This document shows, in pieces, positions 1 to 64,000 of a DNA stretch of 64,000 nt. A program made the translations under genes and the position numbers. Source of the DNA: Streptomyces sp. BA2 (GTDB lineage: Bacteria; Actinomycetota; Actinomycetes; Streptomycetales; Streptomycetaceae); NCBI RefSeq assembly GCF_009769735.1, contig NZ_WSRO01000002.1, positions 4,910,001-4,974,000 of the forward strand, read 5' to 3'. The notes beneath the pieces were generated by a model. The model worked only from the letters and a program-made list of their open reading frames with translations, was not told the origin of the DNA and ran no database searches. Position 1 is the first letter of the stretch. The number at the start of each line of letters is the position of its first letter.

Positions 1-1656
1 GTTGGCCACGAAGGCGCCGTCGCACAGGGCGGCGTTCGCGGCAGGGTTGCCGCCCGAGCCGTGGAAGTCCGAGAAAGCCGCCGTCTGGTTCACATAGACG
101 CCGCCCGTGAGGTTCAAGGAGAGCTGGGCGCACTCCTCCAGGCAGGTCTCCTCCACGGCGCCGGACACCTCGTCCGACGTCGTGTACGCGCCGACCGTCA
201 TCGCGCCCTTGTCGCGCACCGTGCGGCGCAGCAACTCCACGGCGTCCGACGCCGAGTCGACCGCGACGGCGAAGGAGACGGGGCCGAAACACTCGTCCAG
301 ATAGACCGCCTCGGCGTCCGGCTTCGCGCCGTCCAGCTTGACGATGACCGGGGTGCGGACCACGGCGTCCGGGAACTCCGGGTTACTGATCTCCCGTGAG
401 GGGAGTGCCACTTCGCCGAGTCCGGCCGCCGCCTCCAGGCGGGCCTTCACGCCAGGGTTGACCAGGGCGCCGAGGATGCCGTTCGCGCGGGCGTCGTCGC
501 CGAGCAGGCCGTTCACCGACGCGGCGAGGTCGGACACCACGTCGTCGTACGACTTCGCTCCGGCGTCCGTCGCGATGCCGTCACGGGGGATCAGGAGGTT
601 CTGCGGGGTCGTGCACATCTGGCCGCTGTAGAGCGACAGGGAGAAGGCCAGGTTGGCCAGCATCCCCTTGTAGTTGTCCGTCGAGTCGACGACGACCGTG
701 TTCACGCCGGCCTTCTCCGTGTAGACCTGCGCCTGGCGGGCGTTGGCCTCCAGCCAGTCGCCGAAGGCGGTCGATCCGGTGTAGTCGATGATCTTGATCT
801 CGGGGCGGACGGCGAGAGTCTTGGCGATGCCTTCGTCCGGTCGCTCGGCGGCCAGGCACACCAGGTTCGGGTCGAAGCCCGCGTCGGTGAGGGCCTCGCG
901 CGCGATGCGCACGGTCAGCGCGAGCGGGAGCACCGCGCGCGGGTGGGGCTTGACCAGGACGGGGTTGCCGGTGGCCAGGGAGGCGAACAGTCCCGGGTAG
1001 CCGTTCCACGTCGGGAAGGTGTTGCAGCCGATCAGGAGCGAGATGCCGCGCGCCACAGGCGTGAAACGCTTGTTCAGGCCGATCGGGTCGCGCTTGCCCT
1101 GGGGCTTGGACCACTCCGCGTTGTCAGGGGTGCGGGCCTGCTCGACGTACGCATACGCCACCGCTTCGAGGCCGCGGTCCTGGGCGTGCGGTCCGCCCGC
1201 CTGGAAGGCCATCATGAAGGCCTGGCCGCTGGTGTGCATGACGGCGTGCGCCATCTCGTGCGTGCGCGCGCTGATGCGCGACAGGATCTCCAGACAGACC
1301 ATCGCGCGCACTTCCGCGCCCGCGTCGCGCCAGGCGCGCATCCCGGCGCGCATCGCCGGCAGCAGCGTGTCGATGTCCGGGTGGGGGTACGTGATGCCCA
1401 ACTCAGGCCCGTACGGAGAGACTTCCGCGCCTGTCCAGTCGTCCGTGCCCGGCTGGTCGAGGGCGAAGCGACTGCCCAGGAGGGCGTCGAAGGCGGCTTT
1501 GCCGTCGGACAGGCTCAGGCTGCCGTTCTCTCCATAGGCCTTGGGGTGCTCGGGGTGCGGCGACCAGTACGCGCGCGTGCGGATCGTCTCCAGCGCCTGG
1601 TCGAGTGTGGGCCGGTGCGTGGCGATCAGCTGGTGCGCGGTGAGTTCGGCGGCCAT
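1..1656 (-). CDS. paaN: Phenylacetic acid degradation protein PaaN (3' end cut off)
   Basis: Aldehyde-dehydrogenase-fold protein of the PaaN type, expected to oxidise the ring-opened semialdehyde in the phenylacetyl-CoA pathway in the cytoplasm. The reading frame is open from an ATG at 1656 to base 1, giving 552 visible codons; the stop lies outside the window. The translation shows an N-terminal half typical of the PaaN_2 branch, a nucleotide-binding half, and a GQMCTTPQ segment with the presumed catalytic Cys near residue 348. A GAGGAG sits about 10 bases before the start. It is divergent from a PaaH-like gene across a promoter carrying a TetR palindrome. The family assignment is firm; the exact substrate is inferred from context. 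Confidence 0.9.
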   Translation of the reverse strand, partial: MAAELTAHQLIATHRPTLDQALETIRTRAYWSPHPEHPKAYGENGSLSLSDGKAAFDALLGSRFALDQPGTDDWTGAEVSPYGPELGITYPHPDIDTLLPAMRAGMRAWRDAGAEVRAMVCLEILSRISARTHEMAHAVMHTSGQAFMMAFQAGGPHAQDRGLEAVAYAYVEQARTPDNAEWSKPQGKRDPIGLNKRFTPVARGISLLIGCNTFPTWNGYPGLFASLATGNPVLVKPHPRAVLPLALTVRIAREALTDAGFDPNLVCLAAERPDEGIAKTLAVRPEIKIIDYTGSTAFGDWLEANARQAQVYTEKAGVNTVVVDSTDNYKGMLANLAFSLSLYSGQMCTTPQNLLIPRDGIATDAGAKSYDDVVSDLAASVNGLLGDDARANGILGALVNPGVKARLEAAAGLGEVALPSREISNPEFPDAVVRTPVIVKLDGAKPDAEAVYLDECFGPVSFAVAVDSASDAVELLRRTVRDKGAMTVGAYTTSDEVSGAVEETCLEECAQLSLNLTGGVYVNQTAAFSDFHGSGGNPAANAALCDGAFVAN

Positions 1657-1677
1657 ATCGGACCAACTCCTCGTCAA

Positions 1678-1699
1678 GCCGGCTCTTCGTCGAGCCGGC
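1678..1699. repeat. 8-bp perfect hairpin in the paaN leader
   Basis: GCCGGCTC (1678-1685) and GAGCCGGC (1692-1699) are perfect inverted arms with a TTCGTC loop, starting 22 bases upstream of the paaN start codon. It would fold in the paaN mRNA leader close to the ribosome binding site, or serve as a protein site. Function unknown. Confidence 0.5.
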
Positions 1700-1746
1700 G
1701 AGCTGGGCAGGGCAGTGGGCAGGAACGGACGGACAGAGCTAGAGTA

Positions 1747-1760
1747 ACCGAACGATCGGT
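1747..1760. promoter_or_regulatory. TetR/PaaR-type operator in the paaN-paaH divergent promoter
   Basis: ACCGAACGATCGGT is a near-palindrome fitting the ACCG-NN-CG-NN-CGGT core that I recall for PaaR of corynebacteria. It lies between the divergent paaN and paaH starts, and the TetR gene two genes away is the obvious ligand. An almost identical site stands upstream of the E1/E2 operon at 4607-4620. Confidence 0.75.
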
Positions 1761-1784
1761 CGGGACAAGGGGGTCCGCCGAACC

Positions 1785-1793
1785 TGTGGACAA
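1785..1793 (-). promoter_or_regulatory. DnaA-box-like 9-mer
   Basis: The top strand reads TGTGGACAA, so the bottom strand is TTGTCCACA, the Streptomyces DnaA-box consensus. It lies about 35 bases from the TetR operator in the paaN-paaH gap. It may be a chance match or a real DnaA site. Confidence 0.4.
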
Positions 1794-1852
1794 CTTCTCG
1801 CCAGGCACCCCCGCACCCTCCGGCGGACACCTCGTGCGGGAGGATCGCGAGC

Positions 1853-3367
1853 ATGACAGCACTCGAGCTCAGCAGCCCCGTTGCCGTGGTCGGCACCGGC
1901 ACCATGGGGCAGGGCATCGCCCAGGTCGCCCTGCTGGCGGGCCACCCCGTGCGGCTGTATGACGCCGTGGAGGGGCAGGCGAAGACCGCGGCCGCCGCGA
2001 TCGCCGCACGCCTTGACCGGCTCGTCGAGAAGGGCAGGCTCGCGGCCGCCGACCGGACCGCCGCGGGGGACCGGCTCACACCGGTCGCCGGCCTCGCCGA
2101 TCTTGCCGGGTGCGGACTCGTCATCGAGGCGATCCTGGAGAAGCTCTCCGTGAAGCAGCGCCTCTTCGAAGAGCTGGAAGAGGTGGTCGGCGAAGACTGC
2201 CTCCTCGCCACGAACACGTCGTCCCTCTCCGTCACCGCCATCGCAGGCACGCTCAAGAAGCCCGGCCGCTTCGTCGGCCTGCACTTCTTCAATCCCGCGC
2301 CGCTCCTCCCCCTCGTCGAGGTCGTCAGCGGCTTCGCGACCGACGAAACGGCCGCCACGCGCGCGTACGAGACGGCGCGGACCTGGGGCAAGACGCCCGT
2401 GCGCAGCGCGGACACCCCCGGCTTCATCGTCAACCGGATCGCCCGCCCCTTCTACGCCGAGGCGCTGCGCGTCCACGAGGAGCGGGCCGCCGACCCGGCC
2501 ACCATCGACGCCGTCCTGCGCGAGTCCGGCGGCTTCAAGATGGGGCCCTTCGAGCTCACCGATCTCATCGGCCAGGACGTGAACGAGGCCGTCACCCGCT
2601 CCGTGTGGGAGTCCTTCTTCCAGGACCCCAAGTTCACCCCGTCACTCGCCCAGCGCCGCCTCGTCGAATCACGCCGCCTCGGCCGCAAGGCCGGGCAGGG
2701 CTGGTACGCGTACGGGGACGACGCCCCGCGCGCGGAGCCGCACACGGCGCAGCCCGCACCGGCCCCGGCGTCCGTCGCGGTGCACGGAGAGCTGTTCCAG
2801 GCGCGGTCCCTTGCCGGGCTGATCAGCGGGGCCGGGATCGACGTCGCGTACAAGGAGCCTCTCGACCCCGACTTCCCCGGCTGGATCGAACTGCCCAGCG
2901 GAGTAAGGCTCTTCCTTGCCGACGGGTCCGCCGCGGACGACGCCGAGGCGCCGGTGATCCACTTCGACCTCGCGCTGGACTACAAGTCCGCGACCAGGAT
3001 CGCCCTGGCGCCCGCAGCGACCGTGGGCGAGGCGCAGGTCCGCGAGGCCGTGGGCCTCTTCCAGGCGCTGGGCAAGCAGGTCAGCGTCGTCGCCGATGTA
3101 CCGGGGATGATCGTGGCCCGTACCGTCGCCATGCTCGTCGACTTCGCGCAGGACGCCGTCGCGCGCGGTGTCGCCGACAAGGAGGACGTCGACACGGCCA
3201 TGCGCCTCGGCGTCAACTACCCGCGCGGCCCCCTCGCGTGGGGCGAGGAGATCGGCGCGGGATGGGTCCTCGAAACCCTGGAGCGCCTGCACCTGGAGTA
3301 CCCCACAGGCCGCTACGCGCCGTCCCAGGCACTGCGCCGCGCGGCAGCGCGAGAGGACCGCTCATGA
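1853..3367 (+). CDS. paaH: 3-hydroxyacyl-CoA dehydrogenase, PaaH/PaaC-like
   Basis: A 504-residue NAD-dependent 3-hydroxyacyl-CoA dehydrogenase, most likely oxidising 3-hydroxyadipyl-CoA in phenylacetate breakdown. The Rossmann motif GTGTMGQG is at residues 14-21. An NTSSLSVTAIA segment and a GLHFFNPAPLLPLVEVV segment mark the N-terminal domain. Two C-terminal 3HCDH domains follow, the second ending in RGPLAWGEEIG, separated by an Ala/Pro-rich linker. GGGAGGA stands about 9 bases before the ATG. Its stop overlaps the start of the TetR gene (ATGA), so the two are co-transcribed. A short-chain 3-hydroxybutyryl-CoA role is the alternative. Confidence 0.9.
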   Translation: MTALELSSPVAVVGTGTMGQGIAQVALLAGHPVRLYDAVEGQAKTAAAAIAARLDRLVEKGRLAAADRTAAGDRLTPVAGLADLAGCGLVIEAILEKLSVKQRLFEELEEVVGEDCLLATNTSSLSVTAIAGTLKKPGRFVGLHFFNPAPLLPLVEVVSGFATDETAATRAYETARTWGKTPVRSADTPGFIVNRIARPFYAEALRVHEERAADPATIDAVLRESGGFKMGPFELTDLIGQDVNEAVTRSVWESFFQDPKFTPSLAQRRLVESRRLGRKAGQGWYAYGDDAPRAEPHTAQPAPAPASVAVHGELFQARSLAGLISGAGIDVAYKEPLDPDFPGWIELPSGVRLFLADGSAADDAEAPVIHFDLALDYKSATRIALAPAATVGEAQVREAVGLFQALGKQVSVVADVPGMIVARTVAMLVDFAQDAVARGVADKEDVDTAMRLGVNYPRGPLAWGEEIGAGWVLETLERLHLEYPTGRYAPSQALRRAAAREDRS

Positions 3368-3957
3368 CCACCACCAGGCGCGACACGTACACCCCCGAGA
3401 CCCTCCTGACGGTGGCGGTCCGGATCTTCAACGAGCGCGGTTACGACGGCACGTCCATGGAGCACCTCTCCAAGGCGGCCGGTATCTCCAAGTCCTCGAT
3501 CTACCACCACGTCTCCGGCAAGGAGGAGTTGCTGCGCCGCGCGGTGAGCCGCGCGCTCGACGGGCTCTTCGGGATCCTTGCCGAGGAGCACGCGCGCGTG
3601 GGCACCGCCGTGCAGCGCCTGGAGCACGTCACGCGCCGCACCGTCGAGGTGCTCGTCGCGGAACTGCCCTATGTGACGCTGCTGCTGCGCGTGCGCGGCA
3701 ACACGGACACCGAGCGGTGGGCCATGGAGCGGCGCAGGGAGTTCGACCAGCAGGTCGCCGATCTGCTCAAGGAGGCCGTCGCCGACGGCGATCTGCGCTC
3801 GGACGTCGAGCTGCGCCTCGCCACCCGCCTGCTCTTCGGGATGATCAACTCCATCGTGGAGTGGTACCGCCCGGACGCCCGAGGTGCCTCGTCGGGGGAG
3901 CAGGTCGCCGACGCCGTCGTGCAGTTGGCCTTCGCGGGACTGCGCAGCGGCAGCTGA
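3364..3957 (+). CDS. TetR-family regulator, PaaR-like
   Basis: A 197-residue TetR repressor. The helix-turn-helix lies at about residues 20-60 (FNERGYDGTSMEHLSKAAGI then SKSSIYHHVSGKEELL), followed by a ligand-binding domain of normal length. The ATG overlaps the stop of the upstream dehydrogenase by four bases, so it is translated with it. PaaR-type regulators of this pathway are released by phenylacetyl-CoA; that ligand is inferred here from context. Two matching palindromes, at 1747-1760 and 4607-4620, flank this gene and are its likely operators. This would make it autoregulated and a common regulator of paa and ketoacid dehydrogenase genes. Confidence 0.88.
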   Translation: MTTTRRDTYTPETLLTVAVRIFNERGYDGTSMEHLSKAAGISKSSIYHHVSGKEELLRRAVSRALDGLFGILAEEHARVGTAVQRLEHVTRRTVEVLVAELPYVTLLLRVRGNTDTERWAMERRREFDQQVADLLKEAVADGDLRSDVELRLATRLLFGMINSIVEWYRPDARGASSGEQVADAVVQLAFAGLRSGS

Positions 3958-3980
3958 CGGATCAGCTCTCCGGCTCCGGA

Positions 3981-4505
3981 TCAGCTCTCCGGGTCCAGGT
4001 CGTCCTCCTCGAAGACCAGCAACGTACGCGTGCTGAGCACTTCGGGGATGGACTGCAGCCGGGTGAGGACCAGCTCGCGCAGCGCGCGGTTGTCCGGCGT
4101 GTGCACCAGGAGCAGTACGTCGAAGTCGCCGCTGACCAGCGCGATGTGAGAGGCGCCAGGCAGCGTGCGCAGATGCTCGCGGACCGTGCGCCAGGTGTTC
4201 TGGACGATCTTGAGCGTGATGTATGCCGACGCGCCCTGGCCCGCCCGCTCGTGGTTGATCCGGGCTCCGAATCCGCGGATCACGCCGTCGTCGATGAGCC
4301 GGTTGATGCGCGCGTACGCGTTGGCCCGTGACACATGGACGCGCTCGGCCACGGACCGTATCGACGCGCGACCGTCCGTGTGCAGTATGTGCAGGATGTC
4401 GCGGTCGATCGGGTCCAGCGGACGGGGCAGGCCCTCCTGGCGGTCGCCGGACCGGCTTTCGAGACGATCACCGTCGCGCCCGTCGGCCATTCGTTCAGAT
4501 GCCAT
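3981..4505 (-). CDS. bkdR: Lrp/AsnC-family regulator, BkdR-like
   Basis: A 174-residue Lrp/AsnC regulator. After a charged N-terminal tail the AsnC-type helix-turn-helix begins at LDPIDRDILHILHTDGRASI and continues to the RINRLIDDGVIRGF segment. A C-terminal RAM ligand domain follows (HIALVSGDFDVLLLVHTPD). The ATG at 4505 is chosen because GGGAGG lies just upstream. The gene is divergent from the E1-E2 operon, the arrangement known for bkdR of Streptomyces, where Lrp regulators control branched-chain ketoacid dehydrogenase genes in response to amino acids. A 12-bp-arm inverted repeat (4545-4578) lies 40 bases upstream of its start. Confidence 0.88.
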   Translation of the reverse strand: MASERMADGRDGDRLESRSGDRQEGLPRPLDPIDRDILHILHTDGRASIRSVAERVHVSRANAYARINRLIDDGVIRGFGARINHERAGQGASAYITLKIVQNTWRTVREHLRTLPGASHIALVSGDFDVLLLVHTPDNRALRELVLTRLQSIPEVLSTRTLLVFEEDDLDPES

Positions 4506-4544
4506 GTCCCCCCGCCTCCCTACCATGGACGTACTGCATCCATC

Positions 4545-4578
4545 CCAGGCTGTGGAGAACCGTTTGTCCACAGCCTGG
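4545..4578. promoter_or_regulatory. 34-bp inverted repeat between bkdR and the E1/E2 operon
   Basis: The arms CCAGGCTGTGGA (4545-4556) and TCCACAGCCTGG (4567-4578) are perfect over 12 bp with a 10-base spacer. The right part contains TTGTCCACA (4564-4572), the Streptomyces DnaA-box consensus; the left part holds an 8-of-9 copy. Candidate Lrp operator, DnaA site, or both. Confidence 0.55.
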
Positions 4579-4606
4579 AGGTGCCTGTAGCCAAAATGTG
4601 CCGACG

Positions 4607-4620
4607 ACCGAACAATCGGT
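4607..4620. promoter_or_regulatory. Second TetR/PaaR-type operator, upstream of the E1/E2 operon
   Basis: ACCGAACAATCGGT differs from the box at 1747-1760 at one base. It lies 76 bases upstream of the E1 alpha start and on the far side of the Lrp gene. The pairing predicts that the PaaR-like TetR at 3364-3957 represses this operon too. Confidence 0.7.
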
Positions 4621-4695
4621 AGGTGAGGCGCCTCACATTGCCGCGCCTCCTTTGCCGCTCCCACGAGGAGACCGCTTCCACATGGAGGTGCCGAC

Positions 4696-5868
4696 ATGAC
4701 GGTCATGGAGCAGCGGGGCGTCTACCGGTCCACCCCGCCACCCGCATGGCAGCTCAGGACCGACCCCGCGCCGCTGCTGCCCGATGCGGAGCCCTACCGC
4801 GTCCTGGGCACCGAGGCCGCCGGGAAGGCCGACGAGGAGCTCCTGGGCCGTCTGTACGCCCAGCTGGTGCGAGGACGGCGGTACAACACGCAGGCGACGG
4901 CCCTGACGAAGCAGGGCAGGCTCGCCGTCTACCCCTCAAGCACAGGCCAGGAGGCCTGCGAGGTGGCTGCCGCGCTCGTCCTGGAGGAGCGGGACTGGCT
5001 CTTCCCCAGCTATCGCGACACGCTCGCCGCGGTCGTCCGCGGCCTCGACCCCGTCCACGCGCTGACCCTGCTGCGCGGCGACTGGCACACCGGGTACGAC
5101 CCGCGCGAGCACCGCATAGCGCCCCTGTGCACCCCTCTCGCGACCCAGCTCCCGCACGCCGTGGGGCTCGCGCACGCCGCACGCCTGAAGGGCGACGACG
5201 TGGTCGCGCTCGCCATGGTCGGCGACGGCGGCACCAGCGAGGGCGACTTCCACGAGGCGCTGAACTTCGCGGCCGTCTGGCAGGCGCCCGTCGTCTTCCT
5301 GGTGCAGAACAACGGCTTCGCGATCTCCGTGCCGCTCGACAAGCAGACGGCCGCCCCCTCCCTGGCCCACAAGGCCGTCGGGTACGGAATGCCGGGCCGT
5401 CTGGTGGACGGCAACGACGCGGCGGCGGTGCACGAGGTGCTGAGCGAAGCGGTCTCCCGCGCCCGCTCGGGCGGCGGCCCCACGCTCGTCGAAGCGGTGA
5501 CCTATCGCATGGACGCCCACACGAACGCGGATGACGCCACGCGCTACCGCGGGGACGCCGAGGTCGAGGCCTGGCGCGCGCACGACCCGATCCTGCTCCT
5601 GGAGCGGGAGTTGACCGAGCGCGGCCTGCTCGACGAGGACCGGATGCGGGCGGCCCGGGACGACGCCGAGGCCATGGCGGCCGACCTGCGCGAACGCATG
5701 AATCAAGACCCCGAGCTCGACCCCATGGACCTCTTCAGCCATGTGTACGCCGAGCAGACCACCCAACTGCGCGAGCAGGCGGCCCAGTTGCGGGCCGAGC
5801 TGGAGGCATCGGACGAAGACGGCGCGGACGGCGCCGAGAGCGCGCACGGCGAGGAGAACGCGCGATGA
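4696..5868 (+). CDS. bkdA: 2-oxoacid dehydrogenase E1 component, alpha subunit (cluster 1)
   Basis: A 390-residue thiamine-diphosphate-dependent E1 alpha subunit that decarboxylates branched-chain 2-oxoacids or a related acid. The TPP/Mg motif starts at GDGGTSEGD, about residue 176, and ends in VFLVQNN about 30 residues on. The start has GGAGG seven bases upstream. The C-terminus is rich in acidic and Gln residues. It is translationally coupled to the beta subunit by ATGA. This copy is clearly diverged from the one at 19973-21160, so substrate range may differ; pyruvate cannot be excluded from sequence alone. Confidence 0.92.
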   Translation: MTVMEQRGVYRSTPPPAWQLRTDPAPLLPDAEPYRVLGTEAAGKADEELLGRLYAQLVRGRRYNTQATALTKQGRLAVYPSSTGQEACEVAAALVLEERDWLFPSYRDTLAAVVRGLDPVHALTLLRGDWHTGYDPREHRIAPLCTPLATQLPHAVGLAHAARLKGDDVVALAMVGDGGTSEGDFHEALNFAAVWQAPVVFLVQNNGFAISVPLDKQTAAPSLAHKAVGYGMPGRLVDGNDAAAVHEVLSEAVSRARSGGGPTLVEAVTYRMDAHTNADDATRYRGDAEVEAWRAHDPILLLERELTERGLLDEDRMRAARDDAEAMAADLRERMNQDPELDPMDLFSHVYAEQTTQLREQAAQLRAELEASDEDGADGAESAHGEENAR

Positions 5869-6893
5869 GTACGATCGCGGCCGAACGGGCCACCAAGAAG
5901 GCAGCCAAACCGGCCACCATGGCGCAGGCGCTCGGGCGCGCGCTGCGTGACTCCCTGGCCGAGGACCCGTCCGTGCACGTCCTCGGAGAGGACGTCGGAG
6001 CGCTCGGCGGGGTCTTCCGTGTCACCGACGGGCTCACCAAGGAGTTCGGCGAGGACCGCTGTACGGACACACCGCTCGCCGAGGCGGGCATCCTGGGCAC
6101 GGCCGTCGGCATGGCGATGTACGGACTTCGGCCCGTCGTCGAGATGCAGTTCGACGCGTTCGCCTACCCCGCCTTCGAGCAGCTCATCTCCCACGTGGCG
6201 CGGATGCGGAACCGCACGCGGGGCGCGAGGCCGCTGCCCATCACGGTGCGCGTGCCCTACGGCGGCGGCATCGGCGGTGTCGAGCACCACAGCGACTCCT
6301 CCGAGGCGTACTACATGGCGACTCCGGGGCTTCATGTCGTCACGCCCGCCACGGTCGCCGACGCCTATGGCCTGCTGCGGGCCTCCATCGCCTCCGACGA
6401 CCCGGTCGTCTTCCTCGAGCCCAAGCGCCTCTACTGGTCCAAGGCCGACTGGAACCCGGAAGCGCCGCAGACCGTTGAACCCATAGGCAAAGCAGTGGTG
6501 CGGCGCACCGGCCGCAGCGCCACGCTCCTCACGTACGGGCCGTCCGTGCCCGTCTGCCTGGAGGCGGCCGAGGCCGCGGTCGCCGAGGGGTGGGACCTCG
6601 AAGTGGTCGACCTGCGCTCCCTCGTGCCCTTCGACGACGAGACGGTGGCCGCCTCCGTGCGGCGGACCGGGCGCGCGGTCGTCGTGCACGAGTCGGGCGG
6701 GTTCGGCGGACCCGGCGGGGAGATCGCCGCTCGCGTCACCGAGCGGTGTTTCCACCACCTGGAGGCGCCCGTCCTGCGCGTCGCCGGGTTCGACATTCCC
6801 TATCCGCCGCCGATGCTCGAGCGGCATCATCTGCCGGGCGTGGACCGGATCCTGGACGCGGTCGCGCGGTTGCAATGGGAGGCGGACAGCTGA
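5865..6893 (+). CDS. bkdB: 2-oxoacid dehydrogenase E1 component, beta subunit (cluster 1)
   Basis: A 342-residue transketolase-like beta subunit that pairs with the upstream alpha subunit. Conserved segments include LGEDVGALGGVFRVTDGL near residues 43-60, the TPLAEAGILGTAVGMAMYG stretch, and VPYGGGIGGVEHHSDS. The C-terminal transketolase domain has the EAPVLRVAGFDIPYPPP signature of BCKDH/PDH beta chains. The ATG overlaps the alpha-subunit stop (ATGA) and its own stop overlaps the E2 start, giving tight coupling and balanced stoichiometry. Confidence 0.93.
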   Translation: MSTIAAERATKKAAKPATMAQALGRALRDSLAEDPSVHVLGEDVGALGGVFRVTDGLTKEFGEDRCTDTPLAEAGILGTAVGMAMYGLRPVVEMQFDAFAYPAFEQLISHVARMRNRTRGARPLPITVRVPYGGGIGGVEHHSDSSEAYYMATPGLHVVTPATVADAYGLLRASIASDDPVVFLEPKRLYWSKADWNPEAPQTVEPIGKAVVRRTGRSATLLTYGPSVPVCLEAAEAAVAEGWDLEVVDLRSLVPFDDETVAASVRRTGRAVVVHESGGFGGPGGEIAARVTERCFHHLEAPVLRVAGFDIPYPPPMLERHHLPGVDRILDAVARLQWEADS

Positions 6894-8383
6894 TGGCGCC
6901 CGGTCTGAATGTGAACAGCCTTGAGTTCAAGCTGCCCGATCTCGGTGAGGGGCTCACGGAGGCGGAGATCACCCGCTGGCTCGTGCAGGTCGGCGATGTC
7001 GTCGCAGTCGACCAGCCCGTCGTCGAGGTGGAGACGGCCAAGGCGATGGTGGAGGTGCCCTGCCCGTACGGAGGCGTGGTGACGGCCCGCTTCGGTGAGG
7101 AGGGGGCGGAACTGCCGGTGGGCGCGCCGCTGTTGACGGTCGCCGTCGGCGCCCCGGCCGGGGACGCGGGCGCGGCTCCGGCTGCCGCTCCTGCCCAGGC
7201 GCCGGAAGAGCCCGCGGAGCGAGCCCTGCAGGCGGCTGCCGCCGAGGATTCCTCCGGCAACGTCCTGGTCGGGTACGGCACGGCCGCGGCTCCCGCGCGG
7301 CGCAGGAGGGTGCGATCGGGGGTCACCACGAATTCCGTCACGAAGGCCGCCCCGCGTTCCGTCACGACGACCGCGCCGAAGCCTGCCGCGCCGTCCGTGG
7401 CCGCGGGGCCGGACAGCCTTCCGCCGGGCACTCTTCCGCCGGGCACCCTTCCGCGCCCGGACGGTCCGATACCGGTGATCTCACCTCTCGTACGCAAGCT
7501 GGCCCGTGAGAACGGCGTGGAGCTGCGGGAGTTGACGGGCACCGGCCCGGACGGGCTGATCATGCGGGCCGATGTCGAGACCGCCATAGCGGCGGAGCGG
7601 ACCGCCGCGCAGACGGCCTCGGGCACGCCCACGCCGGTGGCAGCGGCGGACGAGGAGACCCGCGTCGCGCCGGCGGGTGCGGAGACCCGCTATCCGCTGA
7701 CCGGCATCCGGGGCCTCGTCGCGGACAAGATGTCCCGCAGCAGGCGGGAGATACCGGAAGCCACTTGCTGGGTCGACGCAGACGCGACCGAACTGCTCGC
7801 AGCCCGCGCCGCGATGAATGCCGCCGTGAAGGAGGGCGGCGGGCAGAAGAAGGTCTCGCTGCTCGCGCTGTTCGCCCGCATCAGTGTGGCCGCGCTGGCC
7901 CGCTACCCGATGCTCAACTCCACCGTGGACATGGAGGCACGCGAGGTGGTCCGGCTCGCCGACGTCCACCTCGGCTTCGCCGCGCAGACGGACCGAGGTC
8001 TGGTCGTCCCCGTGGTCCGGAACGCGAACACGCGCACCACCGAATCGATCAGCACCGAGCTGATCCGGCTCACGGAGTCGGCGCGGGACGGGAAGCTGAC
8101 CCCGGGGGAACTCACGGGCGGCACGTTCACGTTGAACAACTACGGGGTGTTCGGGGTCGACGGCTCCACGCCGATCATCAACCACCCCGAGGCGGCCATG
8201 CTCGGCGTGGGCCGGATCGTGCCCAAGCCATGGGTGCACCAAGGGGAGTTGGCGGTGCGGCACGTCGTGCAGCTCTCGCTCACCTTCGACCACCGGGTGT
8301 GCGACGGAGGCACGGCGGGCGGGTTCCTGCGGTTCGTGGCGGACTGCGTGGAGCAGCCGGCGGTGCTGCTGCGGGCGGTGTGA
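6893..8383 (+). CDS. bkdC: Dihydrolipoamide acyltransferase E2 (cluster 1)
   Basis: A 496-residue E2 core protein. One N-terminal lipoyl domain carries the lipoylated Lys at about residue 50 (VETAKAMVEV). An Ala/Pro linker follows, then a peripheral E3-binding domain (SPLVRKLARENGVEL) near residue 200. The catalytic acyltransferase domain has the active-site DHRVCDGG with His near 467. The start is the ATG overlapping the E1 beta stop (TGATG), with GGGAGG ten bases upstream. No lipoamide dehydrogenase gene follows, so E3 must be supplied in trans. The linker contains a short repeat encoding LPPGT. Confidence 0.93.
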   Translation: MAPGLNVNSLEFKLPDLGEGLTEAEITRWLVQVGDVVAVDQPVVEVETAKAMVEVPCPYGGVVTARFGEEGAELPVGAPLLTVAVGAPAGDAGAAPAAAPAQAPEEPAERALQAAAAEDSSGNVLVGYGTAAAPARRRRVRSGVTTNSVTKAAPRSVTTTAPKPAAPSVAAGPDSLPPGTLPPGTLPRPDGPIPVISPLVRKLARENGVELRELTGTGPDGLIMRADVETAIAAERTAAQTASGTPTPVAAADEETRVAPAGAETRYPLTGIRGLVADKMSRSRREIPEATCWVDADATELLAARAAMNAAVKEGGGQKKVSLLALFARISVAALARYPMLNSTVDMEAREVVRLADVHLGFAAQTDRGLVVPVVRNANTRTTESISTELIRLTESARDGKLTPGELTGGTFTLNNYGVFGVDGSTPIINHPEAAMLGVGRIVPKPWVHQGELAVRHVVQLSLTFDHRVCDGGTAGGFLRFVADCVEQPAVLLRAV

Positions 8384-8477
8384 GGAGGCCCGGGGCAGCG
8401 GAGTGAGTCCTGATGCGGTGATGTGAGTCCCCGTACAGAGGGGTGGCATTGATCCTTCGTACGCCCATACTCGGGGG

Positions 8478-9707
8478 ATGACCGCGCAGAGGGCTCCGGG
8501 CGACGCCGAATCCGCCGCCTCGGAAGCCGCCCCGACCGACGTCCCGCACGCTTCCCCGTACCTCTCCCCGCACCTCTCCCCGTACGACGCCGTAGTGCTC
8601 GCGGGCGGCGGTGCCAGGCGGCTCGGCGGTGCGGACAAGCCGGGCCTGCGGGTGGGCGGCCGTGCGCTGCTGGACCGGGTGCTCGGCGCGTGTTCCGGCG
8701 CGGGCACGACCGTGGTCGTGGCCGCCCCCCGCCCGACCGCACGCCCCGTGGTGTGGGCGCGCGAGGAACCCGCGGGGGCGGGGCCGCTCGCCGCGCTCGA
8801 CGCGGGGCTGCGGCGTACCGGAGCGGAGCAGGTGATGGTGCTCTCCGCCGATCTGCCGTTCCTGGAGGAGCGAACCGTGGGCGGCCTCCTCACCGCGCTG
8901 CGGGAGAGCGGCGCGGACGGTGCGCTGCTGCGAGATGCCGACGGCCGGGACCAGCCGCTGGTCGCGGCCTATCGCAGTGCCTCGCTGAAGCGTGAGATCG
9001 CGGAGCTCGCCGCCGAGCACGATGGTCTGACGGGGCTTCCGCTGCGATCGCTCACGGCGCGGCTCGAACTCACCCGGGTCACCGACGCCGTAGCGTCCTT
9101 CGACTGCGACACCTGGGACGACATCGCGGCCGCCAGGGCGCGGATCAGGGAGCATGGGCACGTGTTGGATGAATGGATTTCCGCAGTCAAGGACGAACTG
9201 GGCATCGAGCTCGACGTCGACACCGGCTTGCTGCTCGACCTCGCCCGCGACGCCGCACACGGCGTGGCAAGGCCTGCGGCTCCGCTGACCACCTTCCTGG
9301 TGGGGTACGCGGCGGCGCGGGCCGCGCAGGGCGGCGGCCCCGAAGCGGTGGCCGACGCCGCCCGCAAGGCAGCGGCGCTGGCCACGCGGTGGGCGGAGGA
9401 GAGCCAAGCCGACGCGGGGCCAGGCGCGGCCCCGGGCACCGCCCCTGACGGGACGTCGACCGCCAGCGGGAATCCGGGCGCCACCTCCAGCGGGAAGCCA
9501 GCCGCCACCCCCAGCGGGAAGCCATCCGCCCCCTCCAGCGGGACGCCGACCGCCACCTCCAGCGGGAAGCCATCCGCCCCCTCCAGCGAGAAGCCGACCG
9601 CCGCGCCCAGCGGGAAGCCCGGCGCCGCGCCCGCCCCGAAACCACCGCAAGCCCGCCCCGGCCCGGGGCAGGACGCCAGGGACGACATGCGGCCGGATGC
9701 CGGATGA
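8478..9707 (+). CDS. mobA: MobA-like molybdenum cofactor guanylyltransferase fused to a DUF6457-type domain
   Basis: A 409-residue protein. Residues about 35-220 form an NTP-transferase domain of the MobA type (VVLAGGGARRLGGADKPGL, then LSADLPFLEE), which attaches GMP to molybdopterin. Residues about 229-310 look like the small all-helical DUF6457 domain often fused to actinobacterial MobA. The tail (about 330-385) is seven 8-residue repeats of the SGKPxAxx type, encoded by a 24-bp tandem repeat, and is probably disordered. A GGGGG precedes the ATG. It overlaps the moeA start by ATGA, so both act in one cofactor pathway. Confidence 0.88.
   Translation: MTAQRAPGDAESAASEAAPTDVPHASPYLSPHLSPYDAVVLAGGGARRLGGADKPGLRVGGRALLDRVLGACSGAGTTVVVAAPRPTARPVVWAREEPAGAGPLAALDAGLRRTGAEQVMVLSADLPFLEERTVGGLLTALRESGADGALLRDADGRDQPLVAAYRSASLKREIAELAAEHDGLTGLPLRSLTARLELTRVTDAVASFDCDTWDDIAAARARIREHGHVLDEWISAVKDELGIELDVDTGLLLDLARDAAHGVARPAAPLTTFLVGYAAARAAQGGGPEAVADAARKAAALATRWAEESQADAGPGAAPGTAPDGTSTASGNPGATSSGKPAATPSGKPSAPSSGTPTATSSGKPSAPSSEKPTAAPSGKPGAAPAPKPPQARPGPGQDARDDMRPDAG
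9465..9632 (+). repeat. Seven 24-bp tandem repeats inside mobA
   Basis: Seven tandem copies of a 24-bp unit, each encoding an octapeptide beginning SGKP or a variant (SGNP, SGTP, SEKP). The copies differ at several bases. Such tracts expand and contract by slippage, and this one lies in a non-catalytic tail. Confidence 0.85.
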
Positions 9708-11281
9708 GTGGGCAGCCCGCGCCGGACGCCGAGCTCGACGAGGCTCTCGCCCTGGTGAACGACGATCATGGCCGCAGGACCGGCAGGCGCCCCGACGCCG
9801 AGCCCGTCGGCGGCGACCTTCGGAGCGCGCCGGACGCCTCGGACGCCTCAGGCGACGCGGGCGACGCGGGGCACGGCACCGCCCCCCGGCCCTCGCGCGC
9901 GCCCGTCCCCACGCCCACCGCATCCGCCGCGACCCCCGGCAAGCAAGGGGCGACACCGCAGAACGGCGGCGACTCCGGTGGCCCCGAGAACCAAGCCCCC
10001 GGCAGCCGGCCCGAGCGCCGCGACATCACCCCCTGGCCCGCCGCCCGCACCACCGCCCGCAGTGCCCCGCGGCCCGCGCCTTCCACCTCCGTGCCCGCCG
10101 CCGTCCCTCTGGGGCAAGCGCTCGGTCTCGTGCTCGCCGCGCCCCTCGTCGCACTCACCGACCTGCCCTCCTTCGACACCTCGGCGATGGACGGCTGGGT
10201 CGTCGCAGGCCCCGGCCCCTGGGAAGTTCAGGCCGACGGGATCCTCGCCGGGCACGGGCGGCCGGAGCCGCTCTCCGACGGGGAAGCCGTGCGCATCGCG
10301 ACTGGGGCGCGGGTCCCCCAGGAGGCCACCGCCGTCATCCGCAGCGAGCACGGCCTCACCGACGACAAGGGGCGGCTGCACCCCCGTCGAGACGTCACAC
10401 ACGGGCAGGACATCCGGCCGCGCGGCCAGGAGTGCCGCTCCGGTGACCAACTCCTGCCGCCCGGCTCCCTGGTGACCCCGGCGGTGCTGGGTCTCGCGGC
10501 AGCCGCCGGGTACGACGAACTGTCCGTGGTCCCCCGGCCCAGTGCCGAAGTGCTGATCCTGGGCGATGAGTTGCTGACCGAGGGGCTCCCCCACGAGGGC
10601 CTCATCCGTGACGCGCTCGGGCCCATGCTGCCGCCCTGGCTGCGGTCGCTCGGCGCGGACGTCATCGCCGTACGCAGGCTCGGTGACGATGCCGAGGCGC
10701 TCCACCAGGCCCTCACCACCTCCGCCGCAGACCTCATCGTCACCACCGGCGGCACCGCGTCAGGACCGGTCGACCACGTCCACCCCATCCTGCGCCGCAT
10801 CGGCGCCGAGCTCCTCGTGGACGGCGTCGCGGTGCGCCCCGGGCACCCCATGCTGCTCGCCCGCATCCGCCCCGACCAGCACCTCGTCGGCCTGCCCGGC
10901 AATCCGCTGGCCGCGGTCTCCGGCCTGCTGACCCTGGCCGAACCCCTGCTGCGTACGCTCTCGGGGCGCCCCGCCCCGTCGGCGTACACCGCTGTTCTGC
11001 GCGAGGACGTGCACGGGCACCCGCACGACACCCGTCTCGTCCCCGTGACTCTTCGCGACGACCACGCCGTGCCCCTGCGCTACAACGGTCCGGCGATGCT
11101 GCGCGGGATCGCCGTGGCCGACGGGCTCGCGGTCGTCCCGCCGGGCGGCGGGCGACGGGGCCAGGAGCTGGAGGTCCTCGACCTCCCCTGGGCCTTGTCG
11201 GAAACCGGCACGGAAACCGGCACGGGAGCCGGCGCGGGAGCCGGAATGGCGGCGGGCACGGCCGGGGAGTGTTTCACGTGA
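9704..11281 (+). CDS. moeA: Molybdopterin molybdenumtransferase MoeA
   Basis: A 525-residue MoeA that inserts molybdate into adenylylated molybdopterin. The first 125 residues are a Pro/Ala/Gly-rich extension absent from typical 400-residue MoeA. The core starts near VPLGQALGLVLAAPL and has LPSFDTSAMDGW (about 154-165), ATGARVPQEATAVIRSEHG, the MPT-binding TTGGTASGPVDHV (about 347) and LPGNPLAAVSG. The C-terminus is a Thr/Gly/Ala-rich tail. Its start overlaps mobA (ATGA) and its stop lies inside a parS site and overlaps the downstream channel start (GTGA). Confidence 0.92.
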   Translation: MSGQPAPDAELDEALALVNDDHGRRTGRRPDAEPVGGDLRSAPDASDASGDAGDAGHGTAPRPSRAPVPTPTASAATPGKQGATPQNGGDSGGPENQAPGSRPERRDITPWPAARTTARSAPRPAPSTSVPAAVPLGQALGLVLAAPLVALTDLPSFDTSAMDGWVVAGPGPWEVQADGILAGHGRPEPLSDGEAVRIATGARVPQEATAVIRSEHGLTDDKGRLHPRRDVTHGQDIRPRGQECRSGDQLLPPGSLVTPAVLGLAAAAGYDELSVVPRPSAEVLILGDELLTEGLPHEGLIRDALGPMLPPWLRSLGADVIAVRRLGDDAEALHQALTTSAADLIVTTGGTASGPVDHVHPILRRIGAELLVDGVAVRPGHPMLLARIRPDQHLVGLPGNPLAAVSGLLTLAEPLLRTLSGRPAPSAYTAVLREDVHGHPHDTRLVPVTLRDDHAVPLRYNGPAMLRGIAVADGLAVVPPGGGRRGQELEVLDLPWALSETGTETGTGAGAGAGMAAGTAGECFT

Positions 11282-11284
11282 AAC
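11271..11284. other. parS chromosome segregation site
   Basis: GTTTCACGTGAAAC is a perfect 14-bp palindrome and the exact ParB-binding consensus of Streptomyces, where parS sites cluster around oriC. It covers the last codons and stop of moeA and the first codons of the potassium channel. I found no second copy in the window. Confidence 0.93.
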
Positions 11285-12390
11285 TTCCCGGCCACGACGC
11301 CATCGCCCGCAACCCCGACGAACACCTCGTCACCCACCGGATCAAACTGCCGCGCCAAATCGTCGAGCGGCCCCTGCGGCAGGTCGCCAAGCGACTCCTC
11401 ATGGCGCTCGCGGTGCTCGCCCTGACGACCTTCATCGTCTGGATCGACCGCGACGGCTATCACGACAACTCGGACGAGGCGCTCGACTTCCTCGACGCCG
11501 CCTACTACTCCACCGTCACGCTCTCGACCACCGGTTACGGCGACATCGTCCCGTACAGCGACAGTGCGCGGCTCTGCAACATTCTCCTGATCACGCCGCT
11601 GCGCGTGCTCTTCCTGATCATCCTGGTCGGCACCACTCTCGAAGTGCTCACGGAACGTACGCGCGAGGAATGGCGTCTGAACCGCTGGAGGTCCAACTTG
11701 CGTGAACACACCGTCGTCGTCGGCTTCGGCACCAAGGGTCGCTCGGCGATCCAGACCGTCTGCGCCACCGGTCTGAAGCCCGAGCAGATCGTGGTGGTCG
11801 ACCCGAGCGCGAAGGTCGTCGAGGCTGCCACCGCGGAGGGGTACGCGGGCGTCATCGGTGACGCGACGCGCAGCGATGTGCTCCTCCGTGCCGAGGTTCA
11901 GCGCGCCCGGCAGATCATCATCGCGACCCAGCGCGACGACACCGCCGTCCTGGTCACGCTGACCGCCCGGCAGATGAACCGCGGGGCGAAGATCGTGGCC
12001 GCGGTGCGCGAGGAGGAGAACGCGCCGCTGCTGCGCCAGTCCGGGGCGGACGCGGTGATCACCAGCGCCAGCGCGGCGGGACGGCTGCTCGGCCTCTCCG
12101 TGCTCAGCCCCAGCGCGGGCATGGTCATGGAGGACCTGATCCAGCAGGGCAGCGGGCTCGATCTCGTCGAGCGGCCGGTGATAAAGGCCGAGGTGGGTCT
12201 CGGGGTTCGCGAGACGGACGACCTGGTCGTCAGTGTCGTACGAGGACATCGGGTGCTCGGGTACGACGATCCTGCCGTCGGGAAGCTGCAGTTGATGGAC
12301 CGTCTGATCACCATCGTGCGGGCGACGACGACCTCACCGATGGCGCCGGACGCCAAGTCGAATCCGCCGCGCGGAGGTCTGCGCACATAG
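11278..12390 (+). CDS. Potassium channel with RCK/TrkA-N domain
   Basis: A 370-residue two-helix potassium channel subunit. The first membrane helix is about residues 37-55, then the pore with the TTGYGD selectivity filter at 84-89, the second helix (about 98-117), and a cytosolic RCK domain from VVVGFGTKGRS (about residue 145) that senses nucleotide or ligand. The GTG at 11278 is chosen: GGGGAG ends eight bases upstream and it overlaps the moeA stop (GTGA). A GTG at 11269 would put the ribosome site on top of the start. The first codons are part of the parS palindrome. Confidence 0.9.
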   Translation: MKLPGHDAIARNPDEHLVTHRIKLPRQIVERPLRQVAKRLLMALAVLALTTFIVWIDRDGYHDNSDEALDFLDAAYYSTVTLSTTGYGDIVPYSDSARLCNILLITPLRVLFLIILVGTTLEVLTERTREEWRLNRWRSNLREHTVVVGFGTKGRSAIQTVCATGLKPEQIVVVDPSAKVVEAATAEGYAGVIGDATRSDVLLRAEVQRARQIIIATQRDDTAVLVTLTARQMNRGAKIVAAVREEENAPLLRQSGADAVITSASAAGRLLGLSVLSPSAGMVMEDLIQQGSGLDLVERPVIKAEVGLGVRETDDLVVSVVRGHRVLGYDDPAVGKLQLMDRLITIVRATTTSPMAPDAKSNPPRGGLRT

Positions 12391-12428
12391 TCGGACGACT
12401 GGAATGGGCAGAGAGTAGCCTCGCCCGC

Positions 12429-13406
12429 ATGCATGCGATCACGATCCCCGAAGCCGGTGGACCCGAAGCGCTCGTATGGGCCGAGGTCCCCGATCCCGTA
12501 CCCGGCGAGGGTGAGGTGCTGGTCGACGTCGTGGCCAGTGCCGTGAACCGCGCCGACCTGCTCCAGCGCCAGGGCTTCTACAACCCGCCACCCGGATCGT
12601 CGCCCTATCCGGGGCTCGAATGCGCGGGCCGCGTCACCGACATCGGCCCCGGCGTCTCCGGCTGGAAGATCGGCGACGAGGTGTGCGCGCTGCTCGCCGG
12701 CGGCGGCTACGCCGAGCAGGTCGTCGTCCCCGCCGGCCAGTTGCTGCCCGTGCCCGACGGCGTCGACCTCGTCACCGCGGCCGCGCTGCCCGAGGTGACG
12801 TCGACGGTCTGGTCCAACGTCTTCATGATTTCCCACCTCAGGCCCGGCGAGACGTTCCTCGTGCACGGCGGCTCCAGCGGTATCGGGACCATGGCGATCC
12901 AGCTGGCGAAGGCCGTCGGCGCCAGGGTGGCGGTCACGGCGGGCACCAAGGAGAAGCTCGACTTCTGCGGGGAGCTCGGCGCGGACATCCTCATCAACTA
13001 CCGCGAGCAGGACTTCGTCGAGGAGATCAAGAAGGCCACGGACGGCGCGGGCGCGGACGTCATCCTCGACAACATGGGCGCCAAGTACCTGGACCGCAAC
13101 GTGCAGTCCCTCGCGGCCAATGGCCGTCTCGCGATCATCGGTATGCAGGGCGGCGTCAAGGGCGAGCTGAACATCGCCACGCTCCTCGGCAAGCGCGCCG
13201 CTGTCACCGCGACCTCCCTGCGGGGCCGCCCCGCCGAGGAGAAGGCGTCGATTGTCGCGGCGGTGCGCGAGCACGTGTGGCCGCTGATCGCCACCGGCCA
13301 CGTACGGCCGATCGTCGACCAGACGGTGCCGATGAGTGACGCGGCGGCCGCCCATCGCGTCCTGGAGGAGAGCAATCACATCGGGAAGGTGCTGCTCGTC
13401 CGCTGA
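12429..13406 (+). CDS. NAD(P)H-quinone oxidoreductase, zinc-independent MDR family
   Basis: A 325-residue medium-chain dehydrogenase/reductase of the PIG3/QOR type, likely reducing quinones with NADPH. The N-terminal catalytic domain has AVNRADLLQRQGFYNPPPG and GLECAGRV; the Rossmann motif GGSSGIGTMAIQLAKAVGA begins near residue 145. Zinc ligands are absent. No clear ribosome site precedes the ATG; a TAGCCT that could be a -10 lies within ten bases of it, so a leaderless mRNA is possible. Confidence 0.9.
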   Translation: MHAITIPEAGGPEALVWAEVPDPVPGEGEVLVDVVASAVNRADLLQRQGFYNPPPGSSPYPGLECAGRVTDIGPGVSGWKIGDEVCALLAGGGYAEQVVVPAGQLLPVPDGVDLVTAAALPEVTSTVWSNVFMISHLRPGETFLVHGGSSGIGTMAIQLAKAVGARVAVTAGTKEKLDFCGELGADILINYREQDFVEEIKKATDGAGADVILDNMGAKYLDRNVQSLAANGRLAIIGMQGGVKGELNIATLLGKRAAVTATSLRGRPAEEKASIVAAVREHVWPLIATGHVRPIVDQTVPMSDAAAAHRVLEESNHIGKVLLVR

Positions 13407-13463
13407 TCGCGCCGCGGGGCTCACGATGCCGGATGATCGCGCCGCGGGGCTCAAGATGCCGGA
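13404..13463 (+). repeat. 30-bp tandem duplication after the quinone oxidoreductase gene
   Basis: Two adjacent 30-bp copies (13404-13433 and 13434-13463) differ at one base. The first copy begins with the TGA stop of the upstream gene. The second runs into the terminator-like hairpin at 13455-13495. Confidence 0.85.
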
Positions 13464-13495
13464 CAAGCGGCACCATGTGAAGCTTGTCCGGCATC
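13455..13495. terminator. 14-bp-stem hairpin after the oxidoreductase gene
   Basis: GATGCCGGACAAGC (13455-13468) pairs perfectly with GCTTGTCCGGCATC (13482-13495) across a 13-base loop. There is no U-tract, as is common in high-GC actinobacteria. Likely terminator, possibly an operator for the next gene. Confidence 0.7.
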
Positions 13496-13535
13496 AGTGA
13501 TCTCTCCGACCCGGTAGCGGGAGGGAGCCGGCGCG

Positions 13536-13949
13536 GTGACTCCATGGCTACGCCCCTTGTTGATTCTGACGGTGCTGATCGCCGTCTCCCCTGTCTCCCT
13601 CTCGTACGCGGCTGTCTCCCTCTCGTACGCGGCCGACCCCACTCCCGGTGAGACCCGCGCCGGGAGCGCCCCCGGCGAAGGCCGTGCCAGGCCCGGCCGG
13701 GACGAGCCCGCGCCGCCGGACGCGACGTCCACGCCGCCCCGCAGGCCACCGCGGCAGGTCCCCCCACCCGTCTCCACCCCGGCCCCCGCCGTGCAGCCCC
13801 TCGGCCAGGCCACCACCGCGTCCGACACCACCCGGCGGACGGCCGCCGAACCCGTCCTGCCCGGCCTTCGCGTCCTGCCGCTCGGCAGCGGCCTGGTCCT
13901 CATCGGCCTCGGTCTCGGGTTCTTCGCCGTGCGGCTGCGCCGCGGCTGA
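13536..13949 (+). CDS. Small secreted, membrane-anchored protein of unknown function
   Basis: A 137-residue protein with no family I recognise. An N-terminal hydrophobic signal (LLILTVLIAVSPVSLSYAA) is followed by a long Pro/Thr/Arg-rich disordered stretch and a C-terminal membrane helix (GSGLVLIGLGLGFFAVRL) ending in basic residues. This would leave the middle outside the membrane. The GTG start has GGGAGG upstream. The VSLSYAA heptapeptide is duplicated by a 21-bp tandem repeat right at the signal cleavage region, an apparent recent slippage. Confidence 0.7.
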   Translation: MTPWLRPLLILTVLIAVSPVSLSYAAVSLSYAADPTPGETRAGSAPGEGRARPGRDEPAPPDATSTPPRRPPRQVPPPVSTPAPAVQPLGQATTASDTTRRTAAEPVLPGLRVLPLGSGLVLIGLGLGFFAVRLRRG

Positions 13950-14086
13950 CACGGACGGGCGGCTGACACGGACGGATGGCATACACAGACGGACGGCAGA
14001 CACGTCCGGCCCCTTCGTACACGGTGGATCAGCGGCAAATGGGGGCACCACCGATGTGTGATGTACGGGTGCGAGAGAATGGCGGC

Positions 14087-14629
14087 ATGGAGATGCCGAG
14101 GAACGAAAGGTCGCCCGAGAGCCCCCAGGTCCTGGTCGTGGGCCAGGACGGAATGGCACTCGGCGGCGGCGGAGACGACGAATCCCGCGAGGTCCCGGTG
14201 ACGGACATGGTCGAGCAGCCGGCGAAGGTCATGCGCATCGGCAGCATGATCAAGCAGTTGCTCGAGGAGGTGCGGGCGGCACCTCTCGACGAGGCGAGCC
14301 GGGTGCGGCTCAAGGAGATCCACGCCAGTTCGGTCAAGGAGCTCGAGGACGGTCTCGCCCCCGAGCTCGTAGAGGAACTGGAGCGCCTCTCCCTCCCCTT
14401 CACCGACGACGGAGTACCCAGCGACGCCGAACTGCGCATCGCGCAGGCCCAGCTGGTGGGCTGGCTCGAAGGGCTCTTCCACGGGATCCAGACGGCCCTC
14501 TTCGCGCAGCAGATGGCGGCGCGGGCGCAGCTCGAATCGATGCGGCGCGCGTTGCCGCCCGGTGTGGGCGGCGGCGAGGAGGAAGGGGACGGCGGCATCG
14601 CGGGACGGACCGGAGGGCCTTACCTCTAG
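14087..14629 (+). CDS. bpa: Bacterial proteasome activator Bpa (DUF2587 family)
   Basis: A 180-residue protein close to the 170-180 residues of mycobacterial Bpa/PafE. Bpa forms a dodecameric ring that opens the 20S proteasome gate without ATP. The helical core is visible as MRIGSMIKQLLEEVRAAPLDEASRVRLKEIH, an ELVEELERL segment and a QAQLVGWLEGLFHGIQTALFAQQM helix. The acidic Gly-rich C-terminus ends GGPYL, like the GQYL-type tail that docks into the proteasome. The ATG at 14087 is preferred over upstream starts on length and homology; another ATG lies two codons on. It stands alone next to kinase genes. Confidence 0.85.
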   Translation: MEMPRNERSPESPQVLVVGQDGMALGGGGDDESREVPVTDMVEQPAKVMRIGSMIKQLLEEVRAAPLDEASRVRLKEIHASSVKELEDGLAPELVEELERLSLPFTDDGVPSDAELRIAQAQLVGWLEGLFHGIQTALFAQQMAARAQLESMRRALPPGVGGGEEEGDGGIAGRTGGPYL

Positions 14630-14652
14630 GCGGTAGCCGGTCAGGACGACGC

Positions 14653-14685
14653 GAAGGGCCCGGTCACGAGGTGACCGGGCCCTTC
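14653..14685. terminator. Bidirectional terminator between bpa and a Ser/Thr kinase
   Basis: Perfect 15-bp arms GAAGGGCCCGGTCAC and GTGACCGGGCCCTTC with a GAG loop, flanked by AAAA on one side. It sits between the convergent bpa and kinase genes. A GGCTAC tandem repeat follows at about 14700-14720. Confidence 0.88.
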
Positions 14686-14735
14686 AAAACGCTTACCGCG
14701 GCTACGGCTACGGCTACGGCTGCGGCCGCAGCCGG

Positions 14736-16379
14736 TCAGGCCGGGTTGCCCGTGGAGATGGTGAACTCGATGTCCACGTCGTCCGGGTCGACGTCGGAGC
14801 CTTCCTTGGGGGACTGCATCATGACGGTGTCCTCCCCGTAGGTGTTCTCGTCCACCGTGCGCTTGTCGAACTGCCAGCCCGCCGCCTGCAGGCACTTCTG
14901 CACGGAGCGCCAGTCCCTGAACGTGAAGTCAGGGACCTTGATCTTGTCCTCGTCGTTGTACGCCGTGTCGGGCTCGGTGCACTCTTCGGTCTCGATCGTC
15001 TTCGACCGGTCCGGGCCCCGGTGCCCCGCCACGGGCGCGTTCGACTCCTTCTCTTCCTTGCCGCCCTTGTCGTCGTCCCCGCCGCTCAGCGACACCGCCG
15101 CGATCACACCGCCGATGGCGAGCAGCGCGACGACGATCGAGCCGACGACCACCGGCATGTTCCGCTTGCCGCCGCCGCCCGAGCCCGATCCGCCGCTCTG
15201 CACAGACGTCTGCGAGGGCTGCGGCGAGAGCGTGTAAGGGGGCGGGGTCTGCGAGGCCTGGGGGGCGTACGCGTTCGTGGGCGCGGGGGTCTGGTAGCCG
15301 CTCTGCTGCGGGTAGCCGTAGCCCGGGGTCACGGGGCCGGGGGCCGGCGTGGGCGGACCGTAAGGACCCGGCTGGTACGGCGTCTGGACGTTGCCGCTCT
15401 GCGGCATGGAGGAGTCGACCGGCGGGAAGACAGCGGCGCCGACGCCCGCGCCGCTCGCGGTCTGAGCGCCCGGCACGATGCTCGGCGCGGACGCCTGGAA
15501 GGACTGGGCGACGCGCAGGCACTCGTCGCGCATCGCCTCGGCGGTCGGGAAGCGCTCGTTCGGGTTCTTCTTCAGCGCGCGGGCGACGATCGCGTCGACG
15601 GCGGGCGGCAGCGAGCGGTTGATCGAGGACGGAGCGACCGGCTCCTCCTGGACGTGCGCGTACGCGATGGCCAGCGGCGAGTCCGCCTCGAAGGGCAGTC
15701 GGCCGGTGGTCAGCTGGAACAGCATGATGCCGACGGAGTAGAGGTCGGACCGGGCGTCCACGCCGCGGCCGAGCGCCTGCTCCGGGGAGAGGTACTGGGG
15801 GGTGCCGACGACCATGCCGGTCTGCGTCATGGAGGTGACGCCGGACTGCATGGCGCGGGCGATGCCGAAGTCCATGACCTTGACGACGTTGCGCTTCGTC
15901 ATCATCACGTTGCCGGGCTTGATGTCGCGGTGGACCAGGCCCATCTCGTGGCTGATCTCGAGAGCGGCGAGCACATCGGCGGTGATCTTCAGCGCCTGGT
16001 CGGTCGGCATCGCGCCGAACTGGGTGACGGACGCGTCGAGCACGGAGCCGAGCGGCTTGCCCTCGACGTACTCCATGACGATGTACGGCATCGTCGCGCC
16101 GTCGAGTTCGTCCTCGCCCGTGTCGAAGACCGAGACGATGTTCGTGTGCGTGAGCTTGGCCACCGACTGGGCCTCGCGGCGGAAGCGCTCGCGGAAGGAC
16201 TGCTCGCGGCCGAGCTCGCTGTGAAGCGTCTTGATAGCGACTTGACGGTCGAGTACGGAGTCGTACGCCAGGTGAACGGAGGCCATGCCGCCCTCACCGA
16301 GAAGATCGCGCAGCTGGTACCGGCCACCGGCCAGCGAGCGCCCCGCGTACCGTCCCTGTGCGCCGTCCTGGCTGCTCAT
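14736..16379 (-). CDS. Transmembrane Ser/Thr protein kinase with one PASTA domain
   Basis: A 547-residue PknB-like kinase. The N-terminal kinase domain (about 20-280) has GEGGMA at 29-34, catalytic Lys50, HRDIKPGN with Asp152 and DFG at 170-172, plus an activation loop with TSMTQTGMVVGTPQYLSPE. A Pro/Gln/Tyr-rich cytosolic linker precedes a single membrane helix (about 409-431). The outer part carries one PASTA domain (about 476-545), fewer than the three or four of the cell-division kinase. It probably senses wall fragments or lipid II. The ATG at 16379 has GGGGGA upstream; longer starts lack support. A second kinase is divergent from it. Confidence 0.9.
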   Translation of the reverse strand: MSSQDGAQGRYAGRSLAGGRYQLRDLLGEGGMASVHLAYDSVLDRQVAIKTLHSELGREQSFRERFRREAQSVAKLTHTNIVSVFDTGEDELDGATMPYIVMEYVEGKPLGSVLDASVTQFGAMPTDQALKITADVLAALEISHEMGLVHRDIKPGNVMMTKRNVVKVMDFGIARAMQSGVTSMTQTGMVVGTPQYLSPEQALGRGVDARSDLYSVGIMLFQLTTGRLPFEADSPLAIAYAHVQEEPVAPSSINRSLPPAVDAIVARALKKNPNERFPTAEAMRDECLRVAQSFQASAPSIVPGAQTASGAGVGAAVFPPVDSSMPQSGNVQTPYQPGPYGPPTPAPGPVTPGYGYPQQSGYQTPAPTNAYAPQASQTPPPYTLSPQPSQTSVQSGGSGSGGGGKRNMPVVVGSIVVALLAIGGVIAAVSLSGGDDDKGGKEEKESNAPVAGHRGPDRSKTIETEECTEPDTAYNDEDKIKVPDFTFRDWRSVQKCLQAAGWQFDKRTVDENTYGEDTVMMQSPKEGSDVDPDDVDIEFTISTGNPA

Positions 16380-16674
16380 GTCGTGCGTCCCCCATCGGCG
16401 CGGTGTGCCGGACGGCTCCGCGATCGGTGATCGATTCCCGCTATTCCTGGCCAAGTCTGCCCGAGGGCACCGACACGTCAAGCTCGATGCCCGTTCCGTG
16501 ACCGTACGCGCAAGAAGCGTCTCGGAAGCGTTACAAGTTTGCGTGTGAGGGCACCCGGCGGGTTTGATGTCCGGTCCACCTCGAACCGCCGCGCCGCGCG
16601 AAGGCTGTAGCGTGGCCCGGCGGGGTTCCCCCGGTACCACCGAGCACCACGACCAGAAACGACGGCGAGGACTG
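16380..16674. promoter_or_regulatory. 295-bp divergent promoter region between two kinase genes
   Basis: Non-coding gap driving the two Ser/Thr kinase genes in opposite directions. On the bottom strand there is a direct repeat CGCTTC with 11-base period near 16515-16530. On the top strand a TAGCGT near 16610 could be a -10. Promoters are not otherwise clear. Confidence 0.4.
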
Positions 16675-18258
16675 ATGGCACAGACGCAGCGCGCTCAGGG
16701 CCCGTCCGACCCCGAGGCGAGTGGCGGCGGTATGTCAGACGCGCCGGAGTTGTGGGGTAACGGCGGTCTTGTAGGGGATGGCCGGTATCGGCTCACCCGC
16801 AGACTCGGCCGAGGCGGCATGGCGGAGGTGTTCGCGGCCGAGGACGTACGTCTCGGTCGTACGGTCGCCGTCAAACTGCTCCGCTCCGACCTCGCTGAGG
16901 ACCCGGTGTCCAAGGCCCGCTTCACACGCGAGGCCCAGTCGGTGGCGGGGCTCAACCACCACGCGGTGGTGGCGGTCTACGACTCCGGCGAGGACGTCGT
17001 AGGGCCGAGCGTCGTCCCCTACATCGTCATGGAGATCGTCGAGGGCCGGACGATCCGTGAGCTGCTCCTGAACGCGGAGGCGCCGGGCCCCGAGCAGGCC
17101 CTGATCATCGTCTCCGGAGTGCTCGAGGCGCTCGCGTACTCGCACCAGCACGGCATCGTGCACCGCGACATCAAGCCCGCGAACGTGATCATCACCAACA
17201 CCGGCGCGGTCAAGGTGATGGACTTCGGCATCGCCCGTGCGCTGCACGGCGCCCAGTCGACGATGACCCAGACCGGCATGGTCATGGGCACGCCCCAGTA
17301 CCTCTCCCCCGAGCAGGCGCTCGGCAAGGCCGTCGACCACCGTTCCGACCTGTACGCGACCGGTTGTCTGCTCTACGAACTCCTCGCCCTACGGCCCCCG
17401 TTCACCGGTGAGACGCCGCTCTCCGTCGTCTACCAGCACGTCCAGGACATCCCGGTCCCGCCGTCCGAGACCTCGGACGTGGCGCCGCCGGAGCTGGACG
17501 GCCTGGTGATGCGCTCGCTCGCCAAGGACCCGGACGACCGGTTCCAGACCGCCGAGGAGATGCGCGGTCTCGTCCAGTACGGGCTGCAGATGCTGCACGA
17601 GCAGGGCAGCCACACCGGGACCTGGAACACCGGGCCCGTCGACATCGCGGGCATGCACGAGGGCGGCAACACCCCGGCGATGGGCGTCGCGGGCACCACC
17701 GCGATGCAGCACCCGGGCGACTCCGGCACCGCGCAGATCCCCGGCGCCATGCTGCGTCCTCCGGGCGGCGACGACGGTGGCTTCGAGGGCGGTCACCGCG
17801 ACGGGAACGGCCGGGGCGGCCGGGGCAAGATGTGGATCTTCGCCGTGCTCGCGGTCATCGCGATCGCCGTGGGTGTCGCGTACGCGCTGACGGCGGGCGA
17901 CGGCAAGCAGAAGGAAAAGGAAAGCCCGACGAAGGCGCCGACGAAGCAGTCGGAGACGAAGAAGCCGAGCAAGAGTCCCGAGGAGGACACCTCCGAGGAC
18001 GAGACGCTGCCCGGCGACGGCTCGGGCGGTCAGGGCAGCTACTCGCCGGAGCAGCCGAACACGACCGGCCCGACCGCGCCCACGACGCCGACCCCGAGCG
18101 AGCCGACGGACGACCCGACGGAGCCGACGGGCGAGCCCACCGAGCCGACGGACGACCCGACTACGCCGACCGACGACCCCACCCCCACCGATGGTGGTGA
18201 CGAATCGCCGGTTACCGGCGGCACGGAGGGCGAGGCCAACGGCGGCGCCGAAGGCTGA
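16675..18258 (+). CDS. Transmembrane Ser/Thr protein kinase without PASTA domain
   Basis: A 527-residue kinase. The kinase domain (about 36-300) has LGRGGMAEVF, Lys67, HRDIKPAN at 163-170 and DFG at 183-185, with activation-loop Thr residues in STMTQTGMVMGTPQYLSPEQ. A Gly-rich linker leads to one membrane helix (MWIFAVLAVIAIAVGVAYAL, about 386-405). The outer segment is a Lys/Glu-rich stretch followed by a Thr/Pro/Asp repeat (EPTDDPTEPT and the like), perhaps spanning the wall. The ATG follows GGCGAGGA. It likely shares regulation with the divergent PASTA kinase; substrates cannot be read from sequence. Confidence 0.9.
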   Translation: MAQTQRAQGPSDPEASGGGMSDAPELWGNGGLVGDGRYRLTRRLGRGGMAEVFAAEDVRLGRTVAVKLLRSDLAEDPVSKARFTREAQSVAGLNHHAVVAVYDSGEDVVGPSVVPYIVMEIVEGRTIRELLLNAEAPGPEQALIIVSGVLEALAYSHQHGIVHRDIKPANVIITNTGAVKVMDFGIARALHGAQSTMTQTGMVMGTPQYLSPEQALGKAVDHRSDLYATGCLLYELLALRPPFTGETPLSVVYQHVQDIPVPPSETSDVAPPELDGLVMRSLAKDPDDRFQTAEEMRGLVQYGLQMLHEQGSHTGTWNTGPVDIAGMHEGGNTPAMGVAGTTAMQHPGDSGTAQIPGAMLRPPGGDDGGFEGGHRDGNGRGGRGKMWIFAVLAVIAIAVGVAYALTAGDGKQKEKESPTKAPTKQSETKKPSKSPEEDTSEDETLPGDGSGGQGSYSPEQPNTTGPTAPTTPTPSEPTDDPTEPTGEPTEPTDDPTTPTDDPTPTDGGDESPVTGGTEGEANGGAEG

Positions 18259-18299
18259 GCCGAGGCGTACAGGCCCGTGGGTACGGGCCCTTGAACGAA

Positions 18300-18346
18300 A
18301 CGCACGCGCGCGTGGAGTCCCGAAAGGGCGCCACGCGCGCGTGCGT
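18300..18346. terminator. 16-bp-stem hairpin after the second kinase
   Basis: ACGCACGCGCGCGTGG (18300-18315) pairs perfectly with CCACGCGCGCGTGCGT (18331-18346), loop 15 bases. It lies between convergent genes and can stop transcription from both sides. Confidence 0.75.
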
Positions 18347-18368
18347 ATGTGTATGCGGTGTACGTGCT

Positions 18369-18806
18369 CTAGAAGGTGCGCTGAAGCTGTCGCTGCCGGC
18401 CGCCGTAGAGGGTGTGCACCGTGGCCAGCTGCGGCTCTATGCGCATGTAGACCGGGTCGTAGAGCTCGCCGTCCACGTAGTGCGGGCCCGGGCCGAAGAG
18501 TTCCAGTTCGGCGGTGGTCGGCTCGATGGCCTCGCACAGGCCGACGAACTGCACGGTCCACTGGCCCGTGCGCGCGGTCTCGGCGCTGAGGTTGTCCGCC
18601 CCGTAGGCGACGACACTGCCGATGCAGGCCTCGTGGTAGCCGTATCCCTTGTGCATCCGCAGCAGGATCCTCCCGTCCACTACGACGTGGCGGGCCGCGG
18701 CGAGGAAGGGCAGCGCGCGCATGCTGGTCGCGACCCGGCCGTAGTCGGTGCGGCCGAGCAGTTCGAAGGCGAGCCGTTCGTCCTGTAGCTGATCTCCGGA
18801 GGGCAT
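18369..18806 (-). CDS. Pyridoxamine 5'-phosphate oxidase-like (split-barrel) protein
   Basis: A 145-residue protein of the flavin-binding split-barrel group. The typical features are LGRTDYGRVATSMRALPFLAAARHVV near the N-terminus, followed by DGRILLRMHKGYGYHEACIGSVVAYGADN and an RTGQWTVQFVGLCEAI strand. Members bind FMN, F420 or haem, so the ligand here is open. The ATG at 18806 is chosen because GAGGGTGG lies eight bases upstream; a GTG at 18824 would add six residues. It is followed upstream by the response-regulator gene in the same direction. Confidence 0.78.
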   Translation of the reverse strand: MPSGDQLQDERLAFELLGRTDYGRVATSMRALPFLAAARHVVVDGRILLRMHKGYGYHEACIGSVVAYGADNLSAETARTGQWTVQFVGLCEAIEPTTAELELFGPGPHYVDGELYDPVYMRIEPQLATVHTLYGGRQRQLQRTF

Positions 18807-18928
18807 GCGTCCACCCTCTGGCACCAGCGGGGGCCGGGGAAGGGGATCCCGCCCCTACGGGATGGGGACGTAAGTCCCGTTTCCCGTCCCGAACGACCAC
18901 ACATCGTGACCGGACGTGTCAGTGCTGC

Positions 18929-19591
18929 TCAGTGCTGCTGTTCCGCCTGCATGCGGGCCACGTACGCGGCCGCCTGGGAGCGGCGTTCCATGCCGAGCTT
19001 GGAGAGCAGGCTGGACACGTAATTCTTGATCGTCTTCTCGGCGAGGTGCAGCCGTTCGCCGATCACCCGGTTGGTCAGGCCCTCGCCGATCAGGTCGAGG
19101 ATCTTCCGCTCCTGGTCCGTGAGGTTCGACAGACGGTCGTCGCCCTTGGGGGTGTTCCCGTCGCGCAGACGCTCAAGGACGCGGGCCGTGGCGACCGGGT
19201 CGAGCAGGGATTTTCCCGCTGCCACATCACGTACGGCGGAGAGCAGTTCATTGCCGCGAATGGCCTTCAGGACATAGCCGGAAGCGCCCGCCATGATCGC
19301 GTCGAAGAGCGCCTCGTCGTCCGCGAACGAGGTGAGCATCAGGCATTTGATGTCCTCGTTCTGCGAACGGATCTCGCGGCAGACCTCCACGCCGCTGCCG
19401 TCCGGAAGACGCACGTCGAGAACGGCCACGTCAGGCCGTGTCGCCGGGATCCTGACCAGGGCGTCCGCCGCTGTTCCGGCCTCTCCGACGACCTCGATGT
19501 CGGACTCCACGGAGAGCAGCTCATGGACTCCTCGCCGCACCACTTCATGGTCGTCGAGGAGAAATACCGTAATTTTTCCGTCTTCGCGCAC
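18929..19591 (-). CDS. LuxR-type response regulator, DevR/DosR-like
   Basis: A 220-residue two-component response regulator. The receiver domain has the acidic pair DDH at 13-15, phospho-acceptor Asp59 ([11 protein letters not shown]), and Lys in GYVLKAIRG. The C-terminal LuxR/NarL helix-turn-helix (about 153-210) reads [18 protein letters not shown] through [19 protein letters not shown], the pattern of mycobacterial DosR. No histidine kinase gene is adjacent, so it is an orphan in this window. The GTG at 19591 fits the family N-terminus; a GTG at 19609 with GAGAGA upstream is an alternative start. It faces away from the bkd operon. Confidence 0.9.
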
Positions 19592-19972
19592 GGAGTCAGT
19601 CTCACACACGATCTCTCGCAGTGCCTGAGCTGAACCCTTCCCGTGCGCGGGGTGGCCGGGATAACGTGCCGGTGTTCCGGCCCCCTGCCAGGCTGTGATC
19701 AGTGCTGTGACCAGGAACTGTTCCCGACTTTCTGGATTTACTCGGAAATCCAAGCAGTCAGATACTTGGAAATCCAAGCAAATTCGCAGGTCAGATGGGG
19801 TTTCACAGAATTGGGAAGCACTGGGTAACGTGCATTGTGCAGGGCGCTCGCCGGGGCACCTGTCACGCCTGTTCCCGGCCGAGTCGCACCCACCCCGTGC
19901 GCGGGCACGGATCAGGCGAGCCGCACTGGCTTACCCGGTAATCCCGGGGGCCGGACCGACGGAGGAGCACAC
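19592..19972. promoter_or_regulatory. 381-bp control region upstream of the canonical bkdABC operon
   Basis: The gap is less GC-rich than its surroundings. It holds GGATTT (19734-19739) facing AAATCC (19746-19751), a palindrome CTTGGA-AA-TCCAAG at 19765-19778, and a 13-bp direct repeat GGAAATCCAAGCA at 19744-19756 and 19768-19780 (period 24). These phased repeats are good candidates for Lrp or other activator binding ahead of bkdA. GGAGGAG precedes the operon start. Confidence 0.55.
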
Positions 19973-21160
19973 GTGACCGTGGAGAGCACCGCCGCGCGCA
20001 CACCGCGCCGCAGCAGTACCAGCGGCGGGAAGCGCGCAAGCGCCAAGAAGGCCGCGCCGAAGAAAAGCACGGAACCCCAGCTTGTCCAGCTGCTGACCCC
20101 CGAGGGCAAGCGGGTCAAGCACGCAGAGAACGCCGTGTACGACTCGTACGTCGCGGACATCACCGCCGACGACCTGCGCGCCCTGTACCGCGACATGGTC
20201 CTCACCCGCCGCTTCGACGCCGAGGCCACCTCCCTGCAGCGCCAGGGCGAGCTGGGCCTGTGGGCCTCGCTGCTCGGCCAGGAGGCCGCCCAGATCGGCT
20301 CGGGCCGTGCCACGCGCGAGGACGACTACGTCTTCCCGACCTACCGCGAGCACGGCGTCGCCTGGTGCCGCGGGGTCGACCCGACCAATCTGCTCGGCAT
20401 GTTCCGCGGTGTGAACCACGGTGGCTGGGACCCGAACACCAACAACTTCCACCTGTACACGATCGTCATCGGCTCGCAGACCCTGCACGCCACCGGCTAC
20501 GCGATGGGCGTGGCCAAGGACGGCGCGGACTCGGCCGTGATCGCGTACTTCGGTGACGGTGCCTCAAGCCAGGGCGACGTCGCCGAGGCCTTCACCTTCT
20601 CCGCGGTCTACAACGCTCCCGTCGTGTTCTTCTGCCAGAACAACCAGTGGGCGATCTCCGAGCCCACCGAGAAGCAGACCCGCGTGCCGCTCTACCAGCG
20701 CGCGCAGGGATACGGCTTCCCCGGTGTGCGGGTCGACGGCAACGACGTGCTCGCCGTGCTCGCCGTCACCAAGTGGGCCCTGGAGCGGGCGCGTACGGGC
20801 GAGGGCCCGGCGCTCATCGAGGCGTTCACCTACCGCATGGGCGCGCACACCACGTCCGACGACCCGACCAAGTACCGCAACGACGACGAGCGCGAGGCCT
20901 GGGAGGCCAAGGACCCGATCCTGCGCCTGCGGACCTATCTCGAGTCCGAAGGTCACGCGGATGAGGGATTTTTCGCGGAACTCGACGCGGAGAGCGAAGC
21001 GTTGGGAAAGCGAGTGCGAGAGGTGGTGCGGGCGATGCCGGATCCGGATCTGATGGCGATCTTCGAGAACGCGTATGCGGACGGGCATGCGCTGGTCGAC
21101 GAGGAGCGCGCGCAGTTCGAGGCGTACCAGGCGTCCTTCGCTGAAGAAGGCGGTAAGTGA
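19973..21160 (+). CDS. bkdA: Branched-chain 2-oxoacid dehydrogenase E1 alpha (cluster 2)
   Basis: A 395-residue E1 alpha subunit. A basic, Ala/Lys/Ser-rich N-terminal tail of about 40 residues precedes the TPP enzyme domain; the TPP motif begins with GDGASSQGD at about residue 194 and ends CQNN. The segment FRGVNHGGWDPNTNNFHLYT is typical of the actinobacterial branched-chain type. The GTG at 19973 follows GGAGGAG. It supplies isobutyryl-, 2-methylbutyryl- and isovaleryl-CoA starters for branched fatty acids and polyketides in Streptomyces; that role is inferred from the family. Confidence 0.93.
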   Translation: MTVESTAARTPRRSSTSGGKRASAKKAAPKKSTEPQLVQLLTPEGKRVKHAENAVYDSYVADITADDLRALYRDMVLTRRFDAEATSLQRQGELGLWASLLGQEAAQIGSGRATREDDYVFPTYREHGVAWCRGVDPTNLLGMFRGVNHGGWDPNTNNFHLYTIVIGSQTLHATGYAMGVAKDGADSAVIAYFGDGASSQGDVAEAFTFSAVYNAPVVFFCQNNQWAISEPTEKQTRVPLYQRAQGYGFPGVRVDGNDVLAVLAVTKWALERARTGEGPALIEAFTYRMGAHTTSDDPTKYRNDDEREAWEAKDPILRLRTYLESEGHADEGFFAELDAESEALGKRVREVVRAMPDPDLMAIFENAYADGHALVDEERAQFEAYQASFAEEGGK

Positions 21161-22143
21161 CCATGGGCGTTCAGAAACTTCCCCTTGCCAAAGCAATCAA
21201 CGAATCGCTGCGCAAGGCGCTCGACACCGACCCCAAGGTCCTCATCATGGGCGAGGACGTCGGCAAGCTCGGCGGCGTCTTCCGGGTGACGGACGGGCTG
21301 CAGAAGGACTTCGGCGAGGACCGTGTCATCGACACCCCGCTGGCCGAGTCCGGCATCGTCGGCACGGCCATCGGCTTGGCCCTGCGGGGCTACCGCCCGG
21401 TGGTGGAGATCCAGTTCGACGGCTTCGTCTTCCCCGCGTACGACCAGATCGTCACGCAGCTCGCGAAGATGCACGCCCGCGCGCTCGGCAAGATCAAGAT
21501 GCCGGTCGTCATCCGCATTCCGTACGGCGGCGGCATCGGCGCCGTCGAGCACCACAGCGAGTCCCCCGAGGCGCTGTTCGCGCACGTGGCGGGTCTCAAG
21601 GTCGTCTCGCCGTCGAACTCCTCCGATGCCTACTGGATGATGCAGCAGGCCATCCAGAGCGACGACCCGGTGATCTTCTTCGAGCCGAAGCGGCGTTACT
21701 GGGACAAGAGCGAGGTCGACACGGACGCCATCCCGGCGCCGCTGCACAAGGCCCGGGTCGCCCGCGAGGGCACGGACCTGACGCTCGCCGCGTACGGCCC
21801 CATGGTGAAGGTCTGTCTGGAGGCCGCGGCGGCCGCCGCCGAAGAGGGCAAGTCCCTTGAGGTCGTGGACCTGCGCTCCATGTCGCCGATGGACTTCGAC
21901 GCCGTGCAGGCCTCGGTCGAGAAGACGCGGCGGCTCGTCGTGGTCCACGAGGCACCGGTCTTCCTGGGCACGGGCGCGGAGATCGCGGCGCGCATCACCG
22001 AGCGCTGCTTCTACCACCTCGAAGCTCCCGTGCTGCGGGTCGGCGGCTTCCACGCGCCGTATCCGCCGGCGCGGTTGGAAGAGGAGTACCTGCCGGGCCT
22101 CGACCGGGTGCTCGACACTGTCGACCGCTCGCTGGCGTACTGA
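21157..22143 (+). CDS. bkdB: Branched-chain 2-oxoacid dehydrogenase E1 beta (cluster 2)
   Basis: A 328-residue beta subunit with the conserved GEDVGKLGGVFRVTDGLQ, RIPYGGGIGAVEHHSESPEA and EAPVLRVGGFHAPYPPARLEEE segments. The GTG start overlaps the alpha stop (GTGA) with GAAGG six bases upstream; an ATG two codons later is possible. It is distinctly closer to the usual Streptomyces BkdB than the cluster-1 copy at 5865-6893, though the two align along most of their length. Confidence 0.93.
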   Translation: MTMGVQKLPLAKAINESLRKALDTDPKVLIMGEDVGKLGGVFRVTDGLQKDFGEDRVIDTPLAESGIVGTAIGLALRGYRPVVEIQFDGFVFPAYDQIVTQLAKMHARALGKIKMPVVIRIPYGGGIGAVEHHSESPEALFAHVAGLKVVSPSNSSDAYWMMQQAIQSDDPVIFFEPKRRYWDKSEVDTDAIPAPLHKARVAREGTDLTLAAYGPMVKVCLEAAAAAAEEGKSLEVVDLRSMSPMDFDAVQASVEKTRRLVVVHEAPVFLGTGAEIAARITERCFYHLEAPVLRVGGFHAPYPPARLEEEYLPGLDRVLDTVDRSLAY

Positions 22144-22154
22144 GGGAGAGGGTC

Positions 22155-23669
22155 GTGACGACGATGACAAGTGCTGCGCTCGCCGAGTTCAAGATGCCCG
22201 ACGTGGGCGAGGGGCTCACCGAGGCAGAGATCCTCAAGTGGTTCGTTGCTCCCGGTGACACGGTCACCGACGGGCAGGTGGTGTGCGAGGTCGAGACGGC
22301 CAAGGCCGCCGTCGAGCTGCCCATCCCGTTCAACGGTGTCGTACGGGAACTGCGCTTCCCCGAGGGCACCACGGTCGATGTCGGCCAGGTGATCATCGCG
22401 GTGGACGTGTCCGGCAAGAGCGCGCCTGCCGCGCCGCCCGCTGAGGCAGCCGCTCCGGAGCAGGCCGCCGCCCCCGTGGAGAAGGCAGCTGCCGAGGAGC
22501 CCGAGGAGGAGGCCGCTCCCGAGGGGCGCCAGCCCGTGCTCGTCGGCTATGGGGTCGCCCAGTCCTCGACGAAGCGCCGCGCGCGCAAGGCCGCTTCGGA
22601 GCAGGCCGCGGCCGCGGGGACGTACTACGCCGCGGCGGTCCAGGCCGAGCTGAACGGCTCCGGCACGGCTGCCGCCTCCGCCACGCCCGCGGCCCCCGCA
22701 CCTGCCGCGCCCGCCGCCCCCGGGGGCGAGCGGCCGTTGGCCAAGCCGCCGGTGCGAAAGCTCGCCAAGGACCTGGGAGTCGACCTCACGGCCGTCGTCC
22801 CGTCCGGGCCCGACGGGATCATCACGCGCGAGGACGTGCACGCGGCGGTGGCCCCCGCCTCCGCCCCCGCCTCCGCCCCGGCCTCAGCCCCGGCCCTCGC
22901 GTCCGCCCCGGAGCAGGTGGCAGCCGAAGCCCCCGCTCCCGGCACCACCCCCGCGGCCGGCGCCGACGCCCGCGAGACCCGCATCCCCGTCAAGGGCGTC
23001 CGCAAGGCCATCGCCCAGGCGATGGTCGGCTCGGCCTTCACGGCGCCGCATGTCACGGAGTTCGTGACGGTGGACGTGACGCGGACGATGAAGCTGGTCG
23101 ATGAGCTCAAGCTGGACAAGGCGTTCGCCGGCCTGCGCGTCAACCCGCTCCTGCTCATCGCCAAGGCACTGCTCGTGGCGATCCGGCGGAACCCGGACGT
23201 CAACGCCGCCTGGGACGAGGCGAATCAGGAGATCGTCCAGAAGCACTACGTGAACCTGGGCATCGCCGCCGCCACGCCGCGCGGCCTGGTCGTCCCGAAC
23301 ATCAAGGACGCCCACGCCAAGACGCTGCCCGAACTGGCCGAGTCGCTCGGCGAGTTGGTGTCCACGGCCAAGGAGGGCAAGACGACTCCGGCCGCGATGC
23401 AGGGCGGCACGGTCACCATCTCGAACGTCGGCGTCTTCGGCGTCGACACCGGCACGCCGATCCTGAACCCCGGCGAGTCCGCGATCCTCGCGGTCGGCAC
23501 GATCAAGCTCCAGCCCTGGGTCCACAAGGGCAAGGTCAAGCCGCGTCAGGTGACGACGCTCGCGCTCTCCTTCGACCACCGCCTGGTCGACGGCGAGCTC
23601 GGCTCCAAGGTGCTCGCCGATGTGGCGGCGATCCTGGAGCAGCCCAAGCGGCTCATCACCTGGGCGTAG
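22155..23669 (+). CDS. bkdC: Branched-chain 2-oxoacid dehydrogenase E2 (cluster 2)
   Basis: A 504-residue dihydrolipoamide acyltransferase. The single lipoyl domain has the lipoyl Lys at about residue 50 (VETAKAAVELP). Two Ala/Pro/Glu-rich linkers flank the E3-binding domain (KPPVRKLAKDLGVDL). The second linker contains a run of AP-S/A repeats encoded by GCCCC(C/T)GCCTCC-like units near 22850-22890. The catalytic domain ends with FDHRLVDGELG, His near 475. The GTG has GGGAGAGGG upstream. No E3 gene follows; a strong terminator ends the operon. Confidence 0.93.
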   Translation: MTTMTSAALAEFKMPDVGEGLTEAEILKWFVAPGDTVTDGQVVCEVETAKAAVELPIPFNGVVRELRFPEGTTVDVGQVIIAVDVSGKSAPAAPPAEAAAPEQAAAPVEKAAAEEPEEEAAPEGRQPVLVGYGVAQSSTKRRARKAASEQAAAAGTYYAAAVQAELNGSGTAAASATPAAPAPAAPAAPGGERPLAKPPVRKLAKDLGVDLTAVVPSGPDGIITREDVHAAVAPASAPASAPASAPALASAPEQVAAEAPAPGTTPAAGADARETRIPVKGVRKAIAQAMVGSAFTAPHVTEFVTVDVTRTMKLVDELKLDKAFAGLRVNPLLLIAKALLVAIRRNPDVNAAWDEANQEIVQKHYVNLGIAAATPRGLVVPNIKDAHAKTLPELAESLGELVSTAKEGKTTPAAMQGGTVTISNVGVFGVDTGTPILNPGESAILAVGTIKLQPWVHKGKVKPRQVTTLALSFDHRLVDGELGSKVLADVAAILEQPKRLITWA

Positions 23670-23684
23670 ACCCGGCAGTACGCC

Positions 23685-23723
23685 AAAGGGGGCCCGCCGC
23701 GTACAGCGCGGCGGGCCCCCTTT
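23685..23723. terminator. Strong bidirectional terminator after bkdC
   Basis: Perfect 16-bp arms AAAGGGGGCCCGCCGC and GCGGCGGGCCCCCTTT around a 7-base loop, giving a T-tract in both directions. It separates convergent bkdC and the DD-peptidase gene. Confidence 0.92.
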
Positions 23724-23741
23724 GACGTATCCGGTGAAGGG

Positions 23742-24632
23742 CTACTTCTTGAAGCCGTAGTCCATCAGCTTCTTCGCGTCCTTCGTGCGGTTGGTCGACG
23801 AGGTCGAGGTGAGGACCGTGCCGATGACCGTCTTGCCGTTGCGGGTCGCGGCGAAGACGAGGCAGTACTTGGCCTGCGGTCCTGAGCCCGTCTTCACGCC
23901 GATCGCGCCGCTGTAGCTGCTGAGCAGGTTGTTCGTGTTCGACCACGACATGTAGCGGTAGCCGCCGCTCTTCGTGGTGACCTTCTGCTTCGTCGACTTC
24001 GTCTTCACGACCGTACGGAACGTGGAGCTCTTCATCGCGCTGCTGGCGAGCTTCGTCAGGTCGCGGGGGGTCGAGTAGTTGCCCGCGCCGCCGATGCCGT
24101 CGAACGAGTCGAAGTGCGTGTTCGTCAGGCCGAGGCTCCTGGCCTGGGCGTTCATCTTGCCGATGAAGGACTTCACGCGGGCGGAGCGGGTGGAGCCCTT
24201 GCCGAACTTGTCCGCGAGCGCGTACGCCGCGTCGCAGCCGGACGGCAGCATCAGGCCGTACAGGAGCTGGCGGACGGTGACCTTGTCGCCGACGATCAGC
24301 CGGGCGGACGAGGCGGTGTTCCTGACGATGTAGTCGCTGTAGGCCTTTTCGATCTTGACCTTGGAGTTGAGGTTGAGGTTCGGCTGCGCGAGCACCACCT
24401 TCGCCGTCATGATCTTCGTGGTCGACCCGGTGGAACGGCGGGTGTCCGCGGACTTGGTGAAGAGCGTCTTGCCCGTGCCGTTGTTCATGACGTAGCCGCC
24501 CTTGGCGGCGATCGACGGCTTCGGCAGTGCGGCCGCGTGGGCCGGGGTCGTGAGGGCTCCGCCCGCGAATACCGCACCCGCAGTGACGATTACGGCCGAT
24601 GCGCGGTGAATGCCCTTAATGGGGGTTTTCAA
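23742..24632 (-). CDS. Penicillin-binding D-Ala-D-Ala transpeptidase/carboxypeptidase, K15 type
   Basis: A 296-residue family S11 DD-peptidase acting on peptidoglycan outside the membrane. The signal peptide ends AHA at 31-33. The active-site motifs are STTK (Ser70, Lys73), SGC (131-133) rather than the usual SGN, and KTG (248-250). The spacing 61 and 117 residues between motifs, and the Cys in the second motif, match what I recall for the Streptomyces K15 transpeptidase. The likely start is a TTG at 24632 with GGAGC eight bases upstream; no ATG or GTG fits the signal peptide. A low-efficiency start may limit expression. Confidence 0.88.
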   Translation of the reverse strand: MKTPIKGIHRASAVIVTAGAVFAGGALTTPAHAAALPKPSIAAKGGYVMNNGTGKTLFTKSADTRRSTGSTTKIMTAKVVLAQPNLNLNSKVKIEKAYSDYIVRNTASSARLIVGDKVTVRQLLYGLMLPSGCDAAYALADKFGKGSTRSARVKSFIGKMNAQARSLGLTNTHFDSFDGIGGAGNYSTPRDLTKLASSAMKSSTFRTVVKTKSTKQKVTTKSGGYRYMSWSNTNNLLSSYSGAIGVKTGSGPQAKYCLVFAATRNGKTVIGTVLTSTSSTNRTKDAKKLMDYGFKK

Positions 24633-24797
24633 GTTCTGTGCTCCAAATGCCCAAATGCCCCTGGAATGCGGCCACATGAGGGTGCCGCTTGGTAGTGAGA
24701 CACACGAGAGGGGCAAATGGATGCGTCCTCGTGAGGGTGATGTCCGGATCGTGAAATGGACGGCCTCATGGGTACGTGTTGTATCTATGCTGTGCGC

Positions 24798-25484
24798 ATG
24801 CCTGCCGCACCCGCCTCTTCCCCCTCCCTGGCCCCGGCTCACGCCCTGAAGCGGCCACCCGCCGCCGAGCGCGTGTACGCGCACGTCAAGCAGGGGGTGC
24901 TCGATCGGCGGTACGAGGGCGGCACGCTGCTCACCGAAGGCGAGCTCGCCGAGGCCGTCGGGGTGTCCCGCACTCCGGTGCGCGAGGCGCTCCTGAAGCT
25001 GGAGGTGGAGGGGCTCCTGAGGCTCTACCCGAAGAAGGGTGCGCTGGTCCTGCCGGTGTCCGTGCAGGAGATCGCCGATGTCGTCGAGACGCGGCTCCTG
25101 GTGGAGACGCACTCGGTGCGCAAGGCGGTGCCTGCGCCTCCGGCGTTGATCGCCCGGCTTGAGGAGCTCCTCGCCCAGCAGCGGGAGCAGGCCGCTGCCG
25201 GGGACCTTTCAGCTGCCGCTGTGACCGACCGGTGCTTTCATGCCGAGATCGTGCGGAGCGGGGGGAACGAGATTCTTGCCCGGTTGTACGACCAGCTTCG
25301 TGATCGGCAGTTGCGGATGGGGGTTGCGGTGATGCATTCCCATCCTGATCGGATCGCCAAGACGCTTGTCGAGCACGAGGAGATTCTTGGGGCTTTGCGG
25401 GCGGGGGATGCTGACTCGGCGGTGGGTGTGGTCACCCGGCACGTCGGGTGGTTCCGGGACCTTGCTCGGGGTGAGGTGCGATGA
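24798..25484 (+). CDS. GntR/FadR-family regulator
   Basis: A 228-residue GntR regulator. The winged helix (about 22-80) includes ERVYAHVKQGVLDRRYEGG, LLTEGELAEAVGVSRTPVREALLKLEVEGLL and a wing strand. The C-terminal FadR-type FCD helical domain has conserved Asp, His and Glu positions (FHAEIVRSGGN, HEEILGAL) that bind a metal and an acid effector. A TATGCT eight bases before the ATG could be a -10, suggesting a leaderless mRNA. The MFS gene that follows 98 bases later in the same direction is a likely target. Confidence 0.85.
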   Translation: MPAAPASSPSLAPAHALKRPPAAERVYAHVKQGVLDRRYEGGTLLTEGELAEAVGVSRTPVREALLKLEVEGLLRLYPKKGALVLPVSVQEIADVVETRLLVETHSVRKAVPAPPALIARLEELLAQQREQAAAGDLSAAAVTDRCFHAEIVRSGGNEILARLYDQLRDRQLRMGVAVMHSHPDRIAKTLVEHEEILGALRAGDADSAVGVVTRHVGWFRDLARGEVR

Positions 25485-25530
25485 GGTTGCTCCTTGACGG
25501 GCCCCCGTCCGCCGGTGGTGGGTTTTCTTT

Positions 25531-25566
25531 TGCCGCTTCGCGGCGTGTTTCCCTCCCACCCACCCG
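25531..25566. repeat. Intergenic repeat: CCGC-hairpin plus CCCACCCACCCG tail
   Basis: A CCGCTTCGCGG mini-hairpin is followed by TTTCCCTCCCACCCACCCG (25548-25566). The same arrangement recurs at about 34190-34241, and the tail alone at 62598-62629. It is a dispersed intergenic family; function unknown. Confidence 0.6.
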
Positions 25567-25581
25567 TTACTGGAGGTCCCG

Positions 25582-26889
25582 ATGAGCGCCGCCTCCGCCC
25601 CCGTCTCCCTCCCCGGTGACCCGCCCGGTGGTCGCAAGGCCATGCTCGTGTGGGGCATCGGTGTCGCCGTCTACTTCGTCGCCGTCATCTTCCGGACCTC
25701 CCTCGGCGTCGCCGGACTCGACGCCGCCGACCGGTTCCACGTCAACGCGTCCGCGCTCTCGACCTTCTCGATCCTCCAGCTGCTCGTCTACGCGGGCATG
25801 CAGATACCCGTCGGCCTGATGGTCGACCGGCTCGGCACCAAACGCGTGCTGACCATCGGAGTCGTGCTCTTCACGCTCGGGCAGCTCGGCTTCGCGTTCT
25901 CGCCCTCGTACGGAATGGCGCTCGCGTCCCGCGCGCTGCTCGGCTGCGGTGACGCACTGACCTTCATCAGCGTGCTGCGCCTCGGCACCCGCTGGTTCCC
26001 TGCCCGCCGCGGCCCACTGGTCGCCCAGCTCGCCGGCCTGGTCGGCATGGCGGGCAACCTCGTCTCCACCCTCGTCCTCGCCCGGCTCCTGCACTCCGTC
26101 GGCTGGACCGCGGCCTTCGCCGGCAGCGCGCTCTGCGGCGTCGTCGTCCTCGTACTGATGACGCTGTTCCTCAAGGACCACCCCGAGGGCCACGAGCCGG
26201 AGCCCGCGCGGCACACCGGTGGGGCCTTCGTGCGCAAGCAGATAGCCCTGAGCTGGCGCGAGCCCGGCACGCGGCTCGGCCTGTGGGTGCACTTCACCAC
26301 GCAGTTCCCCGCGATGGTGTTCCTGCTCCTGTGGGGCCTGCCGTTCCTCGTCGAGGCGCAGGGCCTCACGCGCGGGACGGCCGGGGCGCTGCTCACCCTC
26401 GTCGTGCTGTCCAACATGGTGATCGGCCTGGTCTACGGGCAGATCGTCGCCCGGCACCACGCGGCCCGCACGCCGCTGGCCATCGGCACCGTCGCGACGA
26501 CGGCCGTGATGTGGGCGACCACGATCCACTACCCCGGCGACCACGCCCCGATGTGGCTGCTCATCGCGCTGTGCACGGTGCTCGGCGCCTGCGGCCCCGC
26601 GTCCATGATCGGCTTCGACTTCGCGCGGCCCGCCAACCCGCCGGAGCGGCAGGGCACCGCGTCCGGCATCGTGAACATGGGCGGCTTCGTCGCCTCCATG
26701 ACGACGCTGCTCGCCATCGGCGTGCTCCTCGACGCGACCGGCGACAACTACCGGAGCGCCTTCTCCGCCGTCTTCGTCCTGGAGGCGGTCGGCCTCAGCC
26801 AGATCCTGCGCCTGCGGACGCGTGCGGTGCGCCGCGAGAAGGAGCGCCTAGTCGCCAGCCGCGTCGAGGCCGTGCACGTACCCGTCTGA
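25582..26889 (+). CDS. Major facilitator superfamily transporter
   Basis: A 435-residue MFS permease with about twelve predicted membrane segments. The loop motif GLMVDRLGTKRVL (about residues 75-87) is the classic MFS 2-3 loop. A hydrophilic central loop with KDHPEGHEPEPARH separates the halves. The ATG has GGAGG upstream. It follows a GntR regulator in the same direction, so induction by a small acid or sugar is plausible. Substrate cannot be read from sequence; the architecture resembles nitrate/phthalate-type or hexuronate permeases only loosely. Confidence 0.88.
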   Translation: MSAASAPVSLPGDPPGGRKAMLVWGIGVAVYFVAVIFRTSLGVAGLDAADRFHVNASALSTFSILQLLVYAGMQIPVGLMVDRLGTKRVLTIGVVLFTLGQLGFAFSPSYGMALASRALLGCGDALTFISVLRLGTRWFPARRGPLVAQLAGLVGMAGNLVSTLVLARLLHSVGWTAAFAGSALCGVVVLVLMTLFLKDHPEGHEPEPARHTGGAFVRKQIALSWREPGTRLGLWVHFTTQFPAMVFLLLWGLPFLVEAQGLTRGTAGALLTLVVLSNMVIGLVYGQIVARHHAARTPLAIGTVATTAVMWATTIHYPGDHAPMWLLIALCTVLGACGPASMIGFDFARPANPPERQGTASGIVNMGGFVASMTTLLAIGVLLDATGDNYRSAFSAVFVLEAVGLSQILRLRTRAVRREKERLVASRVEAVHVPV

Positions 26890-26931
26890 CCGATGGCCGA
26901 TGGCCGATGGCCGATGGCCGATGACCGATGG
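26890..26931 (+). repeat. 7-bp tandem repeat directly after the MFS stop
   Basis: About six copies of CCGATGG (one copy reads CCGATGA) run from the base after the MFS stop codon. It occupies the whole spacer before the 3' end of the convergent gene. A slippage-prone tract with no known role. Confidence 0.85.
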
Positions 26932-26941
26932 CCGCGGAGGG

Positions 26942-27766
26942 CTACGGCGTGACCGCGAACTCCCGCAGGATCGCCTCGGCCAGGCCGTGATCGCCCTCGA
27001 TCTTGATCCGGTCGGCGACCGAGGCGTGCGAGACGCGGCCGCACGCCAGGCGGAAGTACGTCTCCCAGTCCAGGCTCAGCGTGGCGAGCGGGCCGAGCGA
27101 GGGGGCGCTGTCGACCGTCGCGTGGCCGTCGGCGTCGACACGGACCGTGCGCAGGAACTCGACGGGTCCGCTCACGTCGAAGACGACCGCCGAATTCGCC
27201 GGCGCCGCGGCCTTCTTGGCGACCACCTTGGGCAGTCCGTGCAGCAGGAGGTCCCGCGCCACGTACGCGCCCTGGGAGTCGAGGTTGCCGGGCTTCTTCA
27301 GCGTCGTACGCAGATCCTGCTCGTGCACCCAGACGTCGAACGCCCGCATCCGCGTGGCCAGTTCGAGGGTCTGCTCGGTGCCGAGCGGGCCGCGGACCTT
27401 GTGGGAGGGGTCGCGCGACTCGTTCCGCAGCTGCCGGGAGCGGCGGATGATCGTGTACTCAAGCTCGGATGTCATCTCGGGCGCGGTGTGGTGGCGCCGG
27501 ACGTCGACCTGGACCTCCATGTAGCGCTGGCCCTCGGTCTGTACGTGGTACAGGTCGCGGGGCAGGGTGTGGATGGGGCGCGGGTCGCCCAGCATCTCGC
27601 AGTCCAGGCCTATGACGTGGGAGACGACATCCCGCACCGACCAGCCGGGGCAGGGGGTGGCCCAGTTCCACTCTCCCTCGGCGAGCGGTGACACCAGCTC
27701 GGATATGGCTGATACGGATTGGGTCCAGGCGTCGGCGTAGGTTTGCAGGCTGGGATGGAGACTCAC
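26942..27766 (-). CDS. Maleylpyruvate-isomerase-family, mycothiol-dependent-type protein
   Basis: A 274-residue protein of the DinB-like actinobacterial family. The N-terminal four-helix domain begins WTQSVSAISELVSPLAEGEWNWATPCPGWSVRDVVSHVIG, the signature of the family, followed by a helical middle with RMRAFDVWVHEQDLR and a C-terminal sterol-carrier-like domain. Members use mycothiol or bind metal through His residues; specific activity is unknown. The GTG at 27766 has GAGGGG nine bases upstream. It is divergent from a nitrilase-family gene over 136 bases. Confidence 0.85.
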   Translation of the reverse strand: MSLHPSLQTYADAWTQSVSAISELVSPLAEGEWNWATPCPGWSVRDVVSHVIGLDCEMLGDPRPIHTLPRDLYHVQTEGQRYMEVQVDVRRHHTAPEMTSELEYTIIRRSRQLRNESRDPSHKVRGPLGTEQTLELATRMRAFDVWVHEQDLRTTLKKPGNLDSQGAYVARDLLLHGLPKVVAKKAAAPANSAVVFDVSGPVEFLRTVRVDADGHATVDSAPSLGPLATLSLDWETYFRLACGRVSHASVADRIKIEGDHGLAEAILREFAVTP

Positions 27767-27902
27767 GGGACCCCTCGACGGTCGTACGCGGGCGGTGGGT
27801 GTCTGGGACGCTAAGTTACGCTGCCCGCAGGCACCCCGGCAGTGCTTTCGTGTGACGATCGTAGGCCTGCATTGACGGCTCGAATGCCAGGACGGTGGTA
27901 GT

Positions 27903-28718
27903 GTGCGCGCCTCCCTCATCCAGATCGCCGTAGACGAGGGCGAATCGGTCAATTCCCGCCGCTCGCGGGTCTCTTCACTGGTACGTGAGGTAGCCGAGCG
28001 TGAGCGGCCGGATCTCGTCGTTCTTCCCGAACTGTGGACCACGGGCGCTTTCGCGTACGAGTCGTTCGCGAGCGAGGCGGAGTCGTTGGAGGGGCCCACG
28101 TACGAGGCGATGGCCAAGGCCGCGAGTGACGCGGGCGTCTGGCTGCACGCGGGGTCCATCCCGGAGCGGGACGCTGCGGGGGACCCCTCGGTGGACCTCT
28201 ACAACACCTCGCTCGTCTTCTCGCCCGACGGTGAACTCGCCGCCTCGTACCGGAAGATCCACCGGTTCGGCTTCGACAAGGGCGAGGCCGTCCTGATGGG
28301 GGCGGGCAGCGAACTGGTCACGGTGCGCACGCCCGACGCGGCGATCGGGCTCGCCACCTGTTACGACCTCCGCTTCCCGGAGCTCTTCCGGGGGCTCGTC
28401 GACGCGGGCGCCGAGATGTTCGTCGTCCCCGCGGGCTGGCCCGCGCGGCGGCGTGAGCACTGGACGCTGTTCGCTCGGGCGCGGGCTGTCGAGGACCAGG
28501 TGTACGTCCTTGCCTGTGGCACCGGCGGTACGCATGCCGGGGTGCCCCAGGCGGGGCACAGCATCGTCGTCGACCCCTGGGGCGAGGTGCTCGCCGAGGC
28601 GGGGGACGGCGAGGAGGTCCTCACCGTCGAGTTCGACCCGGCGAAGGTCGCGGCCACGCGCGAGCAGTTCCCCGCGCTGAAGGACCGGCTGCTCGGGATG
28701 GACGTCCCCCGGCGCTGA
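27903..28718 (+). CDS. Carbon-nitrogen hydrolase (nitrilase superfamily)
   Basis: A 271-residue omega-amidase-like hydrolase of the cytoplasm. The catalytic triad is visible: Glu in DLVVLPELW, Lys in YRKIHRFGFDKGE, Cys in GLATCYDLRFPELFR. The WPARRREHWTLFARARAVEDQVYV segment is typical of the Nit2/YafV branch, which deaminates 2-oxoglutaramate or repairs deaminated metabolites. The GTG start has only a weak AGGACGG upstream. It is monocistronic or followed by the LURP-one gene in the opposite direction. Confidence 0.88.
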   Translation: MRASLIQIAVDEGESVNSRRSRVSSLVREVAERERPDLVVLPELWTTGAFAYESFASEAESLEGPTYEAMAKAASDAGVWLHAGSIPERDAAGDPSVDLYNTSLVFSPDGELAASYRKIHRFGFDKGEAVLMGAGSELVTVRTPDAAIGLATCYDLRFPELFRGLVDAGAEMFVVPAGWPARRREHWTLFARARAVEDQVYVLACGTGGTHAGVPQAGHSIVVDPWGEVLAEAGDGEEVLTVEFDPAKVAATREQFPALKDRLLGMDVPRR

Positions 28719-28729
28719 GAGGCTCAGGG

Positions 28730-29224
28730 TCAGTCGTCGCCCCTCTCCTTCTCCGCCAGGCGGATCACGCAGACCGCGACGGCCAGAAGGAGCGAGGCGT
28801 CGGCGTCCTCCCGGGTGACGTGCAGGCCGTACGTGTCCCGGACGCGGAACCAGCGGCGGGAGATGTCGGCCAGGAGTTCGCCGTCGTACTCGATGGCGAA
28901 CTCGCGGTCCAGGATCTTGCCGCTCACGTCGAGCTCTGTACCGTCGACCAGGGCCACGCGGTAGTGATTGCGCAGGAGCGAGAGGCGCTTGCGCTTGACC
29001 GTGGCCAGCGGCTCGCCCTCCCGTTCGATCACCATCGTGTCGCGCAGCGCCAGCATCTTGGCGCGGATGTCGATGAGGACGCGACCCTGCATGTCCTTGA
29101 GCTCGAAGGTGTCGCGCAGGCGCATCGCCTTGCCGTCGACGAGAAAGACCTTCCGACCCTGGTCGTCCTCGATCCAGTAGTCGTCACCGATGCCGAGCAG
29201 CCGGTCGCGTACGAGAAGTTTCAT
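28730..29224 (-). CDS. LURP-one-related family protein
   Basis: A 164-residue protein with the Tubby-like LURP-one fold. It is visible as repeated beta segments: LVRDRLLGIGDDYWIEDDQGRKVFLVDG, LRDTFELKDMQGRVLIDIRAK, LRDTMVIEREGEPLATVKRK and GELLADISRRWFRVRDTYGL. Family members may bind phospholipid or act as membrane-linked scaffolds, but bacterial function is unknown. The ATG at 29224 starts at the conserved MKLLVRDRLL; upstream codons are not conserved in type. Confidence 0.85.
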   Translation of the reverse strand: MKLLVRDRLLGIGDDYWIEDDQGRKVFLVDGKAMRLRDTFELKDMQGRVLIDIRAKMLALRDTMVIEREGEPLATVKRKRLSLLRNHYRVALVDGTELDVSGKILDREFAIEYDGELLADISRRWFRVRDTYGLHVTREDADASLLLAVAVCVIRLAEKERGDD

Positions 29225-29254
29225 GGCGCGATGCCTACCCCGTGGCGCGCGTGA

Positions 29255-29304
29255 CACAGCCGGCCCGTGTCACTTGGGGGAAGTGAGGACACGGACCGGC
29301 TGTG
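29255..29304. terminator. 17-bp-stem hairpin between lipoprotein and LURP-one genes
   Basis: CACAGCCGGCCCGTGTC (29255-29271) and GACACGGACCGGCTGTG (29288-29304) pair at 16 of 17 positions. It lies downstream of the lipoprotein gene on the bottom strand and just before the LURP-one start. Confidence 0.75.
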
Positions 29305-29323
29305 GATCAGGGGAGGACGCGGA

Positions 29324-29368
29324 GTCTCTACGGACGTCGCGTCGTCTCTACGCCATGGCGTCTCTACG
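29324..29368. repeat. Three short GTCTCTACG repeats at the lipoprotein 3' end
   Basis: GTCTCTACG occurs at 29324-29332, 29344-29352 and 29360-29368, the last covering the lipoprotein stop codon. The last two copies are also followed or preceded by a CATGGC. Confidence 0.7.
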
Positions 29369-30017
29369 ACATGGCGTCCTCAAGGGTGTTCTGCCAGTAC
29401 GTGACCTGCGAGTCCGCGTTGAGCAGCAGGCCCGCGGCGCCGGGGGAGTTCACCGTGACCCGGCCGTCCGTGCCCTTGCCGTCCTTGGTGGCGAGCGTGA
29501 CGCCGAGGGTCTTGGCGCGGTGGGTCTTCTCGGCGTCGATGCCCGCGAGGCTGATCGCGGCGTAGGCGGACTTGGCCGGCTCGACGCGGACGACCGACTG
29601 GGGGCGGGTGTTCTCGGCCACCGGGAGGTTCTTGCCCGCCGCCGGGTCGCTGACGAAGGGGGCGCCGAAGACCGAGCAGGTCTTGCCGCCGTTGTTGGTG
29701 ATCTTGAGCAGGACGAGGGGTGCGGTGCCGGCGGTGTCCTCAAGCTCGATCTTCGCGGCGGTCGGCGTGCAGGCGTCCCCGGAGAGCGGAGCCGCGGAAC
29801 CGGAACCGGAACCGGAACCGCCGGAGGTTGTAGCAGCCGGGCCGCCGGTACTCGCATCGGCCGATCGCTTTTCGGCACGGGACGCCTTGTCGCCGCCGCC
29901 ATCACCGTCACCGTCGCCGTTGCACGCGGTGAGCGTGAGGGTGAGCGCCGCAAGGGCCGTAACAGCGAGCGCGGCCTTCTTACGGGCGACGCGGGCGGTA
30001 CGAGCGGTGGTGCGCAT
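29364..30017 (-). CDS. DUF4232-type lipoprotein
   Basis: A 217-residue predicted lipoprotein. The signal peptide carries basic residues, then ALAVTALAALTLTLTACNG with a clear lipobox Cys at about residue 32. A Gly/Ser/Asp-rich spacer leads to a DUF4232 beta-sandwich (about 85-215): SGDACTPTAAKIELEDT, LVLLKITNNGGKTCSVFGAPFV and NSPGAAGLLLNADSQ. Function of the domain is unknown. The ATG at 30017 has GGGGGAG nine bases upstream. A GGTTCC-rich tandem repeat codes the Gly-Ser stretch near 29800. Confidence 0.85.
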   Translation of the reverse strand: MRTTARTARVARKKAALAVTALAALTLTLTACNGDGDGDGGGDKASRAEKRSADASTGGPAATTSGGSGSGSGSAAPLSGDACTPTAAKIELEDTAGTAPLVLLKITNNGGKTCSVFGAPFVSDPAAGKNLPVAENTRPQSVVRVEPAKSAYAAISLAGIDAEKTHRAKTLGVTLATKDGKGTDGRVTVNSPGAAGLLLNADSQVTYWQNTLEDAMS

Positions 30018-30152
30018 GGCGGTGACTCCCCCGTGAGCGGCGGTCGTTCGGGCTTGCACCACTGAGCCTGCCGCCCGCCGCTGGCGTTCCGCTAACACCT
30101 GGCTAATGGATCATTCACGCAGCTCGCGAGGGAGCTCAGCGCCGGCCCTGTG

Positions 30153-32321
30153 TCACCTGGAGGGGTCCGGTACGGACCGCCGCAGCTCCTCGGGACGAGG
30201 CCGGCGGAACGTCGTGGTCGCGGGCGCGTCCAGGTCGCGGGCGAAGAGCCGCACCAGAGACGGCAGGACGTAGTGCCCAGCCCCCTCCTCCTGGATCAGA
30301 TGGACCGCGGCGAGGCGGTCGAGTCCCTCGCGTGCGGCGGACACGGTCGCGCCCGCGAGGGCGGCGGCCGCGTGCGCGTCCACGTCCGGAGTGGAGGCTC
30401 GGCTCAGCGAGGAGAGCAACCAGGCGTCGCTGCCGGGGAGTTGGGCCACCGAGGTGCGCAGGACGGCAGCGACGCCGGTGTCCTCGGCGGAGAGCAGGGC
30501 CAGCCTCTGCTCATCGTCGGCGAGTTCGGCGGCGAGCCCGGCCACGGACCGCTGGGGGCGCCCGATGAGCCGGGCGGCGGCGATGCGCAGGGCGAGCGGG
30601 AGGCCGTCGCAGAGGCGGGCGATGCGGCGTACGTCCTCGGAGTCGGCGTCCGTCTCGGCGCTCTGCCGCAGGGCGCGGAGAAACAGCCCGGCGCCGTCGA
30701 GCTCGCCGAGCGGGTCGACCTGCACGGGGCGCGCGCAGTCCGACGCGACGAGGCCGTCGAGGCGGTTGCGGCTGGTGATGAGGGTGGTGCAGTGGGGTGC
30801 GCCGGGCAGGAGGGGGCGGACCTGGGCGGAGTCGTGGGCGTTGTCGAGCACGACGAGGAGGCGCCGCTCGGCGAGGAGCGAGCGGTACAGGGCCGCCGCC
30901 GGTTCGATGCCGGCCGGCAGATCCTGCGGCTGCACTCCCAGGGCGCGGAGGAACTCCCGCAGGACGCGCTCGGGATGGGCGGGGTCGCCGCCGCTGAAGC
31001 CGCCGAGGTCCGCGAAGAGCTGGCCCTCCGGGTGGGGGGCCGCGTGGTGGTGCGCCCAGTGCAGGGCGAGGGCGGTCTTTCCCACGCCCGCGGGGCCGGT
31101 GAGCAGGACGATGGGCGCCTCTGTCTCTTCGACGAGTACGGCTCCCAGCGCGGCGAGTTGCTCTTCACGGGCGGCGAAGGCGCGGGGAGCTCTGGGCAGG
31201 AGGCGGGGGATCGCGGGACCCGGCGGGTGGCCTGCCGCCGGGGTGGCGGGAGCGATCGGGGCTGTGGGTGCTGCGGGGTTGGTGTCCTGCCCCTGACCAT
31301 CGGAGCCCGGCGGCGGCGTCGTGGGCCGTGCCCGCCCTTCGCCGGACTCGCGGCTCTGCCCGGCCGGGGGAGACCCCACTCGCTGTGCGGGACGGCTTCC
31401 GTCGGCGGGTGCGGCGGGTGCGGCGGGTGCGGCGGGTGCGGCGGGGGCCGCAGGTCCGGTGGGCGCAGAGGGCGCGGAAGGCGCGGCGGGGCCGCTCTTC
31501 GCGCCGCCGCCGAGGCCCAGGTCGTACCGCCCGCGAGGGCGCGGCGCGGGAGCGCCCAGCATCGGATGTGCCCCGGTGTCGGGCTCACCGGCGAGGATCT
31601 CCTCGTACGCCCGGCGCAGCTTCTTGCCCGGGTCGACCCCCAGCTCCTCGGCGAGCAGCTCCCGCGTCCGGTGGTAGTACTCCAGCGCTTCGGACTGCCG
31701 GCCGCTCCGCTGCAGCGCCCGCATCAAGGCCGCCACCAGGCTCTCCCGCAACGGGTGTTGGACCGACTCCGCACTCAGCAGGCCCACGGCCTGGCCGTGC
31801 GAGCCGAGCCGTCCGTACGCGTCGGCGAGCTGCTCGACGGTGACGAGGCGGCTCTCCTCAAGGCCCCGCGCGGCGGCCAGCATCGGCTCCGTGGCGACCG
31901 TGCCGGTCAGCGCGGGCCCGTTCCACAGTGCGAGAGCCTCCCGCAGCATCAGCGCCGCGTCCGAGGCCTCCCGCTGCCGCCCGGCCAGTTTGACGAGGTC
32001 CTCGAAGCGGCTGACGTCGAGCAGGGTCTCCGGGAACTGGAGGGCGTACGCACCGCCCTGCGTGGCGAGTTCCACGCCGTACGCGTCCAGGCCCGCCTCG
32101 ACGAGCAGAGCGCGCAGCCGGGAGATGTGCCCCTGGATGACGGTGCGCGCGTGCAGCGGCGGTTCGCCGTCCCACAGGGTCTCGGTCAGGGCGTCCACCG
32201 AGACCGGTGTGCCCGCCCGCAGCAGCAGCGCGGCGAGCAGACTGCGGCGCTTGGCGGGGCCGAGGGGGACGGAGCCGCTGCCTCCGGCGACGCTCACCGG
32301 TCCGAGCAGCTGGAACTCCAC
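30153..32321 (-). CDS. SARP-family regulator with NB-ARC ATPase domain (AfsR-like)
   Basis: A 722-residue regulator. The N-terminal OmpR-like winged helix (about 1-95) starts MEFQLLGPVSV and is followed by the BTAD helical domain (to about 250, ending ELLAEELGVDPGKKLRRAYEEILAGEP). A Pro/Ala-rich linker leads to an NB-ARC ATPase with the P-loop GPAGVGKTAL, Walker B LLVVLDNAHD and sensor TTLITSRNRLDGL. There is no TPR region, so it is shorter than AfsR. The GTG start at 32321 is preceded by TTGAGG. Heptamer repeats upstream suggest autoregulation. It likely controls secondary metabolism or a stress response; no cluster is adjacent. Confidence 0.88.
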   Translation of the reverse strand: MEFQLLGPVSVAGGSGSVPLGPAKRRSLLAALLLRAGTPVSVDALTETLWDGEPPLHARTVIQGHISRLRALLVEAGLDAYGVELATQGGAYALQFPETLLDVSRFEDLVKLAGRQREASDAALMLREALALWNGPALTGTVATEPMLAAARGLEESRLVTVEQLADAYGRLGSHGQAVGLLSAESVQHPLRESLVAALMRALQRSGRQSEALEYYHRTRELLAEELGVDPGKKLRRAYEEILAGEPDTGAHPMLGAPAPRPRGRYDLGLGGGAKSGPAAPSAPSAPTGPAAPAAPAAPAAPAAPADGSRPAQRVGSPPAGQSRESGEGRARPTTPPPGSDGQGQDTNPAAPTAPIAPATPAAGHPPGPAIPRLLPRAPRAFAAREEQLAALGAVLVEETEAPIVLLTGPAGVGKTALALHWAHHHAAPHPEGQLFADLGGFSGGDPAHPERVLREFLRALGVQPQDLPAGIEPAAALYRSLLAERRLLVVLDNAHDSAQVRPLLPGAPHCTTLITSRNRLDGLVASDCARPVQVDPLGELDGAGLFLRALRQSAETDADSEDVRRIARLCDGLPLALRIAAARLIGRPQRSVAGLAAELADDEQRLALLSAEDTGVAAVLRTSVAQLPGSDAWLLSSLSRASTPDVDAHAAAALAGATVSAAREGLDRLAAVHLIQEEGAGHYVLPSLVRLFARDLDAPATTTFRRPRPEELRRSVPDPSR

Positions 32322-32356
32322 CTGGCCTCAACTCCTCTGCCGCGCCCGCGCCGCAC

Positions 32357-32374
32357 GCTTCGATCACGCTTCGA
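32357..32374 (-). promoter_or_regulatory. SARP-type heptamer direct repeat upstream of the SARP gene
   Basis: On the bottom strand TCGAAGC occurs twice with an 11-base period (32374-32368 and 32363-32357), 36-53 bases before the SARP start. SARPs bind TCGA-type heptamers at 11-base spacing. A matching -10 eight bases downstream is not obvious. Confidence 0.45.
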
Positions 32375-32389
32375 ACAAGGCTCAAGAGT

Positions 32390-32435
32390 ATCGCCGGGCC
32401 CGGCGGCCACGGAGGTGGCTGCCGGGCCCGGCGAT
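32390..32435. terminator. 15-bp-stem terminator between the small membrane protein and SARP gene
   Basis: ATCGCCGGGCCCGGC (32390-32404) pairs perfectly with GCCGGGCCCGGCGAT (32421-32435); the loop contains a further small stem. It ends the DUF6458-type gene transcript on the bottom strand. Confidence 0.85.
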
Positions 32436-32476
32436 GAAAGCGGCTGAAACCGTACGCCCGCGAGCGGGTCCGGCCG

Positions 32477-32698
32477 TCAGTAGCGGTGGTGGTGGTCGTC
32501 TTCCGTCTGCACGACGGTCGCGCCCGGGGGTACGACCGTCTTGCGGCGTGCGTTGGTGAACGCGGCGACGCCGATCACGCCCACGGCCATCATGATCAGA
32601 CCGGTGACTGTGAGGTTGATGCCTTCCATCTCCCAGTCGGTGGCGAACGTGAGGATGGCGCCCGCGGCGATCAGGATGATGCATCCGCCCAGGCCCAT
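32477..32698 (-). CDS. Small DUF6458-type membrane protein
   Basis: A 73-residue protein with two membrane helices: GGCIILIAAGAILTFAT and LTVTGLIMMAVGVIGVAAF. A polar hairpin EMEG between them and a basic then acidic His-rich C-terminus (DDHHHRY) face the cytosol. This is the actinobacterial DUF6458 pattern; function unknown. The ATG at 32698 follows AGGGAGG within eight to twelve bases. Because of its size it is easily overlooked. Confidence 0.8.
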   Translation of the reverse strand: MGLGGCIILIAAGAILTFATDWEMEGINLTVTGLIMMAVGVIGVAAFTNARRKTVVPPGATVVQTEDDHHHRY

Positions 32699-32772
32699 GT
32701 GGACCGCCTCCCTAAGTCGTGGCAGGGCACCCGGGTACCCGGACCCGGCACGGCCACACAGGGAAGCGGAAA

Positions 32773-34128
32773 TCAGCCTTCCAGGAACGCCACCAGCGCG
32801 TTGGCAAGGAGGTGCGGGTCGTCCGCCCCGCACAGCTCGCGCACGCTGTGCATGGAGAGGATCGCGACGCCGATGTCGACGGTCTTGATGCCGTGCCGGG
32901 CCGCGGTGATCGGCCCGATCGTCGTGCCGCAGGGCATCGCGTTGTTCGACACGAAGCTCTGGAAGGGCACCCCGGCCTTCTCGCACGCGGCGGCGAACAC
33001 GGCCCGTCCCGCGCCGTCCGTGGCGTACCGGTTGTTGACGTTGACCTTGAGGATCGGGCCGCCGTTGGCGCGCGGGTGGTGCGTCGGGTCGTGCCGTTCC
33101 GCGTAGTTGGGGTGGACGGCGTGGCCCGTGTCGGAGGAGAGGCAGACGGTGCCGGCGAAGGCGCGGGCCCTGTCCTCGTACGTGCCGCCACGCGCGAAGA
33201 CGGAGCGTTCGAGCACCGAGCCGAGGAGCGGGCCGTCCGCGCCCGTGTCGGACTGCGAGCCGTTCTCCTCGTGGTCGAAGGCGGCGAGCACCGGGATGTA
33301 CGGGAGGGAGTCGGCGCCGTCCGCGGTGGCGACGGCGGCGAGCGCCGCCGTACAGGCGTGCACGGAGAGGAGGTTGTCCATCCGCGGGCCCGCGATGAGG
33401 TCGCGGTCGCGGCCGAGGTAGGACGGCGCCTCGATGGGGTGCGTCATCAGGTCCCAGCCGGTGACGTCGCCGGGGGTGAGCCCCGACTCCTCCTCCAGGA
33501 AGCTGATGAGGTCGCCCTCGTGCACGTCGTCGCCGAGGCCCCAGATGGGCTGCATGTGCTTCTGCTTGTCGAGCTTGAGGCCGTCGGCGACGACTCCGCG
33601 GTCCATGTGGATCGCCAGCTGCGGGACGCGCAGCAGCGCCCGGTCGATGTTCACCAGGCGCGTCGAGCCGTCCCGCAGCGAGAGCCGGCCCGCGAGGCCG
33701 AGGTCGCGGTCGAGCCAGGAGTTGAGCAGCGGGCCGCCGTAGATCTCGACCGCGACCTGCCGCCAGCCGTGCGCGCCCGCGTCAGGCTTCGGCTTGACGC
33801 GGAGGTTCGGGGAGTCGGTGTGGGCGCCGACGACGCGGTACGGGGTGTGCGCGGTGGCGCCTTCGGGCACGTACCAGGCGACGATCGCGCCGCCGCGCTG
33901 CACATACTTCCCGCCGGCCGACCCGTCCCAGGCGTCGGTCTCCTCGACCTGCCGGAAACCGGCCTTCTCCAGCCGTTCCGCGGCGCTCGCCACTGCGTGG
34001 TACGGCGAGGGGCTTGCCGCCAGGAAGGTCATGAGGTCGTCGGAGTGGCCGCGGTCGAAAGTATGAGGGGCGCGCGCAGCGCTCTTTGCAAGGGCGGCGG
34101 CGGGAGACGGGCGGGCGGGTGTGCTCAT
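32773..34128 (-). CDS. apeB: M18 family aminopeptidase
   Basis: A 451-residue zinc aminopeptidase of the M18 family, removing acidic or neutral N-terminal residues in the cytosol. Metal-site motifs are present: GAHTDSPNLRVKP, the DHEENGSQ segment and VAILSMHSVRE near the end. The WGLGDDVHEGDL and GPRMDNLLSVHACTAAL segments are characteristic of the family. The ATG at 34128 fits the usual length; upstream codons lack homology. No operon partner is apparent. Confidence 0.92.
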   Translation of the reverse strand: MSTPARPSPAAALAKSAARAPHTFDRGHSDDLMTFLAASPSPYHAVASAAERLEKAGFRQVEETDAWDGSAGGKYVQRGGAIVAWYVPEGATAHTPYRVVGAHTDSPNLRVKPKPDAGAHGWRQVAVEIYGGPLLNSWLDRDLGLAGRLSLRDGSTRLVNIDRALLRVPQLAIHMDRGVVADGLKLDKQKHMQPIWGLGDDVHEGDLISFLEEESGLTPGDVTGWDLMTHPIEAPSYLGRDRDLIAGPRMDNLLSVHACTAALAAVATADGADSLPYIPVLAAFDHEENGSQSDTGADGPLLGSVLERSVFARGGTYEDRARAFAGTVCLSSDTGHAVHPNYAERHDPTHHPRANGGPILKVNVNNRYATDGAGRAVFAAACEKAGVPFQSFVSNNAMPCGTTIGPITAARHGIKTVDIGVAILSMHSVRELCGADDPHLLANALVAFLEG

Positions 34129-34189
34129 GGCTTCCAGCCTAGCTAGCGGGTATCCCTGACGCGGGGGCCCTGAACCGGGAGGTTCTGTA

Positions 34190-34241
34190 CCGCCGCTCCG
34201 CGGCGGATCTTTCCCGCCCACCCACCCGATCACCCCGCAGC
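34190..34241. repeat. Intergenic repeat, second copy
   Basis: An ACCGCCGCTCCGCGGCGG hairpin followed by TTTCCCGCCCACCCACCCG and GATCACCCCGCAGC (tail 34210-34241). The 32-bp tail differs from the 62598-62629 copy at two bases only. It lies between the aminopeptidase start and the acyl-CoA dehydrogenase end. Confidence 0.75.
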
Positions 34242-34302
34242 GGCCCGCCCCCCAAGGGAAGCAGGCCGCAGCGAGGTTGAATCGGCGTACGTACTACGAG
34301 AA

Positions 34303-36129
34303 TTAGAACGCAGCCTCGTCCAGCTCCATGAGGTCCAGGTCGACGCCCTCGGCGAGCTTCCGCTCGGCCGTGACCCCCGGCAGGACATTCGCCGCGAAGA
34401 ACTTGGCCGCGGCGATCTTGCCCTCGTAGAAGGCTTTGTCCTTGGCCGAAGCCGTCTCCAGCTTCTCGGCGGCGACCGCCGCGCCCCGCAGCAGCAGGTA
34501 GCCGACGACGACGTCACCGGAGACCATCAGCAGGCGCGTGGTGTTCAGGCCCACCTTGTAGATGGACTTCACGTCCTGCTCGGTGGCCGCGAGGTCCGTC
34601 AGCATGACGCCGACGATGGCCTCCAGCTCGACCGCGGCCTTGGCCAGCTCCTCGCGGGCCCCGGCCAGCGTCTCGCCGCCCGTACCCACCGCGAGGAACT
34701 TCTTGATCTCCTCGGCGAGGCCGTTCAGCGCGGCGCCCTGGTTGCGGACGATCTTCCGGAAGAAGTAGTCCTGGCCCTGGATCGCCGTGGTGCCCTCGTA
34801 GAGGGTGTCGATCTTGGCGTCACGGATGTACTGCTCGATCGGGTACTCCTGGAGGTACCCCGAGCCGCCGAACGTCTGGAGCGACTGCGCGAGCTGCTCG
34901 TACGACTTCTCCGAGCCGTAGCCCTTGACGATCGGCAGGAGCAGGTCGTTGAGCGCGATCAGCGCCGACGCGTCCTCGCCCGCCGCCTCCTTGACCTGGA
35001 TCTCGTCCTGGACCGCCGCGGTGTGCAGGACGAGCGCGCGCATGCCCTCCGCGTACGCCTTCTGCGTCATCAGCGAGCGGCGGACGTCCGGGTGGTGCGT
35101 GATGGTGACCTTGGGCGCCGTCTTGTCCATGAACTGGGCCAGGTCCGGGCCCTGCACGCGCTCCTTGGCGTACTCCAGGGCGTTGAGGTAACCCGTCGAG
35201 AGTGTCGCGATGGCCTTCGTGCCGACCATCATGCGGGCGAACTCGATGATCATGAACATCTGGCGGATGCCGTCGTGCTTGTCGCCGATCAGCCAGCCCT
35301 TGGCGGGGTGCTGGTCGCCGAACGTCATCTCGCACGTGTTGGACGCCTTGAGGCCCATCTTGTGCTCGACGTTCGTGGCGTACACGCCGTTGCGCTCGCC
35401 GAGCTCGCCGGTCTCCCAGTCGAACTCGTACTTCGGGACCAGGAAGAGCGAGAGGCCCTTCGTGCCGGGGCCGTGGCCCTCGGGGCGGGCGAGGACGTAG
35501 TGGAGGATGTTCTCCGACATGTCGTGCTCACCGGACGTGATGAAGCGCTTCACGCCCTCGATGTGCCAGGAGCCGTCGTCCTGCTGGACGGCCTTCGTGC
35601 GGCCCGCGCCGACGTCCGAACCGGCGTCCGGCTCGGTGAGGACCATCGTCGAGCCCCACTGCTTCTCGACGGCGATCGCGGCGATCTTCTTCTGCGCCTC
35701 GTTGCCCTCGTCGTGCAGGATGCCCGCGAACGCCGGACCGGAGGAGTACATCCACACGGCCGGGTTGGCGCCGAGCAGCAGCTCCGCGTAGCCCCAGATC
35801 AGGGAGCGGGGCGCGGTCGTGCCGCCGATGGCCTCGGGCAGGCCCAGGCGCCAGTACTCGGAGTCCATGAAGGCCTGGTAGCTCTTCTTGAAGGACGCCG
35901 GTACGGGCGCGGTGTTGGTCGCCGGGTCGAAGACCGGCGGGTTGCGGTCGGCGTCCTCGAAGGACTCGGCCAGCTCGTTCTCGGCGAGGCGGCGCAGCTC
36001 GTCGAGGATGGTCTTGGCGGTGTCGACGTCCATCTCCGCGAACGGGCCGGTGCCGTACAGCTTGTCGCGTCCGAGCACCTCGAAGAGGTTGAACTCGATG
36101 TCGCGGAGATTCGACTTGTAGTGCCCCAT
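34303..36129 (-). CDS. Acyl-CoA dehydrogenase, long form
   Basis: A 608-residue FAD acyl-CoA dehydrogenase with an extra N-terminal region and a C-terminal extension, as in the FadE5-like actinobacterial group. Visible are [19 protein letters not shown] at the start, the FAD-binding [19 protein letters not shown] and [10 protein letters not shown] segments, and the catalytic region with [17 protein letters not shown]. It oxidises acyl-CoA esters in the first beta-oxidation step. GGAG precedes the ATG. It is divergent from the SseB-like gene over 158 bases containing a GTAGC-N9-GCTAC element that could bind a regulator. Confidence 0.92.
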
Positions 36130-36184
36130 GGCGACGGCTCCGTAAGCAGAAAAGGGATCAACGGGATCAGTACCAGCTAGTAGC

Positions 36185-36203
36185 TACGATGATGCTACCC
36201 GCC
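36185..36203. promoter_or_regulatory. Possible operator upstream of the acyl-CoA dehydrogenase
   Basis: The gap holds an unusually A/T-rich stretch around 36175-36215 with GTAGC and GCTAC facing each other across nine bases. It lies about 60 bases from the dehydrogenase start. A fatty-acid regulator site is possible but unproven. Confidence 0.3.
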
Positions 36204-36287
36204 AGTAATAAGAAGCAACCCCTAATGGGTCATCTGTGACCCAGTACTCGTGCCCGGCGCGGGTGCGGGCTCAGTACTCTTGCGAGC

Positions 36288-36776
36288 ATGTACGGCTACG
36301 ACCAGAGCCCAGGCGCCCAGCAGCAGTACGCCCCGCCCGGGGCGCAGCCGCCGCCGCAGCAGATGCCGGGCGCCGCGGGCGGCTACGCCCAGCAGCCCCC
36401 GCTCTACCCCGAGCCGTCTCCCCCGTCCCTCGCGGACGCGGTGCGCGCTTTCACCACGGGCTCGATGTCCGCCGAGGACTTCCAGCAGACCTTCGCCACC
36501 TCGAAGGTCTACTGCCCGCGCGGCGACAACCCCGGCTTCCTCGCCCTGCACAACACCCAGCAGCCGGTGATCCCGATGTTCACCTCGCTCAAGGAGCTGC
36601 GCCGGTACGCGGGCAAGGAGTCCAAGTACTTCGTGATCACGGGCGCTGAGGTCATCGACCTCCTCCCCACCGGTTACGGCTTCGTCCTCGACATGGAGGG
36701 CGAGCACCGCATGGTCTTCGACGCCAAGGCCGTCGAGCAGATGGTCGACTTCGCGATGCGCAGGATGTACGGCTAG
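36288..36776 (+). CDS. SseB-family protein
   Basis: A 162-residue protein. A Gln/Pro/Gly/Tyr-rich N-terminal tail of about 45 residues precedes an SseB N-terminal domain (about 50-160): SLADAVRAFTTGSMSAEDFQQTF, KVYCPRGDNPGF, VIPMFTSLKELRRYAG and LLPTGYGFVLDMEGEHRM. The family is widespread in Streptomyces and of unknown function. The ribosome site is weak. A 12-bp direct repeat CAGTACTCKTGC lies at 36242-36253 and 36272-36283, ending five bases before the ATG. Confidence 0.8.
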   Translation: MYGYDQSPGAQQQYAPPGAQPPPQQMPGAAGGYAQQPPLYPEPSPPSLADAVRAFTTGSMSAEDFQQTFATSKVYCPRGDNPGFLALHNTQQPVIPMFTSLKELRRYAGKESKYFVITGAEVIDLLPTGYGFVLDMEGEHRMVFDAKAVEQMVDFAMRRMYG

Positions 36777-36797
36777 CGGCCGTTTCAGGACACATGC

Positions 36798-36827
36798 GAC
36801 GCCCGGAGGGAATTCCCTCCGGGCGTC
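36798..36827. terminator. Perfect 30-bp palindrome after the SseB-like gene
   Basis: GACGCCCGGAGGG and CCCTCCGGGCGTC pair around AATT, making a perfect palindrome. Likely terminator before the pirin gene. Confidence 0.85.
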
Positions 36828-36852
36828 TCGCGTTCCCGGTGGCAAGAAGTTC

Positions 36853-36875
36853 TACGTTCAACTAAAGTGGACGTA
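36853..36875. promoter_or_regulatory. Imperfect inverted repeat in the pirin promoter
   Basis: TACGT at 36853-36857 faces ACGTA at 36871-36875, with TTCAACT and AGTGG inside forming a partial palindrome about AA. It lies 20 bases before the pirin start and could bind a MarR-type redox regulator. Confidence 0.4.
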
Positions 36876-36894
36876 CGAAGAAGGAGGCACCGAC

Positions 36895-37851
36895 ATGCCC
36901 GCTGTGACCGTCGAGAACCCGCTGACCCTGCCCCGTGTGGCCGCGTCCGGCGATGCCGTGGCCCGCCCCGTGCTCGCCGTGACGACCGCCCCGAGCGGCT
37001 ACGAGGGCGAGGGCTTCCCGGTGCGCCGGGCGTTCGCGGGGATCAACTACAAGTACCTCGACCCGTTCATCATGATGGACCAGATGGGTGAGGTGGAGTA
37101 CGGAGCCGGGGAGCCCAAGGGCACGCCCTGGCACCCGCACCGAGGCTTCGAGACCGTCACGTACCTGATCGACGGAACGTTCGTCCACCAGGACTCGAAC
37201 GGTGGCGGCGGCACCATCCGCAACGGCGACACCCAGTGGATGACCGCGGGCTCCGGCCTCCTGCACATCGAGGCCCCGCCGGAGTCCCTCGTCACGTCCG
37301 GCGGCCTCTTCCACGGCCTCCAGCTGTGGGTGAACCTGCCCGCGCGGGACAAGATGATGGACCCCCGCTACCAGGACATCCGCGGCGGCCAGGTGCAGCT
37401 CCTCGCGTCCCCCGACGGCGGCGCGCTCCTGCGTGTCATCGCGGGTGAGCTCGACGGGCACGAGGGCCCCGGCATCACGCACACACCGATCACGATGATC
37501 CACGCGACGGTGCGCCCAGGTGCCCGGGTCACACTGCCCTGGCGCGAGGACTTCAACGGCCTCGCGTACGTCCTCGCCGGGCGCGGCACGGTCGGTGCCG
37601 AGCGCCGCCCGGTGCACATGGGCCAGACGGCGGTCTTCGGCGCGGGCTCATCGCTGACCGTCCGCGCGGACGAGAAGCAGGACGGGCACACCCCCGACCT
37701 GGAGGTCGTGCTGCTCGGCGGGCAGCCGATCCGTGAGCCGATGGCGCACTACGGACCGTTCGTGATGAACAGTCAGGCCGAGCTCCAGCAGGCGTTCGAG
37801 GACTTCCAGAAGGGCCTGCTCGGCAAGGTCCCCGCCGTGCACGGCATGTAG
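36895..37851 (+). CDS. Pirin family protein
   Basis: A 318-residue bicupin pirin. The metal-binding N-terminal cupin has WHPHRGFETVTYLIDG with the His pair, and a later HIEAPPE segment. The C-terminal cupin lacks the metal residues as usual. Pirins are quercetinase-like or redox-modulating proteins; in Streptomyces one is reported to affect beta-oxidation and redox state. GGAGG precedes the ATG. The neighbouring acyl-CoA dehydrogenase makes a link to fatty-acid metabolism attractive but unproven. Confidence 0.9.
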   Translation: MPAVTVENPLTLPRVAASGDAVARPVLAVTTAPSGYEGEGFPVRRAFAGINYKYLDPFIMMDQMGEVEYGAGEPKGTPWHPHRGFETVTYLIDGTFVHQDSNGGGGTIRNGDTQWMTAGSGLLHIEAPPESLVTSGGLFHGLQLWVNLPARDKMMDPRYQDIRGGQVQLLASPDGGALLRVIAGELDGHEGPGITHTPITMIHATVRPGARVTLPWREDFNGLAYVLAGRGTVGAERRPVHMGQTAVFGAGSSLTVRADEKQDGHTPDLEVVLLGGQPIREPMAHYGPFVMNSQAELQQAFEDFQKGLLGKVPAVHGM

Positions 37852-37911
37852 GCAGCAGGCGTTCGGCGTACACAACGTGCGGGGCCCGAGAGGTCATGCT
37901 CGGGTAGGAGG

Positions 37912-38994
37912 GTGAGCACCCTTCTGCCCGAGCCCGCACGGCGCGTCGCCGCCTGGTGCGTCGTCCTCCTGCTCGTCGCCGGCGTGGCCGCCGTGGCGAT
38001 CTGGCTCTTCGTCACCTTCAAGACGGCCGTCACACCGGTGCTGCTCGCCCTCCTCGGCACGGCGCTCCTCGGGCCCGTCTACCGCTGGCTCCTGAAGATG
38101 AAGGTGCAGCGCTCGCTGGCCGCCGGGCTCACCTGCGCGGTCGTCGTCGCGGTCGTCGGCGGCGCGGTCTACATCGTGGCCAAGGCCCTGATCGACACCG
38201 GCGACCAGATCGTCGCCTCCCTGAAGCAGGCCGCCACCGACCTCTCCAAGCACTTCGGCGCCGCGGGGACCTCCCTGGACGACATGGCGTCCAACGCCAA
38301 GGACCTGCTCGGAAAGTTCGGCGGCTCCGCCGCGTCCGGAGTGATCAGCGGGCTCAGCGTCGTCGGCGAGATGATCGCCATGGCCGTCCTCGCGCTGCTG
38401 CTCGTCTTCTTCTTCCTGCGTGACTCCGACAGGGCGCTCGGCTCCATGCGCTCGCTCGCCCCGCGCGGCACCGCGGACACCGTCGAGGCCATGGGCAGGC
38501 GCGCCTTCGAGGCCGTCGAGGGCTTCATGCGCGGGACCACGTTCATCGCGCTCATCGACGCCATCTGCATCACCGCCGGGCTGCTGATCCTGCGGGTGCC
38601 GGGGGCGTGGGGGCTCGGCGCGCTCGTGTTCATCGGCGCCTACATCCCTTATCTGGGCGCGTTCATCTCCGGCGCCGTCGCGGTCCTCGTCGCGCTCGCC
38701 GACCGGGGCTTCGCCATCGCGCTGTGGGCACTGGGTGTCGTACTCGCCGTGCAGGTCCTTGAGGGGCACGTGCTCCAGCCGGTGATCCAGTCGCGGACCG
38801 TGCAGATGCATCCGGCGGTCGTCATGCTGGCGATCACCGCCGGGGCGTCCGTGGCCGGAATCCTCGGGATGCTGCTCGCGGTGCCGGTGACGGCGGCCGC
38901 GTTCGGGGTGTTCTCGGAGCTGCGGGGCGGCTACTCGGGCGGCGCGGGGGCGGGTGCGGGTGCGGAATCCTCGGAGTCGGCGGCACCCTCGTAG
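37912..38994 (+). CDS. AI-2E family transporter
   Basis: A 360-residue membrane protein with about eight helices, in the YdbI/AI-2E permease family. The signature EGHVLQPVIQSRTVQMHPAVVMLAI (about 284-308) is clear, as is the GLLILRVPGAWGLGALVFIGAYIPYLGAF segment. Substrate is unknown; relatives act as Na/H or small-solute transporters. The only start in the frame is a GTG directly adjacent to GGAGG, an abnormally short spacing; CTG 37924 would have normal spacing. Its last 64 bases overlap the 3' end of the convergent phosphatase gene. Confidence 0.85.
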   Translation: MSTLLPEPARRVAAWCVVLLLVAGVAAVAIWLFVTFKTAVTPVLLALLGTALLGPVYRWLLKMKVQRSLAAGLTCAVVVAVVGGAVYIVAKALIDTGDQIVASLKQAATDLSKHFGAAGTSLDDMASNAKDLLGKFGGSAASGVISGLSVVGEMIAMAVLALLLVFFFLRDSDRALGSMRSLAPRGTADTVEAMGRRAFEAVEGFMRGTTFIALIDAICITAGLLILRVPGAWGLGALVFIGAYIPYLGAFISGAVAVLVALADRGFAIALWALGVVLAVQVLEGHVLQPVIQSRTVQMHPAVVMLAITAGASVAGILGMLLAVPVTAAAFGVFSELRGGYSGGAGAGAGAESSESAAPS

Positions 38995-41132
38995 AGTTCG
39001 AACCAGATGCTCTTGCCCTCGCCCCTGGGGTCCACCCCCCACTCGTCGGCGAGCAGCTCCATCAGGACCAACCCCCGCCCGGACGAAGCCAGTTCACCGG
39101 GGTGGCGCTTGTGCGGCAAGTCGTCGCTGCTGTCCGAGACCTCGGCCCGGAGCCGGCGCGAGCCCGGAACCCCGATGACCTCGGCGACCAGCAGGGCATC
39201 GCCGTCCGTGTGCACCAGTACGTTCGTGATCATCTCGGAGACCATCAGGACCGCCGAGTCGACCTGATCGGGGACAGCCCAGTCGTGCAGCAGCTCCCGC
39301 ACATGGCGCCGCGCCCCCGCGATGCGCTCCGGCTCGGCCTGCGCGACCGTCAGGACCGTGCGGCGGGCGGGCGTGCGATGGACGAGGTGGGCGGCCCTGC
39401 GCAGCAGCAGGACCGCTATGTCGTCCTCGCGGCGGTCCACGAGCGGCCCCGTGTTCTGGTGCGACGAGGGCCCGTGCACGGCCTGTACGAGGGTGTCGGC
39501 GAGCTCTTCGAGCCCGTCGTCGCCGTCGCCCCCGTCCTCCTCCAGGATCTTGCGGATCCGCTTCCAGCCGCTGTCCAGGTCGTGGCCGCCGGTCTCGATG
39601 AGGCCGTCGGTGCAGACCAGCATCGTCTCGCCGGCCTCCAGGACGAGGCGGGTCGTGGGGTAGTCCGCGTCCGGGTCGATGCCGAGCGGCAGGCCGCCCG
39701 CGGTGGGGCGCAGCAGGACCGTTCCGTCGCTCATCCGTATCGCCGGCTCCGGGTGGCCCGCGCGGGCGATCTCCAGGACGCCGGTGGCCGGGTCGGCCTC
39801 CACGTAGAGGCAGGTCGCGAAGCGCGCGTCGGACGCGTCGCCCGCGGGGTCGCCGTCCGAACCGATCGCGATGCCGTCCGTGATCCCCGAAAGGAAGCGC
39901 GTCGCCCGGGAGAGCACGGCGTCCGGGCGGTGGCCCTCGGACGCGTACGCGCGCAGAGCGATCCGCAGCTGGCCCATGAGCCCGGCCGCGCGCACGTCAT
40001 GCCCTTGCACGTCACCGATGACGAAGGCGATGCGGCCGTTGGGCAGCGGAATCATGTCGTACCAGTCGCCGCCCACCTGGAGCCCGCCGCCGGTCGGCAC
40101 ATACCGCGCGGCCACGCTCATCCCCGGGATGCGCGGCCCGAGCAGCGGCAGCATCGAGCGCTGAAGGCCCTCCGTCAGCTCCCGCTCCGACTCGGCGACC
40201 CCGGCCCGCGACAGGGCCTGGGCCAGCATCCGGGCCACCGTCGTCAGGACGGAGCGCTCGTCCGGCGTGAACGAGACGGGGTAGGCGAAGGCCGCGAGCC
40301 ACGCGCCCATCGTGCGCCCCGCCACGGTCAGCGGCAGGAACGCCCACGACTGCCGGTCGAAGGGCTGGGCCAGCGGCCAGGTGGCGGGGTAGCGGCGGTG
40401 GTACTCCTCGGGCGAGGAGAGATAGACCGCGCGGCCCGTGCGGACCACCTCGGCGGCCGGATAGTCCGTGTCCAGGGTCATCGCCGAGAAGGGCAGGTCG
40501 TCCCCCGGCTGGTGCCCGTAATGCCCGATGACCTTGAGCCGGTCGCCCTCGACCCCGAAGACACCGAGCCCGTCCGGCGAGAACCCCGGCATGGAGAGCC
40601 CGCTGGCCACCCGGAGCACCTCCTCCGTCGACCGCGCCTCGGCGAGCGCACGCCCGGCGTCGAGCAGGAAGGCCTCGCGGGAGCGCCGCCAGTCACCGGT
40701 GACCGGGCTGCGGGCGGCCGCGCCCGGCGGGGGCTCGGTGACCTCTTGCAGGGTGCCGATGAGCTCGTACGCATGCGTGGCCTCGTCCACGATCGGCTTG
40801 GAGCGGCTGCGCACGATGCGCAGCACGCGGCGGCCCTGCTCGTCCATGATCCGCAGCCGGGCCTCGGCGAGGGTGCCCTCGGCGACGGCGAGCTGGACGA
40901 TGCCGTCGATCTCGTTCCAGTCGACGGGGTGGAAGCGGGAGCGCACGCCCGCCTCGGTGAGGGTCTGGGCGCGCGGGGGAAGCCCGAGGAGCCGGGCCGC
41001 CTCCGCGTCGAGCGTGACGGTGCCGGCCGCGTTGTCCCAGCGCCACAGGCCGGTGGCGATGGCGGCCAGGACGTCCCGTACGGGAGGCAGGGGTTCGTCC
41101 CCCGCCTGCTGCAGGGGATCGTCGGTGCGCAT
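38931..41132 (-). CDS. PAS-GAF-PP2C (SpoIIE) phosphatase with anti-sigma-type ATPase domain
   Basis: A 733-residue cytosolic signalling protein. Domains in order: PAS (about 20-130), GAF (about 150-320), SpoIIE/RsbU PP2C phosphatase (about 335-555, with VGGDWYDMIPLPNGR and VIGDVQGHDVRAAGLMGQLR, then REDDIAVLLLR), and an RsbW-like HATPase (about 590-715, with SEMITNVLVHTDG and SGRGLVLMELLADEWG). It probably dephosphorylates an anti-anti-sigma protein and can itself bind a sigma factor partner. The tail is an Ala-Pro repeat made where the gene overlaps the convergent permease gene. The ribosome site is weak. Confidence 0.9.
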   Translation of the reverse strand: MRTDDPLQQAGDEPLPPVRDVLAAIATGLWRWDNAAGTVTLDAEAARLLGLPPRAQTLTEAGVRSRFHPVDWNEIDGIVQLAVAEGTLAEARLRIMDEQGRRVLRIVRSRSKPIVDEATHAYELIGTLQEVTEPPPGAAARSPVTGDWRRSREAFLLDAGRALAEARSTEEVLRVASGLSMPGFSPDGLGVFGVEGDRLKVIGHYGHQPGDDLPFSAMTLDTDYPAAEVVRTGRAVYLSSPEEYHRRYPATWPLAQPFDRQSWAFLPLTVAGRTMGAWLAAFAYPVSFTPDERSVLTTVARMLAQALSRAGVAESERELTEGLQRSMLPLLGPRIPGMSVAARYVPTGGGLQVGGDWYDMIPLPNGRIAFVIGDVQGHDVRAAGLMGQLRIALRAYASEGHRPDAVLSRATRFLSGITDGIAIGSDGDPAGDASDARFATCLYVEADPATGVLEIARAGHPEPAIRMSDGTVLLRPTAGGLPLGIDPDADYPTTRLVLEAGETMLVCTDGLIETGGHDLDSGWKRIRKILEEDGGDGDDGLEELADTLVQAVHGPSSHQNTGPLVDRREDDIAVLLLRRAAHLVHRTPARRTVLTVAQAEPERIAGARRHVRELLHDWAVPDQVDSAVLMVSEMITNVLVHTDGDALLVAEVIGVPGSRRLRAEVSDSSDDLPHKRHPGELASSGRGLVLMELLADEWGVDPRGEGKSIWFELYEGAADSEDSAPAPAPAPPE

Positions 41133-41295
41133 TGACCCACTTTAGGAAGATCGATGGACAAGTCGCCACCGCCGGGGGTGGCGGGAGGCGCTCCGGAGTG
41201 ATCCGCGAAGTAATCCGGAAAGCGATCTCCGCCCGGACGGTAGCCTTGGGGACTGTCTGCTCTCTCCCCTATTCGCGAAGACTGGATGAACGAAG

Positions 41296-43077
41296 ATGCA
41301 TCGGTACAGGTCCCACACCTGCGGCGAGCTCCGCGCCTCTGACGTCGGCTCCGACGTCCGGCTGAGCGGCTGGCTGCACAATCGCCGAGACCTGGGCGGC
41401 ATCCTCTTCATCGATCTGCGCGACCACTACGGCATCACGCAGCTGGTGGCACGCCCCGGCACGGCCGCCGCCGAGACGCTCGACAAGCTCTCCAAGGAGA
41501 CGGTCGTCCGTATCGACGGCAAGGTCGTCTCGCGCGGCGCGGAGAACGTGAACCCCGAGCTGCCCACCGGCGAGGTCGAGATCGAGGCCGCCGAGGTCGA
41601 GGTGCTCGGCGCGGCCCAGCAGATCCCGTTCACGATCAACGCGGACGACGGCGTGAACGAAGAGCGGCGCCTGGAGTACCGCTTCCTGGACCTGCGCCGC
41701 GAGCGCATGCACCGCAACATCATGCTGCGCTCGTCCGTGATCGCCTCCATCCGCTCGAAGATGGTCGCGCTCGGCTTCAACGAGATGGCGACGCCGATCC
41801 TCGCCGCGACGTCCCCCGAGGGCGCCCGCGACTTCGTGGTGCCGTCCCGCCTGAACCCCGGCAAGTTCTACGCCCTGCCCCAGGCCCCGCAGCAGTTCAA
41901 GCAGCTGCTGATGATCTCGGGCTTCGACCGCTACTTCCAGATCGCGCCGTGCTTCCGCGACGAGGACGCGCGCGCGGACCGCTCGCCGGGCGAGTTCTAC
42001 CAGCTCGACGTCGAGATGAGCTTCGTGGAGCAGGAAGACGTCTTCCAGCCCATCGAGAAGCTGATGACGGAGATCTTCACGGAGTACGGGGGTGGCCGCG
42101 AGGTGACCTCCCCCTTCCCGCGCATCCCGTTCCGCGAGTCGATGCTGAAGTACGGCAACGACAAGCCGGACCTGCGAGCGAAGCTCGAACTGCACGACAT
42201 CACGGACATCTTCGCCGATTCCGAGTTCAAGGCGTTCGCGGGCAAGCACGTCCGCGCGCTGCCGGTCCCGGACACGGCGTCGCAGTCCCGCAAGTTCTTC
42301 GACGGCCTCGGTGACTACGCGGTCGAGCAGGGCGCGAAGGGCCTGGCCTGGGTGCGGGTGGCCGAGGACGGCTCGCTGACGGGACCGATCGCGAAGTTCC
42401 TGACGGAGGCGAACGTAGAGGAACTGACGAAGCGCCTCTCCCTGGCCCCCGGCCACGCGGTGTTCTTCGGCGCGGGCCAGTTCGACGAGGTCTCGAAGAT
42501 CATGTCCGCCGTCCGGGTCGAGGCGGCCAAGCGTGCGGGCCACTTCGAGGAGGGCGTCTTCCGCTTCTGCTGGATCGTCGACTTCCCGATGTACGAGAAG
42601 GACGAGGACACCGGCAAGATCGACTTCTCCCACAACCCCTTCTCGATGCCCCAGGGCGGCATGAAGGACCTGGAGGAGAAGGACCCCCTCGACATCCTCG
42701 CCTGGCAGTACGACATCGTCTGCAACGGCATCGAGCTGTCCTCCGGCGCGATCCGTAACCACGAGCCCGAGGTCATGCTCAAGGCCTTCGGGATCGCGGG
42801 CTACGAAGCGGAGACCGTGGAGCGGGAGTTCGCGGGCATGCTCCGCGCCTTCCGCCTCGGCGCGCCGCCGCACGGCGGCATCGCGCCGGGCGTCGACCGC
42901 ATCGTCATGCTCCTCGCGGACGAGCCGAACATCCGCGAGACGATCGCCTTCCCGCTGAACGGCAACGCCCAGGACCTGATGATGGGCGCGCCGTCGGAGC
43001 TGGAGGAGTCGCGTCTGCGCGAACTGAACATCCAGCTGCGCAAGCCGGTTGCTTCCGGCAAGGGCGAAGACAAGTAG
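41296..43077 (+). CDS. aspS: Aspartyl-tRNA synthetase
   Basis: A 593-residue class IIb synthetase. The N-terminal OB-fold anticodon domain starts [23 protein letters not shown]. The catalytic core has motif 2 ([15 protein letters not shown]) and motif 3 ([13 protein letters not shown]), with the bacterial GAD insertion between. Length fits the bacterial type. Whether it also charges tRNA-Asn cannot be read directly. It has its own promoter gap of 163 bases and a strong terminator. Confidence 0.97.
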
Positions 43078-43097
43078 TCCTGGAAGCAGGCAAGTTG

Positions 43098-43129
43098 AGG
43101 GCCCGGAACCGATCTCGGTTCCGGGCCCT
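43098..43129. terminator. Terminator after aspS
   Basis: AGGGCCCGGAACCGA and TCGGTTCCGGGCCCT form 15-bp arms with a two-base centre, followed by TTCCTGT. It lies between aspS and the convergent ArsR-SRPBCC gene. Confidence 0.9.
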
Positions 43130-43147
43130 TTCCTGTCCGGGTCCGGG

Positions 43148-43966
43148 TCAGTCGCTCGGGACGAGCCACGGTTCCTCCGGGAGCGGGGAGCCCGTCTCCA
43201 GGAGGGACTTGAGGTTCGAGAGGACCGCCGGCCAGCCCGACGCCACGTCGTTGCGGTCCTTCTCGCTCGCCAGGTTCTCGTGCGTCACCGTGAGGCGGAC
43301 GATGCCGCCGTGCGGCTGGATGTCGAAGGTGACCTGGGAGGGCTCGGCGGAGCCGGTGGCGGCGCCGGGCTCCGCCCAGGTCGTCACGAGGCGGGTGGGC
43401 GGGGTGCTCTCGACCACCTTGCCCACCACGTCCGCGATGCCCGAGCCGTCCGTGCGCCGGTGCTCCCAGGGGGAGCCCTGCTGCCAGTCGGAGACGTTGG
43501 CGTGGCCCCAGTACGCCGCCGTCAGGTCCGCGTCGGTGAGGGCGTGCCAGACCTTCTCCGGGGTGCTTTCGATGTAGGTGACGTAGACGTACGTCGGCTT
43601 CGTCGGCTCGGTGGTCATGGTGGCGGCCTCCGCCTGTTGTTTGAGGGTGCTGAGTGCTTGAAGGCGTGGGTGCTCGAACTTGTCGATCCAGCGCTCCTGG
43701 ATCTCGTGCAGGGGCACGGGATTCAGGTAGTGGAGTTTTTCGCGCCCTCGCCGCACCGTGCTGACCAGGTTCGCGTCCTCCAGGAGTGCGAGGTGCTGGG
43801 TGGCCGACTGGCGCGTCATCGCGACGCGTTCGGCCAGCTCACCCAGCGTCTGGCCGTTGTGGCCGTGCAGCTGGTCCAGGAGATAGCGCCGCGTGGGGTC
43901 GGCCAGAGCCTTGAAGACCTTGTCGACCGGACTCGGTGCGGGGCCCTGACCCTTGCTCGTACTCAC
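43148..43966 (-). CDS. ArsR-type regulator fused to an SRPBCC (AHSA1-like) domain
   Basis: A 272-residue fusion. Residues about 12-95 form an ArsR winged helix (FKALADPTRRYLLDQLHGHNGQTLGELAERVAMTRQSATQHLALLEDANLV). From about residue 115 an SRPBCC START-like domain follows (YIESTPEKVWHALTDADLTAAYWGH through WPAVLSNLKSLLETG), a hydrophobic ligand pocket. These domains are usually separate neighbouring genes, so one protein may sense a lipid-like ligand directly. The GTG start has GGAGG three bases upstream. A 20-bp palindrome just upstream is the likely autoregulatory operator. Confidence 0.9.
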   Translation of the reverse strand: MSTSKGQGPAPSPVDKVFKALADPTRRYLLDQLHGHNGQTLGELAERVAMTRQSATQHLALLEDANLVSTVRRGREKLHYLNPVPLHEIQERWIDKFEHPRLQALSTLKQQAEAATMTTEPTKPTYVYVTYIESTPEKVWHALTDADLTAAYWGHANVSDWQQGSPWEHRRTDGSGIADVVGKVVESTPPTRLVTTWAEPGAATGSAEPSQVTFDIQPHGGIVRLTVTHENLASEKDRNDVASGWPAVLSNLKSLLETGSPLPEEPWLVPSD

Positions 43967-43975
43967 ACCTCCATC

Positions 43976-43995
43976 ATGCAGGTATTTACCTGCAT
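43976..43995. promoter_or_regulatory. ArsR operator palindrome
   Basis: ATGCAGGTA-TT-TACCTGCAT is a perfect 9+9 inverted repeat ten bases upstream of the ArsR-SRPBCC start, overlapping where its promoter should be. Autorepression is the simplest reading. Confidence 0.75.
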
Positions 43996-44106
43996 GTCAA
44001 CGCTGGGGCGTCTCCGTGGCGACGACCGTCCCGCAGACGACGCGGGGATCGTGGCACCCGCACCTGGCGGGCGCGGGCCGCTAGCCCGGCCTGGGGACCC
44101 GCTTCC

Positions 44107-45006
44107 TCAGCGGGTCCCCAGCAGCTCCACGATGCTGGAGAAGCTGTCCTTCGCGTGGCCCGCCTCCATTCCGCGCCGGAACAGGTCGGCCACCGCCGAC
44201 GGCAGGGCGGCGTCCACGCCCGAGTCGGTGTGGGTGTGCACCACGTGCTCCATGCTGGCCAGGCCCATGGCGAGGCGGTCCACGTCGCCCTCGTGGTTGT
44301 CCGCGTCGATGCGCGCCGAGTAGAAGGACAGGAACTCCGGCATGCCGGTCATGTTCTGAGAGGCGTACGGGAGGATGTCCGCCGCCGAGAGGCCGTTGGC
44401 CTTGGCGAGGGCGATCGCGTACCAGTAACTGGAGACGCTCGTCCAGAAGATGACCATGTTCAGCTGGTACATCAGTGCCGCCAGGCCCGGGTCCTCGCCC
44501 CGGTAGTCCGTCTCGCCCGTCAGCACCTCAAGGGTCGCGCGGTGCTTCGCGTACGCCTCGTGCGGGCCGCTGTAGAACGTCGAGGACTCCGGCTTTCCGA
44601 TGCCGTGAGGCGGGGCGAGCACACCGCCCGTGAGGTGTGCGGCGCCGTGCCCGGCGGCCCAACTCGCCGCCTCGCGGGCCTTCTTCGGGGTGTCCGAGCT
44701 GAGGTTGACGATCACGCGGCCGGGGAGGGTGGCTGCCGCCGGTTCCAGTACGGAGTACATCGCGTCGTAGTCCGTGAGGCTCAGGATCACCAACTCGTTG
44801 GCGGCGATGGCCTCCTCGGGGCTGGCGGCGAGCGTCGCGCCGCGCTCCACCAAGTCGTCCGCGCGGGACGCGGTGCGGTTCCAGAGGGTGACCTGGTGGC
44901 CCTTGTCGAGCAGGGCCGTGGCCATCGCGTGGCCCATGGGGCCGAGGCCGATGAGGGTGAGAGGGGTGGGGGTGAGAGGGGTGGGCGTGAGAGGGGTGGC
45001 GTTCAT
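44107..45006 (-). CDS. NAD(P)-binding imine-reductase-like oxidoreductase
   Basis: A 299-residue 6-phosphogluconate-dehydrogenase-superfamily reductase, most like bacterial imine reductases. The Rossmann motif is LIGLGPMGHAMATALLDKGH (about 18-37), with NRTASR after the second strand. The C-terminal helix bundle has the inter-domain helix LAALMYQLNMVIFWTSVSSYWYAIALAKANG. A short N-terminal PLTPT repeat is encoded by a GAGAGGGGTGGG tandem repeat. The neighbouring divergent TetR with two operator copies suggests induction by a substrate amine or xenobiotic. Confidence 0.88.
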   Translation of the reverse strand: MNATPLTPTPLTPTPLTLIGLGPMGHAMATALLDKGHQVTLWNRTASRADDLVERGATLAASPEEAIAANELVILSLTDYDAMYSVLEPAAATLPGRVIVNLSSDTPKKAREAASWAAGHGAAHLTGGVLAPPHGIGKPESSTFYSGPHEAYAKHRATLEVLTGETDYRGEDPGLAALMYQLNMVIFWTSVSSYWYAIALAKANGLSAADILPYASQNMTGMPEFLSFYSARIDADNHEGDVDRLAMGLASMEHVVHTHTDSGVDAALPSAVADLFRRGMEAGHAKDSFSSIVELLGTR

Positions 45007-45025
45007 GTGGTGCCTCCAGGGCTGT

Positions 45026-45043
45026 AACGAACGTTCTATTTAG
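45026..45043. promoter_or_regulatory. TetR operator, copy 1
   Basis: AACGAACGTTCTATTTAG, containing the palindrome GAACGTTC. A near copy lies 48 bases further at 45074-45091. Both sit between the reductase and TetR genes. Confidence 0.7.
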
Positions 45044-45073
45044 TGCGCTGGGGAAAACGTAGCACGCCTCTGG

Positions 45074-45091
45074 AACGAACGCTCTAATTAG
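45074..45091. promoter_or_regulatory. TetR operator, copy 2
   Basis: AACGAACGCTCTAATTAG, matching copy 1 at 16 of 18 bases in the same orientation. It lies 20 bases before the TetR start, each operator being close to one of the divergent genes. Confidence 0.7.
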
Positions 45092-45111
45092 CGGCGGGGT
45101 AAGCTGACCGC

Positions 45112-45726
45112 ATGGCCCAGACCAGCGCAGCCGCAACGCCCGGCACCCGCGACCGCATCGTCATCGCCGCCGCACGGCTGCTGCAGCGCCAGGGGTACGT
45201 CGGCACCGGCATCAAGCAGATCGCGAAGGACGCGGAGGCCACGCTCGGCTCCGTCTACCACTTCTTCCCCGGCGGGAAGGAGGCCGTCGCGGTGGCCGCG
45301 ATCACCCACAGCGGCGAGGAGTTCGCCGTGCTGCTGCGCTCCGCCCTGACCACGGCCGAGGACCCCGGCGCCGCGATCGAGGCCTGCGCGGCGGAACTGG
45401 CCGTGGGGCTGCGGGAGTCCGGCTGGATCGACGGCTGTCCCGTCACCGCCGCGGCCCTGGAGACGCTGGGCACGGACTCGGAGATCCAGCGGGTGTGCGC
45501 GGCCGCGCTGGGGAGTTGGGAGCGGCTCGTGGAGGAGAAGCTGCTCGGTTCCGGCTTCGCCGCACGGGACGCACGGGAGTTGGCGACCACTGTGATCAGT
45601 GCCCTTGAGGGCGCCGAGGTGACCGCCCAGGTCAACCGCAGCGAGGAGCCGCTACGGGCCGTGGGACGTCAGATGGCGCGGCTCGTGGGGTCGTACGGGG
45701 TCGAACCGGGGGCCGCGGGGCGGTAG
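45112..45726 (+). CDS. TetR-family regulator, LmrA/YxaF-like
   Basis: A 204-residue TetR regulator. The helix-turn-helix (about 12-58) is RDRIVIAAARLLQRQGYVGTGIKQIAKDAEATLGSVYHFFPGGKEAV. The C-terminal domain has the ESGWIDGCPVTAAALE segment typical of the LmrA/YxaF branch, which senses drugs or flavonoids. It is divergent from the imine-reductase-like gene and very likely represses it through the two operators in the gap. Confidence 0.88.
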   Translation: MAQTSAAATPGTRDRIVIAAARLLQRQGYVGTGIKQIAKDAEATLGSVYHFFPGGKEAVAVAAITHSGEEFAVLLRSALTTAEDPGAAIEACAAELAVGLRESGWIDGCPVTAAALETLGTDSEIQRVCAAALGSWERLVEEKLLGSGFAARDARELATTVISALEGAEVTAQVNRSEEPLRAVGRQMARLVGSYGVEPGAAGR

Positions 45727-45786
45727 TTCACGCGGTGGGCGAAAGGTGTCGGAGTTGTTGAATCGCGTCGCGGACGGCTGACGGGG

Positions 45787-46150
45787 GCTGCTTGCGGCAC
45801 GCGCTGCTTGCGGCGCGGGGTTACGGGGCGAGGCGGGGCTTGGCCGCGGCGCACGCCTGCGGGGAGGGGTTTGGTCGCGCCGCACGCTTGCGAGGCGGGG
45901 CCTGGCTGCCCGCATGCTTACGAGGTCTGTTCGCGGGGCCTGTTCGTGCCTCACGCTTACGGGACCTGCGTACACGCCGCACGCTCACGCGGGCCGCACG
46001 CTCACGCACGCTTGCGGGACGTGCTTACGGAACCTTCTTACGAGGCCTGTTCACGCCGCATGGTTACGAGGCCGGTTCACCCGGCCTGTTCGTGCCGCCT
46101 GTTCGCACAGCTGGTGCACGCCGCCCGGTTCGCGCCGCAGGGTCACGCGC
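45787..46150. repeat. Degenerate tandem-repeat tract, non-coding
   Basis: The 473-base gap 45727-46199 has no credible gene. It holds about ten degenerate copies of a unit near CACGCTTRCGRGGCC plus TGTTCRYGCCG; copies start at about 45855, 45882, 45912, 45949, 45978, 45995, 46005 and 46049, with variable lengths. Reading frames through it give Arg/Pro/Ala-rich sequence without family resemblance. Origin and role unknown. Confidence 0.75.
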
Positions 46151-46199
46151 CCCGCTCCCGCCGCCCGACCGGTGCCCTCAGCCCGCGCCCCGCTCCCGT

Positions 46200-46388
46200 T
46201 CACACAGCCGGTGAATGTGATGCCGCCGCCGAAGCCGTCGCCTCGGCCCACTCCGCCACCAGCTTCTCGTACACGCGATGTTGCTCGGGTCGGAGATATC
46301 CGCCCGTGCGCAGCCAGAGCGCACGTATCTCCTCGTTCACCTCGGCCGCTGAGCGCGGCCGGTCGGGGGTGTCGGGAGTCGTGGTCAT
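46200..46388 (-). CDS. Small conserved-type hypothetical protein
   Basis: A 62-residue protein. It begins MTTTPDTPDRPRSAAEVNEEI and continues RALWLRTGGYLRPEQHRVYEKLVAEWAEA, a short amphipathic helical protein of a kind common in Streptomyces. No function is known. No ribosome site precedes the ATG, so the mRNA may be leaderless. Its end lies at the border of the degenerate repeat tract. Confidence 0.6.
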   Translation of the reverse strand: MTTTPDTPDRPRSAAEVNEEIRALWLRTGGYLRPEQHRVYEKLVAEWAEATASAAASHSPAV

Positions 46389-46491
46389 ACAGTGAAGCGT
46401 ACGTACGAAGATGTGAAGACGGCGTGAGTTCTGGTCGAATGTGATCGGTATCGCTATTGGACCCGCATGAATCAGCCAAGTTGGGCAAGAA

Positions 46492-46525
46492 GAAGGGGCC
46501 CGCGCGGTGAAGCGCGAGCCCCTTC
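46492..46525. terminator. Terminator after metG
   Basis: GAAGGGGC and GCCCCTTC arms continue as CGCGC/GCGCG after one mismatch, with a GGTGAA loop. It lies downstream of metG on the bottom strand. Confidence 0.85.
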
Positions 46526-46565
46526 AGGGTAGTTCAAAACGGTCGGACCGACCGGAAACGACCGA

Positions 46566-48200
46566 TTACGACTGCTTCGGCTCCTCCAGGCGCGGGAACA
46601 GCACCGCACCCTTCGTCACCGTCGCACCCACCGGCAGCTGCCCCCACGTACCCGCGTCCTGGACCTTCTGCTCGGCGAGCGCGCCCAGCGAGGCCTCGGC
46701 GCCGAGCGAGTCCCACAGCTTCTGCGAGGTCTCCGGCATGATCGAGTTGAGAAGGACGGCTACCGCGCGCAGCGACTCCGCCGCCGTGTACAGGATCGTC
46801 GCCAGGCGGGCCTGGCCCTCCGGGGAGTCGTCCTTGGCCACCTTCCACGGCTCCTGCTCCGTGATGTAGCCGTTGACCTGCTTGACGAAGGCGAAGACCG
46901 CCAGGATGCCGGCCTGGAAGTCCAGCTCCTCGCCGATCTTCAGGTCGGCCGCCGCGACCGCCTTGGCCAGACCCTCCTGGACCGCCTGCTCGGCGGCGCC
47001 GGCCGCCGTCGCCTCGGGGAGCGCCCCGCCGAAGTACTTGCCGACCATGGCGGCCACGCGCGAGGCGAGGTTTCCGTAGTCGTTCGCGAGCTCGCTCGTG
47101 TAGCGGGCGGTGAAGTCCTCCCACGAGAACGAGCCGTCCTGGCCGAACGCGATGGCACGCAGGAAGTACCAGCGGTACGCGTCCACGCCGAAGTGGGACG
47201 TGAGGTCCTGCGGCTTGATGCCCGTCAGGTTCGACTTCGACATCTTCTCGCCGCCGACCATCAGCCAGCCGTTCGCCGCGATGCGGCCCGGCAGCGGCAG
47301 ACCCTGCGCCATCAGCATCGCGGGCCAGATGACCGCGTGGAAGCGCAGGATGTCCTTGCCGACCAGGTGGACGTCGGCGGGGAAGGTTGACTTGAACTTG
47401 TCCTCGTCCGCGCCGTAGCCGACGGCCGTGGCGTAGTTGAGGAGGGCGTCGACCCAGACGTAGATGACGTGCTTGTCGTCCCACGGGACCTTGACGCCCC
47501 AGTCGAACGTCGAGCGGGAGATCGACAGGTCCTGAAGGCCCTGCTTGACGAAGTTCACGACTTCGTTGCGCGCCGACTCGGGCTGGATGAAGTCCGGGTT
47601 CGCCGCGTAGTGCTCGAGGAGCTTGGGGCCGTACTCGCTCAGCTTGAAGAAGTAGTTCTCCTCCTTGAGGAGCTCCACCGGCTTCTTGTGGATGGGGCAG
47701 AGCTTCTGCCCCTCGAACTCGCCGCCGGCCTCGCCGTCGATCAGGTCGCCGGGGAGTTTGTACTCCTCGCAGCCCACGCAGTACGGGCCCTCGTAGCCGC
47801 CCTTGTAGATCTCGCCCTTCTCGTAGAGATCTTGGACGAACTCCTGGACGCGGTCCGTGTGGCGCTTCTCCGTCGTGCGGATGAAGTCGTCGTTAGCGAT
47901 GTTCAGGTGCTCCCAGAGAGGCCGCCAGGCCTCGTCCACGAGCTTGTCGCACCACGCCTGGGGCGTGACGTTGTTCGCCTCGGCAGTGCGCATGATCTTC
48001 TGACCGTGCTCGTCCGTGCCGGTGAGGTACCACACCTTCTCGCCGCGCTGACGGTGCCAGCGCGTGAGCACGTCCCCTGCAACGGTCGTGTAGGCGTGGC
48101 CCAGGTGAGGAGCGTCGTTTACGTAGTAGATGGGGGTCGAGACGTAGAACGCCTTCGCGTTCTCGCCCGCTCCCTGCTTCTCGGATCCAGTGGCCGCCAT
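46566..48200 (-). CDS. metG: Methionyl-tRNA synthetase
   Basis: A 544-residue class I synthetase. The HIGH-type motif is HLGH in YYVNDAPHLGHAYTTVAGD (about 25-43), and the KMSKS motif is exact (GGEKMSKSNLTG). A CVGC-to-CPIH region supplies zinc ligands. The anticodon-binding helix bundle occupies the C-terminal part, and there is no C-terminal dimerisation domain, as usual in actinobacteria. It charges both initiator and elongator tRNA-Met. No T-box or other leader element is seen upstream. Confidence 0.97.
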   Translation of the reverse strand: MAATGSEKQGAGENAKAFYVSTPIYYVNDAPHLGHAYTTVAGDVLTRWHRQRGEKVWYLTGTDEHGQKIMRTAEANNVTPQAWCDKLVDEAWRPLWEHLNIANDDFIRTTEKRHTDRVQEFVQDLYEKGEIYKGGYEGPYCVGCEEYKLPGDLIDGEAGGEFEGQKLCPIHKKPVELLKEENYFFKLSEYGPKLLEHYAANPDFIQPESARNEVVNFVKQGLQDLSISRSTFDWGVKVPWDDKHVIYVWVDALLNYATAVGYGADEDKFKSTFPADVHLVGKDILRFHAVIWPAMLMAQGLPLPGRIAANGWLMVGGEKMSKSNLTGIKPQDLTSHFGVDAYRWYFLRAIAFGQDGSFSWEDFTARYTSELANDYGNLASRVAAMVGKYFGGALPEATAAGAAEQAVQEGLAKAVAAADLKIGEELDFQAGILAVFAFVKQVNGYITEQEPWKVAKDDSPEGQARLATILYTAAESLRAVAVLLNSIMPETSQKLWDSLGAEASLGALAEQKVQDAGTWGQLPVGATVTKGAVLFPRLEEPKQS

Positions 48201-48255
48201 GGTCGAAATCCTAACGGCCCCGGAGCGGGCGATTCACCTCGATTCCACGGGGTGG

Positions 48256-48281
48256 ACCCCAGGGGGCCCACCCCCTGGGGT
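48256..48281. terminator. Terminator after the vWA gene
   Basis: ACCCCAGGGGG (48256-48266) pairs perfectly with CCCCCTGGGGT (48271-48281), loop CCCA. The stem touches the stop codon of the vWA gene on the bottom strand. Confidence 0.85.
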
Positions 48282-49684
48282 TACGGGCGCCAGGCCGCCA
48301 GCAGGCCCTCGTACAGCTCCGCGTCCGTGAGCTCGCGGGGGGTGGGGCCCGCGTGGAAGAAGGCGGCGTTCTCCGCCTTCAGCTTGCGGAGGTAGTCAAA
48401 GCCCTTCGCCTCGTGCTCGCCGAACGCGACGAACTGGAAGAAGAGGGGGTGCTTGGCCGCGTCCGCGAGGGCCTGGTTGGCGGGGCCCTTCGCGTCCGGG
48501 GGGCCGTCCGTCTGGAAGACGACGAGGGCGGGGTTGCCCTTGTGCTCCGACTTCTCGTAGTGGGATACGACCTCTTCGATCGCGCGGTGGTAGCTGGTGC
48601 GGCCCATGCGGCCCGCCGCGGCGTGCAGCTCGTCGATACGGGCCTCGTGCTCGGGAAGGGTGAGGGTGCCCGTGGCGTCGATGTCGGTGGAGAAGAAGAC
48701 GACGTGGACGGTTGCCTCGGGGTCGGTGTGGGCGGCCAGGGCGAGGACCTGTTCGCCCAGGCTCTGGGCGGAGCCGTCCTTGTAGTACGAGCGCATGGAG
48801 CCGGAGCGGTCCAGTACGAGGTACACGGGGGCGCGGACCCCCGTGAGGTCCCTCTTCTGCAGGGCTGCTGCTGCTGCCTTGTACGCGGCCGCGAGGGCTG
48901 GCTGCGCCAGGGCTTCCGCGGCTTCCTGTCCCTCCGAAGCTTCGGGCTCCGCTTCGGTCACGGGTGCTTCCGCCGCTTCATCGGAGCCCTGCGGCTCCGG
49001 CTCCGCCGGGGTCACGTGTACTTCCGCCGCTTCATCGGCACCCGGCGTCAAGGGCTGTGCCCACCCGTCCCGCCCAGCGGGACGATTGCCCACAGCAGCG
49101 GCCGCCTCTTCCGCCCCGGCTTCCGGCTCGGCTTCGGGCGAGGGCACAGCGGCGGCGGGCGGATCCTCCTGCTCGGCCTCGGGGGCAGGCTCCGTGGGGG
49201 CTTCCTGTTGTGGGCATTCGTCCCGCTGGGCGGGACGGGTGGGCACAACTGACGGTTCCGGTTCAGCGGCGTCGGCGACAGCCTCGGGCTCCGGGGCCAC
49301 GGCCTCGGGCTCCGGCTCGGGCTCCGGGGCCACCGCCTCGGAAGCGGTGGTCTCCGGCTCCGGGGAAGGGGACGGTACCGTCACGCGGTCCCTGTCGAAC
49401 GCCGCGGCGACGAGATCGTCCACCGCCGAAGGCGAAGGCTCGGACGACGGCGCCGGCACCGTCGCCTTCGGCTCAGCCGCCGGAGGCACCCGCTCGGACG
49501 AGGGCGCCGGCACCGATGCAGAGGGAGGAGAGGGAGTAGAGGGAGTGGAGGGAGTAGAGGTGGCGGAGGCGTTCGCTTCCGGGGTCTCCGGTGACCCCGG
49601 GGTCACCGCCTCAGGCTCCGGAGCCTGATTCCCCTTGCGTGACGACCGTCCGAACGCGTTCCGCAGGACACTCAGAATGCCCAT
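48281..49684 (-). CDS. vWA-domain protein with long disordered acidic N-terminus
   Basis: A 467-residue protein. The first 260 residues are Glu/Pro/Ala/Ser-rich and probably disordered. The vWA domain (about 280-465) has the MIDAS motif DRSGS in [16 protein letters not shown], then a conserved Thr in GRTSYHRAI and Asp in [10 protein letters not shown], so it can bind metal; it resembles TerF/TerY-like vWA proteins. The N-terminal part contains two inverted copies of a 43-bp interspersed element in frame (peptides around [11 protein letters not shown] and [11 protein letters not shown]) and a duplicated DEAAE block. AAGGGG precedes the ATG at 49684. Confidence 0.85.
49054..49096 (+). repeat. 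43-bp interspersed element, copy A, inside the vWA gene
   Basis: The element runs GCTGTGCCCACCCGTCC through ATTGCCCACAGC with an internal perfect hairpin CGTCCCGC-CCA-GCGGGACG. Copy B at 49207-49249 is its reverse complement with 40 of 43 bases identical. Similar sequences are dispersed in Streptomyces genomes as I recall. Confidence 0.85.
49207..49249 (-). repeat. 43-bp interspersed element, copy B (inverted), inside the vWA gene
   Basis: Reverse-complement partner of copy A, 110 bases away. The two copies are read in opposite orientation by the gene yet both are open and in frame, adding about 14 residues each. The pair could itself fold into a long stem in DNA or RNA. Confidence 0.85.
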
Positions 49685-49973
49685 GGGTGCACCCCTTCGC
49701 GTGAGTTGATTCCCGATAACCCCTGGCCAGGGCGGACACGTAAGGTTAGCCGCCGCGACAGGCGATCTTCGTGAGGGTCGCCCAAGCGTCACCCTCGCCC
49801 CGCGCGTACCCCGTACGCACCGCGCCCCCGCAGCTCAACTGCCCTATGTGCGCTCCCGGTTCACCTCCCGTTCACCCTCAGGCCGTCGCCCTGCCGACCT
49901 CCGCGCCTAGCGTTCCGGCGGAATCAAGCCACGACCAGACACGCCCAGACACACGTCACACAACGGAGGAACC
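49685..49973. promoter_or_regulatory. 289-bp divergent promoter between the vWA and PhoX-like genes
   Basis: Non-coding gap with the PHO box at 49859-49880 and, about 28 bases downstream of it, a TAGCGT that could be the phosphatase -10. Nothing else is clear on the vWA side. Confidence 0.5.
49859..49880 (+). promoter_or_regulatory. PHO box (PhoP direct repeats)
   Basis: GTTCACC-TCCC-GTTCACC-CTCA is two perfect 11-base PhoP direct repeat units as defined in Streptomyces. It lies 94 bases upstream of a PhoX-family phosphatase, so phosphate-starvation induction by PhoR-PhoP is strongly predicted. Confidence 0.88.
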
Positions 49974-52064
49974 GTGCGCAAGCTGCTGCCGATCATCACC
50001 TCGCACCAGGGGAGCGGCGGCCGTTCCGCCCTGACCTGCCGGTTCCGTTGTGGTGATGCCTGCTTCCACGAGGTGCCCAACACCAGTGACAACGAGTACG
50101 TCGGTGACGTCATAGCCGGAGCGCTCAGCCGCCGTTCCATGATGCGGGCCGCCGCGGTCGTGACCGTGGCGACCGCCGCGGGCGGCGCCGTCGTCGCGGG
50201 TCCCGCCGCCCCGGAAGCGGCTGCCGCACCCGTTAAACCGTCGTCGCACAAGAGCAAAAAGGGGGCGCGCGGTCTCCGCTTCACGCCCGTCGCGCCCAAC
50301 ACCACCGACTCCGTCACGATCCCGGACGGCTACGCCCAGAACGTCGTCATCCGCTGGGGCGAACCCATCCTCCGCGGCGCCCCCGCCTTCGACGCGGACA
50401 AGCAGACCGCGAAGGCGCAGGCCGGACAGTTCGGGTACAACAACGACTTCCTCTCCCTCCTGCCGCTGCACCGCGAGCGCGGGCGCCAGGTTCTCGTGGC
50501 CAATCACGAGTACACCGACGAGATTTTGATGTTCAAGGGGTATGACGCCGCCAACCCCACCCGTGAGCAGGTCGAGATCGCCTGGGCCGCGCACGGCCTC
50601 TCCGTCGTGGTCGTCGAGGAGGAGCGCAAGAGCGGCAAGCTGACCGCCGTCAGCCGCCACCAGCTCAACCGCCGCCTCACCGCCACCAGCGAGTTCCGGC
50701 TCACCGGACCCGCCGCGGGCAGCGAGTACGTCCGTACGAAGGCCGACCCGCGCGGCACCAAGGTCCTCGGCACGCTCAACAACTGCGCGGGCGGCACCAC
50801 CCCGTGGGGCACGACCCTGCACGGCGAGGAGAACTTCAACCAGTACTTCGCCAACGCGGAGAAGGTCACCGAGCCCACCGCCGCCGCGCGCCTCAAGCGC
50901 TACGGAGTCATCGGCGCCGCGTCCGAGAGGAAATGGGAGCGGTTCGACGATCGCTTCGACCTGGTCAAGGAGCCCAACGAGGCCAACCGCTTCGGCTGGG
51001 TCGTCGAACTCGACCCGTACGACCCCGACTCGACCCCGCGCAAGCGCACCGCGCTCGGCCGCTTCAAGCACGAGGCCGCGCAGCCGCGCCTCACGCGCGA
51101 CGGCCGTCCGGTGGTCTACATGGGCGACGACGAGAAGTTCGACTACTTCTACAAGTTCGTCAGCAGCAAGCGCGTCGCCAAGGGGCAGTCGCGGGCCGCG
51201 CACGAGCACAACCTCACGCTCCTCGACGAGGGCACCCTGTACGTCGCCAAGCTGACCGGCGACTCCCCCGCGGCCGAGATCGACGGGACCGGAAAGCTGC
51301 CCGCCGACGGGGAGTTCGACGGCAGCGGCGTCTGGATCCCGCTCGCCACCGCGGGCCCCAAGGGCCACGCCGTCTCGCACGTCGACGGCATGAGTGCCGA
51401 AGAGGTGTACGTCTTCACGCGCCAGGCCGGTGACAAGGTCGGCGCCACGAAGATGGACCGCCCCGAGGACATCGAGCCGTCGCCGCACACCGGCAAGGTG
51501 TACGTCGCGCTCACGAACAACTCCGACCGCGGCAAGGCGGGCAAGGCCGGAGCCGACGAGGCCAACCCGCGCAACCTCAACAAGCACGGGCAGATCCTGG
51601 AGCTGACCGAGCGCTACAACCGGCCGGAGTCGACCACTTTCGCCTGGTCGCTCTTCCTCGTCGCAGGCGACCCGGAGGACCCGGCCACGTACTTCGCGGG
51701 CTTCCCGAAGGACAAGGTCAGCCCGATCTCCTGCCCGGACAACGTCGCCTTCGACCCGCACGGCAACCTGTGGATCTCGACGGACGGCAACCAACTCGGC
51801 TCGCACGACGGCCTGTTCGGCGTCGCGACCAAGGGTGACAGGCGCGGTGAGCTCAAGCAGTTCCTGACCATGCCGAAGGGTGCGGAGACCTGTGGCCCGC
51901 TGGTCCAGGACCGCCGCGTGATCGTCTCCGTGCAGCACCCGGGCGAGATCGACGGCGCGTCCGTCGAGAAGCCCGCGAGCGCGTGGCCCGACGGTCCCGG
52001 GAAGCTCGTCCGTCCTGCGGTCGTGTCCGTGTGGCGCAAGGACGGCAGCGACATCGGCGTCTGA
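49974..52064 (+). CDS. PhoX-family (DUF839) alkaline phosphatase, Tat-exported
   Basis: A 696-residue secreted phosphatase that frees phosphate from organic esters outside the cell. An N-terminal region with three Cys (22, 26, 30) precedes the twin-arginine signal LSRRSMMRAAAVV (Arg 53-54). PhoX metal-site segments are visible: NHEYTDE, TPWGTTLHGEENFNQYF, RPEDIEPSP and CPDNVAFDPHGNLWISTDG. Length fits the family. The GTG follows GGAGG. The PHO box upstream ties it to the PhoP regulon. The twin-Arg motif so far from the start is unusual but normal for this family. Confidence 0.92.
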   Translation: MRKLLPIITSHQGSGGRSALTCRFRCGDACFHEVPNTSDNEYVGDVIAGALSRRSMMRAAAVVTVATAAGGAVVAGPAAPEAAAAPVKPSSHKSKKGARGLRFTPVAPNTTDSVTIPDGYAQNVVIRWGEPILRGAPAFDADKQTAKAQAGQFGYNNDFLSLLPLHRERGRQVLVANHEYTDEILMFKGYDAANPTREQVEIAWAAHGLSVVVVEEERKSGKLTAVSRHQLNRRLTATSEFRLTGPAAGSEYVRTKADPRGTKVLGTLNNCAGGTTPWGTTLHGEENFNQYFANAEKVTEPTAAARLKRYGVIGAASERKWERFDDRFDLVKEPNEANRFGWVVELDPYDPDSTPRKRTALGRFKHEAAQPRLTRDGRPVVYMGDDEKFDYFYKFVSSKRVAKGQSRAAHEHNLTLLDEGTLYVAKLTGDSPAAEIDGTGKLPADGEFDGSGVWIPLATAGPKGHAVSHVDGMSAEEVYVFTRQAGDKVGATKMDRPEDIEPSPHTGKVYVALTNNSDRGKAGKAGADEANPRNLNKHGQILELTERYNRPESTTFAWSLFLVAGDPEDPATYFAGFPKDKVSPISCPDNVAFDPHGNLWISTDGNQLGSHDGLFGVATKGDRRGELKQFLTMPKGAETCGPLVQDRRVIVSVQHPGEIDGASVEKPASAWPDGPGKLVRPAVVSVWRKDGSDIGV

Positions 52065-52090
52065 GACGCGGCTCCTCCGGGACGTACGTA

Positions 52091-52124
52091 ACGGGGGCAC
52101 CCCGCGCCTGCGGGGTGCCCCCGT
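52091..52124. terminator. Bidirectional terminator after the PhoX-like gene
   Basis: ACGGGGGCACCCCGC and GCGGGGTGCCCCCGT, perfect 15-bp arms with a GCCT loop. It separates convergent genes. Confidence 0.92.
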
Positions 52125-52148
52125 CGTCGTACCGCCGCTTCCGCGAGG

Positions 52149-53294
52149 TCAGTTGTTCTGCTTGCGGCGGTACAGCGCGAAGCCGAGACCCGCCGCGCCG
52201 AGCGCCGCCATGCCGCCACCCGCGGCCATCAGCGGGGCGCTCTCGCCGGCCGGGGACATGCCATCGGCGCCGGCCTTGACGCCGCCCTTGGGGACGACTG
52301 TGGTGGAACCGGAGCCGCTCTTGTGCTGGGGCTGGGGCTGCGGCTTCGGCTTCTCGGTGGGGCTGGTCTTGCCCTCGACCCAGGACTTGATGGTGCCGTC
52401 GGGGTTGAGGACCACGTACAGGCCGTTGTTCTGGCCGGTCGCGGACTTGCCGTTGGCGTCGAGGGTGTCGAGCTTGACGCCCTTGGCGTAGATGTCGGCC
52501 TGGAAGTGGTTCTGACCGAGCTTGTAGATCTTGGCTATGGAGCCGTCGGCCAGCTTGGCGGTGCGGACGTAGACCCGCTTGCCGTCGGGCTTCGGCGGGG
52601 TCGGCTTGGTGCCCGTCCTGGTGATGGTGCCGTCGGCGGTGAGCTTGAAGGTGCAGCCGTCGATCTTGGTGCTCGCCGGGTCGATGTACGCCTCCAGGGA
52701 GCCCTTCGCCTTCCCGTTGAGGGAGATGGCCGCCTTGGCGCTGCGCGCGGAAGCGTTCACGTCGACCTTCGCGGACCAGCCCTTGCCGAGGTCGGTGGTG
52801 CCCTTGGAGACCCAGCCGCCGGGGACGGGCTTGTCCTTGTCCTTGTTTTTGTCCTTGTTCACGAGCTTGGCGGTGACCGTGCCGTCGGGCGTCAGCGTGA
52901 AGGTGTTGCCGTCGATGGTGGTGCTCGCGGACTTGTCGTACGCGGTGAGGGAGCCCTTGGCGGCGCCGTCGAGGGAGATGGCGGCCTTGGCGGTGCGGGC
53001 GGACACGTTCACGTCGACCTTCGCGGACCAGCCCTTGCCGAGGTCGGTGGTGCCCTTCGACTCCCAGCTGCCGGGCTTCGGCGTCTCGTCGTCCGTCTGC
53101 TTGTCCTGGTCCTTGGACTTGTCCTGATCACTCTGGTCCTGACCGTCCTGACCGTCCTGGTCACCCGGGGCGACCTGACCCTGCGGGTTCGACGGGGCGT
53201 CGGCGGCGAAGGCCGCCGTTGTCGGGACGGCGAGAGCGGCGATGGCTCCGGTGGCGATGGCGGCGGTGCGGAAGGTACGGCGGGTGGCGCGCAT
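52149..53294 (-). CDS. Secreted surface protein with two tandem repeat domains and a C-terminal anchor
   Basis: A 381-residue protein. A signal peptide (ending AFA about residue 31) is followed by an Asp/Gln/Lys-rich stretch, then two copies of a roughly 75-residue domain, each beginning W-SKGTTDLGKGWSAKVDVN and ending with a DGT(V/I)T segment. A third unlike domain (VRTAKLADGSIAKIYKLGQ) and a Pro/Gln linker lead to a C-terminal helix GGGMAALGAAGLGFALY with RRKQNN. The end looks like a wall-sorting helix, but no canonical LPXTG is present. Function unknown. AAGGGA precedes the ATG. Confidence 0.82.
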   Translation of the reverse strand: MRATRRTFRTAAIATGAIAALAVPTTAAFAADAPSNPQGQVAPGDQDGQDGQDQSDQDKSKDQDKQTDDETPKPGSWESKGTTDLGKGWSAKVDVNVSARTAKAAISLDGAAKGSLTAYDKSASTTIDGNTFTLTPDGTVTAKLVNKDKNKDKDKPVPGGWVSKGTTDLGKGWSAKVDVNASARSAKAAISLNGKAKGSLEAYIDPASTKIDGCTFKLTADGTITRTGTKPTPPKPDGKRVYVRTAKLADGSIAKIYKLGQNHFQADIYAKGVKLDTLDANGKSATGQNNGLYVVLNPDGTIKSWVEGKTSPTEKPKPQPQPQHKSGSGSTTVVPKGGVKAGADGMSPAGESAPLMAAGGGMAALGAAGLGFALYRRKQNN

Positions 53295-53543
53295 AGCGGA
53301 TCCCTTGTGACTGTGACTGTGACTGGTCGGTCGGTCGAACTGTCCGTCTTTGTGCCTCTTTGCGGCGGCGACAGACATGAAGCTACGGGCGCTGTGTGTG
53401 CGTCATCCGTAGAGAACGTAACAATCAGCCGCATACGGTGATCCAGTGCCGTAAAACAGGCAAAAGCGCAGGTCAGGGCGGGCCTGGCCAAAGGTCACCA
53501 GATGTCAGGGACCTAGGTCACGAGGATCCCCGAGGCGCCCGGG

Positions 53544-54482
53544 TCACGCCGCCTTCGCCCGCCCCGCGAGCCACTCCCCGTAAGCGGGCGCCTGGCGCGC
53601 CGCCTCCCAGTACGAGGCCTCCAGATCCCCGTACACCGCGTCGAGCTCCCCCTCCGTACGGGCCGCCACGAGCAGCCGCACGCCGAGCGGGTCGCCGTGC
53701 AGCGGCCGGACCGCCATGTCGGGTCTCGCGTGCGAGGTCGGCTGGCAGACCGTGACGACCTCGCCGGTGGCGACGAGCGAGGCCGCGGTGAGGTAATCGC
53801 CGTGCAGGACACGGGGGTTGAGCCCGGCCGCGCGAAGGACCCGGAGCAGTCCGTCCCACTCGCCGTCCACCGTCGGGTCCACCATCCACCGGTCGGCGGC
53901 GAGGTCGGTGAGGCGCACGACGGGCTTCGCCGCCGCCGGGTGGTCGGCCGCGAGGAAGACGAACTGCGGCTCACGCTCGACCAGTACGCGCCGCCGCAGC
54001 CCCTCCGGCATCCGCAGCGGACTCCCCTCCACCTCGTGCACGAAGGCCACGTCGAGCTGCCCGCCCGCGACCATGCGAAGGAGCGCGTTCGCGGAGACGT
54101 CCATCTGGAGCGACGTCTCGGTGGCGGGCAGGCGCAGCCGCAGCCGACGCAGCCAGCCCGGTATGGCGCGGCTCGCCGTGGAGCCGATGCGCAGCTGCGG
54201 GCCCTCGGAGGCGCGGGCGGCGGCCGCCTTGGTCTCGCTGATCAGCGCGCGCATCTCGCTGACGAGGGGCCGGGCGCGGCTGAGGGCGACGCGGCCGAGC
54301 GGGGTCGGGCGGCAGCCGGTGCGTTCGCGGGCGAAGAGCTGGCCGCCGATCTCCAGCTCGATGCGGCGCAGCTGCGTCGTCAACGAGGGCTGGCTCATGC
54401 CGAGTTGACGCGCCGCCTTGTGCAGGCTGCCGGTGTCGGCGATGGCGCACAGCGCGCGGAGGTGCCTCACCTCGAGCTCCAT
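53544..54482 (-). CDS. snpR: LysR-family regulator, likely SnpR
   Basis: A 312-residue LysR regulator. The N-terminal helix-turn-helix is [35 protein letters not shown] (about 8-42). The co-inducer-binding domain starts near residue 95. It is divergent from a snapalysin gene; in Streptomyces lividans and others a LysR protein (SnpR) activates the divergent snpA. A T-N11-A palindrome lies in the gap. An effector is not known from sequence. The ATG at 54482 fits the family start [11 protein letters not shown]. Confidence 0.88.
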
Positions 54483-54590
54483 GGCTGTGAGCGTAGAGCG
54501 GTGGGCGGCGCCGCACCAGACTCACAAACCCCACGGGAACCGCCTGAGTTGGGCACGGACGGAGTCCGCAGGAAGACCCGCCGATGGGCA

Positions 54591-54613
54591 GGCGATAGCT
54601 CGGCACTATCGCC
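54591..54613. promoter_or_regulatory. LysR T-N11-A operator between snpR and snpA
   Basis: GGCGATAG (54591-54598) and CTATCGCC (54606-54613) are perfect arms with seven bases between. The T at 54596 and A at 54608 give the T-N11-A core typical of LysR sites. It is 93 bases upstream of snpA. Confidence 0.8.
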
Positions 54614-54705
54614 ACTTGCCATCATCCCCGGACGCACCCGGCTCCCCGACACTCCCGGTACCGAACCGTTCACCTTTCACCGAACGAGTAGGGAGCCCCC
54701 CACAC

Positions 54706-55383
54706 ATGAACAAGCGTTACCTGTCCCTTGCCGCCGCCTTCGGCCTCGCGGCCGCCGGCCTCGGCACGGCATCGGCGACGGCCGCGACCCCCACCGCGCC
54801 GGTTGCCCCCCAGTCGGTCACCTCCGGGTACGTGAACTACAACGGCTCCGGTGAGGAAGCCGCGGCCAACAAGGCGTTCTTCGAGGCCGTCCTGAAGTCG
54901 GTCGCCGAGAAGCGCGCGGCCAACCCCGGCGCGAAACAGGTCACCGTGGTGTACGACGCCTCCGGTGCGCCCAAGTTCGCGCAGCAGATAGCCAGCAGTA
55001 CCTCCATCTGGAACAGCGCGGTGTCCAATGTGAAGCTCCAGGAGGGGAGTGGCGGTGCGAGCTTCGAGTACCGCGAGGGGAATGACCCGCGTGGTTCGTA
55101 CGCGAGCACGGACGGCCACGGCAACGGGTACATCTTCCTGGACTACGCGCAGAACCAGCAGTACGACTCGACCCGTGTGACCGCGCACGAGACGGGTCAC
55201 GTCCTCGGCCTCCCGGACCACTACGAAGGCCCGTGCAGTGAGCTGATGTCCGGAGGCGGGCCGGGCACTTCGTGCACCAACGCGCAGCCGGACGCGAACG
55301 AGCGGGCCAAGGTCGACCAGTTGTGGGCCAACGGTCTGGCGAAGGCGCTGGACAAGCTGGACAGAATGGAGAAGACCGGCTGA
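54706..55383 (+). CDS. snpA: Snapalysin, secreted zinc metalloprotease
   Basis: A 225-residue M7 protease precursor. The signal peptide ends about residue 26 (ASATAA) and a propeptide runs to about residue 75. The mature enzyme has the zinc motif [11 protein letters not shown] (His161, Glu162, His165, Asp171), which is the snapalysin signature with an Asp third ligand. Cys177 and Cys190 can form the one disulfide. It hydrolyses proteins outside the cell. A GGGAG is twelve bases from the ATG. It is controlled by the divergent LysR gene. Confidence 0.94.
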
Positions 55384-55409
55384 GGCTTCGCCGAGCCGGT
55401 TGTCGAAGT

Positions 55410-55451
55410 CGAACGCCGGGCGGGCCGATTTTCCGGCCCGCCCGGCGTTCG
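55410..55451. terminator. 18-bp-stem terminator after snpA
   Basis: CGAACGCCGGGCGGGCCG and CGGCCCGCCCGGCGTTCG pair perfectly over 18 bp with a 6-base loop. It also closes the convergent small-membrane-protein gene at 55489. Confidence 0.9.
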
Positions 55452-55488
55452 GTCATTGTCCGGTCGTGCGCTGTTCGGTCACTCGCTC

Positions 55489-55881
55489 TCATTCACGCGT
55501 GTAGTAGCGGTAGAACGACACCGCGAACACACCGCTCGCGATCGCGAGCGCCATGATGGTGGAGCGCAGAACGCTGGGTCCGGGCATGCCCTGGCTGTAG
55601 ACGAAGCCGAACGCGATCCCGGCGAAGCTCGCCCACGCCGTCGCGCGCAGCTCGCGCGGCAGCCGGGGCGCGGCCCTGAAGACGGCCATGAAGAGCGCGG
55701 CGAAGACGACGCCGGAGACGATGCCGAGCCAAGCGTTGCCGTCCGCGAGCGAGCCCGCGTGGCGCTGGGCGACCAGGATGCCGAAGACGAGGCCGAGGAT
55801 GACGGCCGCCGCTCCGGCCCTGCTCGTCGCGGAGCCGGGGAACACACGGGGTGCTGGTGAAGTGGGTGCCACCTGAGCCAT
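55489..55881 (-). CDS. Small integral membrane protein of unknown function
   Basis: A 130-residue protein with four predicted helices: AAAVILGLVFGILVAQR, AWLGIVSGVVFAALFMAVF, ATAWASFAGIAFGFVYS and TIMALAIASGVFAVSFY. No known family. The start ATG at 55881 has GGAGGAAACG upstream. The next upstream gene in the same direction is a small SH3-like secreted protein, about 100 bases away, so they may share a transcript. Confidence 0.75.
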   Translation of the reverse strand: MAQVAPTSPAPRVFPGSATSRAGAAAVILGLVFGILVAQRHAGSLADGNAWLGIVSGVVFAALFMAVFRAAPRLPRELRATAWASFAGIAFGFVYSQGMPGPSVLRSTIMALAIASGVFAVSFYRYYTRE

Positions 55882-55979
55882 GACGTTTCCTCCAGACAGG
55901 GTCGCCCCTGGGGCGGTGGTTCACACCCGCCCCACCATCCAGGGCACACCCGCCCGCGCCGACCGGCAACTCGGCGGCT

Positions 55980-56420
55980 TCAGTGGTAGCGGTTGTAGCC
56001 GCCCTGGCACGTGTCCCAGCACGGCTTGTACTCCTTGCACGGGTCCGAGGTCGCGCAGCTGGGCACGTGCTGCCCGCCGGTGTCGACGTACGCGGCGCTG
56101 GCCCAGCCCTGCACCCCGCCCAGCCAGTACCAGTACGCATTGCCCCAGACGTTCGTACCGCGTGTCTGGCACTCGACGCGGTCCTGGCTGTCCGCCGGCA
56201 GCTTCGCGACGATCGAGGCGCTGGTGGACGGCGCGTCCCGGATCTTCAGGTCGACGGGCGCGACGATCGTCCCCCAGACCACATCGTGGTTGTGCGTGGG
56301 TGACGCGGTGGCGGATGCTGGTGAAGCACCTCCGAGGGACAGTGCGCCCGCGGTCAGGAGCGCGGTGACGAGAGCTCCCAGGGCGGCCGGAGTGGTCCTC
56401 AGGGCCGGAGTGGTCCGCAT
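55980..56420 (-). CDS. Small secreted SH3-domain protein
   Basis: A 146-residue exported protein. A signal peptide (about 1-38, ALVTALLTAGALSLGGASPASA) is followed by a bacterial SH3 segment (VAPVDLKIRDAPSTSASIVAKLPADSQ, then GNAYWYWLGGVQGWASAAYVD), and a Cys-rich tail (four to five Cys, ending QGGYNRYH). Bacterial SH3 domains often bind cell wall. The ATG at 56420 has a perfect AGGAGG seven bases upstream. Confidence 0.82.
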   Translation of the reverse strand: MRTTPALRTTPAALGALVTALLTAGALSLGGASPASATASPTHNHDVVWGTIVAPVDLKIRDAPSTSASIVAKLPADSQDRVECQTRGTNVWGNAYWYWLGGVQGWASAAYVDTGGQHVPSCATSDPCKEYKPCWDTCQGGYNRYH

Positions 56421-56572
56421 GATCGACCTCCTCTTCCCCCCGCCCCCCAACCTCTTCTCCCCCCTCCAGCAAACACCCGTTCGGACTAAGGCTCCACCGG
56501 ACGATGAGTTTGCGCCGCGGGGACGGTCTGCCCTCGTAACGGACGACCACTGACGTGGAGAGGGCGTACGAC

Positions 56573-57577
56573 ATGAACAGCGTGGCCATCGAGACCGCGG
56601 GCCTGGTGAAGACCTTCGGTGACAACCGCGCCGTCGACGGCGTGGACCTCACCATCCCGGCCGGCACGGTCTACGGCCTGCTCGGCCCGAACGGCGCGGG
56701 CAAGACCACCACCGTGAAGATGCTCGCCACCCTGCTGCGCCCTGACGGCGGCGACGCCCACGTCTTCGGCCACGACGTCGTGCGCGAAGCCGACGCGGTG
56801 CGCAGCAGGGTCAGCCTCACCGGGCAGTACGCGTCGGTCGACGAGGACCTGACGGGCACCGAGAACCTGGTGCTCCTCGCCCGCCTGACCGGGCACGGCA
56901 AGAAGGCGGCGTACAGCAGGGCGGCGCAGCTCCTTGAGGCCTTCGGCCTGAGCGACGCCGCCGCCCGCCAGGTGAAGAACTACTCCGGCGGCATGCGCCG
57001 CCGCATCGACATCGCGGCGTCCATCCTCAACACCCCCGACCTGCTCTTCCTCGACGAGCCGACGACGGGCCTCGACCCGCGCAGCCGCAACCAGGTCTGG
57101 GACATCGTCAGGGCGGTCGTCGCGCACGGCACGACGGTCCTGCTGACCACGCAGTATCTGGACGAGGCCGACCACCTCGCGTCCCGCATCGCCGTCATCG
57201 ACAACGGCAAGGTCATCGCCGAGGGCACCAAGGGCGAGCTGAAGGCGTCGGTCGGCGCGGGCTCGGTGCACGTCAGGCTCCGGGACGCGGACCAGCGCGA
57301 GGACGCCGCGCGGGCGCTGCGGATCGCGCTCGACGCGGAGGTCCAGCTGGAGCCCGACCCGGTCGCCCTCACCGCCCGCGTCGGCAACGGCGAGCGCAAC
57401 GGCCGGGGAGCCGCCGAGAAGGCGTCCCGCGCCCTGGCCGAACTGGCCCGCGCCGGGATCACCGTCGACAACTTCTCCCTCGGCCAGCCGAGCCTGGACG
57501 AGGTGTTCCTGGCCCTCACCGGCAACCCCCATCACGCGACGGACATGGCGGAGAAAGAGAAAGAGGCAAAGGCATGA
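56573..57577 (+). CDS. ABC transporter ATP-binding protein, DrrA-like
   Basis: A 334-residue ATPase of an exporter of the drug-resistance (DrrA) type. Walker A is [10 protein letters not shown], the signature SGGMRRR, Walker [14 protein letters not shown], and the C-terminal regulatory part is the usual DrrA extension ([23 protein letters not shown]). It uses ATP to drive the adjacent permease. The ATG at 56573 has GGAGAGGG upstream; a GTG at 56555 is inside that site. It overlaps the permease start by ATGA. Substrate may be a peptide or polyketide-like drug. Confidence 0.92.
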
Positions 57578-58425
57578 GCACCGCGACCACCACATCCGAG
57601 GCCCAGGACCTGGCGCCCGTCAGTACCGAGTCCCTCGCCGAACTGCTCGTCGCCGGTGACCGGCCGCCGCGTCCCAGCGCGCTCTCCGCGTCCCTGACGT
57701 TCGGCTGGCGGGCCATGCTCAAGATCAAGCATGTGCCGGAGCAGCTCTTCGACGTGACGGCGTTCCCGATCATGATGGTGCTGATGTACACGTACCTCTT
57801 CGGGGGCGCGCTCGCCGGATCTCCGAGCGAGTACATCCAGTACCTGCTGCCCGGCATCCTCGTGATGTCCGTCGTCATGATCACGATGTATACGGGCGTC
57901 TCGGTGAACATCGACATCGAGAAGGGCGTCTTCGACCGCTTCCGTACGCTGCCGATCTGGCGCCCCTCGGTGATGGTCGGCTACCTCCTGGGCGACGCCC
58001 TGCGCTACGCGATCGCGTCCCTGGTCATGCTGGCCGTCGGCATGATCATCGGCTTCCGGCCGGACGGCGGCGTGCTCGGCGTGCTTGCCGGAGTGCTCCT
58101 CCTCCTCGTCTTCTCCTTCGCCTTCTCGTGGGTGTGGACGATGTTCGGGCTGCTGCTGCGCACCGAGAAGTCGGTGATGGGCGTCAGCATGATGGTGCTC
58201 TTCCCGCTGACGTTCCTCAGCGACATCTTCGTGAAGCCGGAGACGATGCCGGGCTGGCTGCAGGCGTTCGTGAACAACAACCCGATCACCCATGTCGCCT
58301 CCGCCGTCCGCGATCTGATGGCGGGTACGTCGCCGGGCTCGTCGCTGGTGTGGGCGCTGGGCTGGGCGGTGCTGCTCGTGGCGGTGTTCGGCCCGGTGAC
58401 GATGCGGCTCTACAACCGCAAGTAG
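57574..58425 (+). CDS. ABC-2 permease, DrrB-like
   Basis: A 283-residue membrane permease with six predicted helices, in the ABC-2 family. Visible are [18 protein letters not shown], the [18 protein letters not shown] helix, the motif DRFRTLPI after it, and [22 protein letters not shown] at the end. A 50-residue cytosolic tail precedes the first helix. It overlaps the ATPase (ATGA). The last 22 bases, including stop, are duplicated directly downstream. Confidence 0.92.
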
Positions 58426-58452
58426 GACGGGGCTCTACAACCGCAAGTAGGA
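58406..58452 (+). repeat. 22-bp direct duplication of the permease 3' end
   Basis: The last seven codons, stop and following bases (58406-58427) recur exactly at 58431-58452, period 25. The extra copy repeats LYNRK-stop outside the gene. A recent replication slip, or a transcription-end signal. Confidence 0.9.
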
Positions 58453-58527
58453 GTTTCTTGCCCCGTATGCACTCGTCCCGGTCGCGCCAGGCGTGACCGG
58501 GACTTCCCGCGACTTCTCCTGGGGGAC

Positions 58528-59415
58528 GTGCTCAGACGCCCGCTGTCCGCCGTCCTCCTCGTCATCGCCGTCCTCCTCGTGCCGCTCGGCGCGCTCTCCA
58601 CCTGGGCCAAGTACGAGATCGAGGACGCCGATCAGTACGTCGCCACGATGGCGCCGCTCGCCTCCGACCCCGACGTACGGGACGCGGTGGCCGGGGCGGT
58701 CACCGACTCGGTGATGAAGGAGATCGACGTGGGCCCGCTGCAGGGCACCGTCGAGTCGTTCGTACGGGACGCGGTGCTGTCCTTCTCCGAGACGAAGGCG
58801 TTCAAGGCGGCCTGGAACGCGGCGAACCGCGCCGCGCACGACGCGGTGCAGGACGCGCTCAGCGACCGGTCCGACGGCGGCGCGGTCACCATCGACCTCG
58901 CGCCGATCACCGAACAGGTCAAGCGCCAACTGGCCGCAGACGACGTGCCGTTCGCGGACCGCATCCCCGTCACGCACACCGAGGTGACGCTCATGGAGTC
59001 CTCGGACCTCGGCCCCTTCGGGAAGGGATTCCACATGCTCCAGATGGCGGGCCTCTGGCTCCCGGCAGCGGCGGTACTCCTCGCCGTGGCCGGCATCTGC
59101 CTGGCGGTGCACCGCCGCCGCGCGATCATCCGCACGGCGCTTGGCGCGGCCTTCGCGGGGGCGTTCCTTGGAGCAGCGGTCATCGTGGGCCGGGGGCTCA
59201 CCATGGACGACCTGCCGAAAGACGTCTCCCGCCCCGCGGCGGAGGCGGTGTACGACGCCTTGACGCACTCGCTGAGCGTGGCGGGGTGGGTGATTCTCGG
59301 GGTGGGGCTCGCGATCGCGCTTGCCGCGTGGCTGCTTCGACGCCGTCAATCACCGGCTCCGTCCAGCCCGTCCTCAATCGTCGGACGGGCTGGAAATAGC
59401 CCGTCCGGCGATTGA
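58528..59415 (+). CDS. Integral membrane protein of unknown function
   Basis: A 295-residue protein with a first helix (AVLLVIAVLLVPLGALSTWA), a long outer domain of about 140 residues (DADQYVATMAPLASDPDVRDAVAGAV), and three C-terminal helices (LWLPAAAVLLAVAGICLAV, then GAAFAGAFLGAAVIVGRG and AGWVILGVGLAIALAAWLL). It resembles a class of Streptomyces membrane proteins without known function. The GTG has GGGGGA upstream. The last 20 codons come from the palindromic repeat at 59363-59416, so the native end was probably near RRR. Confidence 0.78.
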   Translation: MLRRPLSAVLLVIAVLLVPLGALSTWAKYEIEDADQYVATMAPLASDPDVRDAVAGAVTDSVMKEIDVGPLQGTVESFVRDAVLSFSETKAFKAAWNAANRAAHDAVQDALSDRSDGGAVTIDLAPITEQVKRQLAADDVPFADRIPVTHTEVTLMESSDLGPFGKGFHMLQMAGLWLPAAAVLLAVAGICLAVHRRRAIIRTALGAAFAGAFLGAAVIVGRGLTMDDLPKDVSRPAAEAVYDALTHSLSVAGWVILGVGLAIALAAWLLRRRQSPAPSSPSSIVGRAGNSPSGD

Positions 59416-59416
59416 G
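59363..59416. repeat. Nested intergenic palindromes at the membrane-protein end
   Basis: CCAGCCCGTCC (59363-59373) pairs with GGACGGGCTGG (59383-59393); CTCAATCG (59373-59380) can instead pair with CGATTGAG (59409-59416). The two hairpins compete. This type of repeat is common between Streptomyces genes and can act as a terminator. Confidence 0.75.
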
Positions 59417-59501
59417 CGGGCTTGGGGAAACGCAACCCTTCCCCCACCTCCAGCCGTCTCTGAGGGAGGATTCGAGATCCCACCAGACGGAGAGGCCGGC
59501 C

Positions 59502-60533
59502 TTGGACAGCGCAACGGCAGCGAGGACGGCACCCCGAGAGGACTGGCCGGAGCCGCAGGCGAAGCGGCGCCCCCGGCACCGCCCCTCCGCCTGGCTGGCG
59601 GCCCTCCTCCTGGGCGGCGTCAGCACCATCCTCGGCTTCCGTATCGCCGACTCCGACGGCTTCACCCCCGTACCGCAGATCCTCGCGTTCCTGCCCTGGC
59701 TCCTCGCCCCCGCGATCGCCGCCCTGCTGTTCGCGGCCCTCGCCCGCTGGCGCGTGGGTCTCGTCTGGGGCGTCGTCGCGCTCGGCGGCATCGCCTGGTT
59801 CATGGAGCCGTACGGCAAGACGGACGACCCGGAAGGACCGGCCGTCGCCGAGATCCGCGTCATGGCGTCGAACGTGGAGTTCGGCCAGGGCACCCCCGGC
59901 CTGCTGAAGGCGGTCCGCAAGGAGAAGCCCGACCTCCTCTTCGTCCCGGAGTGCGACTACACCTGCTCGGACACTCTGCGCGACGAACTGCCCCGCTCCG
60001 ACTACCCCTACCGCACCGCGAGCGAAGCCGGCGGCGCCGAGGGCTCGGTGATCGTCAGCAAGCTGCCCCTGAAGAAGGCGAGCGGCCTCGCGGGCACGCT
60101 GGGCATGCCCGGCGCCGTGGCCGAGCTGAAGAGCGGCCACCAGGTCCGCATCCAGCTCGCCCACCCGATGCCGCCGCTGCCCAGGCAACTCTCCACCTGG
60201 CGCACCGAACTCGCCGAACTCCGCGACTACGCCGCCGACGGCAGGCGCGCGAACCGGTCCACCATCATCGCGGGCGACTTCAACGCCACCCAGGACCACG
60301 CGGCTTTCCGCGACATCCTGGACACCGGCGGCGTACGCGACGCCGCCGGCCTCGCGGGGTCCGCCCGCACCCCGAGCTGGCCCGCCGATCTGATGTCACC
60401 GCTGGGCACGCAGATCGACCACGTCCTCGCCAGCCCGGACTTCTCGGCCCGCGATGCCCGCTTCCTGGACATCGGCGACACGGACCACCGGACTCTGGTG
60501 GTGGACCTGACGCTGCACGAGCCGAAGCGGTGA
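59502..60533 (+). CDS. Endonuclease/exonuclease/phosphatase-family membrane protein
   Basis: A 343-residue protein. Three N-terminal helices (SAWLAALLLGGVSTILGF, ILAFLPWLLAPAIAALLFAAL, LVWGVVALGGIAWFM) lead to an EEP domain outside or inside the membrane: SNVEFGQGTPGLLKAVRKEKPDLLFVPE with the metal Glu, IIAGDFNATQDH, and IDHVLASPDF with DTDHRTL. The superfamily cuts phosphodiesters in nucleic acid, lipid or sugar phosphates. The likely start is TTG 59502, six bases after GGAGAGG; a TTG at 59412 lies in the repeat. Confidence 0.85.
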   Translation: MDSATAARTAPREDWPEPQAKRRPRHRPSAWLAALLLGGVSTILGFRIADSDGFTPVPQILAFLPWLLAPAIAALLFAALARWRVGLVWGVVALGGIAWFMEPYGKTDDPEGPAVAEIRVMASNVEFGQGTPGLLKAVRKEKPDLLFVPECDYTCSDTLRDELPRSDYPYRTASEAGGAEGSVIVSKLPLKKASGLAGTLGMPGAVAELKSGHQVRIQLAHPMPPLPRQLSTWRTELAELRDYAADGRRANRSTIIAGDFNATQDHAAFRDILDTGGVRDAAGLAGSARTPSWPADLMSPLGTQIDHVLASPDFSARDARFLDIGDTDHRTLVVDLTLHEPKR

Positions 60534-60578
60534 ACGGCAGATCGGTCCGGGCATGGCGGCGGTGGCGATAATGGCCGC

Positions 60579-62546
60579 ATGCGCCCCCGCGAGTCACCCG
60601 CACCACCGGGCCCTCTGAGCACCCTCGCCCCGCCCCCCTGGCTGGTCAGGACACTCAAGCCGCAGGCGGCGCCGATCCCGTGGGCCGCGGTGGCGCGCGC
60701 GTCCGTCGCCATGTCGCTGCCCCTCCTCATCGGCCTCGCGGCCGGGCAGCCCGCGTACGGCGCGCTCGCCTCCATGGGCGCCCTGTCCGGAGTCATCGGC
60801 GACACCGCCGACGCGTACCGCATGCGGATCCTCAACATCGCCGTGCCGCAGCTGTTCGGCGCGCTCGGCGTCACCATCGGCTCCCTGGTCTTCGGCCACG
60901 GCTGGGTCGCGGTCGGCGTGGTCACCCTCGTGGCACTGGTCTCCGGGATGATGTCCACGATCGGTGCCGTGGCGTCCGTGTCCGGCCTGCTCCTGCTGCT
61001 CAACTCCGTGGTGGGGGCGGGGCTTCCGATGCCCGGGGAATGGTGGCTGGCCCCGGCCCTCATGACGGGCGGCGGCCTCCTGGTCCTCACCCTCGCGCTC
61101 CTCGCCTGGCCGCTCCGCTCCGGGATCCCGGAGCGGGCCGCCGTCGCGGCGACCTACCGCAGCGTGGCCGCGCTGCTCGAAGCGGCGGGCACCGAGGGGT
61201 ACGACGAGGCGCGCACGGCCGTCACCGCGTCCCTGAACCAGTCGTACGACCTGGTCCTCGCCCGGCGCACCCGCGCGCACGGCCGCAACCCGGACCTGGT
61301 CCGCCTGGTGGCCCAGCTGAACGCGATCACCCCGGTCATCGAGGCCGCGCCCGCCGCGCACCAGTGCGGGGTCCCGATGCCGCCGGAGTTTCCCGCGGAG
61401 GTGCGGCGCCTCGCGGATGCGGTGGCCGCCCCCGGGAAGACCCCGATCCCCGGCCCCACCCTCCCCGAAGCACCGGACCCCTCGGCCGACGCGGTCGACC
61501 ACGCCCTGCGGCACGTGGCCGAACTCCTCAACGACCCCGACCCGCACGGCGCCGTGAACGCCGAGGACCGCCTCGGCCGCCCCGCGGCCCTGCGCGTAAG
61601 GGCCCGCAGAGCCGCCCGCAACGTGATCCTGTCGAGCGCGTCCTGGCGCTACGGCCTACGCCTGGCCCTCTGCATCGGCATCGCGCAATCGCTCGTGTCC
61701 CTGATCGAGGTGCCCCGCTCGTACTGGGTGGCGCTCACCGTCACGTTCGTCCTCAAGCCGGACTTCGGCTCGGTCTTCTCGCGGGCGGTGCTGCGGGCGC
61801 TGGGTACGGCGGCGGGCCTGGTGGTGGCGGCAGCCGTCCTTGCCGAGGTGCCGCGCGGCTGGTGGGACGTGCCGGTGATGCTCGCCCTCGCGGCCCTGAT
61901 CCCGGCGCTCACGACGCGGGGTTACGGCTACCAGACGGCCGCGATCACCCCCGTGATCCTGCTCCTCTCCGACGTCCTGAACCACCAGGGCTTCGGGCTC
62001 GTCGTGCCGCGCCTGGTGGACAGCCTGATCGGCTGCGGGATCTCGCTGGTGGCCGGATACTTGCTGTGGCCGGAGAGCTGGCACACGCGGATCGGTGACC
62101 GCCTCGCGGACGCGGTGGCCGATACGGCGTCGTACGTCGAGAGCGCGTTCGGCACGGCGGTGGATGTGGCCGAGCGTGCGCGGATGCGGCGGGGCCTGTA
62201 CCGGGACCTGTCCGTCATCCGCACGGAGTTCCAGCGCGCGCTCACGGAACCGCCCCCGATGGGGGCGCGGGCCGCGGCGTGGTGGCCGCTGGTGATCGCC
62301 GTCGAACGAATCGTGGACGCGACTACCGCTGCGCGGGTGCGGATCCGCCATGGGGCGACGGAGCCGACCCTCACGGAGGTGGGGGAGGTGGCTCGCCAAC
62401 TCCGTGAGTTGGCGGAGGGCTTGAGGGACTCCGAGACCCTGGAGGAGGTCTCGACGTCCTTCACGGGCCCCCAGGACAGCGTCCTGGAACCCCTGCGCCA
62501 GGAGGTGGTGGCTGCGCGGGCGATTGCGTCGCCGGCGCGGGGGTGA
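60579..62546 (+). CDS. FUSC-family membrane protein (aromatic-acid-exporter-like)
   Basis: A 655-residue protein with two blocks of five to six helices (about 40-165 and 350-505), each followed by a soluble helical part, the FUSC/YccS pattern. The second block has LALCIGIAQSLVSLIEVPRSYWVALTVTFVLKPDFGSVFSRAVLRALGT, the core of the family. Members export hydroxylated aromatic acids. No ribosome site is seen; GATAAT seven bases before the ATG may be a -10, so a leaderless mRNA is possible. Confidence 0.88.
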   Translation: MRPRESPAPPGPLSTLAPPPWLVRTLKPQAAPIPWAAVARASVAMSLPLLIGLAAGQPAYGALASMGALSGVIGDTADAYRMRILNIAVPQLFGALGVTIGSLVFGHGWVAVGVVTLVALVSGMMSTIGAVASVSGLLLLLNSVVGAGLPMPGEWWLAPALMTGGGLLVLTLALLAWPLRSGIPERAAVAATYRSVAALLEAAGTEGYDEARTAVTASLNQSYDLVLARRTRAHGRNPDLVRLVAQLNAITPVIEAAPAAHQCGVPMPPEFPAEVRRLADAVAAPGKTPIPGPTLPEAPDPSADAVDHALRHVAELLNDPDPHGAVNAEDRLGRPAALRVRARRAARNVILSSASWRYGLRLALCIGIAQSLVSLIEVPRSYWVALTVTFVLKPDFGSVFSRAVLRALGTAAGLVVAAAVLAEVPRGWWDVPVMLALAALIPALTTRGYGYQTAAITPVILLLSDVLNHQGFGLVVPRLVDSLIGCGISLVAGYLLWPESWHTRIGDRLADAVADTASYVESAFGTAVDVAERARMRRGLYRDLSVIRTEFQRALTEPPPMGARAAAWWPLVIAVERIVDATTAARVRIRHGATEPTLTEVGEVARQLRELAEGLRDSETLEEVSTSFTGPQDSVLEPLRQEVVAARAIASPARG

Positions 62547-62574
62547 CACCTGGGGCTCCGCCCCAGACCCCGCT

Positions 62575-62661
62575 CCTCAAACGCCGGAGGGGCTAATTTT
62601 CCCGCCCACCCACCCGATTGCCCCGCAGCTGAATCTTTTTCAGCCCGTCCGGCGTTTGAGG
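62575..62661. repeat. Intergenic repeat with 14-bp long-range arms
   Basis: CCTCAAACGCCGGA (62575-62588) and TCCGGCGTTTGAGG (62648-62661) are perfect arms across 59 bases. Between them are the CCCACCCACCCG repeat (62598-62629) and TTTTT. A TGGGGCTCCGCCCCA hairpin precedes it at about 62551. It fills the 195-base gap between convergent genes and likely terminates both. Confidence 0.8.
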
Positions 62662-62741
62662 ACGAACTCGGCGAAGCCGGTGATGACGGTCACCAAGGCC
62701 CCCGCGCCGAGCGGGTTTTCGGGAAGGGGCGGGGTTGGGGA

Positions 62742-64000
62742 CTAAAGCGTTTCGAGGTCCACCGCGCGGGCCATCGCCGCATACCCCGCGTCATTGGGGT
62801 GCAGGTGGTCCCCGCTGTCGTACTCGGGCGCAAGCCGCTCAGCATCCGCAGGATCCGCCAGAGCCCGGTCAAAGTCCACGTACGAGTCGTACTCCCCAGA
62901 AGTCCGCACCCACTCGTTGAACTCATCACTCACCTTCGCGGCCCGCTCTCCGTAGTGATCCGAGCCCCCCAGCGGCAGCAAAGTAGCCCCCACCACCTTC
63001 ACCCCCTTCTCCTTCGCCGCCCGGATCAACTTCCGGTGCCCCGCGATGAGGTCCTCAGCGCTCACCTTCGGCGCGGGCTTGTAAGTGGGCGTATCGCTCT
63101 CGCTGAACCCGATGTCGTTCAGACCCTCAAGGACCACCACGGTCCCCACCCCCGGCAGATCCAGCGCGTCCCGCCCGAAGCGGGCGGTCCCCCTCTCCCC
63201 GTACCAGGCGGAGTCGTTGAGGACGAGGTTGCCGCCGATACCGGCATTCAGGACCGGCCGAGGCGACCCCGCCTTGGCCAGCCGCTCGGCGAGAGCGTCG
63301 GACCAGCGGCGGTTGAGGTCGGTGGAGGAGGCGAAGCCGTCGGTGATGGAGTCGCCGAAGAGGACGATGCCGCCGCCCCGGCGAGCACGGTCCCCCCTCA
63401 CGTCCACCCCCGACAGGAAGTACCAGGACTCCGTCGACTCACCGAACGCCCCCGCCCCGGCATCCGCGACATGATCCCCGTCCGCCCGGTAACTCGTCGC
63501 GAACGACTGCGCATGGAACGTGGCGGGCCCCGTCGTACGGGCGAGATGCAAGGTGACGGTGACCGACTCGAAGGGCTTGAGCCCCAAGCCCGCCTCATCA
63601 CTGGAGAGTTGGCCGTGCGCCGGGATCTCCACCGACCGCCTCCCCTCGAACGTGAGCCGCCGCACCGAGCCTTCCTCGACAGCGGCCCCGCCCCCCTTCT
63701 TCGTACGGGCGATGGTCGCCCCCGCGATGTGCAGCGGCGATGTCCCATACGCGTTGGAGAGCCGGATACGGGCTCTGTCCCCGCCCTCCGTGACGCGTAC
63801 GACCTGGCGCAGGGTCTGGCCGGAGAAGCCGTCCTCCGACCAGTTGGGCTTGAAGCCCGTGCTGGCCCGCTGCGGCGACGCGGCCCAGGCGGCGGCCCAG
63901 GCGGGGCCGGAAGACCCCGGGCCGGGCTTCGAGCCCGAGGCGTGAGCCCCCGTGACGGCGAGACCGGCCGTCAGGGCGAGCGCGGCAGCGGCGGCGACAG
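62742..64000 (-). CDS. Secreted SGNH/GDSL hydrolase (5' end cut off)
   Basis: An open frame runs from the stop at 62742 to the window end, 419 codons without a start, so the ATG lies outside. An in-frame ATG at 63665 is internal. The visible N-terminus is the end of a signal peptide (LAVTGAHA cleavage). A beta-rich domain (WAASPQRASTGFKPNW, RIRLSNAYGTSPLHIAGA) precedes the SGNH domain: block I GDSITDG, block II NAGIGGN, block III GLNDIG, block V DHLHPND. Such enzymes are esterases or carbohydrate deacylases acting outside the cell. Confidence 0.9.
   Translation of the reverse strand, partial: VAAAAALALTAGLAVTGAHASGSKPGPGSSGPAWAAAWAASPQRASTGFKPNWSEDGFSGQTLRQVVRVTEGGDRARIRLSNAYGTSPLHIAGATIARTKKGGGAAVEEGSVRRLTFEGRRSVEIPAHGQLSSDEAGLGLKPFESVTVTLHLARTTGPATFHAQSFATSYRADGDHVADAGAGAFGESTESWYFLSGVDVRGDRARRGGGIVLFGDSITDGFASSTDLNRRWSDALAERLAKAGSPRPVLNAGIGGNLVLNDSAWYGERGTARFGRDALDLPGVGTVVVLEGLNDIGFSESDTPTYKPAPKVSAEDLIAGHRKLIRAAKEKGVKVVGATLLPLGGSDHYGERAAKVSDEFNEWVRTSGEYDSYVDFDRALADPADAERLAPEYDSGDHLHPNDAGYAAMARAVDLETL

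Follow-up and report, generated by a model that had tools for sequence, protein, structure and literature searches.

Putative PaaR operators shared by phenylacetate genes and a 2-oxoacid dehydrogenase operon very probably place bkdA2B2C2 in the PaaR regulon of Streptomyces

In the 64,000-nt stretch of Streptomyces sp. BA2 analysed here (the window), two putative operators that differ by one base, ACCGAACGATCGGT (1747-1760) and ACCGAACAATCGGT (4607-4620), lie in the paaN/paaH and bkdR/E1alpha promoters, which flank a gene for a TetR-type regulator. This regulator is very probably PaaR (the SCO3833 type), and the E1alpha-E1beta-E2 operon (bkdA2B2C2) is very probably a member of its regulon. That PaaR controls the operon through the predicted operator is a conclusion we hold with considerable confidence. 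The locus is organised as follows.

1-1656, minus strand: paaN, oxepin-CoA/aldehyde dehydrogenase step of the phenylacetate pathway (NCBIfam TIGR02288 PaaN_2, 946 bits, cut-off 579)
1740-1746, both strands: TAGAGTA, possible -10 of paaH (plus, TAGAGT) and of paaN (minus, TACTCT)
1747-1760, plus strand: putative PaaR operator 1, in the paaN/paaH promoter, filling the spacer of the predicted paaN promoter
1763-1768, minus strand: TTGTCC, possible -35 of paaN
1853-3367, plus strand: paaH-like 3-hydroxyacyl-CoA dehydrogenase, which opens the paaH-paaR unit (Pfam 3HCDH_N, 3HCDH)
3364-3957, plus strand: TetR regulator, SCO3833 orthologue-type, PaaR (very probably; Pfam TetR_N, TetR_C_24)
3981-4505, minus strand: Lrp/AsnC regulator, bkdR by gene order (Pfam AsnC_trans_reg, HTH_24)
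4564-4569, plus strand: TTGTCC, possible -35 of E1alpha within TTGTCCACA (4564-4572)
4588-4593, plus strand: TAGCCA, possible -10 of E1alpha (in 86 of 87 loci)
4607-4620, plus strand: putative PaaR operator 2, in the bkdR/E1alpha promoter, 13 bases past the predicted -10
4696-5868, plus strand: E1alpha of a 2-oxoacid dehydrogenase, bkdA2 by gene order (Pfam E1_dh; NCBIfam TIGR03181 PDH_E1_alph_x, above cut-off)
5865-6893, plus strand: E1beta, bkdB2 (Pfam Transket_pyr, Transketolase_C)
6893-8383, plus strand: E2 acyltransferase, bkdC2 (Pfam 2-oxoacid_dh, Biotin_lipoyl, E3_binding)

The E1alpha, E1beta and E2 domains of a 2-oxoacid dehydrogenase complex are thus all present, as judged by Pfam. 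The 3′ end of paaN falls outside the window, about 35 bases beyond its start (the end was seen in locus L019), and paaABCDE is located 3 kb beyond the window. The paaH-like gene sits between operator 1 and tetR, its stop overlapped by the tetR start; its product scores 611 bits with the NCBIfam PaaH model, below the cut-off of 669, and passes the cut-off of the general model NF006124.

Exact copies of ACCGAACRATCGGT were sought in the whole 10.04-Mb genome (10,043,478 bases), where 0.07 are expected from base composition. Three were found, all inside 7.7 kb (4906901-4914620 of contig C2): the two window sites and a third that precedes paaA, 3.1 kb beyond the window edge. Five sites carry one mismatch genome-wide and, among the called frames, the one with a fitting gene behind it is that preceding paaK, 3.6 Mb from the cluster. 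With up to three mismatches allowed, the window holds 11 matches against 10.91 expected, which is no excess, and our case is therefore built on exact matches. Weak matches were rejected as additional targets, given this count and the single fitting one-mismatch site. Chance likeness of the exact sites was also rejected, both from their number within 7.7 kb and from their conservation across loci. The first-pass annotation had described near-identical sites within the divergent promoters bracketing the TetR gene and had proposed a genome scan of the motif; the matching sites are confirmed, and the observation is stronger than first stated.

The TetR product has 2IAI, which is SCO3833, as its best solved match (314.5 bits), in agreement with its TetR_N and TetR_C_24 domains, and its gene was found in 119 of 121 Streptomyces genomes. 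Among the 18 NCBIfam models listed for it, none is named PaaR and none reached its cut-off. Its assignment as PaaR-like, made from the first reading, is upheld by the SCO3833 type, by its position among paa genes (overlapping paaH and adjoining paaN) and by the ACCGA-N4-TCGGT kind of operator that the paa promoters share.

The sites are nearly invariant in the genus. In 87 Streptomyces loci bkdR and E1alpha are neighbours next to the TetR gene, and every one of these loci has ACCGAACAATCGGT (the A form) unaltered ahead of E1alpha. When the bkdR-E1alpha gap was scanned for its best match, with no requirement that the motif be present, 87 of the 89 usual-type loci gave 0 mismatches. These 89 loci were drawn from the 119 genomes with the TetR; 30 were omitted, mostly on short contigs, and a genome 79% complete (G001) was left out. 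In G089 (locus L067) the exact site is kept though E1alpha lies about 14 kb from tetR, and in G010 (L139) the gap is unsequenced. G037 was considered as a case of joint loss of repressor and site and was rejected, its E1alpha being a relative inside a paa cluster and the usual locus missing. Operator 1 likewise had a best match with 0 mismatches in all 68 loci whose stretch includes paaN as well as paaH, and the same motif precedes paaA in each of the 67 stretches that include this gene. Upstream of paaK it was present in all 30 loci scanned, as ACCGAATGATCGGT in 27 and in close forms in 3. In the conservation profile of the promoters, operator means of 1.0 hold by construction, as the sites entered it through an exact match; the best-match scans are without that bias. 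Around the sites, TAGAGTA is present in at least 73 of the 87 loci, and in 86 of them the TTGTCC -35-like hexamer of E1alpha keeps a constant offset from the operator. The distance between operator and -35-like hexamer is alike at E1alpha and paaA.

From this distribution we infer that PaaR probably binds ACCGA-N4-TCGGT at no fewer than four promoter regions, those of paaABCDE, of paaN and paaH-paaR, of paaK and of E1alpha-E1beta-E2. By analogy with characterised PaaR proteins, phenylacetyl-CoA would be the signal, and the block at these promoters would last until it accumulates. In Burkholderia cenocepacia and Thermus thermophilus, PaaR is also of the TetR type, with operators in paa promoters (PMC2770484), and is released by phenylacetyl-CoA (PMC9493321); the tested B. 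cenocepacia operator, ACCGACCGGTCGGT, has the same half-sites as here (PMC2770484). The targets given in these accounts are paa promoters, with no 2-oxoacid dehydrogenase among them (PMC2770484, PMC9493321). S. pristinaespiralis PaaR (SSDG_03033; Zhao et al. 2015) is likewise a TetR-type repressor of paa genes, to which we liken the present regulator by description, not by sequence. Its putative site as reviewed, AACGA-N4-TCGGT, is close to the window sites, whereas the targets named there are paa genes only, without E1-E2 (PMC10933834).

Published expression data fit joint regulation of E1-E2 and paa genes in S. rimosus HP126, and less so in its derivative HP126 delta-v3. In S. rimosus HP126 compared with wild type, Table 2 of PMC10612213 gives E1alpha +5.0, E2 +4.7 and E1beta +4.6 together with paaE +4.1, paaD +3.5 and paaC +3.3; an unlinked phenylacetate-CoA ligase is at +3.1 and valine dehydrogenase at -1.7. 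The strain had 2497 changed genes (PMC10612213). In HP126 delta-v3, E1-E2 values were -2.9 to -2.7 but paaC was at 0 (PMC10612213), so that the two sets are not always in step. The proposal that the paa genes and the E1-E2 operon form one regulon, with putative operators, is well supported because the sites are near-invariant genus-wide, two more putative paa operators carry the same motif, promoter geometry is alike and co-expression in S. rimosus has been published. Outside Streptomyces, 24 genomes were examined, of which 18 have a PaaR-like TetR, and none of the 24 has ACCGA-N4-TCGGT in the 500 bases upstream of E1alpha; the PaaR-E1-E2 link is thus, as far as seen, a Streptomyces trait. An exact match somewhere in the genome occurred in 17 of 222 non-Streptomyces genomes.

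Two readings would give the site before E1alpha a different purpose. PaaR could act mainly on the divergent bkdR, repressing it and reaching E1-E2 through BkdR only. The block from bkdR to the site is conserved, and 115 bases separate the site from the start of bkdR in 45 of the 87 loci. The distance to E1alpha varies from 47 to 241. This spread may however reflect leader length, and the promoter-like hexamers that hold their distance to the operator point toward E1alpha, as at paaA; we consider this reading unlikely. The site could also belong to BkdR, MtrA or another TetR and resemble the paa sites by coincidence. The gap is a busy regulatory region, with an MtrA site on record for S. coelicolor (PMC12323332) and a conserved DnaA-box-like 9-mer. 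Against this, the site is one base off the paaA and paaN/paaH operators in a genome without a further exact copy, which makes ownership by another protein very improbable.

The earlier suggestion of an aromatic oxoacid such as phenylpyruvate as the substrate finds support in the gene neighbourhood of related E1-E2 sets in other actinobacteria. Some of these sets share a strand with the paa genes that follow them, namely paaN and paaA in Streptomyces and Embleya and paaA-paaE in S. zhaozhouensis. In an even draw of non-Streptomyces genomes, 5 of 44 had a related E1-E2 set no more than 30 kb from paaA, whereas the count for the other E1alpha was 0 of 74 (p = 0.006). Paa-linked relatives nevertheless sit on other branches of the tree, the Streptomyces E1alpha clade having no other paa-linked entries, and most sets are not near paa genes: paaA or paaN is nearby in 28 of 80 named loci, a count inflated by drawing the sample with a paa-linked query, and neither is within about 10 kb in 52. 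Overall, phenylpyruvate appears slightly better than an even bet as a real substrate. The curated NCBIfam model names E1alpha a pyruvate dehydrogenase; among solved structures, those nearest to E1alpha come from Bacillus PDH and from a Thermus 2-oxoacid dehydrogenase. For E1beta the best solved match is 1um9, the Thermus 2-oxoacid dehydrogenase.

Alternatively, the complex may be an ordinary branched-chain 2-oxoacid dehydrogenase, PaaR only adding an aromatic amino-acid signal to that of BkdR and phenylpyruvate being at most a side substrate. By gene order and the SCO3833 match, the genes are those of the Streptomyces BkdR-bkd cluster (SCO3832; SCO3831-3829), in which SCO3832 is bkdR and the adjoining SCO3831 is bkdA2 (PMC12323332). 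SCO3831 is called branched-chain (PMC12323332, PMC7324645), and the regulator given in descriptions of the cluster is the Lrp-type BkdR, with PaaR control unmentioned there (PMC8176718, PMC12323332). In many actinobacteria E1alpha has an Lrp-type gene beside it and no paa gene nearby. The 52 loci above also speak for this alternative, as does the presence of E1alpha without PaaR in part of the class. In S. albus fed valine, 'BCDH II' becomes the main complex (PMC8176718); if this is the PaaR-linked cluster, branched-chain use is favoured. The same-strand E1-E2 and paa sets speak against this alternative, as does the rise of S. rimosus E1-E2 with paa genes while valine dehydrogenase fell (PMC10612213). 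We regard it as quite possible, if short of an even chance.

The complex most likely takes phenylpyruvate among its substrates and would form phenylacetyl-CoA from it. Under PaaR control, this product would switch on the operon behind its own synthesis, and phenylalanine would enter the phenylacetate pathway in a feed-forward manner with no need for PaaK. A comparable step is suggested for PglB/PglC of the pristinamycin pathway, a pyruvate-dehydrogenase-like E1 pair converting phenylpyruvate to phenylacetyl-CoA; it differs in being biosynthetic and under PapR2, and the likeness is one of description, not sequence (PMC7089894). We tentatively propose, at somewhat below even confidence, that one of the two 'branched-chain' clusters of Streptomyces is mainly a phenylpyruvate dehydrogenase, inducible through PaaR by its own product phenylacetyl-CoA and opening a direct path from phenylalanine to phenylacetyl-CoA that bypasses free phenylacetate and PaaK, a division of labour that would explain the two clusters.

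The PaaR-E1-E2 link would connect one of the two Streptomyces bkd clusters with aromatic catabolism, whether in place of a branched-chain role or in addition to it. If true, the reason for two bkd clusters in the genus would become directly testable, and PaaR would govern at once how much of several acyl-CoA antibiotic precursors is available. In an oxytetracycline overproducer, bkd and paa genes rise jointly, which its authors treated as two pathways (PMC10612213); a single regulatory event could lie behind both.

The genes of the locus are arranged as follows in the window, and among named records the same arrangement was seen in Streptomyces.

Gene order at the locus, from left to right
paaN, reverse strand, first gene at the left end of the window
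Divergent promoter with site 1 (1747-1760), between paaN and the paaH-like gene
paaH-like gene, forward strand, after site 1
TetR gene (paaR), 3364..3957, forward strand, its start overlapping the paaH stop
Lrp/AsnC gene, reverse strand, after the TetR gene
Divergent promoter with site 2 (4607-4620), between the Lrp/AsnC gene and E1alpha
E1alpha, E1beta and E2, forward strand, after site 2

Since the TetR matches S. coelicolor SCO3833 (2IAI) best among solved structures, at 314.5 bits, gene order identifies the Lrp gene as bkdR (SCO3832) and the E1-E2 genes as bkdA2B2C2 (SCO3831-3829), as these are named in PMC12323332.

Both operators were found where the first-pass annotation had put them. 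A scan of the 10.04-Mb genome returned three exact copies of the site pattern against 0.07 expected by base composition, all within 7.7 kb. Besides sites 1 and 2, one copy is found 32 bases upstream of paaA, outside the window and 3.1 kb to its left. Five sites carried one mismatch. One of these, ACCGAATGATCGGT, is located 28 bases upstream of paaK (PaaK model 714 bits, cut-off 646), 3.6 Mb from the cluster; no fitting gene was seen behind the other four. Upstream of the window's second E1alpha (20063-21151), about 600 bases contained no match with fewer than six mismatches.

The TetR was present in 119 of 121 Streptomyces genomes. We fetched 93 stretches, comprising four second copies and 89 of the usual type, the latter from 89 of the 119 TetR genomes (30, mostly with the locus on short contigs, were left out). 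In a best-match scan, where the motif was not required beforehand, the bkdR-E1alpha gap carried ACCGAACAATCGGT without mismatch in all 87 stretches having this gap beside tetR. In G089, E1alpha is located about 14 kb from tetR and site 2 is still found upstream of it. The paaN/paaH gap carried ACCGAACGATCGGT in 68/68 stretches having both genes, the remaining 21 being unscored there; in paaN/paaH orientation it occurred in 87/89, usually directly upstream of tetR where paaH is missing. ACCGAACGATCGGT was also found upstream of paaA in all 67 stretches with paaA. A paaK gene was present in 56 of 61 genomes, and 30 scanned paaK loci carried ACCGAATGATCGGT (27) or close forms (3). Thus, every promoter keeps its own operator form. 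One stretch (L106, G058) has a TGA within the matched paaR frame, which may be a sequencing error or a recent loss, and all three operators intact.

Among 246 genomes drawn evenly from the class, all 24 Streptomyces had clustered sites, and 17 of the 222 others had at least one exact match. Genus g50 was represented in this draw by four genomes, three of which (G196, G214 and G305; not G296) each had one exact ACCGAACAATCGGT (L214:2208, L227:4641, L234:5507), about 7 and 10 kb from the PaaR-like gene in two. Among 22 Streptomyces genomes where paaA is located elsewhere, the exact site was kept in 3, and most had ACCGAACGAATGGTCGGT or a two-mismatch form. This 18-base ACCGAACGAATGGTCGGT, which may contain two overlapping operators, is found upstream of a second type of relocated paaA, about 75% identical (L239, L240, L242-L246, L248, L250-L253).

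The operators were placed relative to predicted promoters. At E1alpha, TTGTCC and TAGCCA, 18 bases apart, are located 13 bases upstream of the operator in 86/87 loci. At paaA, the distance from the start of TTGACA to the downstream operator is 41-43 bases in 55 of the 70 loci and 32-33 bases in the other 15. At paaN, TTGTCC and TACTCT are separated by a 16-base spacer, which the operator occupies; paaH may use TAGAGT. Similarly to this predicted arrangement at paaN, the B. cenocepacia operator ACCGACCGGTCGGT, tested by mutation, is located between -10 and -35 (PMC2770484). Also in the bkdR/E1alpha gap, at 4545-4578, CCAGGCTGTGGA and TCCACAGCCTGG form a perfect inverted repeat with 12-base arms and a 10-base spacer, which may be a binding site for BkdR or an RNA hairpin.

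A DnaA-box-like 9-mer, TTRTCCACA, partly overlapping the predicted -35, is found no more than 60 bases away from each clustered operator, all three included (1785-1793 and 4564-4572 in the window; G000:C2:4906960-4906968 in the genome), with 65 in the whole genome; TTGTCCACA is given as DnaA box for S. coelicolor (PMC4285127). It was found within 80 bases of the site in 87/87 loci at E1alpha, 56/70 at paaA and 45/87 at paaN/paaH, the same test at random places giving 137/4450. Within 330 bases, it occurred at 1 of 22 relocated paaA promoters and 2 of 30 paaK promoters.

Published expression in S. rimosus (PMC10612213) covers E1-E2 and paa genes. In its table of CoA-ester genes, the top seven rows for strain HP126 versus wild type are E1-E2 (E1alpha +5.0, E2 +4.7, E1beta +4.6), paa genes (paaE +4.1, paaD +3.5, paaC +3.3) and, with a tag far from these, a gene for phenylacetate-CoA ligase (+3.1); valine dehydrogenase is at -1.7. 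Values for HP126 delta-v3, in a column whose comparator strain is uncertain, are -2.9, -2.7 and -2.7 for E1alpha, E2 and E1beta, and -1.4, -1.0, 0 and -1.3 for paaE, paaD, paaC and the ligase. Tags increase by five at a time between paaE (19935) and E1alpha (19995), equal to the 12 gene steps that separate paaE and E1alpha here, from which we infer the same locus. The authors present the two sets as separate pathways. These data agree with a common regulon and are no proof of it, since 2497 genes changed in HP126.

An aromatic oxoacid as E1-E2 substrate, also proposed in the first-pass annotation, is plausible. With an E1alpha from a paa cluster (L288) as query, we fetched at least 80 named relatives. 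Among the matches listed, 28/80 had paaA or paaN no further than about 10 kb away, a rate inflated by the paa-linked query; counting paaK, paaE or a PaaR-like TetR alone as well gave 32/80 among the matches listed, 5 being the usual Streptomyces locus. E1alpha is followed by E1beta, E2, paaN and paaA on one strand in L294, L295, L296 and L300, and by E1beta, E2, paaA and paaE in S. zhaozhouensis (L324, L287). In L288, whose contig equals that of L294 in length, frames tentatively labelled thiolase, enoyl-CoA hydratase and paaH (by eye except paaH) separate paaN and paaA. Some Streptomyces and an Embleya carry a further E1alpha-E1beta-E2 set of this one-strand kind, beside or replacing the usual locus (L288, L294, L295, L296, L300, L324). 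In the even draw, E1alpha lay within 30 kb of paaA in 5/44 non-Streptomyces genomes having both (G122, G143, G279, G313, G337), versus 0/74 for second-type E1alpha (p = 0.006, scored by eye). The paa label needed 14 changes on the E1alpha tree versus 34.7 in shuffles. Counted against an aromatic substrate are the clade holding Streptomyces E1alpha, with no other paa-linked row, the 52/80 named loci among the matches listed with neither paaA nor paaN near, and the absence of ACCGA-N4-TCGGT in the 500 bases upstream of all 24 non-Streptomyces E1alpha genes examined, 18 of them in genomes with a PaaR-like TetR. One cluster in G261 combines E2-E1beta-E1alpha with paaK, an Lrp gene and a PaaR-like TetR, and ACCGAATGATCGGT is located there directly 3' of E2 (L195:12306).

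Taken together, the near-invariant sites at E1alpha, paaA, paaN/paaH and paaK make it very likely that the paa genes and E1-E2 form one regulon, as the first-pass annotation had proposed. In S. pristinaespiralis, PaaR has been described as repressing paa genes (PMC10933834, PMC7089894). Our literature search, with Zhao et al. 2015 outside its reach, found no report of E1-E2 as PaaR target, and we claim no priority. PaaR of Thermus and Burkholderia is released from DNA upon binding phenylacetyl-CoA (PMC9493321). By analogy, PaaR here would repress paaABCDE, paaN, paaH-paaR, paaK and E1-E2 until phenylacetyl-CoA is present, and if E1-E2 converts phenylpyruvate to phenylacetyl-CoA, the circuit would be induced by its own product.
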